DNA from: Hymenochaete sp. R1
Lineage: Eukaryota > Basidiomycota > Agaricomycetes > Hymenochaetales > Hymenochaetaceae
Reading direction: 5' to 3'
Length of the DNA stretch: 38,552 bases
Assembly: GCA_019400425.1 (NCBI GenBank)
Contig: JAFREE010000194.1
Coordinates: 1 to 38,552, forward strand
Shown here: one piece after another, positions 1-38,552 of the stretch
How positions within the stretch are numbered: the first letter of the stretch is position 1
Layout of the letters: each line of letters opens with the position of its first letter
The notes under the pieces: model-generated
Told to the model about the DNA's origin: nothing
The model's database searches: none
Seen by the model: the letters and a program-made list of their open reading frames with translations, nothing else
Made by a program: the position numbers and the translations under genes

Positions 1-359
1 GCTGTACCTTGCTGCATGTAGGTAAGTGCGAAAATGACTTTGTCCTGCTCGCTGTAGTTGCCTCCGCTGAGGTAGAGATCGCATTCGGATAGGAAATTAG
101 CTGCATGTCTAGGATCGCCATTGAAGATCTGGGGTTTGTTGAATTTAATGTTATCGCGCGCCTGGTTGCTATCGTAAGTGGGAACTTGGGGTGCCGGAGT
201 AGGATTAGACCCTGCTGATGCCGTTGCACCCAAGGTCTGAATCGCTGCCATGATTTGGTTCAGTTTCCGTTCGTTATCTTGCCAGCGCGCTTCGTTACGT
301 TGTTCATCCGTCATCGGATGGTCAGGATCGTGTGGCTGAGAGCTGCCTGGATTTGTCAT
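1..359 (-). CDS. Retrotransposon Gag polyprotein, N-terminal part (partial)
   Basis: The frame reads from an ATG at 359 to the window edge with no stop. It stays open upstream to a stop at 519-521, so an earlier non-ATG start cannot be excluded. The first residues are polar and acidic and include a repeated WQDNERKLNQI-like helix. They lead into a segment with FNGDPRHAANFLSECDLYL and DKVIFALTYMQQGT. This pattern (F.GD......FL..C..Y.... then DKV.FAL.YM) is typical of the retrotransposon Gag domain that forms the virus-like particle shell. The C-terminal zinc knuckle and all of Pol would lie left of position 1. Confidence 0.75.
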   Translation of the reverse strand, partial: MTNPGSSQPHDPDHPMTDEQRNEARWQDNERKLNQIMAAIQTLGATASAGSNPTPAPQVPTYDSNQARDNIKFNKPQIFNGDPRHAANFLSECDLYLSGGNYSEQDKVIFALTYMQQGT

Positions 360-796
360 GCTTGGTTCTGAAGGGGTTTCCTGATTCTGGGTTTCTTCTG
401 CTGATTCGTGTGTGGCTGAGACAAACGTGTCGTCAGCGCCGTTATTCGAAGTATGTTCTGATTCTGACGCGGAAGCCGATCCGTCGTCCTGAGGTTTGAA
501 GCGAGGAATTTTGAAAGCCTAAACAAAGATTTTGTTGGCTGTTGAATAGATTTGACCTGGTGTTAGAGTCCGATCAAGACGTTGATCAGGAGTCTGACAA
601 ATCAGGGTCACGTGACAGCGACCTGAGTTTCAAGGGGTTAGCACCAGAGCTCCGGCTCCAAGTGACTAACAGACAGAGTTCGAGTAGGATATCCCAACCA
701 GGGATAGTCCTATAAGACAGGAGAATAAGACAAGAATGTATTGACCGGAAGAGACAGAAGGTCAAATCTAAGGTACATGAGCTACAAGGTGCGGTC

Positions 797-804
797 CTTA
801 TATA
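797..804 (-). promoter_or_regulatory. TATA box of the retrotransposon LTR
   Basis: On the minus strand this reads TATATAAG, followed about 30 bases later by the probable transcript start. It lies about 440 bases upstream of the Gag ATG inside the presumed LTR. That position and orientation fit the U3 promoter of the element. Confidence 0.5.
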
Positions 805-1013
805 GGCCACCCGTCTGCGAGGCTGTGTACTAGTACATGAGAAGAAACAGACGAATAAGGAAGGCGTCTTGGTAAGACGCTGACTGATGCTGTGCACAGA
901 TCACATGTGATCATGTGCACGGAAGGTCAAAGAATAATAAAGAATATGATGACAAAGAAAGAAATGAAGTAATGGGGTACACTTACCAAGCGTATGAACG
1001 GTGTTGAACCGTA

Positions 1014-1639
1014 TCACTTTGTCCGCTGACCATTATCTAACTCTGAATTTTCCTCTTCGCTATCAGAGCTGACAGCAGCTCTGGCCCGTTCTTTAGCAGC
1101 ATTCTTCTAATTGATGTTAGCACTAGTCTAAAAGTAGCAAAAAAATGTACCTTTGGCTTCTTCTGTTCAATGCATATATCAATAGATTTAGCATTCCGAG
1201 CTTGCTTCACAAGATGGGTAAAATCAGCTTCGGTCTTGAGGGTTGTGTTAGGCTGAATGCGCTTAATAGCATAAGATACATCATAGTCTTCCTAAGTGAT
1301 AATTGGTGGGTTGAGAGCTTCACTAATACGAGCCTCAAGCTTTCCTTTGAGAGTCGAAAATGGATGGCTGAGCGACAGAGTCAAGCTGGAAGACTTGGAC
1401 CTCCTTTCGTTCTTCTTCTTAGCAGCTTCGCCATATGAATAGATACAGATGTTGAATATGGCTTCCACTTCTTTTGCTGTTTTCGGTATTGCTCCCATCC
1501 CTTCGGCTACTACAGTTTTGTCAGAAGAACCAGATATTGGTGAGGATGATGATGGAGGCGGCTGAATTTCAAGGTCTGAGTCTGAGTCAATGAATTTGGC
1601 TGACAGTGCTTTGGCTTGTTGAGAAGGTTTAGCTGGCAT
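1014..1639 (-). pseudogene. Broken gene of unknown family, truncated by the LTR element
   Basis: From an ATG at 1639 the minus strand encodes a polar protein starting MPAKPSQQAKALSAKFIDSD, with a Ser/Pro-rich and then Lys/Arg-rich segment. An in-frame TAG occurs at 1294-1292, but the same frame continues for 47 more sense codons (EDYDVSYAIKRIQPN..). It then meets a clean 44-base intron (1107-1150, GT..AG, phase 0) and a second exon ending with a TGA at 1016-1014. After that TGA the frame stays open for nine codons to a strong GTAAGT donor, just before the retrotransposon. The coding frame persists through both stops, so I read this as a recently broken gene. The family is not recognised. Its 5' leader is interrupted by the fold-back element starting 34 bases upstream of the ATG. 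Confidence 0.5.
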
Positions 1640-1672
1640 TGTGGGAGGATGTAATAGTTGCTATAGATAATA

Positions 1673-2053
1673 CAGTGGAACGTCAAAAGTTTATGAACAC
1701 TCACTTTCTCACGCCCCCAAATTTTCACTTTAAATCCCTAAATCACAACAACCACTAATGAAAGCAACACAGTAGTAATAATGTAGATTGTAGCCTTGGT
1801 GTTTAGTTGAATGTGCGTATATATAAAATGACACAAAAATAAAATTTGAGTGAGATATAAGGCTAGAAATGAGAGTGATTTGACCCTTGACTAGACACAC
1901 TTGTATGCTTTACCCTACATGATCCGCTCATAAAACTGGACAACTTATGGGCTAATTGAAGCTTTCAAAGCATAAACTACTGTCACAGGAAGTCTGAGAA
2001 GAATCTGATTTGTGAAACTTGAGTAATCACACTTTGGCCTCCAAATTTTACCT
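1673..2053 (+). repeat. Left 381-base arm of the fold-back element
   Basis: It pairs with 2225-2605 over its whole length without gaps. The only difference I saw is one base near 1798 (CCTTGGTG here against CCTTTGTG in the reverse complement of the other arm). Confidence 0.9.
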
Positions 2054-2224
2054 TAGTCAAAATAGCCCCATGTCTATAGCTCATGATTAGTCTTAATAAA
2101 CTCCAAAGAAAATCTCCTCTCTTGTACATTACTATAATTAATAGAGTTTGAGTGCATAATGATGATTTTTGAGCAGTATTTGCATAAGTTGCAGGCCTCA
2201 GAGTTTTTAGCATGTCTGAAAAGT

Positions 2225-2605
2225 AGGTAAAATTTGGAGGCCAAAGTGTGATTACTCAAGTTTCACAAATCAGATTCTTCTCAGACTTCCTGTGACAGTA
2301 GTTTATGCTTTGAAAGCTTCAATTAGCCCATAAGTTGTCCAGTTTTATGAGCGGATCATGTAGGGTAAAGCATACAAGTGTGTCTAGTCAAGGGTCAAAT
2401 CACTCTCATTTCTAGCCTTATATCTCACTCAAATTTTATTTTTGTGTCATTTTATATATACGCACATTCAACTAAACACAAAGGCTACAATCTACATTAT
2501 TACTACTGTGTTGCTTTCATTAGTGGTTGTTGTGATTTAGGGATTTAAAGTGAAAATTTGGGGGCGTGAGAAAGTGAGTGTTCATAAACTTTTGACGTTC
2601 CACTG
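2225..2605 (-). repeat. Right 381-base arm of the fold-back element
   Basis: This is the reverse complement of 1673-2053. An RNA copy could fold into a hairpin of about 380 base pairs. Confidence 0.9.
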
Positions 2606-2607
2606 TA

Positions 2608-3668
2608 CTTAGGAAGTTCCGAAAGGGTTTCTTTCGTTCCGATCGATTGATTCTTCAGCTTCCCTTGATATTAGTTTTTGGAATCATATTTATCCCGTCG
2701 TTACAGTGATATGTGGGCTTTGGGTTTGGTTGGATGTTGGATGAAGTCAAGTAGAAACCAAATAAGCATCAACAAAAAGACGCGCAATCGCGTTCCTCGT
2801 TTCGTGGTGCAAGCCGACTCCCACTTCACTTCGTGACTTCCACGTCCATCCTGCCTTCCCCCAAGCAACCATAATATATTTTGAGTCAAATGCAATGCGA
2901 GGACATGATCAATTCTCTCTTCAAGCCGTGAAAATCAACAACGATCACAATAGTCTCACTGCATCATCCAGCGCGTTGCCGTTCAACTTGGTCTCCTTAG
3001 CATCCTATCTGACGGGGCCTTAAAGATTCCAATGAGGAAGAATGAGGAAGAAGCTGCGAGCCGCACGGAGAACGCTGGGTAAGTTCAAGACGTTATCCTA
3101 GCTGAAATCTTTTTTTTTTTTCGTATGCTTACATTTTATGGCACATTCCTTGAATCAACGCAACGCGTTATCGCATCTTCCATTAGAGCGCGGCATGTTT
3201 GACCCTCCAGAAACCGGAAAAGCTGTAGTCTGTTCTCATCATGTGTCTCCACTCTATGTGATGATGATGATAGGCGCCTGTGGAAGTTCAGATCCCTCAG
3301 TCACGGATATTCAGCGTGTTGTCGCCGACATCTCAGCGTATTCCATCAACGACACATGATGATGATGGAACTCCTGATTCTCACCGTCCATTGGTGGCTT
3401 CCGAGCTCATATCACTGGGAAGCGTTGGTTGTGAGGCGATTTGCTATTCAAATAAGGCGCGTGGAAGGCGAGGTTCATCTCGCACTTGAAACGGAGCTCC
3501 TTACCCTCTTTCTCTGAGCATATTTTCCATTTGCTCCCCCTTAACTAAAGCTCGTTCCTTCACCATACGCATCCGTGCTGGTCACAGTGCTATATTTCAA
3601 CTCTCATCCCCTTCGAATCTTCAGTCACTTCGGGAGGTCGGTTTGCTCTTCGCACCAGACCTATAGGC
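2608..3668. other. Intergenic region, no supported gene
   Basis: About 1.06 kb between the fold-back element and the membrane-receptor gene. Short open frames exist on both strands (for example 3138-3359 and 2701-2895). They have no domain, no exon structure and no paralog in the window. A T-run lies near 3111-3121. The last 150 bases should hold the promoter and leader of the downstream gene. Confidence 0.5.
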
Positions 3669-5453
3669 ATGTCGAATTCAAGTAGCGAAGACGGTCCGCC
3701 AAAATCAGTATTAGACCATTATCAACATAGTAAGTGCGCTCATGCTGTTCCCAATGCATCTATGACCAGTGAAGCTTACATAGTGCCAAACAGTACAGCA
3801 GATTGATGAAAGGGTCTATCTTGCCATCCAAGTGATAGGAGGACACATCTTGCTTCCTATGCTAGTCCTAACGATCCTCTTCTCCAAGAAGGTGACACGC
3901 GGCCCTGTGTTTGTGAATTTCTGCGCTTCATGGATCATTTCTTCGATTGCGTACTCTTTTTTGTAAGTCTAGACGCATGTTACTCATTAGAGAGTGGTCT
4001 CAAGTTGCCGCCCTTAGGGTATATCGTGGAAGAAGCACAGATGACGTGTTATCACTGAACCCATCGAGTGATTCGTGTCTCGTCCAGGCCTCACTCATCA
4101 ACGGTGTTCAGGCCTTGTACGTCCTTGAACATGTACATTTAACTATATACTAAAGGCCATCTAGGACGTCTGTTTCGTATCTTTCGTTGGTTGCACATGT
4201 ATGTCGGCGATAATGTTGGTGTCAAACCCTTTGCTGACCCTTGAGAGACAGCTTTGGATCAACCTTCGCTCAAACTTAGATACACCGGGCAGAGTCTCGC
4301 GAATAACAAAGCATGTTTCCAATCACCAGACAATCCTCGAGGGTGTTGTGCGTCTCTTATCATTTTTCCTTACTTGCTGAACTAAATAAGTTCTTTGCAT
4401 GATCTAGCTCCTCGCGGTACCATTTTTCTCCTTCGTGGGTTTTGTGGCAGCTTCCGTGGTCGTATGTGATCAACCAAATCTTTTTTGTCTAACTAACCTA
4501 AGTGTCTCAAAACTGCCAAGATTGGAAGCCCGCTTGCTATAAACGGAAAGACAGGTCAACCGGTGTCGGGCACAAATCTTGCTGTACCCTCTGTTTTCTA
4601 CTGTATCATACTGCAGAACGGAAACTTCACTGCCTCATTATTAAGTGGTCTATCTTTGTCAGTATGGTCGCTGCTTCTGCCTGAATCGTTTACTCACCAC
4701 TGCGGCTCGTAGTGTAAGGGCCGTGTACATCTTCTCATGTATCGTATCCTTTATTACGATGGCTGTGGAAGGTCAATTTTTCTGTGTCTCAACAGTTCGG
4801 AATCTGACATGGCCAAAAAGTTCAAATTGCATTCTTAATCTATAGGGAGCGAAAACTCCTGAAACGTCAACTTCAAGCCGCTCATAGCGGAAAATGGATT
4901 TCGCTTTTCTTGCGAATCGCCCTTTTTGGAATCTACCGTTTGGTCGCTCTGAGGTACGTATATCTCTATACGAACGTCTTCTTGCTCTGTGTTTACTACA
5001 GTTTTTACTTTCCAGCCTTAACTTGGCGTTGATACTCAAGCCAGAAGAGATACTTCTCGTAGGCCTTGCAAGAGATAATTTGTTCAACGGCGTTATAGAT
5101 TTCTTCCAAGCAGCCAGTCAGTCAATAATATTATCTTCCTGGTCAAAATCAATTCATCTCCGATTCTCTTCAAAGTTCCGCTCGTTGCTTTTCTCGTGTT
5201 TGCTTCTGAAAAGGTGGGTAATGTCAACTTTTGACCCCATTCCACACGCGCACAATCGTCTGACCGGTCATCCTCCCTTCAGGACATTGTACGTGCCTGG
5301 ATGTTCTGGAAGAAGGAGAGTTCTGAGGGGGAAGTGACCGGTGGTCAGAGAACGAGCAAGGCGTCGGAGAATACCCTTGTTGCTTTAAAAGACAAAACCG
5401 AGGAAGCACAAGAGAAACAAACCGATCATGCGACAGTACCAGCTGATCTCTAG
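3669..5453 (+). CDS. Seven-helix integral membrane protein, receptor-like (12 exons)
   Basis: Exons read as 3669-3729, 3794-3962, 4018-4116, 4165-4198, 4252-4347, 4408-4461, 4503-4657, 4713-4771, 4821-4953, 5016-5116, 5176-5213 and 5283-5453. All junctions keep the frame and give about 389 residues. Seven hydrophobic segments follow each other: LAIQVIGGHILLPMLVLTIL, FVNFCASWIISSIAYSF, ALTSVSYLSLVAHLW, LLAVPFFSFVGFVAASVVV, VYIFSCIVSFITMA, ISLFLRIALFGIYRLVAL and IPLVAFLVFAS. The tail after the last helix is charged (WKKESSEGE.., EEAQEKQTD) and probably cytoplasmic. There is no cleavable signal peptide; the N-terminus is short and polar. The layout resembles the orphan GPCR-like seven-helix proteins of Agaricomycetes, but ligand and G-protein coupling are unknown. 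Introns are 41-69 bases. One exon of only 34 bases and an acceptor chosen by frame (5015) make the model slightly uncertain in detail. Confidence 0.8.
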
Positions 5454-5605
5454 TAAATTTTCACCAGCCATTCGTAGCTGTGGCCAGCAATACCCAGGAT
5501 CGCGTTAAACTTTTTTTTTTCATTTTTCTCTCTCTTGTATTTAGTTGTCGACTGGGATTCTTGTTTTGTTTTGTTTTGTAATTATAGGTGGCTTTACTTG
5601 GACGG

Positions 5606-5611
5606 AATAAA
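5606..5611 (+). promoter_or_regulatory. Candidate poly(A) signal of the seven-helix protein gene
   Basis: AATAAA lies about 150 bases after the TAG, beyond a T-rich stretch (5511-5530) and a run of GTTTT units. The position is plausible, but fungal poly(A) signals are loose. Confidence 0.35.
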
Positions 5612-5860
5612 ATAAGTTCTTGTCATGAACTCTTTCTGACAGGCATTGTGATTCGGGGCCTTCTCGCACTTTACCTCTGAGCAATCGTCTTGCCATTAGA
5701 CTTCTCCAGATTGAGAAACAGACTCAAATACGAAGTTGAAAAAAGAAACCCCAGTATTGCTTACGTCATTTGTACCACGCGCGTCAAGCGATCCATCCTG
5801 GCTGGCTGGCTAAGTCGACCATCTCAAAGACGATTGACCGGTTGAAGCCCGACCACAACG

Positions 5861-7024
5861 ATGCAAGGTGAGCTCAGAGAGCAGAACAAACCCTTTGAAA
5901 CCAATTCTGATGACTTAGGCAGGATTCAACAAATACTACCCACCTGACTATGATCCAAATCAGCACAGTAGCTTGAATGCGTACAGAGGCAAGCACGCTC
6001 TCGGAGACAGAGCACGGAAGATCGACCAGGGCATCCTCGTCACTCGATTTGAGTTGCCATTCAACATTTGGTGGTATGCTATTTCCTTCCATGGCTTGTT
6101 TCGCGCTCGTTCTTAGTATGTGAACAGCGATGGGTGCAACAACCACATTGGTATGGGCGTTCGGTACAACGCCGAGAAGAAGAAGATTGGGAACTATTAC
6201 TCGACACCTATTTTCGCTTTTAGGTGCAAGTGCCACTTGTGTAGCAACTGGTTTACGATCGAGACGGACCCAAAGAACACTCGATATGTAGTGAAGGAAG
6301 GCGCACGGAAGAAAGATGAAGATTGGGATCCGGAGGAGAATGGCGGTTTTGCGATACATGGTGCGTCGCAGTCTATATCGGAGTCGTGCCATTTCCCTCA
6401 ATAACGTTGTTTTAAGATCCAGACAAAGGTGAAGGTCCATCAGACCCCCTCGCAGCCCTTGAGAAAAACACGCAACAGGAGCAGCATGTCGCCAACGTCG
6501 GGGCTCCACGCATCTCTCAGCTCGCCTCACTCTCAGAACACTACAACTCAGACCCATTCACTCACTCCTCACGTGTACGCAAGTTCTTCCGAGCCGAAAA
6601 GAAGGTAGCGAAGGAGAAAGATAAAGCGGATGAAGCTGTGAGGGACAAGTACAGCCTGCCAAAGGAATTGGACTTACGGTTGGATGGTTCCGAGGAAGAT
6701 GAGCGGGTCATGTTTGAGAAGTCGAGGAACGAGAGGAGAGCAGATGAAGATGCCAGGAGGAGGAAGGTCGTCGCAGAGGTCGGTCGTAGCGACGCATCTT
6801 CGATATCGCGGCTTGCTCTTCCGCCAGCACAGTCTGCCGCGCCTGCCCAAACCAAGAACGCCCGTGTCAAGGGTCAAAGTACAACTTCTGCAGCAGCGGG
6901 GGGCTCCTTCTCTTTGCGATCAAAACTGCTGCAAAACAATGCTCGTCGCTCAGACCCGTTTCTCAAACAAAGCAGGATGAAACCTCCAGATGTGAAAACT
7001 CTGGGTGTGAAGTTCAAGAAATGA
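5861..7024 (+). CDS. YJU2B/CCDC130 (Cwf16/Saf4) family splicing factor
   Basis: Exons 5861-5867, 5923-6073, 6128-6360 and 6417-7024 give about 332 residues. The first exon has only seven bases, so the protein begins MQGFNKYYPPDYDP, the family signature. It is followed by SLNAYRGKHALGDRARKIDQ, FELPFNIWCDGCNNHIGMGV and YSTPIFAFRCKCHLCSNW. The two CxxC pairs (CDGC and CHLC) form the zinc site of the Yju2/Cwc16 fold. In other fungi and animals these proteins join the catalytic spliceosome and affect step-one branching or exon choice; YJU2B is the CCDC130 branch rather than CCDC94/Yju2. The C-terminal half is a charged coiled coil (RKFFRAEKKVAKEKDKADEA) and ends in a basic KTLGVKFKK, as usual for the group. 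Nothing in it looks broken. It is nuclear by family knowledge. Confidence 0.93.
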
Positions 7025-7645
7025 GCGTCTCACATCGATGCTGTTTCTCGAATCTTACCCGCGATCTTATGATTTCTTTCGCAATTCTATATTTAATAGT
7101 AATGTAAACTTTTGACTCATAGTATAAGGCGTGTAAAAGTGTATGAGGTAGAGTCCTTTTCAAACATCAACACAATTTTTGAGTCTTTAGTGTACATCCA
7201 TCAAGTGAGCATTTGTCCGGAATAAAAGTGACGGGGATGAATCTTTTAAGAAAATCTTTATTATAAGAAAGATTGTTCAAGAAATAACAAATTGTACAAG
7301 CGATGAACATAAACGTCAATCAACAACAACAACAACAACAGGAGAGATGGAAAGAAAGGTCCTGAAGCAACAAGACCCAATGTTATTTATATCTAAGACT
7401 TACACCTTTACAATTTTTGAACAAACGAACCAATAAGAAATGACAAGCAGAACAGACCAACGAACACGCATGAGAAACACACATATCTTCCTCCGAACAG
7501 CCGCCTTCAATGTAGATTTGGCTCTTTCAGACGGATTTTCCTTTCAGACGTTCCAAAAATAGACATAGCAAAAAAAGGAAAGCTAACAACGAACCCACCA
7601 TATCAGCCGTGATTATAACGGTCACCGGGTAGCATGCGGGGATTG
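7025..7645. other. Convergent 3' flank between YJU2B (+) and the HTH-SWI1 fusion gene (-)
   Basis: About 620 bases of 3' untranslated and intergenic sequence. It has a (CAA)n microsatellite at 7321-7340 and otherwise nothing gene-like. Confidence 0.5.
7221..7226 (+). promoter_or_regulatory. Candidate poly(A) signal of the YJU2B gene
   Basis: AATAAA about 200 bases after the stop codon, in an A/T-rich 3' flank. Confidence 0.3.
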
Positions 7646-9160
7646 TCACGATGGGGGTCGTTCTTGCTGTGCCTCACTCAAATGTACTTGACTTTGTGAC
7701 TCTGTCTTCTCTTTCTGATCCATGATCCGCAACTGATTAAGAACTATCATGACCTTTTGTCGCCCCTCGATCGATGACTGGTGTAGCTTTTCCAGCGTCT
7801 GCATATCAATAATAAATCCCGGGTTTGGTGAGGACAAGCACTGGCGCTGCTTCCGTACAATTTCCAACTATAAAATATGCGCGTAAGCTTTAATTCAAGT
7901 GAGAGTTGATTAGTTAGAGAATCTTACCATTTGACAGATCGCAGCGGTAAGCTTCTGGTCTTTCGTCGCAGCCAAGAACACCGGAAGATAGTTATCGATA
8001 TTCAACAGACTCTTGCAGATAGTCTCGAAACGGGTCCGGAAAGTAACCTTCTCCATATCAGATAGCTGTTTATACGAATCCATTTGATCTAATGCAATAG
8101 GATCAACGACCAAGACGCACGGAGCAAAAAAGCAAAACACGTACTTCTATTACGGTACTCCTCCCGAAGGCGAGCAATCTCCATGATAGAGTCCGTCACA
8201 GTATATTTCGTCGGCTTCTGTGCGCTCTGCAGATATTGTATAAGCGCCGGGTTATTCTGGATGCTCTGGCCCATGCCCGGAGCCGTGGCCTGTTGAGGGA
8301 GACTGACTGGTGCCGGCCCTTGATTAGGAACCGGACGTGAGCTTTGCAAAAGGTTCGGAGGAAGCTGCGATCCTCGGCCATTTTGCGGTTGCTGTTGTTG
8401 CTGCTGCTGCATGCCTTGGTTCTGTTGCGGGGGCATCTGATTGTTCTGCTGTATGGTCAGAATTTGCTGATTCGGAACGTTGCCATTCATCTGATTGACA
8501 CCGGTCGCGTTCGTTTGCTGTGGCTGGTTGGGCGTTCCTTGCATCGGATGATTACCTGGCCTTTGCTGGGGTGCTTGTTGATTATGACCACCTTGAAAGC
8601 CCATTCCGTTCCTATGAAAGAAAAGAAAAGAAAGAAAGAAAAAGCAAGTGAGCTTGGTAAGGCAAGTATGGGTTTGTCTCGACCCACATCCCTCCATTCG
8701 CGCTAGGCCCTGCTTGCTGATTCCGTATCGCGCCTCTCTTCACCAACTCTTGAACGAGTTCCTGGTAGAGGTTTTCGCTTTCTGATAACAGCTGAACAAG
8801 GGGATTGAGTTGCGCTTCAGACACCCCGCTCGCCCTGAGCCGCTGCAATTGAACGCTGTCCGAGTCGACGATTTGTTTTCGATGCGCGACCTTCAATTCC
8901 AGCTCGTCCCTTGTCAACATCCGCCCTCCATCCGTCCGCATGAAGATGGGAACAAAATTATCCACATCTAGCAGCTGCTCGCCTGTCAGAGGCGGGAGGT
9001 GCGAGGGCTTTAAACTCTGCCACTCCTTCCACATCGAAACTGCCGTTGAATTTGATAGACTAGCTTGTTGCGCTGCATCTTGAATTGATAAACCAGCTTG
9101 GACTGCGCCTATGAACCGATTTTTTGTTGGTAAATCGACGAGATTAGGAGGGCGAGGCAT
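7646..9160 (-). CDS. Chimeric gene: transposase-like HTH fused to a SWI1-like subunit without ARID
   Basis: Minus-strand exons 9160-8688, 8611-8145, 8088-7928 and 7867-7646 keep one frame and give about 440 residues. Residues 1-50 (MPRPPNLVDLPTKNRF, then GAVQAGLSIQDAAQQAS and TAVSMWKEWQ) look like the N-terminal helix-turn-helix of a Tc1/mariner-type transposase (inference). From about residue 55 (LPPLTGEQLL) the protein follows the SWI1-like protein encoded at 25007-30091. The shared parts are RGAIRNQQAGPS, NGMGFQGGHNQQAPQQ, PVPNQGPAPVSLPQQATAPG, YKQLSDMEKVTFRTRFETIC and CLSSPNPGFIIDMQTLEKLH. The ARID domain is absent: the frame jumps from NQGMQ to a Gln run and on to the post-ARID part. The Pro/Ala/Ser-rich C-terminal third is also absent, and it ends after KEKTESQ with a short new tail. 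Three introns match the positions of the parent gene, so this is a DNA-level copy, not a retrocopy. The first SWI1 part is clearly diverged, so it is not very young. Confidence 0.75.
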
Positions 9161-11175
9161 CTCGAGCAAATGAGTACTGGCCAGGACACGCCTTTGATAT
9201 TCCAGAACGAGCCTCTGAGTTAGTTAGTGAGTACGAACCGTGGTCTGCGAGTTCAAAGTCCTCTTTCACTGAACAAAGTCGTGAATAACTTGCAAACCTT
9301 GAATACGATGAGGCCGTCCTATTCTGTCTTGTTCTTAAAGACTCGATTGGATGAGAAGATGAAGCTAACGGATGGACTGCGTGGTCGGACAAGACAAGAC
9401 GAGTGTGTCTCACTGCAGGGCCCCGGGAGAAGGAGGAAGGAGCGCTTCGTGACGATCATTCGAGCCTTCTTCAGAGACTCGGAGACTCGGAGCCGCGTCC
9501 TCGGGAACGGACCTCCTTCATCCTTTCAACCACTACCATGACCATCGAACAGCATACGTGTGTGTGCTACCACACGTTTAGAATGTCACGGCCAGAAGGA
9601 CTCCTTATCTGTCGACCTCACAGCTAAAGCCCCCTGTCGCTGCGTGATCCTACTATCCCAGTCCGTCGAGGCAGATCCTTAGTACAGACGATACGAGCAC
9701 CAAAATCAAGACCTATGCTATCATCCAAAGCTGCAGTTACGGCCCGATGTGATTTCGAATCGCATCGCGGAGCTTGCCATATACAACATTGCATTGTTAT
9801 TTGTACGAGGAAAAGAAGCCGGATAAGTAGCCCGGCGTCGACCAGCTCGAGTCATCTCGCGTACACTCTTTCCTGTATTCTTCACGCATGATTCCGGACA
9901 GGCGCAACAGCTCTTCTATCACTGTGACGTGGCTTTGTCCTCAAGATGTGCATATCTGATCGGGAGAGAATTGTTCCCTAATGTCATCTGCGATGAGTTT
10001 GAGGTGCTCGTTTTGGAAGGGGTGCAATAGCTCGTAACAAAGTATGTATTTCAGTCCTTCTACGGGTCGGCCAATTCATCATATGAGCCGTTAGGTCATG
10101 GTCCATCCAACCTTTGCCACATGTAACAGATTCCAATTCGGATAGGGCGTCATCACTTGCATATTCAATAGGTGAGCATGTCATGCAAAGGTGGAGTATT
10201 ATTTAACCATGGCTTCAATCCTTTACGTTTGCTCACAACTTCTTCAGAGAACAACATGTGTATCTAACTCATCATATGGGGAAGATTGCGCGATGAAATG
10301 TTGTTGAAGTCCAGTGCACTGGTCGTTTGGCAACCCATAGTGCGCATCGCTTAACGAATTTGCCCTTCGGATGTGGAACATACTTTTCACACAGTTTTCA
10401 CCACTCAACTGGGGGTAGGCGGAGTGACGGTGAAACAGGTGTCGTTTCCCTGATTCCGAGAAGGTCACTCGGCAGGAACGGGATCGTACCGCCGTTAGAT
10501 ATCGAGCACCTCGTTTCTCCCAACTTGCATTTGATCGTTCTGTTCACGCATCCCGCAAGCCCCCAGCGAAGGAGAAAGAGGGACCCCGAAAGTCAGTGGA
10601 AAAGGAGCTGGATCCACCGATGTTCCCCGGGCTAGAGGTGCGTGAGACGGAAGGGGTGCTTGGTGCTTTTGAGAGCCCGGTGAAAGGGAAATGAGATGCA
10701 GATCCCACCGCCGCTACCACCTGAGCTTAGCACGCTAGTGTTAAGTGCCCAACTTTGACTTCTGCAGTCGAAACCACTACAGAATATAGCTCGTCTTTAA
10801 AATCTCTTGAACAAGAAAGGACAAAGACCCTGGATGCGAAGGCATTATGTATGAATCTTTCCCAATGCCCTATCCCGAAACTCTTCCTCTTCATTTATAT
10901 GCTTGTTGTCTTGCATTTCCAAGTCTTTACTTAGAACTGTTGTAATTATATATGCACTACAATATTTGGTACAAGCACGAAACAGTCATTCAAGAGATTG
11001 AGCTTGACTCAAAGCTGGAGTGTAAACATGTCAAAGGAGGACGAATATTCCTGGAAAAGAGCTGCTCACAGAATGAAAGACACAACAAAGAAAGAAAGAA
11101 GCGATTGAGACGGAAACATTTCATGAGATATCTATAGTTGCACCACACAGTGGTTAATGTGAAAGGGCGATCGCC
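9161..11175. other. Intergenic region, about 2 kb, with promoter of the fusion gene
   Basis: The first ~55 bases (9161-9215) match the flank of the second HTH fragment (11486-11529), including TACTGG.CA.GACAC.CCTTTGATATTCC on the plus strand. This shows that the copy unit included upstream DNA. The remainder has only short open frames without recognisable features (for example 9984-10184 minus, 10327-10635 plus). Confidence 0.45.
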
Positions 11176-11529
11176 TGCCTTGGTTCTGTTGCGGAAGCAT
11201 CTGGTTGTTCTGTTGCATGGCTAGCATTTGCTGATTCAATATCGTCCGCATGAATTGGCGGACAGGGTTTTCTAACGAGTGCTCGCCAGTCAGAGGCAGT
11301 TCAAGTTGATGCGGGGGCTGTAGAGTCTGTCACTCTTTCCAGGCCGAGAATGCTGTTTTAATTGATAGGCGCGCTCGACGCTCGTTGCGCTGCATCTTGA
11401 ATTGATAAACCAGCCTGGTGTCCTGGAACGCGCCTATGTACCGGTTTTTTGTTGGTAAATCGACGAGCATGGGAGGGCGAGGCATCTTGAACAAAGAGGT
11501 ACTGGGCAAGACACACCTTTGATATTCCG
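11176..11529 (-). pseudogene. Second HTH-SWI1 fusion fragment, broken and internally deleted
   Basis: On the minus strand the HTH start (MPRPPMLVDLPTKNRYIGAF at 11485) matches the gene at 7646-9160. An insertion of several bases then shifts the frame, and a TGA stands where the tryptophan of KEWQ should be. Next comes SWI1-like sequence, PPHQLELPLTGEHSLENPVR then FMRT. This is closer to the full SWI1-like gene (PPHQLPLTGEHSLENLVHNF) than to the other fusion. A further deletion of roughly 470 bases joins FMRT directly to NQQMLAMQQNNQM, after which similarity ends at about 11176. It has no intact frame and is a mosaic relic. Confidence 0.75.
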
Positions 11530-11772
11530 AAAAAGATCACTATCTAGCACGGCCCTGACGGCGAGTAGCGCATGGCACTTACGCGCTTTGATGACCAATC
11601 GACTCGTCAGTTATTGAAGTTGAACCTTCCAATGTTCCCTCAAGGTTATATGATGATAGGTTTTGGAGATGATGGGAGAATAAGATCATTCAATGACGCC
11701 GGCAAAATAGCGACTGAGAACTTATTTCATAGCGCACCAACTACCAAATATCATTCCATACGTAAAATCTAT

Positions 11773-13703
11773 TCAAAGAAAATATTTTGTATACGTGGAT
11801 GAGCCCCAAGGGTTTGTGGTGCGATGTACTGCAATATCGAGCGGTAAGTTTGTATTAATGGGAAGTAGATCCTTGTGACGGGCTCTTCTTAGAGGTCGAA
11901 GAGGTTTTAAAGAATCCTTGATGCTGTGCTGATTATAGGAGTCGTCCCACGGAATATGCATGCCGTCATTATCATCTGTGTCAATGTTTTTTTTTTAAAA
12001 ATTAGGAAGAAAAGTAACAGAACGACGTACCGGAAAAGAGCACGTCAGTCATTCCAATGGCATCGTCATAACCCTGAAAAAATACTTGATCATCCAGCAT
12101 ATCCTCATTTGCATATTCGGGAAGCTGCCAGTGGTCGAAAAAGTTGGCAGTAAAGAGTTGGGAATCAACGATCCCGTTACTGGGAGGTTTCAAGCCTTTC
12201 GAGCGCCATGCGCTACTATGTTCCTTAGTCGCGTCCATGCCCCTTTGTTTCTTTGATGGTACATGTTCTTCTTCGATCCACATCTGCCTTTTCCTTGGTG
12301 ATGTTACCTGCATTACGAAATCATTAAGATGGGCTTGTTGCTCTTTCGTAGATACGGCCGACTTGAGTCCCGTATCAAGCATCAATGAGAGCATGCTTTG
12401 CACTTCGTGCATTTTTAAGCGCGAGGATGCGGTTGAATCACAACAATGTTGGAATAAATGCTGAAGTCGGATGTAGTCTCCTTCGTGACCCTTGGTATTC
12501 AGGTACGAAGTGAGCACTGGCATCAACCCTTGGCTAATCGCCATGTACGTTTGAGGTTCGTTCTTGCCTTGGTATGGTCGACGTCGAGCAACGAGTTCCT
12601 ACGGGACGTCAGAGATGATGTAGGGAAGCAGCAATCAAACGTACGTATAAAGTCATGCCAAATGCCCAGACGTCAGATTCCTTCGAGTGCCTCGCATCGG
12701 GAATGCGGGGGTCAACCAGCTCCGGTGCATAATAACCTATCGTTCCTTTCGTCGTATCCGTAATCCTTCCTATCGAGTTGCTCGCAACGAGCATGCGAGT
12801 GCTACCAAAGTCGCTGATCATAGCTCTCCCTTTCGGCGAGATCATAACATTATCCTATTGTAAAAACTCGTCGTAGTATGGAAGGTATGTCATAAAGAGT
12901 ACCTACGGATTTGATATCCGAATGGATGGCACCATTATCGTGAAGGTATCCAAGCCCATTTGCAATATCCGACACCTCAATATCCCTTTCACCATTAGAT
13001 TTCAAAAGCAGAAGCAGTTTCACTCACCAATAACAAGACAGAGGACCAGCCGAGATCAGAGTGCGCTTGAATATACGACCAGGCGTTCCCGTTATGCATC
13101 CATTCTGAGATAAGCAGAGGAAATCCTGTCTCGCTACAGAATGCAAACCCTAATAATGGCAAGAGATTCGAGTGCTGGAATTTGGACCACATGTATATTT
13201 CTTGTTCAAAAAGCTTCAAGCATAATGAAAAGTGTCAGTCATGTTTCTTCTAGGTACGCAAGACACTAACTCACCCTCGAGCAGTCCGTCGAGTTTACAT
13301 GAAATCGCAGACGCTTGATAGCAACATCGATCTCACCACGTAGCCCGTATCGACAACGTCCCTTGAATACTTCAGAGTACGCCCCAAAACCCTTCGCCTC
13401 GTCCTCCTTTACAACGATCTTGCCAAAAAGGTCCAGATGCGGTAGTTGTGAAAGAATGCTTGTGTCTGACACTGGGAGAGGCTTCCGTGTTGTCAATGGT
13501 CTCGATTGACATGGCCATGCAGAAATCTCATCCCAGTCGGTCTGTTGAGATATAGGTAAGGATTCAGACCAGTCAGTTGATCCCAGCGGATTGGTGTCTG
13601 AAGACGACGGGCGGAAGTCAGACGAAGGCTGTCCTGAAAGCAGGGACGACCAGCTTCCACTCGCGAAAGAGTTCTGTCTTGGATCAACGGCCATCCGACT
13701 CAT
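11773..13703 (-). CDS. Protein kinase, Agaricomycete TKL-like family (kinase 1)
   Basis: Exons 13703-13275, 13213-13028, 12975-12907, 12854-12645, 12598-12031 and 11975-11773 give about 554 residues. A Ser/Pro-rich N-terminus (about 90 residues) precedes the kinase domain. The glycine loop is GFGAYSEVFKGRC, the lysine is in VAIKRLRFH, the helix-C glutamate is in FEQEIYMWSK, the catalytic loop is HSDIKSDN (Ser replaces Arg of HRD) and the magnesium loop is SDFGST. TIGYYAPELVD and SDVWAFGMTLY follow. Subdomain XI is weak (CCDSTASSRLKMHEV). The tail of about 200 residues has a likely nuclear signal (SPRKRQMW, PSKKQRG) and an acidic stretch; no known domain is seen there, in contrast with its paralog at 16292-18518. 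Central exons of 62, 23 and 70 codons are identical in length to that paralog. Substrates are unknown. Confidence 0.85.
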
Positions 13704-14099
13704 TGCTTAGACGTTCGGTCAGCCTGATTGTTTCCAGTATGACTACGGCGTGGCGAAAGAGTTGAAAACGAAGTGAGAGTGGCCTCGTATGCGTGTATCG
13801 CAGGATGACCGAGTGCTCAAGGGTTGATTCATTGCCATTGCTGTCCACACGTTTTGATGGATACCCACCCAAGAGAGTACTAGACGCCCGCGGCGTCTAT
13901 TCCAAACCTTTTGTATACAGACGCTTTTGTCGACATCGCATTAAACAATAAAAAAAAAAGGGCAAAAAAAGCAGTGACAAGCAGGTGGTGTAAGGAGCAG
14001 AAGAACCTGCAAAACCAGACTTGACCCGCGTCAAAGTCTGAGTGTGGTGCGCGATTCGGCAAAAGTACGCCCATTGGCCCTTCTTCCTCTCTAACCACC
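13704..14099. promoter_or_regulatory. Divergent promoter between kinase 1 (-) and DPH4 (+)
   Basis: 396 bases separate the two start codons, so both promoters must lie here or overlap. An A-run (13949-13958) is flanked by a small A/T-rich patch, and there is a pyrimidine stretch just before the DPH4 ATG. No clear TATA box is placed for either gene. Confidence 0.5.
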
Positions 14100-14588
14100 A
14101 TGTCCGATGAGCAACGCACGCAGACTCACTATCAGGTCCTTCGAATAACGACATCTGCATCCATGGCAGAGGTCAAGGACGCTTACCATCGCGTTCTTCT
14201 AGCGTCTCACCCCGACAAACAAATTTCAAGCACAGGGAACGCTAACGTCAATGTCGAATTCGACATCGCACTTCTCAAGGCTGCTTATCTGACGCTTTCT
14301 GACCCCGTCCTACGTGCTGAATACGATATTTCGATGAGAAGAAGGAGAGAGGAAGGGACAAGGCTGGTCACCCGACCTCGGCCTGCTCAAGTCATCTCAC
14401 TAGACGACTTCACAAAATGCTCTGCGAATAACGCTGTTCAATTTTGGTCTCATGTCTGTCGATGTGGAGGCTCTTATGTTACTACTGAGGACGACATTGA
14501 ATGCGAACGCCATATGATTGCATGCGAGAGATGCTCTGAAGTCATCTATGTTGGTTACGAAGTGCTGGACGAGGATAATGATCAATAG
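14100..14588 (+). CDS. DPH4: DPH4/DNAJC24-type J-protein, left copy
   Basis: Single exon, 162 residues. The N-terminal J domain (about residues 8-80) has YQVLRITTSASMAEVKDAYH and the HPD motif in LLASHPDKQ, followed by AYLTLSDPVLRAEYD. The C-terminal half (about 98-150) has CRCGGSY and, about 25 residues later, CERC, the four cysteines of the DPH-type (CSL) zinc finger; the usual linker motif VISLDDF precedes it. In yeast and animals DPH4/Jjj3 binds iron or zinc and supports the first step of diphthamide synthesis on elongation factor 2 in the cytosol. The gene is divergent from kinase 1 and about 330 bases upstream of the small membrane-protein gene on the same strand. A second full copy lies at 37861-38349, and a decayed third at ~18994-19410. 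All key residues are present. Confidence 0.92.
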   Translation: MSDEQRTQTHYQVLRITTSASMAEVKDAYHRVLLASHPDKQISSTGNANVNVEFDIALLKAAYLTLSDPVLRAEYDISMRRRREEGTRLVTRPRPAQVISLDDFTKCSANNAVQFWSHVCRCGGSYVTTEDDIECERHMIACERCSEVIYVGYEVLDEDNDQ

Positions 14589-14915
14589 CTTGCCTCAAGG
14601 TAAGTAAAGCAGCGTATTGACCGTTCGGATTTTTAATGATATTTGAATCTTGATAGCATACGATTTAAGCTCTTTGTGCCAGCTTTCTGGAAGCTGTATT
14701 GGTGTCTGATGCTGCACGATTACTGACGGTACATACCTCTCATTCCCTTAACCTTTTCTCGATCATTCAAAGGTCATCTTCAGGGATAAAGTTACTAGAT
14801 ATCTTCAACCTCAAAGTCAGATTGCAGTTTGGACCAAGTGTTCTATTCGGTTGATCTCTTTTGGTCGTGCCACCCGTCCTTATTCTCTCTCTCTCCTTCC
14901 GCCACTGCTATCATC
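14589..14915. other. Intergenic spacer between DPH4 and the membrane-protein gene (left copy)
   Basis: 327 bases holding the DPH4 3' end and the next promoter, with a CT-rich leader (14880-14900) before the ATG. It is strongly conserved with 37539-37860 read in reverse, so the non-coding DNA was copied with the genes and has had little time to diverge. Confidence 0.6.
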
Positions 14916-15765
14916 ATGTCTTTCAATTTAAGACACAATCACCCCTCTTCTACCAGCAGCAATGCTGACTGCAGCGGGTGCAAGGTGCAGGCCTTCCATC
15001 AACGTGTGCTATCCGAGGACAAGAAACGCACAGGCATTTATAGCATGTCTGTAGTCATGCTGCACGAGGCGTATCGTCGAAGCTTCGTCTATGATCGTCG
15101 TCGTAGGATCTTCAATGCTTGGGTTCTCGTCTTTTACTTCTTGGCGCTCTTCATCGTTGGAGTAGTGCTCACGAACAATGTGTTCCTGTGCAGGCTTGCT
15201 CGGAGGTATTGGAGAAAAACGAGGCGTGAGGTTAGGTGGTACAGTCGTATCTTGGCGGAAGGATGGAATGGGAAGGAAACCTGGTCTTTGGAGTGGCGCG
15301 TGTTGTATAATGTGCTAGAAGGAAGCACGGTCATGATCTTCGTTGGTGATTTATGCGTATACTCTGTGAGCCACTCCTTCAATTTAGTCTGTTGTTTATA
15401 TGCTGAAGTTGGACTAGCTTGTGCTCTCCCTCAAGCACTCTGAGACTGCCTATCAAACGAAACTGCGTGGTTCAGGCTTGGATGCATTCGATCTGTGCCT
15501 CATTGCCATCGATAGCCCACCGAACATTATTTATTATATCCATCGAAAGCTTCCTCTCAAAAGTATGTTCCATATTTTTCAATTTTCATTCTCGCTGATT
15601 GACGATGTTGATTTTCACCGTCCAGCCGACTCGTCTGGGTCTGATAGCACCATTATTCGCGTTTTCGATAAATTATTGCGAGTGATCCCTGCTGAGCAAC
15701 AAAAGGCTCGTTTGGCGTACCCCGTTTATATCGCGATGCCTGAGCTTGAAGAAGAGCTTGCTTAG
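14916..15765 (+). CDS. Small membrane protein of unknown function, left copy
   Basis: Exons 14916-15365, 15418-15562 and 15626-15765 give about 244 residues. The second intron (63 bases) is open in frame, so a retained-intron form 21 residues longer is possible. I prefer splicing because GTATGT and CAG borders are present in both copies. The first 55 residues are polar, with a Cys pair (DCSGCK) and His-rich start (LRHNHPSS). A strong helix follows (WVLVFYFLALFIVGVVL), then a basic stretch (RRYWRKTRREVRWYSR). A second, weaker hydrophobic segment spans the first intron junction (VMIFVGDLCVYSLVLSL). The rest (HSETAYQTKLRG.. to PELEEELA) is soluble-looking. The family is not recognised. The near-identical twin is at 36689-37538 with the same exon lengths (450, 145 and 140). 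Confidence 0.75.
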
Positions 15766-16291
15766 CTCCACGACGGTGGTCTTTTTATTGCTTTCGAAGC
15801 GCTCTTTGAATTGTACCATTCATCTGCATATAATATAAAGCATTATCGACCTAATTCTCACATTTACGCTCCAAGGCGATATGAGAATTTCATGCGTTAC
15901 AAAATAAATGAAAGTCAAAATTCATGAAGCATAATGGTAAATCGATGACTAGCAAGATCGACGAAGGCAGAGCTACGTTCTGCTTATGTCTTTCTGCGAG
16001 GTTCAGATATCGCAAGACAAGGACGAGGCTGATCCTCTGCCTAGCCTCCGTCGACAAGTGGTGCAATATCTTTAGCAATGACAAGTCAATGGCGGGAAAG
16101 TGGAATACTTAGTCTATTTAAAACAGGGAGGCTTCGCGGCAGTACAGAGAGTAATTGGATTCTTGCGACATTGTCTTAATATATATGATCTTTAAAAAAT
16201 CTACAAATGTTCGATACATCACAAACACTTCCGACCACAAGAGGGAAAACCAACAACCACGCGCTTATCCTCGCCAGACTACTACGACCAC
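15766..16291. other. Convergent 3' flank between the membrane-protein gene and kinase 2
   Basis: 526 bases with A/T-rich 3' untranslated sequence of both genes. The open frames here are short and unconvincing. Confidence 0.5.
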
Positions 16292-18518
16292 TTACTCGCT
16301 CTCTACAAACTTCTGCCGCTCGTATTTCTGCAGTTTATCCGCTTTAGGAAGTTCCTGGATGAGATGTCGAACGATATTGTTGTCCAGTCCAAATCCATTC
16401 GTTCCCGATACCAAGCTCGCATGTTGTTGTCGGCGAAGGAGCCTTGCAGAACGCACGACGCTCGCCCACGCACCAGTCGGGGTATTCGCCTCGAAAGAGA
16501 CACCAGGCCTATCCTGAGCGGTGATTTGAAAACGCGGCCTATCACCACCATCGAGGATCTTGCAATAGTAGGCGGCTTCAGAATATGCGTCTTGGGTACT
16601 AAGATACTGCTGAGTGATTTCGTACCCCACAGGGAAAATATAGCGCTCGGTGTGAAAGAGATGGTGAAGGCGAATTTGGCCGAGGTTGAGGATGGTTATC
16701 TTGCCTATGTTCAGAGGGAGCATTGGCTTTCCAGTGAAACAGTCTCGATGAATTACTGGGATCAGAAGTGATTTGGGTATGATCGTTTGAGACCGTAAAC
16801 GGTTAGGATTTGCTTGACGTAGACGGACAGAGGGACAAGGACTTGATTGGTGCGGTTGGCGTACAGTTGAGTCTACGGGAGTAGGAAGGACCGCTACAGC
16901 AGCTGCTGTATCGGGAAGAGGACACGAGAAGGGAGGAGATATTGGGTTGGGCGGATTGGTCGTGGACAGAGAAGGTGAAAAGGTCTGAGAACGAGAAAGG
17001 TTGGGTACGAATCTGGACATGCTGACTTCACGATTCTGTGATATCGAAGTGATTTCCCGCTCGGCCTCGTAGTTCTCGGACTGTACGCTGAGGTGGACAT
17101 CTGGCTCTTCGAAACGTCTTTTTTCCGTGTCTTCAGATGGCTCGGAACTGCTGTCTGCGTCCGAAGCACTGTTCTCTGGACAAGGCGTCTCCACTGATGG
17201 TGAGTTTCCGTCGTCTTCTGTAGATAGTGAAGGGAAAGAAAGAGCGTTTACCTCCACGCTGAGAAGTAGCGATGAAAGTGACGCCTTCAAAGTCGTGATC
17301 TTTGGCCGGAAAACTGGATCGCGGTTCCAGCACCGCCCACAGATAGCTCTTATCTGAGTGTACTTAAACTCCGAAGCGCAATATTCAATACCCGGTGGAA
17401 ATTCGGGTAACGATCCTTTGTTAATTGCCATATACGTCTGGACTTCATTTTTGTCATGGTATGGTCTCCTCCTTGTAATGAGTTCCTATTTCTTGGGGTG
17501 AGCTGTAGAGAGAAAGAGAATATGCCCATAGACACGCACATAAACCGTCATAGAAAATGCCCAGACGTCTGTCTGTTTTGAATACTGTGCGTGGGGATTC
17601 GATTCGTCTATGAGCTCTGGGGCCAAGTAATTGATAGTTCCCTTCAGTCCCGATGACATCTGCGCCAGAGATCTGCTTGCAAGAAGCGTCCGAGAGCTTC
17701 CAAAATCGCAGAGTAATGCCCTTCCTTCCGGTGATATGACGATATTATCCTTTATACAGGGACACTCATGACCGTCGCTACCAATCATAGCGGCAAGTTC
17801 CACTAACCGATTTGATATCTGAGTGTACAACGTTCATCTCGTGCAAGTACTCCAGCCCATCCGCAACATCGAGGACCTCGCTCATAGTCAGGCTTTGTAT
17901 CTTGCGCATGCAACAATACACGCACCAGACGTAGAGTACTAGCTAGGTTCATGTCGGGATTTGATTTAAGATAATTCCATGCGGTGCCGTTGTTCATCCA
18001 CTCCGAAATTATCAAGGGAAACCCAGTGTCCCCGCAGAAAGCGTATCCTAACAGAGGAAGGATATGAGGATGCTTGAGTTTTGACCACACATAAATCTCG
18101 CTCTCGAATAACTTTGAAAAACTAGGCGTGAGGGTGCAATCCACAAGAAAGAAGTAAAACGTCTCACTTTATTGCAGTCAATGGATCTGACATGGAAACG
18201 GAGGCGCTTAACGGCGACCGTGACCTCGCCCCGTATCCCAAGGGAGCATCTTCCTTTGAAGACCTCAGAGAACGCTCCATGACCGATCGCATCGTGCGAC
18301 CTTGCTGTCAGCTGCCCGCACAGGTCAAAGCTCTGGAGGTGAACCCATATACTGTTATCGTCCATTAACAACTCCTTCCGTATCGTTAACGGCCTTTCGG
18401 TCGATCCAACCCTCATGAGCTGTTCATCTTGATTAGGGCCTTGTATTTGAGATGAGATATCTCCTCTATTTTTCGCTGTGCCCATTTGACAGTTACCGGG
18501 TCTCAAAGGGTTGAGCAT
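16292..18518 (-). CDS. Protein kinase fused to a C-terminal FYRN-FYRC module (kinase 2)
   Basis: Exons 18518-18168, 18111-17926, 17876-17808, 17749-17540 and 17485-16292 give about 669 residues. The kinase domain (about 60-345) has GHGAFSEVFKGRC, VAVKRLRFH, FESEIYVWSKL, HSDIKSDN (Ser for Arg of HRD), CDFGSSR, NYLAPELID, TDVWAFSMTVY and, in subdomain XI, CWNRDPVFRPKI. A Ser/Thr/Pro-rich linker of about 180 residues follows. Residues about 532-660 form FYRN-FYRC: LGQIRLHHLFHTERYIFPVG, then YYCKILDGGDRPRFQI, TPTGAWASVV, SGTNGFGLDNNIV and LIQELPKADK. This pairing is known from MLL/KMT2, some JmjC demethylases and TBRG1, where it is a chromatin-associated fold. The end of the kinase domain and the whole FYR module are in one uninterrupted exon, so the fusion is not an artefact of joining exons. 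The start is set at 18518; the frame stays open to an in-frame ATG at 18590. Substrate and partners are unknown. Confidence 0.88.
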
Positions 18519-18993
18519 TGTGGAGACGAGCCAGAGGAAAAGGCCATAAGGTGACTGTGAGGCAAGATGGTAGACTCCCAAGCACAGCATGGCATTTGCC
18601 GAAGCGCTGGTGCAGATATATAAAGGGAGATAAACGCTCTGCGTGCATGCTCGATCTCACTAGGACGTCGGTGAGAGTGGACGCTGCTTATTAACATCAT
18701 TGTGATTGTTCGTCGTACGGTATGTGGTTGTCGGTTGACTCTTCGCGACTCTCACTTCATCGTCAAATTTTCATGGCGCACCCGAGAAGCCATTTTGATC
18801 CTTGCCTTCGGAGATTTAGAAAGTGCTGAGCACCGCAAGGACGATGATGATAGCTGAGAGCGAAGGCAACTACCACTAGTACTTGTGTTGCAGCTTACGG
18901 GAAGGAGGACGTTCTTGATGATCTCGCTTAGTGGCGCGGCGCGACTCAGCCGACACAACAGCGTCGAGCTCCGCATTTTACTTTCCTACCGCC
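18519..18993. promoter_or_regulatory. Upstream region of kinase 2, divergent from the DPH4 relic
   Basis: A TATA-like element lies at 18614-18621 (ATATATAA on plus, TTATATAT on minus), about 100 bases upstream of the kinase ATG. The position mirrors the divergent promoter of kinase 1. No other element is assigned. Confidence 0.35.
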
Positions 18994-19410
18994 ATCATGC
19001 CCAACGGACGATTGGTACAAGTGCAATTGCAAGGGATCCCAGGATTTCTTCTACATCATCAGCCCGACTCGAAGCTCATGAGATATTTCATCGTGTCTTC
19101 TTACTAGTCCTAGCTTCTCGTCCTGATACGCAATTCCCATAAAACACTGGCAAGTAACGATAACTACTGAAGCTGCCAAGAGGCCCGGTCTTCTCGAGAC
19201 TGCATCTTTTACGCTCTCCGGACTAGAGAAATGGGATGAAATCAATTCCGGACTATATTCATATGTAAGAGGAAGGAACCACAAACAACCTACCCTGCCT
19301 CAATAGTTCAAATCATTTCTTTGGATGACTTCTCAGAGTACTCCGCTGACAACCATCTACGCAACCAGGTAAGCAGAGTAATCATTCAGATGGAGCAAAA
19401 CGGATATGAA
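18994..19410 (+). pseudogene. Decayed DPH4 copy
   Basis: Frame-shifted fragments line up in order with the two intact DPH4 proteins. EAHEIFHRVFLLVLASRPDT (near 19075-19135) matches EVKDAYHRV..LLASHPDKQ, with HPD turned into RPD. LLETASFTLSGLE (near 19190-19220) matches LLKAAYLTLSDPV. VQIISLDDFSEYSADN (near 19305-19355) matches AQVISLDDFTKCSANN. Stops and shifts separate the pieces, and the zinc-finger half is not recognisable. It lies divergent from kinase 2 exactly as DPH4 lies divergent from kinase 1. Similarity was judged by eye and is only moderate in the first third. Confidence 0.7.
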
Positions 19411-21414
19411 GTTTTTTTTCTCCACGCTCTAGCGCGAAGGTTTCTCATAGTTGTAGTCGAGCTAAGGACTCTGGCTTAATCAAAGCTACATCAATTTACA
19501 TATGGACTTGGGAAGGTCAGTTTTTTTTTGCCCTTCTCACTTATTGGCATTGACGTAACTCTCCCTAAAAATCATCAAAGGTTCCGGATATAGGGAACGA
19601 CAACTAGAACGCACGAACTTTCATTGGGCTCGATACCAGCTGGTGGATAGTTTGTTAGCTTTGCCAGGGCCGCTTCAACAAAGATCCGACCTGCGGCGGG
19701 AGCGGGAGATGAATGACTGAACCCGTTATCACTCGACGCCACAAAGTCATCGAATTCAATGAAGTATGGTACCATCAATTACCAGAAGCACGACCCGTCG
19801 CTGATCTACAAGGCTTTGACCGCAAAAGTGCTCGATCGTCAACTCAAGGACTCCTTCCTAGGGGTGTTACTCCCAAATGAAGTGTCCGGCGCCATCCGCC
19901 ATTCGACGAAGACCAGCGTAGGTCCGGATCGAACGCAACTGTACAGGCTGTCACATACATTGTTCGGGGTAATAAGTCGGGAGTGAGGACGGAAGGTGCT
20001 GGCTGACTATGAGCTTATCGAGCCCTGATCCTGGTGTTTCTGTTAGAGCCACGCGATACACGAAACCTAACTCGGCGCTTAACCCCCTCATCTAGTACCT
20101 ATTCTTATGTCTTTCCTTCTCCATGTCCTCAGTCAGCCATATCGAAGTCGAAGCAAAGGATTGGGGATACCATGATCGGAATACGGAACCCTGCCAGTGG
20201 TTGTGTTCGTAAGGTCTCCGCGAATACGTCGGATATGGTTCGCTTTTATTTGGCAGCTTCTCCCGTTCGTAAGTCTTCTCTTGGGCTGCTTTATCTTCGA
20301 AAGGGCCACCGAGGGTCATCGCTGACTCGATGCACCTTCTTCCGTATGTTTGTTCTCGATCTCAACGTGACTATCTACGGAAGCAAACCATTCAGCCGTG
20401 CGGTCGAGTTGGTCGTTATAGGAAGTGATCCGCCAAGTAGAGCGATTCTTCCACAACTTTATCCTCTGTTTTCCGTGAAAAGCGCTTTGGTCTGTTTAAT
20501 CTAAGGTAAGGGGAAATCCGAGAAGGGGCTTGGCGGAAGCGAGGAGAGTTCGGGGGCGGGTCATGGTGATGCAATAGTACTAGTGTTTGGACCTGGTACG
20601 GTATCGACAATGTCACACTACGCGCATTGTAGAAACACGAAACAAAAGAAACGCAATGGTATGTAGGAAATAATTCATTGAACCAACAATATCTGCATAT
20701 AGTAACCAAAATGATTTAGCTTCTCATCATGGGCCCCCGCCCACCATGAATCAGCTCATATTGTGCCCCAACCGTCTTTCTGGATCGAAATTCAACTGAA
20801 CCGCACGGATCTCCATTTTCCAACTCACCTTCCGTATATAGATTGTTCGCGCGACGCTCTCTTCGATCCAGCTTCAAAAACCCGGCGAGGTAGCATATAC
20901 ATGTAGGAGATATGCGCCCTCTCCTTCGGTTTTAGAAGGTCCAGAGTAGAACTTTATATCGCGTTGGATATACGCGGTGTTCATCGCGGACGAATGAAAG
21001 AAAAGGCTGTTTTGATGCTGCTATCTGGATGAAGAATCAAAGTGCGTAATACATCTGTGACAATCCGCCATCATTGCCATCGGGCAAGATGAGTGTTACC
21101 TCGCGCATTTGACGCTCCGTCAATGTCGTTAAAAAATACAATCGAGGAATTCCTCGCGTTTCGTTCCGTCGATTATAAGAACTTTGAGAATTTCAGTACT
21201 AGTAATGCTAGGGAGTCGGCCCAACCTCAAGCGCGGTATTGTGTTTCTCCCTTATGTCTCGGTCGCTGAACATACGCTGGCATGGGTGGACGGGGACGGG
21301 ACGGCGGTGTTGCTTTCGATCTTGTCTTCGCGAAGGTCGTGGACCTCCTGAGTATGATCGAAAATAAGCGGTTCATTACTAGGATGGTCGGATAGGGCCA
21401 TTCCGGAAAGACAA

Positions 21415-21427
21415 GGGGGGGGGGGGG
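21415..21427. repeat. G homopolymer
   Basis: A run of 13 G residues; such runs are error-prone in assemblies. Confidence 0.8.
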
Positions 21428-21854
21428 CTGGAGGATAGTTAAGAAGAGAGAGAGAGTGAGTGATGTACATACTTAATAGTAAGTTAATACTTATAGTTAA
21501 TACTTTTTTGATCTTTCTTAGAGTCTCTTGGGGCGGTACTGATCTGGATGTATGCTCAATCCTTGGAATGTAAGGTATCAAATTGTCGCTCCACTCTCCT
21601 TCCCTTCCTCGTTTCGTTGCTAAGAGGTAGTATGTTTCTCGTGCTCAGGCTTTCGTTCCTAGGAGGACGTTTCGTCGTGTCGTGTCGTGCTCGACCCGAT
21701 CCGGGGCCCACACAAATACCCAACACCAGCACTCGATAAACGAATCCGACTTCGATTTCAACGTCGACGTCGACGAGCAAGACTCGAGCCGAGCAGACTC
21801 GAAAGAACCGTTCCCCTAGTTTTAAAAAAAGATAAGATCACGTCACTGTTTTTC

Positions 21855-21870
21855 TATTATTATTATTATT
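21855..21870. repeat. (ATT)n microsatellite
   Basis: Five ATT units followed by a G, directly upstream of GTAACAGG. Confidence 0.7.
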
Positions 21871-22550
21871 GTAACAGGTAGATCACTGTGATGATATATC
21901 ACTTTGTCCATCCACCCGGTGCCCCGCGTTCTAAAAAAAAGTAAAGATGGAACGGACCGACCATCCGAATCCGAATCCGACTCGCCGAAGGGCGTGGGTG
22001 TGAGTGTGAGTATGATCATGGGTATGCTTCATCTCGGAAAGACGTTCGAGTCGAGAGAATTCACGATCGTAATCGACGTCACGGTTTCGTTTGTCATATG
22101 TCGTCTGTCGGGGTCGAAATGCCTTTGCGAAGCTCGAGGGGTTTCTTTGGCGATCGAGAGGGTGAGGGTGAGAGTGGGCGCGTAGACGCGGGATGTGGAT
22201 GAGGAGAGGAAGTATTCAAGTTAGTACGAGTAGAACATCGGAGCGGATGATAATGATGATACCGTAACGGTTAAGTTTGGAAGCCGACTTCAAATAGATT
22301 CCAGAGGTTCAGAGGTTTAGTTACTAGTATGTTACTTCGCGGTACGATACCGGTCTTCAAGTGGACCGGAGCGAGCCAACTGATCCGACTTCCGTATCGG
22401 ATCGGGTGGATTCACTGGCAGCCTGAGTATGAGCGTTAGATAAGGTATAAAGCAAGACCGGAACTCAGAAACTGTTCGAGAAGAGTGTTGAGTGCTTACT
22501 TTTTACTTTTACTTTATCTCCTGGAACACACACTCTCACGGCATCTCGTA

Positions 22551-22585
22551 CACCTCGCACCTCGCACCTCGCACCTCGCACCTCG
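22551..22585. repeat. (CACCTCG)5 tandem repeat
   Basis: Five perfect copies of a seven-base unit in the gene-poor region. Confidence 0.85.
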
Positions 22586-25006
22586 CGCATAATGCGTGTT
22601 CGTCCCGGTCCCGGTACACGATCCCGTGGATCCTCAACCCCAAGTTCCAAGTCCCAGTTTCTCGGACGGGGGACAGAGCTCAGGCTGTCGCCTGATGTCA
22701 TGCGCGAACCTTTTCCCTTTCCCTCGATGCGCGGTGAGAATATTAATACATGTATACTAGTATGAATAGAATATCAAAGCGCGCGCATACTAGTAGCAAG
22801 TCACGAGCACAGACTCGGAGGACGAAGCCGAAGCCCACGAGTGTGACCAGACGAAGAGCCGGAAGACGGACTCGGACTCGGACTCGGAAGTGGACTTTGG
22901 GTTGGGGTCGTTGATTCGCTGTTGCAGTGTTGGTACATAGTCATAGTCATGGTACTAGTGGCTAGTTCCATCCATCCAGATCCAGATCCAGTTACGATGG
23001 TACCGCACCGTGAGACTTTCAGCTTATGGAACCTGATTCGAGGGCTCTAGATTAGGTTCAGACTCGGAACACGTCGGGAGACACGGAGGTAGACTCGGAG
23101 GAGATTTCTTTTTGTTGGTGTTTTTGTTCTTGCTGTTGAGTAATTTACTAGTGGATGAATGAGGCTCGGAGACTTTAAGCTACTCTGGTACTGTACTGCA
23201 CCGAGTCTGGGTCTGAGTATAAGTATTGCGTATTGCCTACGGCCGGCTCATCGGGAGTCGGGAGTCGGGTCGAGGGTAGCGGGTCGTAGGGCGGCGGGGG
23301 AGAAAGAGAATAAGGTTGGCAGAGAGAGTTTATCACTAGTATTATGATTATTGTTATTTGTTATTATACTGCGATTGGGTAGTTTCCGAGTCCGAAGAGC
23401 GTCGAATCGGAGGAGACGGAGACGGAGACGGGAGAATCCTCATAAAAACGCGTAACCCGGGCCAGTCCTAGTCTCATTCTCGGTGCGGTGCCAACGCCAG
23501 TGGTCGGGCCGTACCAAAAGCAAGCAAGCAAGAAAGAAAGAAAGAAAAAAACAAAAGCAGAAAAGGTGTGGGTATCACGGCGCCGAGCCCGTTAGGTTAC
23601 GTTAGGAGAGCGTCCCGTCCGTCGGCTTACTGTACTAGTAGTACATGTACTACTGGACTACTTGATGCGGTCCGGACGATTGGTGGGTTTGATGCTTTCG
23701 TAATGCCTATCAGTATCAATGCTGCTGGGCTACTGTTGCAACGACGTTAATGTAAGTGCAGGGTTTTATGCTCGGAAAGCGCCTGGTACCGGGCTGGGCC
23801 ACCGATGTAGTGTACATGTACATGTGATGGGCGCTGAGATGAGTTGAGAGAGGGAGGTATAGCTCTGCGTACTTGTTCGTACCGTGACGCCGCTGTTATA
23901 GTTAGATCATTGCTCATACGCACGCGAGCGTCTGTTACTACTAATGATGGATCGAGATGTTTCGTGAAGCCGCAAGTTGCTGACTGGATTGTGGATTGGG
24001 ATAGGAGTGGGGACGATGAGGGATGGGAATGAGTTGCTATGCGACTCGCAGCAGACCGTTCGTGAACTGGCACTGGTACTGTACTGTCAGACATCGAGTG
24101 ACTCATCAAGCTTGCACTCCACTCCACGAACGAAACCTGTCGAATGAACGAGTAAGATCGAGTTGAGGTGAAGTGACTCGCAGAAGACGAAACAAGAAGA
24201 GGCAGAATGAAGGCGATGCGATGCGGGACGAAACGCGAGAGGGCGAGAAAGCGAGAGCGAGAAAGTGTTCTGTTTTTGGAGCAAGATCGGCCGGCAGGCC
24301 GGGGAGGTTGTGGACTATATTTGGAGAGGGCCGGGTTGCTACAGCCGGGGAGAAAGGGAGGTGGGCCGGGCGCGGCCGGACAGTACCAAGTGACATCTTT
24401 TTTGACTGTGAGAAAAAAAAGGAAAGAAAGATGGATGGGATGGGTGGGATGGGCCAAAATGGCATGGCATGGTATGGCTTCTGCGCTGCGCTGGCCTCTT
24501 GGTGGTCTCTGGTCGTCGGAGTTTGGGTCAGACTCGGACGCGGATCTCTGTCTCTGTATGCGTATGTACTCCCGTTGTTTTACATGTCTTCCGACTTGCT
24601 GCTTCCGTTTTCTTTCTTTCTTTTTTCCGTGAAAATTCTTGTCGTAAGTAGTGTCGTGTGTGTCATGAAGTTCTGTTGTGAAATCGATTAATAAATATTA
24701 ATAAGAAAAGAAGAGAAGAGTGTATGTGTATGTTTGTAGTTGTATAGGCCACGGGTGGATCGGCTGTATCCGAGCCGGACGCGCGAGACTTGTTGCCTCC
24801 TCCATCCACAGACAGACACTCACTCACCCATCGCTCTCTCCCGTTCTCACTCTCTCATCCATCTCCCCTCCTCCATCCCTCCCTCCCTCCCACTCCGTCC
24901 CCGCTGCACCCCCCTCCCCTCGCCGCCGTGTGCGGCCACCAGCGCTCGACGCTCTATCCGTCCCCCTCAGCTTTCCAACAAACTCCCTCTCGGCTCTCGC
25001 TCCCAT

Positions 25007-28000
25007 ATGGCCGATCGTCCACTACCTCAGTTCCCTCCCGGTTACAACTTTATGGCAATGCAGGCCCAGCAGCAGCAGCAGCCGCAGCAACAGCACCCCA
25101 ACAACTTCGCCATCCAGCAGGGAATGGCCCCCGCAGGACAGCATGTCCCAGGCGTGAACAGTCCAGAGCACCAGCGGTTGTGGCAACAAATGCAGGAGCA
25201 GCACCGTGCGCGCGGTCAGGATGGCATGGGTAACCCTCAGATGAATATGCAGGTATGTGTGCGTGTGTGTTCTGGCTCCCTTGTTTCCACTTGCACCCTC
25301 TCCCTTCTCCCACGCACATGTGCCATCGAGAGCATCACATCGACGACGACGGCGACGGCAGCGGCGGCGAAGGGGAGTGTGACCCCAGTCGCCTCGCCGC
25401 CGCCCCTGATGAGTAGTCTCCCGTCACCGACCAATATCCGTTGGTGTTTCTTTCCCGATAAGGAAAACCACGTGATGGTCTGTCACAGGCCATGTCACGC
25501 TTCTCACGCCTCCAACGACGACGACCACTCCTCTCTTCTTCGTCTCTCTCTTCTCTTCTCCCTTTGCCTTCCTCCCTTTGCGCTCTTTCCCCTTCCTCAC
25601 CCATCCCGCTTTGCGCATTTTCTCATCTCCCACGGCCCTCGAGCTCTCTCTGGGCTTAGTTGACGCCCCAATTTGCATGTAACTAACCTGCGTTCATCTC
25701 GTCTCGCCCAGATGCCTGACTTCATGCGCAACCAGATCCCGCAACAGGGACAACCACAACCACAACCCAACCAGCAACAATCCCCTCCCCATCTCCAACA
25801 GTCCCAGCAGTTCCCGAACCTTGGCTCGACGAGCCATATGAATGGCATGCAATCCAACCAGGCTACACTGGCTGCTTTGCGACAGCAGCAACAGCATCAA
25901 CAGCAGCAGCAGCATCATCAACAGCAACAACAACTGCCGCAAGGGATGCAAGGTGGCACGTTTAACAATGTACAGTTGACCCCGCAGATGATGCAAGTGC
26001 TACAGGCCAGGAATGGAGGTGGTCCTCAGATGATGCAGATGAATCGACAACTTGGCCTCCTTAATCGCGCTCAAAAGCAGCAACCGCAAAACGGCCCGCA
26101 AATTTTCGGGCAACAGCAGATGTTCACTCCGGGTCAACAGGGAGCACTTGCTCAAGTTCCGCTTCAGAATGGCATGTTTCCGCCCAAACCGGAGGATAAC
26201 CGACCATCGATGCCATCGCATGGGACTCCCCAGCAGCAGCCACAGCAACCTCCCCAGCAGCCCCCGCATCAACTGCCCCTGACTGGCGAGCACTCGTTAG
26301 AAAACCTCGTCCACAACTTCATGCGGACAAAGGAAGGGCGGGAGCTGACGATGGACGAGCTTCGGATGAAGATCGCACACTTAAAGCGAGCTGTCGATGC
26401 GGATAAAGTTCAAGTGCAACAGTTGAAGGCGAATGGGATGTCTGAAGTGCAGCTGCATCCTCACACTCAGCGCATCATGCAGCGCGAGTTCCTCTTTCAG
26501 AAAGTTGTGCAAGAGGTGGTGAACAGAGGCGCGATACGGAATCAGCAAGCAGGGCCTAGCACGAATGGAGGGATGCCGCAGGGAAATATGTGGGTCGAGT
26601 CAAACCCATACTTGCCTTACTAAGCTCACCTGGTTTTTCTTTCTTTCTTTCTTTCTTAGGAACGGAATGGGCTTTCAAGGTGGTCATAACCAACAAGCAC
26701 CCCAGCAGACGCCAGGTAACCAGCCGATGCAAGGAACGCCCAATTGGCCGCAGCAGACGAACGCGAGCGGCGTCAATCAGATGAATGGCAACGGATTGAT
26801 CCCGAACCAGCAAATGCTGGCCATGCAGCAGAACAACCAGATGCCCTCGCAACAGAACCAAGGCATGCAGTCGCCCTTTCACCCTAACTTGGTGCAGTCC
26901 CAGCAGACGACGCCAGTTCAGAGGACTGGTCCCACGCCACTCCAGCAACAGCAGCTCATGGCTTTTATGCAGCAGCAGCAACAGCAGCAGCAGCAACAGC
27001 AGCAGCAGCAGAATAATCAGGCATCACCTCGTCCTCCCGCAAACAACAACTTAACAGGACTTCAGAACATGGGTCCGCAAGTGCCATCACTAAATGGCGT
27101 ACCTCAGCAGCAGGGTCAGCCTTCGCAACTTCAACGTTCTTCGGTGACGATGCCGCCACTCCCGCGCGACCGATTTTCTGAGATGCTGAAAGAATGTTGG
27201 TCTCGAGGGAAAGTGAATTTCAATGGATCGGACTTGATGGTCGGTCAGAAGCAGATCGATTTGTATCAACTGCATACGGAAGTCTTGCATTTTGGTGGTG
27301 TGGCTAACGTGAGTATCATCATGCTTCCCCTTCGTTTTATTTCAATTGAAAGAAATAAAATTTTAGGTGAAACGACATAACCTCTGGAATGTGATCACGT
27401 CGAAGCTGGGTTTTCATAACGACGCTGGAGGTTCGCCTGAATCTACTGCGGAGCGGTTCCGGTTTGTATACGGAAACTATCTCGAAGCTTTCGAGACGCA
27501 GTATATGATGGCAATGATGAAGCAGTCCATGAATCCCGTGATGCAGGATCAGCAAGGACAAAATCAACCACCGACGACGGTCCCGAACCAGATGAATAAC
27601 GTGCCTCAACCGCAGCAACCGCAACAAGTCCGGCAGCCCAATCACCCCAGCCAACTTAGTCCTCAGTTCATGATGAGGCTTGCGACAATGTCAGCGGAGC
27701 AGTTGAAAGCGGCCAATGTCAACGAGAGTATCATCAATTTTGTCGAATCGAGGCGAGAGCATTTGCTTCGAGAAGCGCAAAAGAATCAAATAATGTTGCA
27801 ACAGCAGCAGCAACAGCAGCAATCGCAAAATGGCCAAGGATCGCAGCAGCATGGTATGCCGCAGCACCCACCTCATCCTGGTATGCAACCCCAGCAAGAG
27901 GTCTCGATACCCGTTCCTGGACAACAACCGTATTCGCTCCAGCAGCAACAGCAACAAAGGCTTTCGCAGCCTCCTCAGATCCCTTCTCAAGGCTCACGTC

Positions 28001-30091
28001 CGGTTCCTAATCAAGGCCCGGCACCAGTCAATCTCCCTCAGCAGGCCACGGCTCCGGGCATGGGTCAGAGCATCCAGAATAACCCGGCGCTTATACAATA
28101 TTTGCAGAGTGTGCAGAAGCCGACGCAAGATACTGTGAAGGACTCTACCATGGAGATTGCCCGTCTTCGAGAGGAGTTCCGTAATAGAAGTACGTGTTTT
28201 GCTTTTTGTTCCGTGTGTCTTGGTCACTGATCCTATTGCATTAGATCCAGGGGAGACGTATAAGCAGTTATCGGATATGGAGAAGGTTACTTTCCGGACT
28301 CGCTTCGAGACTATCTGCAAGAGTCTGTTGGATATCGATAAATATCTTCCGATGTTTTTAGCTGCGACGAAAGACCAGAGGTTTACCGCTGCGATCTGTC
28401 AAATGGTGAGATTCTCTGAAAAATTAATTCTCGATTGGCATGATGCTTACACGCATATTTCATAGTTGGAACTTGTGCAGAAGCAACGCCAGTGCTTATC
28501 TTCGCCAAACCCGGGATTTATCATCGACATGCAGACGCTGGAGAAGCTACACCAATTATCGGTCGAGGCGCGACAGAAGGTCATGATAGTCCTTCATCAG
28601 TTGCAGATCTTGAACCAGAAGGAGAAGACGGAGTCGCAACGTCACATGGAGGCAGCACGGTTGGCGCAGCAGCAGCAACAGCAGCAGCAGCAGCAGCAAC
28701 AACAACACCCTCCTCAACCTCCGCATCTTCCTCAACAACCTTTCGACCATTTGCAATCGCAATCCGTTCCTCCTTCCGCCGGTCTGGCTACCTCCCCGGC
28801 GTACACTGCGCCTTCACCCTCCGGGCATACGGGGCTTCAGCGTCCTCCCACCGTCCAACCCCAACCGCCAATGAATCAACAAAACCTTCGTCCTCCTTCA
28901 CAGATAATTAGAACGCCACAGGTTCCTCCGGCCCGTCCTCCGTCCGTATCTCAGACGAAGAAGGGTCAGTTTGGGATGTCACCCAGTGCTACGGTCGAGT
29001 CAGCGTCTTCACCTCACCCTTCGACTCCTTTGACCGCGACCGCGCCTACGCCTAGTCAGGTGCAAGCTTCGCCTTCGACGCCAAAGTCTCCTAAGACGAA
29101 GGCGCCTGCGAAGTCTAAGGCGAAGAGGAAGCTGTCGAAGGTTGGTGGACAGCCGCCAGCGAGTACTAGCGCTACTCAGGCGCCCACACCTTCCGCGACA
29201 GCTGAGACACCGATATCGCAGCCGCCTGCACCTTCACCCGCAGCTCAGACCGCGCCTTCTCCTGCCGCCAGCTCTCTCAAAAGACAGAGGGAAGAGGAAG
29301 AACCGACTGCTTCGACGAGTACCGATGATCATAGCCAGGCTCAGGCTAGCACTTCAGCGGCTGGTGCTGAGAAGGAGGAAACCCCGTCGAAGAAATTGAA
29401 GACGGTCTGGGACGACTCACGTGACAACGCGCCGACGAGAGCTCAGATTGAGGCGGAGAATATCAAGACGCCTGCCCAGGCAGCGCAGTTCTATAACGAC
29501 ATGACGCAAGTTTTGGAGTTGAGCACGAACTCGCAGTTACCGCAGGACTTGCAGGAAACTTTGGCGCAGCTTGCGAAGGTTGTTGGACCTGGGTTGGATA
29601 TCCCTGACTCGGTGCTCAATGGATCGATGGACATGGGCCTTGGTGCTGGTGTTGCTGGTCCTTCGTCGCCAAAGGCTGATCAAGGGGACGACTCGTTCTT
29701 TAGCTTCTTGGACTTTACAGCATTTGACAAACCCGAGACACCGGACCTCGTCCCCGCATCGTCAACGAACCCGAGCCCAGAGTCATTGCCGGGCTCGGAC
29801 GCAGAACATGGCGCACCGCCCGGTTCAGCATCGGCGACGACTTCAGCTTTGCCTCTCTCCGGAAGCGATAGCTCAAAGAACGCGAGTAGTGGGAACAGGA
29901 CGTCTGGTGTGAATGGGGTCGAATCGGAACCGAAGGTGGACATCTACGAGAGCGGACCGGATCCTTTGAGGCTGGGCATCTGGGCTGAGATCGACGGTGG
30001 CGAGTCTGCGTACTACAATTCGACAGATATGTGGAAGTGGGACTCTGTGCCTCCGTCGGCGGGTGAGAATGCTTGGGCGATTTCGACGTAG
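25007..30091 (+). CDS. SWI1/ARID1-type subunit of the SWI/SNF chromatin remodeller
   Basis: Exons 25007-25252, 25712-26589, 26660-27308, 27367-28189, 28245-28405 and 28466-30091 keep the frame and give about 1460 residues. The N-terminal 540 residues are Gln/Met/Asn/Pro-rich with several CAG-coded Gln tracts. The ARID domain lies at about 545-638 across the third intron: PRDRFSEMLKECWSRG, LMVGQKQIDLYQLH, VLHFGGVANVKRHNLWNVI and the invariant-like Tyr/Leu pair in FVYGNYLEAFE. After another Gln-rich part come a helical segment (YKQLSDMEKVTFRTRF..), basic nuclear signals (KSKAKRKLSK; KKLKTVWDD) and an acidic/Ser-rich end. Fungal Swi1/Sol1 and animal ARID1 proteins share this plan and direct SWI/SNF to DNA. 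The start ATG follows a pyrimidine-rich leader. Intron 1 is 459 bases, far longer than the others, and open in frame for 137 codons. Fragments of this gene occur at 7646-9160, 11176-11529 and 33262-34156. Confidence 0.88.
26969..27011. repeat. CAG/CAA tract (poly-Gln) upstream of ARID
   Basis: A mixed CAG/CAA run coding for about 14 glutamines in exon 3 of the SWI1-like gene. Confidence 0.85.
28666..28705. repeat. CAG/CAA tract (poly-Gln) in exon 6
   Basis: Codes for about 13 glutamines. The SWI1 relic at 33262-34156 ends inside the matching tract, and the fusion gene at 7646-9160 loses similarity just before it. Confidence 0.85.
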
Positions 30092-31593
30092 AGTGTTAGC
30101 TGCGGCTTGTCTATCTGATATTTTCATTCTTATTCCCGGTGGCTTTTTTTTTTATCTTCGAATGTTTTCTTGTTCCATTTTTTTTGTTGCCCTTTCATCT
30201 CTTCGTTTCTGACCCTTCTTTTTTTTTGGCCGTACGACTCTCATGAACAATGGAATTCCAATTTACGTCCCGCTTTTACCGCACTCCCCTTCCACACCCC
30301 CACCTCCTCACTCCTCCATCATCCTCATCTTTGCATTCTCCACCCGCAACTCATCATCATCCGCTATCCGCCATGCTCTTTATTCTTGATTTACCCCTCC
30401 CTTCCCCTTCCCCGCGCCCCCATCCTCCTTTGTGTACGGTCTATTTATCCTCTGCGCTTCACTCATGTGGTTATAATTGGATTTAACCTTTGTTCGTTGT
30501 GTTTTATTCTTTCTCTTTTTCCCGTTCCCGTTCTGTTCTTTACCATTTCTTGTTTGGGGCTTGGTTGATGATCCTTCGTCTCCTCTTATCCCTCCTTCCA
30601 TCCGGTAACCCAGCCCTTCCTCATCCTCATCCTCATCCTCACACCTCACCTCACCTCAGAACCTCCGCCCATCCAATCTATCATTAACCAAAAGCAGCCC
30701 ATCTGTCTCCATCGTTCCCATCACAAAAGTCACATATAACAAGTATTCCCCATCCCCCCCATTCTCATATGCAATAAATGTCTCTATATCGCTACCAGCA
30801 GCAACGTACGCGCAGATCTGCACGCTCGCATGTCTCGGCATCTCCGACTCACGCCTCTTCCTTTCTCCTTTTTCTTTCTTTCTTTTCTTTTCTTCTTTCT
30901 TGTTCTTTGTGTCTCCTCCCTTAGTCCTCCTCCCCTCTCGCTCGTCTTGCTGTAACTCGTACGTCTCGTCCCGGTCTCTCGTCTCTCGACTGATCTTTTA
31001 TCTTCATTTCTTATCAGCTTCGTTTCTTTTCCTTTTTCTCGCCTCTGTTTCACTCTGTCTCGCTGTCTAGTTTTTTTCGTTTCTTTTCTTTTCTTTTCTT
31101 TTTTAGTATACGTTATACGTTACGAGTCCATCCGAGTCTGTCTGATGTGTTAACCTCCTTTCTTCTTCGTTTCACTTGTCTTTTCTTCTCTTCTGTTTTT
31201 TTTTCGTCGATAACTACCGGATCTAATATTAGTGTTGCGATGTGAAAAACACGAACTTGTCTAGGAGTGGGAGTGATTGTAAGACAGAAGCAAAGGGGAG
31301 TACTGGTGCTAGAGGCAAACTGGGAAATAGGTTGTACGGGTATCGTTCGCTATATTCAGGCTCAGGCTCAACTGCAAAGTTGTTCTACTGTGCCATGCAT
31401 AGTGGTTCAACTTTGCTTTTTAACTGCATCTCGACTCGAGAGTACGCCCCTCTTCCGCTTGCTTTCCCCCTTCCTCCTCCTTTATAGTCCAGCGCTGGGT
31501 ACGCTTCACCAAAACATTCAACCCATTCCCATCCCAAGTACAGTATCCCGACCGTTTTTCCTCAAGTCAAGTCAAGTCAAGTCAAGTCAATTC
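30092..31593. other. 3' flank of the SWI1-like gene and promoter of unknown gene A
   Basis: 1.5 kb of strongly pyrimidine-rich DNA. It contains a (TTTTC)n run at about 31078-31102 and a (GTCAA)n run of five units at about 31565-31589, right before the gene A ATG. A candidate AATAAA lies at 30773-30778. Long frames here (30170-30568 plus, 30784-31053 minus) arise from compositional bias. Confidence 0.5.
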
Positions 31594-32660
31594 ATGTCGT
31601 ACGACGCCCGTTCAAGGGGCATCATCCAGGATATCAAGGAGCCCTCCCAGAATCTGATAGACGAGCTGTATACCGCGCTTCTGGATTATAGAGCGGGCGT
31701 TCGTGGGTCGGAGGCGTTTAGTCTTACGATGCTCGCTGCTGTGAGGAGGTCTGCGCAGGCGAGGGTGATGGGGAGGGTGAAGGAGATTGTGAGGAGCGAG
31801 AGGGAGGGGCGGGTGAGTTTTTTTGAGTTTTTTTGATGATGATGGGCGCTCACGCTAACGCGGACCGTGGATTTCGGAAGGCCGCCGAGCAGGTAGTCAT
31901 CTGCGTAGGCTCCATATGGATGCTCCAGCATATCGAGCGATACCACTACAACGACGCCGTCGGGAAGTCCATCTCCGGGAGCGCGCTGAACGGGCCCAAG
32001 TTCTCGTCGCACACGAATTACACAAAGGGCGTGGAGGCGCTCGAGGGGATGCTTGGTGGGGCGCTTGAGGACTGGATGGGTCGGTTCCGCGTGACGGAAG
32101 GGAGGTATACGCAGTATCTTGAGGGGTCGGGTGTGGGTGTTAGTGTGATTGCTGGTGCTGATGCTAGACAGAGTTCGGCTTGGGTCGACGAGGGTGTTGC
32201 GAAGCGGGGTTTTCAGGACTTGTTTCTTGGTAGTACGGATAAGACGACTGACTCGGACTCGGACGAGAGGATCAGGCGAGATATAGAGCGCTTGCTTGTG
32301 TTGCATTTGGGTCTTCCGGCTGACGATGCGCATCTCAGCGTATCTTTCGCGCCGGGTCTCTGGATGAAGGGATCTCTGAGTAGGGCGGTGGACGGGATCA
32401 TGGCCTCGACGACGGGCTTCAGGAAATATAGATCCCGCCTCGGATATTTCAAGACCAAGTTTCGGGGGGAGCCTCTTTGTTGGGATTTGAAGATGAACGT
32501 ATATGTGGATGGCTCGGGGGCGAGTGCTGCTGGTGCTACCGGGAGTGGAAGTGGCCGTGGATCGAGTAGGAAACATCGCCGGGGTAACGGTACAGCGAGA
32601 GAGGAGAGAGCGGACCAGGAGGGGGAATCGATCTCGAAGGTTCCGCGCGTTGGGCATTAG
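31594..32660 (+). CDS. Unknown protein A, paralog of 34945-35985
   Basis: Exons 31594-31812 and 31881-32660 give about 332 residues. The start is fixed by the paralog (MSYDARSRGIIQDIKEPSQ here, MPYDAESEAIFNDIKEPSQ there), and the single intron sits at the same place in both. Shared blocks are SIWMLQHIE.., GSALNGPKFS, LEDWMGRFRVTEG, SSAWVDEGVAKRGFQD, LLVLHLGLPADDAH, SFAPGLWMK, LSRAVDGIM and TKFRGEPLCWDL. The C-terminal 55 residues are Gly/Ser-rich and basic (SSRKHRRGNG, ISKVPRVGH), suggesting a nuclear protein. The protein looks soluble and mostly helical, with no transmembrane segment or signal peptide. I do not recognise the family. The conserved Trp/Asp/Gly blocks suggest a folded, selected domain. 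Confidence 0.8.
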
Positions 32661-33261
32661 ATACTGGGTGGATGAACGACTCGGATACTAATAGACGCGA
32701 CATATACCATGGTATGTACTCGCAGGACCGTGATGTCTTTTTTTATCTTTGCACGCACGTACGCTATATGATTTTTATCGTTAGACAATTTTTTGAAATG
32801 TCGGAGGACAATGTTTCAGAGTTTCAGAGTAAGAAAGGCATGAGCCAGCAGGAAACATGAGAGCGCTTAAGAAGAAAAGGAGAGATATCCGAGTCCGGAT
32901 TGAAAACTTGAAGAGGCGCGCAGAGCGTGAGAACTTTTGACTCATCTCGTTTCGCGTCAAAGCTTGACTTCGATTCGGATTCGGAAGGCCATCAACTCAT
33001 TTTCTTCAATTAACTATTGCGTCGTTTTTGTTCTCGTTCTATGCTTGGGTACATAACGAATGACACGCAGCTCAGTGGAGCTGCATTGGATTCCCCCTAG
33101 TCCCGCCGTCGTACGGTCGTACGTCATCGGTTCACCAACAAAATAAACTGTTTCGTAGGAGCAAAACAAGCTGGCTTGTCGACTCGAAGTACACCGTGCA
33201 GGTCGACAAGAAGCCCTACCGGATTCAGTTGTGGTTTCATTTTGGTAAAGGTGGGAGACAC
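32661..33261. other. Intergenic region between unknown gene A and the SWI1 relic
   Basis: About 600 bases. No coding feature is supported; 32672-32860 is an accidental frame. Small palindromes occur near 33069-33091 (AGCTCAGTGGAGCT) and 33112-33124 (CGTACGGTCGTACG). Confidence 0.4.
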
Positions 33262-34156
33262 AGCAGCATAGTCGACCAAATCAGCTCAACCCTCAGCTTA
33301 CGATGAGGTTTTGGGACGGTGTCGGCGGAGCAGATGAAATCGACCATCATACTCAAGGACGTTATCGACATTGGTGAAGCGAAACAAGGTCTTTGTCTCA
33401 GGAAGCTCTATCTGCTGCAGAATCTGGCGCATCATCAGAGGTTTTTGCAGAGCTAGCCTTCAATATCGAATCAGAGCCCGGTACCAAGTGATTGCCCTTC
33501 GCATGTCAGGGTCCGGGCATGGGTCAGGGCCGCTCTCAGAATAATTCACCACTTATGCAAAGTCTACATAGTGTACGAAAGCCGACGCAGGATGCGGTGA
33601 AGAAATCTACCATGGAGATCGCACATGTTCTGGATACGGAAGTGCGTACTTTGCTTTTTGCGTCTTTGTGTCTTGACCACTGACATGATGGATTGTCGTG
33701 TTAAATCAAGGGAGGACGTATAGGTAAAATTTAAAGCCCAATATGGAAAAAGGTCGCCTTCAGGACTCGTCCCAAGATCATCTACGAGGGCCTGTCGGAT
33801 TTCGACAAATATCTCCCGATGGTTTTAGCTGTGATGAAAGACCAAAGGGTTACAGTACCAATCCGTCAAACGGAGAGACTCTGAAAAATCGATTCTCGAT
33901 TGACACGGAGCTCAAAGACGTCCTCCGGCTGGAACTCGTGCAGAAACAGCGTCAGTGCTTATCTTCGCCAAATCAAGATTTCAGGACCTACATGCAGACA
34001 CTAGAGAAGCTACACCAATTAACAGTCGAGGTACGATAGAGGTTCATGATAGCCCTTCATCAGTTGTAGATCTTGAACCAGAAAGGGAAGACGGAGTCGC
34101 AACGTCACATGGAGACAGCACGGTTGGCCCAGCAGCAGCAACAGTTTTCAGTGTCT
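33262..34156 (+). pseudogene. Decayed partial copy of the SWI1-like gene
   Basis: It corresponds to about 27620-28690 of the full gene, from just after ARID to the Gln tract of exon 6. Recognisable pieces are GPGMGQ.. with LMQSLHSVRKPTQDAVKKST (near 33505-33615), LELVQKQRQCLSSPNQDF (near 33930-33980), MQTLEKLHQLTVEV (33991-34032) and KTESQRHMETARLAQQQQQ (34088-34145). The first intron after ARID is still present in decayed form (33642-33710), so this is a DNA-level copy. Stops and shifts are frequent (for example a TAG at 34036). Similarity ends abruptly within the CAG tract. Confidence 0.85.
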
Positions 34157-34944
34157 TAATTCTCGTTGAATATAATATAATCCGCCTGAAAATGCCAGGT
34201 AAATAAGACTGGGTGCGACCCCCCTGCTCGGAGAGGCAATGCATCGTAGCCGATAACGACTTTAGATTACCATTGCTGATACGAATATGGGAGCCAGAGT
34301 CTCGTATTTCTTATATCTGCCTTCTTATTGTTCAACGTCTCTTGCCATATTTCATTTAGATATTATGCTCTTCGCTTTTTTTAACATTTATATCTGTGCA
34401 TGCCTTCCCGACTCTTTGTTTTGCTATGTTTGGCTGTGTGGTCCCCTCCCCCCGTTCCCTTTATTATAGCACAGTTTGTATGTTGTGAGTTCTTCTTAGG
34501 TGTATTACTTTCTTACTTTGAATTGGTTTCTTCTCACGCATTCCGATTTGTAGAATTCTAATCGTGTTGGATCCAATGGTAGAGCTTTTACGCCGGGAGG
34601 ACGAACTTTCGCGTAAGTATGGGTTCAAGTCTGCAACTACTAGTACTACTAACGCGAGCAGCAGAAGTCATACGTAAAGCGCCGTGCAAATTAGAAGGCA
34701 TGGGACGTTCTGTCTGCAAGTACTATGCAAGTCTCATTCTGCTCGTGATCGTTCGATTATGCATACTAGCCCAGCTTTGCTCTGACCATCTTTCGCTTAT
34801 AGATAAACTCCTCGTCCCTCCCCCCCCTCTTTCTCTTTGTCTCTCTTCCCGCTCTCCAGTCCTTTTTCGCCTTACATCCCCCTTTTTTACTCTGCACCGA
34901 TACGCATTACCGGTCTCGCAAATCTCTGAACTGCCTTTTTAAAC
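34157..34944. other. Intergenic region before unknown gene B
   Basis: About 790 bases. The last 140 are pyrimidine-rich and resemble in composition the promoter before gene A. The frames at 34287-34469 and 34619-34942 have no support. Confidence 0.45.
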
Positions 34945-35985
34945 ATGCCATACGATGCTGAATCTGAGGCCATTTTCAACGATATCAAGGAACCTTCACA
35001 AGTCGAACATCTGTACCCAGCTCTTCTGACTCAGAGAGCACTCAATATCGAGGGCGAAGCGGATGCGATCACTAAAACAGCCTCGATCGTAAGAGGCGCG
35101 CAAGCGAGAGTGATAAGACGAATAAAAGAAATAACTAAAAGCGAGAAAGAAGCCCAGGTCAGCTTTTCTCTTCAGTTCTGTACTGTTAGGCTATAACGAA
35201 TACTCATTGCATGTCAGTTTTATAAACAGGAAGTTATCATCAGTGGGTGCATCTGGATGCTCGAGCAGTTCGACGCGTCCTACTATATCACAATGGACAA
35301 GAGGTCAGCACGAGGAACCGCTTTGAACGGGCCTAGGCAATCATTGCACTTCAATTACAAGAACGGCATGAAAGCTCTGCAGGAGTTACTTGATATGATG
35401 CTGGGGGACTGGATGTCTCGTTTTCGTATTGCGGAAGGAGAGCACAAAGTGTACCACGATGGACCGCTCGCAGCTGTTGACGCCGAGCAGCCTTCGGCTT
35501 GGGTCGATGAGATCGCTGCAAAGCAGGAATTCCGCGACTCCTTCCTAGACGACATAAATGGGGTATCTGATGAAGAGATCAAACAGAAGCTGGAAAGTCT
35601 GCTTGCGTGTCATTTGGGCCTCCCGGGTAAGGACGCATATATCAGTGAATCCATCGCACCAGGTATATGGACAAAGACTCGGAGACCTCTGAGCAGGGCC
35701 GTCGACGATATCATGACCTTGACGTCGAAATTCAGGGGTTATCGGGCTCGTATTAATAATCACAAGGCAACATTCCGGGGGGAACCTTTTTTGTGGGACA
35801 TAGAGTCGAACCGTAAGGTAGTCGACCTGGAATGGGAGGATGCTGAACACGACCGTCAGGGTGGTGATGGCTCGAGTAGAGGCCCCGGATCGAGCAAGAA
35901 ACGCACACGCGACGAAGGGACTCCGACAGGGAGAACCAGCCAAGTTGGCGGGTCGAGCTCGAAGGTTTCGCGAGTTGTCCGTTAG
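34945..35985 (+). CDS. Unknown protein B, paralog of 31594-32660
   Basis: Exons 34945-35157 and 35218-35985 give about 326 residues. Compared with protein A the order of conserved blocks is the same: NDIKEPSQ, GAQARVIRRIKEI, CIWMLEQFD, GTALNGPRQS, LGDWMSRFRIAEGE, PSAWVDEIAAKQEFRD, LLACHLGLPGKDAY, SIAPGIWTK, LSRAVDDIM and ATFRGEPFLWDI. The C-terminus again is Gly/Ser-rich and basic (SSKKRTRDEG, SSKVSRVVR). Divergence is moderate, so the duplication is older than that of the DPH4 pair. It is preceded by the SWI1 relic just as protein A is preceded by the full SWI1-like gene. The family is unknown. Confidence 0.8.
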
Positions 35986-36675
35986 GCTAGCGGAAGATGC
36001 GATATACTTGGGCGACTGCAGAGCTGTTACTCCTTTCTCTGAATGTACCGCATAGTACATCGATTCTTTTTAGCTGAAATTGGACCATTTTGATTCGGAA
36101 TGAAAAATTTGAAGATGAGATCAACAAATACAAGAGGAATGGTGTGAACTGGAAAAGTTTACAATTCAATACTAGGGTACACGTCGGAGCAATGAACGCG
36201 AGAGATCGAAACTCGAACTATTTCATCCTGTCTGCATGGCGAAGTATTCTGGCCTCGTTCACATCCTGGCCAGGTCTAAGAAAGATGCAAACGTGAGTTA
36301 AGAAATTAAGTAAGTAGTATCGATTTAAACATGCCTTTATTCACCTCTGTCCGTTGTAGCTGGAAGTCAAAGAGCATTGAAATCGGACTGTCAATCTTCA
36401 ATAGTCAAACCGCCAGTATGAGCGCAAAGGTTGAGAGTCGAATCATAAATTATCAATCATGACGTTTCTGGCAAACAAATAATTTCGGAACGGCGCCCGC
36501 AAACAATAGACATTTGATTAAAGGGACGAAGATACAAATCAAGTATTGCTGCTTTTTAAGAGAAAACCTGACATGAAACGAGCCATGAATAGGTAATCAT
36601 GGCGCCAACGTCGCAAATATGGGAAAAACTTATCAAAAAATAAAGGATGTAGTGGCGTCTTCCAGGCAAAGAGAT
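35986..36675. other. Intergenic region, convergent, no supported gene
   Basis: About 690 A/T-rich bases between gene B (+) and the inverted membrane-protein gene (-). Frames at 36090-36296 and 36619-36801 are short and unsupported. Confidence 0.45.
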
Positions 36676-36688
36676 AGCCATCGCAGAG

Positions 36689-37538
36689 CTAAGCGAGCTC
36701 TTCCTCGAGCTCAGGCATCGCGATATAAACGGGGTACACCAGACGAGCCTTTTGTTGCTCAGCAGGGATCACTCGCAATAATTTTTCGAAAACGCGAATA
36801 ATGGTGCTATCAGACCCAGAAAAGTCGGCTGGTCGGCGAAAATCAACATCGCCAATCAGTAAGAGCGAAAATTGAAGAATATGGAACATACCCTTGAAAG
36901 GAAGCTTTCGATGGATATAATAGACAATGTCCGGTAGGCTATCGATGGCAATGAGGCACAGATCGAATGCGTCCAAGCCTGAGCCACGCAGTTTCGTTTG
37001 ATAGGCAGTCTCAGAGTGCTTGCGGGAGAGCACAAGCTAATATGAATTCAGCATATAAACGTAAAACTAAATCGAAGAAGTGGCTCACAGAGTACACGCA
37101 TAAACCACCAACGAAGATCAAAACCGTGCTCCCTTCCAGCACATTATACAACACGCGCCACTCCAAAGACCAGGTTTCCTTCCCATTCCATCCTTCAACC
37201 AAGATACGACTGTACCACCTAACCTCACGCCTCGCTTTTCTCCAATGCCTCCGAGCAAGCCTGCACAGGAACACATTGTTCGTGAGCACTACTCCGACGA
37301 TGAAGAGTGCCAGGAAGTAAAAGACGAGAACCCAAGCATTGAAGATCCTACGACGACGTTCATAGACGAAGCTTCGACGGTAGGCTTCGTGCAGCATGAC
37401 TGCAGACATGCTATAAATGCCTGTGCGTTTCTTGTCCTCGGATAGCACACGCTGATGGAAAGCCTGCACCTTGCACCCGCTGCAGTCAGCATTGCTGCTG
37501 GTAGAAGAGGGGTGATTGTGTCTTAAATTGAAAGACAT
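36689..37538 (-). CDS. Small membrane protein of unknown function, right copy
   Basis: Exons 37538-37089, 37036-36892 and 36828-36689 give about 244 residues, with the same exon lengths as the copy at 14916-15765. The start MSFNLRHNHPSSTSS, the Cys pair DCSGCK, the helix WVLVFYFLALFIVGVVL and the end PELEEELA are unchanged. Replacements are few and mostly mild (for example LPDIVYY against PPNIIYY, VFEKLL against VFDKLL). The frame and all splice borders are intact, so both copies may be expressed. Confidence 0.75.
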
Positions 37539-37860
37539 GATGATGGCAGTGACAGAAGGAGAGAGAGAAGGACGAGTGGCACAATCAAAAGAGATCAACC
37601 AAATACAACACTTGGTCGAAACTGCAATCCGACTTTGAGATTGAAGAAATCTAGTAGCTTTGTTCTTGAAAATGACTTGTAAGTGATCGAAAAAAGGTTA
37701 AGGAAATGAAAGATATGTACCGTCAGTAATCGTGCAGAATCACACACCAATACAGCTTTCAGAAAGCTAGCACAAAGAGCTTGAATCGTATTCTATCAAG
37801 ATTCAAATATCATTAAAAATCCGAACGGCCAATACGCTGCTTTACTTACCTTGAGACAAG
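37539..37860. other. Intergenic spacer between DPH4 and the membrane-protein gene (right copy)
   Basis: 322 bases, reverse-complement counterpart of 14589-14915, differing by scattered substitutions and a few small gaps. Confidence 0.6.
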
Positions 37861-38349
37861 CTATTGATCATTGTCCTCGTCCAACACTTCGTAACCAACA
37901 TAGATGACTTCAGAGCATCTCTCGCATGCAATCATATGGCGTTCATCTTCAATGTCGTCCTCCGTGATGAAATATGAGCCTCCACATCGACAGATATGAG
38001 TCCAAACCTGAACAGCGTTATTCGCAGAGCACTCGGTAAAATCGTCCAATGAGATGACTTGAGCGGGTCGAGGTTGAGTGACCAGTCTCGTTCCTTCCTC
38101 TCTCCTTCCTCTTATCGAAGTATCGTATTCAGCACGTAGAACGGGGTCGGAAAGCGTTAAATAAGCAGTCTTGAGAAGTGCGATATCGAATTCGACATTG
38201 ACGATAGCGTTCCCTGTGCTTGAAATTTGCTTGTCGGGGTGAGACGCTAGAAGAACGCGATGGTAAGCGTCCTTGACCTCTGATGGGGATGCAGATGTCG
38301 TTATTCGAAGGACCTGATAATGAGTTTGCGTGCGTTGCTCATCGGGCAT
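37861..38349 (-). CDS. DPH4: DPH4/DNAJC24-type J-protein, right copy
   Basis: Single exon, 162 residues from the ATG at 38349, the same length as the left copy. The HPD motif (LLASHPDKQ), LDDF linker, CRCGGSY and CERC cysteines are all kept. Differences include MPDEQ for MSDEQ, SPSEV for SMAEV, RGRREE for RRRREE, and IEDERH for IECERH. The frame extends upstream to 38481, but similarity to the left copy stops at this ATG, so the shorter start is chosen. Its upstream DNA differs from the left copy, implying another promoter. Confidence 0.9.
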   Translation of the reverse strand: MPDEQRTQTHYQVLRITTSASPSEVKDAYHRVLLASHPDKQISSTGNAIVNVEFDIALLKTAYLTLSDPVLRAEYDTSIRGRREEGTRLVTQPRPAQVISLDDFTECSANNAVQVWTHICRCGGSYFITEDDIEDERHMIACERCSEVIYVGYEVLDEDNDQ

Positions 38350-38552
38350 AGTGGTCAGTGAGGAAGGAAAAGTATACTTGAGCAAATCGAATACAGGTAC
38401 AGGTGTGTCGAATAAGCCATGAACACACGTGACATTACCTTTTTCGGTTTTGGCCGGTCGCGTTTGCGCATAGCAGGTCAACCACAGCAGAGAGAAAAAA
38501 CACTTCTGCTCTTTTGACTCTTCATGGGTTATGCCTAAATCTCCACTTGTTG
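38350..38552. other. Upstream region of the right DPH4 copy (window edge)
   Basis: Not similar to the kinase 1/DPH4 divergent promoter of the left copy. By analogy a kinase gene could lie further right on the plus strand, but nothing in these 200 bases shows it. Confidence 0.35.

What the first reader, a model, noticed from the sequence alone, without database searches (positions are those of the whole stretch)
16292..18518. Protein kinase fused to a FYRN-FYRC chromatin module
A single exon (17485-16292) carries both the last kinase subdomain (CWNRDPVFRPKI) and a complete FYRN-FYRC pair (LGQIRLHHLFHTERYIFPVG .. LIQELPKADK). FYRN-FYRC is known from KMT2/MLL, JmjC proteins and TBRG1; I know of no established kinase-FYR architecture. 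The kinase keeps Lys, Glu and DFG but has HSD for HRD. This suggests a chromatin-targeted kinase, or a pseudokinase scaffold.
Basis: partly seen in the sequence, partly recalled or inferred. Interest (0 to 1): 0.8.

Follow-up and report, generated by a model that had tools for sequence, protein, structure and literature searches.

The report
Mushroom kinase with borrowed chromatin domain
In this mushroom-type fungus one gene joins a protein kinase to a copied piece of a chromatin protein, and it belongs to a large kinase family whose members carry different borrowed tails, much like some plant immune receptors, so it may be part of an unrecognised fungal self-defence system.

Summary
Minus-strand gene 18518-16292 (5 exons, 669 aa) encodes a complete kinase (Pfam 3.5e-46) joined, inside one open last exon, to FYRN (2.2e-17) and FYRC (2.8e-16). 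An ORF in another record (P0001, 92% identical, gap-free) keeps the same exon. HSD is common here: 22 of 32 family loci read in this genome have it, so this is a non-RD kinase rather than an obvious pseudokinase.

The FYR part is a diverged copy of the genome's own TBRG1-like gene (60% identical; 15 rare shared residues) and is predicted to keep the FYR fold. The kinase sits inside a clade of TPR-tailed paralogues, so FYR looks like a swapped tail.

The wider finding: of 32 paralogous kinase loci, 21 have a recognisable tail: TPR 5, Rho 4, DM9 3, Num1-type PH 2, receiver 1, casein kinase 1 1, Swi1-like 1, FYR 1, copies of other genes 3. The four Rho tails all lack the catalytic Gln.

Best explanation, inferred and not shown: a kinase-based family with integrated domains, analogous to plant kinase-fusion and NLR-ID immune receptors. 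Main rivals: INO80-targeted kinase; non-adaptive tail capture.

The parts
16292..18518 (-). Kinase-FYR fusion gene, 5 exons, 669 aa (exons 18518-18168, 18111-17926, 17876-17808, 17749-17540, 17485-16292)
   Evidence: spliced model with one terminal stop
17279..18296 (-). Protein kinase domain, aa 75-341 (with introns): GxGxFxxV, VAVK, FESE, HSDIKSDN, CDFG, LAPE, CW..RP
   Evidence: PK_Tyr_Ser-Thr 3.5e-46, Pkinase 1.1e-40; sequence
18112..18167 (-). intron 1, 56 nt GT-AG
17877..17925 (-). intron 2, 49 nt GT-AG
17750..17807 (-). intron 3, 58 nt GT-AG
17486..17539 (-). intron 4, 54 nt GT-AG
16721..17278 (-). Ser/Pro-rich linker, aa 342-527; aa 392-499 (17128-16805) resembles the stretch before FYR in the own TBRG1-like gene
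   Evidence: open only in this frame; local alignment score 104, largest of 300 shuffles 77
16547..16720 (-). FYRN
   Evidence: 2.2e-17; 1.8e-17 in whole-genome scan
16310..16540 (-). FYRC
   Evidence: 2.8e-16; 2.2e-16; model of 16292-16879 matches 2wzo, TM 0.92 by target length
12002..13502 (-). Second kinase of the same family, with a short tail (129 aa searched) for which no copy was found elsewhere in the genome

Best explanation
The gene makes one protein: an apparently active non-RD TKL/FslK-type kinase with a C-terminal FYRN-FYRC module that is a diverged copy of the fungus's own TBRG1-like (probably INO80-associated) protein (fusion and copy shown by sequence; activity inferred from residues). 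It belongs to an expanded, partly clustered kinase family whose members carry different tails, many of them copies of the cell's own signalling or structural proteins (shown by sequence). Inferred: the tail is a sensor or bait (an integrated domain). A foreign molecule, such as an effector of a virus, bacterium or mycoparasite, or a non-self allele after hyphal fusion, that binds or modifies the real TBRG1 also acts on the copy; this changes the attached kinase, which phosphorylates itself or a partner and starts a defence or cell-death response.
For: Fusion. Copy of the own gene: 59.9% identity to C284 against a median of 51.5% to 135 other FYR proteins; 15 rare residues shared with C284, against at most 8 with any of the 135. 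Tail swap: the kinase tree puts it in a clade of six (100/97) whose other five have TPR tails, sister to TPR kinase C81:7311 at 100/97 (TPR over cut-off in three; in C335b and C134 shown by 52-54% identity to a TPR tail or to each other and a weak Pfam match in C134). Tails in 21 of 32 loci, 13 of the 21 running on in the frame of the last kinase exon. Three of four unannotated tails tested match another place in the genome at 82%, 77% and 44%. The four Rho tails lack the catalytic Gln (DTSGSE, DTSGLE, DTSGHE, DISGSE) while most kinase domains keep their key residues (DFG in 30 of 32, Lys in 27 of 32). TPR and, in relatives, WD40 tails are usual C-terminal repeats of fungal NLRs (PMC12258605, passages). 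Non-RD kinases are typical of plant and animal immune receptors (PMC3630090, passages). Present constraint on the tail: FYR 2 of 159 residues differ from P0001, linker 25 of 150, Fisher p 7e-7.
Against: No functional, expression or population data. The FYR tail is nearly unchanged between window and P0001, where an arms-race sensor might be expected to vary. Eleven of 32 loci have no recognised tail. Of ten longer homologues from other species scanned, only one (P0214, vWA) has a clear extra domain besides kinase domains, and in P0213 and P0228 the kinase is near the C-terminus. Tail labels are clustered on the kinase tree (13 changes against a shuffled mean of 26.0), so free exchange of tails is limited. 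The PH tails sit on the same contig as the presumed canonical Num1, which fits passive local duplication. Eight of the 21 tails rest on inferred introns, and in two more (one Rho, CK1) only the first short piece, recognised by eye, lies in the kinase frame. A non-RD motif also occurs outside immunity (recalled).
Confidence: 0.45

Rival explanations
1. Chromatin-targeted kinase: the FYR module still docks to the INO80-type complex (or another FYR partner) and brings an active kinase to chromatin to phosphorylate its subunits or histones.
For: FYR fold predicted intact (pLDDT 88; 2wzo TM 0.92); 61 of 81 columns that are at least 95% conserved are kept; FYR constrained as strongly as the kinase tail (2 of 159 against 3 of 70 differences, p 0.17); human TBRG1 co-purifies with INO80 (PMC10954555, passages).
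Against: 20 of those 81 conserved columns are changed, against 2 in C284. Sister kinases carry tails unrelated to chromatin. No partner known.
Confidence: 0.25
2. Non-adaptive tail capture: a duplication-prone kinase family runs into copied fragments of nearby or distant genes; the tails have no selected role or only stabilise the protein.
For: The window holds two partial copies of an ARID/Swi1-like gene, one of them with stops; a 1257-aa frame with the Num1-type PH lies on the kinase contig C26; some kinases may be damaged.
Against: FYR far more conserved than the linker between window and P0001 (2 of 159 against 25 of 150); long open frames from kinase into tail.
Confidence: 0.2
3. Two neighbouring genes wrongly joined: a kinase and a separate TBRG1-like copy.
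For: No transcript evidence; the canonical FYR gene has no kinase in its FYR exon.
Against: One frame without a stop from kinase to FYR; same exon in P0001; no in-frame Met shared by both between exon residues 19 and 255; open frames from the last kinase exon into a tail are seen in 12 other loci.
Confidence: 0.05

Closest known systems
Plant kinase fusion proteins (Sr43, Lr9, Pm4, tandem kinases of Triticeae)
   Same: Apparently functional kinase fused to varied second domains; proposed model is kinase as signaller and second domain as integrated decoy (PMC10260397, passages). Tail kinds partly coincide: a vWA tail in Sanghuangporus P0214 as in Lr9; kinase plus second kinase at C11.
   Different: Unrelated kingdom; the fungal family is clustered and carries many copies of own genes; no resistance function shown.
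Fungal NLRs and their putative integrated decoys (Sordariales)
   Same: C-terminal TPR or WD40 repeats, clustering, extra domains resembling core host proteins (PMC12258605, passages and section 20).
   Different: No NACHT or NB-ARC in this protein; the kinase takes the N-terminal place.
FslK / TKL kinases expanded in Agaricomycetes
   Same: Expanded in Agaricomycetes, many in Fomitiporia, catalytic residues kept (PMC3937382, section 4). Nearest homologues here include Fomitiporia and Sanghuangporus.
   Different: That paper reports extra domains in only 16 of 241 members and suggests developmental roles, not immunity; its Table S3 was not seen, so overlap is unknown.
TBRG1 / FYR proteins
   Same: FYRN-FYRC pair, fold of 2wzo.
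   Different: Kinase at the N-terminus, no sequence after FYRC, fast divergence after duplication.

Membership tests
FYRN-FYRC (TBRG1-type) proteins | FYRN and FYRC adjacent and above curated cut-off | tested here: met
   62.9 and 59.9 bits against 24 and 21
FYRN-FYRC (TBRG1-type) proteins | FYR fold as in 2wzo | tested here: met
   AlphaFold2 model, TM 0.92 by target, rmsd 1.7
FYRN-FYRC (TBRG1-type) proteins | Association with INO80-type complex | not testable with these tools
   needs pull-down
Active eukaryotic protein kinase | Lys, alpha-C Glu, HxDxKxxN, DFG, APE | tested here: met
   sequence; HSD instead of HRD, as in 22 of 32 paralogous loci
[quoted passage not shown]
   no named FslK reference sequences in hand; nearest kin fit
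Integrated-decoy immune receptor | Extra domain is a copy of a host protein from the same genome | tested here: met
   C284; three of four other tails tested match C46, C113, C195
Integrated-decoy immune receptor | Extra domain varies between members of one receptor family | tested here: met
Integrated-decoy immune receptor | Recognition of a foreign molecule and a defence response | not testable with these tools
   needs genetics
Fungal NLR | NACHT or NB-ARC domain | tested here: not met
   only kinase, FYRN, FYRC in Pfam

The most novel reading that the evidence does not exclude
The large TKL/FslK kinase expansions of mushroom-forming fungi include a kinase-based immune or non-self receptor repertoire: an active non-RD kinase signals, and a swappable C-terminal tail (TPR or WD40 repeats, or a copy of a core protein such as Rho, Num1, a receiver, CK1, Swi1 or TBRG1, in the Rho case apparently disabled) senses attack on that protein. 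The kinase-FYR gene guards the INO80/TBRG1 node.
Probability: 0.35. Interest if true: 0.92.

Novelty: new variant of a known kind. Interest (0 to 1): 0.74.

Why it matters
[quoted passage not shown] If tails are integrated sensors, each tail names the core process under attack (Rho signalling, cell cortex, two-component signalling, chromatin remodelling), and the receptor idea becomes directly testable by deletion and by comparing strains. It would add a fungal, kinase-based case of the integrated-decoy principle to plant NLRs, Triticeae kinases and the putative decoys of Sordariales NLRs. Nine literature searches were run; in the listings, capped at 6 to 20 titles with the start of each abstract, I saw no kinase-FYR protein and no fungal kinase family with copied host domains.

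Tried and rejected
Separate-gene reading: rejected as unlikely. Pseudokinase from HSD: rejected because the motif is the commonest in the family. Homology of the linker to the TPR-kinase C81:7311 linker (aa 357-412): score 72 lies under the shuffle maximum of 94, so not claimed. Phylogenetic sister relation of the FYR copy to C284: the tree gives a very long branch and sets the pair window/P0001 apart from the other 71 rows, so origin from the own gene rests on identity and shared rare residues. Viral-contig scan for the exon: nothing. Tail of the second window kinase: no copy found. Zn-cluster-like tail at C26:20 kb (E 0.0048, which names no member; attributed by eye) and in P0206 (20.9 bits, cut-off 21): too weak to count. 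Receiver tail: PDB search gave only general receivers; Skn7-like is recalled by eye. C190 kinase hit: 25% identity, HRD type, left out of the family. Not done: RNA evidence, dN/dS (the DNA of P0001 was not available), FslK tree.

Limits of counts: the own-genome kinase search scored 66 of 268 candidates, so the family may be larger than seen; 32 loci were read; matches at C302:108971, C214 and C257 were not fetched or counted. For tails 393 ORFs of at least 42 aa at 28 loci were listed and 165 of them scanned, with three loci by three-frame reading and single ORFs again; loci L056, L057 and C26:24 kb were only looked at as ORF lists. Searches do not name the matching members; I attributed them by eye and then checked, where L040:2954-3466 (C335b) gave no Pfam match (TPR shown), L051:3255-3761 (start of a Rho tail) and L036:5548-5745 (Swi1-like) gave none, and L054:2160-2585 gave only the kinase end. 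In the PDB search of that last ORF CK1 matched its end at E 0.13; the later exon of the same tail matches YCK2 at 1.9e-18. The Swi1-like tail rests on 38% identity over 50 residues, E 1.2e-7 in a search of fetched loci and the window only. The C195 match of the C90 tail holds one TAG.

Full report
What is there. The minus-strand gene from 18518 to 16292 has five exons and four short GT-AG introns and reads as a single 669-residue protein. Pfam finds a complete kinase domain at 75-341 and FYRN plus FYRC at 528-664, all well above cut-off. The join between them lies inside one exon of 397 codons; its linker is open only in the coding frame and no shuffle of 5000 stays open. A protein from another record, P0001, matches 379 residues of this exon without a gap at 92%. 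So the fusion is unlikely to be chance or an assembly error. RNA evidence is missing.

Is the kinase alive? Lys, alpha-C Glu, HSDIKSDN, DFG and APE are present. In the table of exon matches HSD stands for HRD in 22 of 32 paralogous loci of the same genome; one reads HCD, and nine differ or fall on an exon junction that I did not resolve. Of 59 homologues from other organisms 28 have S, 15 G, 7 R, 3 another residue and 6 were not read at that place. This is a mostly non-RD kinase family rather than a single pseudokinase.

Where the FYR part comes from. The genome scan found two FYR loci: this one and a TBRG1-like gene on contig C284. The fused FYR region is 59.9% identical to C284 and has a median of 51.5% to 135 other FYR proteins (best 55.6%), while C284 itself has a median of 78.4% to them. 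It shares 15 rare residues with C284, against at most 8 with any of the 135. Similarity to C284 extends upstream of FYR, over aa 392-499 (score 104, largest of 300 shuffles 77). The tree, however, sets the window/P0001 pair on a very long branch apart from all other rows. The copy diverged: 20 of 81 highly conserved columns are changed, against 2 in C284. Yet it is held steady now: 2 of 159 residues differ from P0001, against 25 of 150 in the linker (p 7e-7) and 3 of 70 in the kinase tail. The predicted structure matches the solved TBRG1 FYR domain, 2wzo (sequence match).

How rare the combination is. Two searches with the FYR part returned 195 distinct proteins, none with a kinase in the precomputed Pfam column. 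The searches reach only proteins that share exact words and lie within length limits, and by the names given no Sanghuangporus or Fomitiporia FYR protein was listed at all, so absence in close relatives is not established.

The family. A search of the own genome with the whole protein gave 97 matches, C284 and the gene's own exons among them, with 66 of 268 candidates scored. I read 32 kinase loci of the family, this one included; 11 lie on contig C26 and 5 on C81. Tails: FYR (this gene); TPR over cut-off at C81:7311, C81:13413 and C287 and, by similarity, at C335b and C134; Rho GTPase at four places on C26 (one matches RHO1/RHOA best in the PDB); Num1-type PH at two places on C26; a response-regulator receiver at C26:55 kb; a casein kinase 1 copy at C11; DM9 repeats at three places on C312; an ARID/Swi1-like piece after C81:3962 (38% over 50 residues); and matches to C46 (82%), C113 (77% over 87 residues) and C195 (44% over 107 residues, with one TAG) for the tails at C301a, C320 and C90. 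That is 21 of 32. In 13 of the 21 the tail runs on in one open frame with the last kinase exon (FYR, four TPR, one Rho, one PH, two DM9, CK1, C301a, C320, C90); for the Rho and CK1 cases only the first short piece, recognised by eye, lies in that frame and gave no significant domain match. In the other eight the link crosses an inferred intron. Eleven loci have no recognised tail. The four Rho tails all lack the Gln of the DTAGQE motif (motif recalled).

Tail swapping. In a tree of 48 kinase domains the 32 own-genome loci form one side (support 100/99) against 16 homologues from other species, and the FYR kinase lies inside a clade of six with five TPR-tailed kinases (100/97), sister to one of them (100/97) (C134 was labelled 'other' in that run). 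The rows were built from exon matches, not from verified gene models. Rho and PH tails do not form single clades in that tree, but several forks there are unresolved, and over all labels tails are clustered (13 changes, shuffled mean 26.0).

Organism. The closest kinases are from Sanghuangporus, Coniferiporia, Fomitiporia, Phellinidium and Schizopora, with Tulasnella, Rhizoctonia and others also listed, and the best match of C284 is Schizopora, so the genome is probably of the Hymenochaetales (order recalled). Among 60 matches some carry WD40 (P0199, P0203, P0219, P0229, P0232), TPR (P0216, P0217, P0250), SH3 (P0202, P0251), vWA (P0214) or Sel1 (P0239, P0248) domains; meanings of accession numbers not printed by a call are recalled. 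Of ten longer homologues that I scanned myself only P0214 showed a clear extra domain besides kinase domains, and in P0213 and P0228 the kinase lies near the C-terminus. Tail diversity is thus not limited to this genome, but many homologues show none.

Interpretation. Copied, sometimes disabled, host proteins hung on an otherwise intact signalling module are what the integrated-decoy model describes. It was proposed for wheat kinase fusion proteins (PMC10260397, passages), and putative integrated decoys are reported for Sordariales NLRs (PMC12258605, section 20). TPR and WD40 are common C-terminal repeats of fungal NLRs (same paper, passages), and non-RD kinases are frequent among immune receptors (PMC3630090, passages). 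I therefore favour a sensor role at 0.45, against a targeted chromatin kinase at 0.25, non-adaptive capture at 0.2 and a mis-join at 0.05. The strong present conservation of the FYR tail does not decide between the first two and counts against the third.

What is known. FslK kinases are expanded in Agaricomycetes with 16 of 241 members having extra domains (PMC3937382, section 4; the table was not seen), and Laccaria has a large TKL set (PMC2838846, passages). PMC9815663 (passages) and PMC10097750 (passages) were looked at for background. In nine searches of open-licence full texts the capped listings showed no kinase-FYR protein and no fungal kinase family with copied host domains.

Noticed in passing
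window 24740-30091 (+), copies at 8986-7694 (-) and 33492-34129 (+): A Q-rich ARID/Swi1-like gene with two partial copies in the same window (pieces 59-90% and 54-79% identical, the second with stops); a fragment like its C-terminal stretch also follows kinase C81:3962.
   Followed up: partly
window 14799-15443 (+) and 37011-37697 (-): Two ORFs of unknown family in opposite orientation, 171 of 185 residues identical.
   Followed up: partly
window 31827-32660 (+) and 35197-35985 (+): Two related ORFs, 116 of 244 aligned residues identical, another local duplication; the first has no Pfam match.
   Followed up: partly
G000 C26:4.4-4.8 kb (L058, L062): A Num1-type PH in a 1257-aa open frame, presumably the canonical Num1-like gene, lies on the same contig as the kinase cluster whose two members carry PH tails.
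   Followed up: partly
window 16108-15890 (-): Just after the kinase-FYR stop, an ORF piece (HHLSTEARQRISLVL) resembles by eye the Swi1-like stretch; not reported at the thresholds.
   Followed up: partly
P0100, P0158: TBRG1-like records filed under plants (Anthurium, Salix) may be fungal contamination; the first carries PF14612 (Iec3 domain, recalled).
   Followed up: no
window 14025-14588 (+): DnaJ plus CSL zinc finger, a Dph4-like gene (name recalled), beside the kinases.
   Followed up: no
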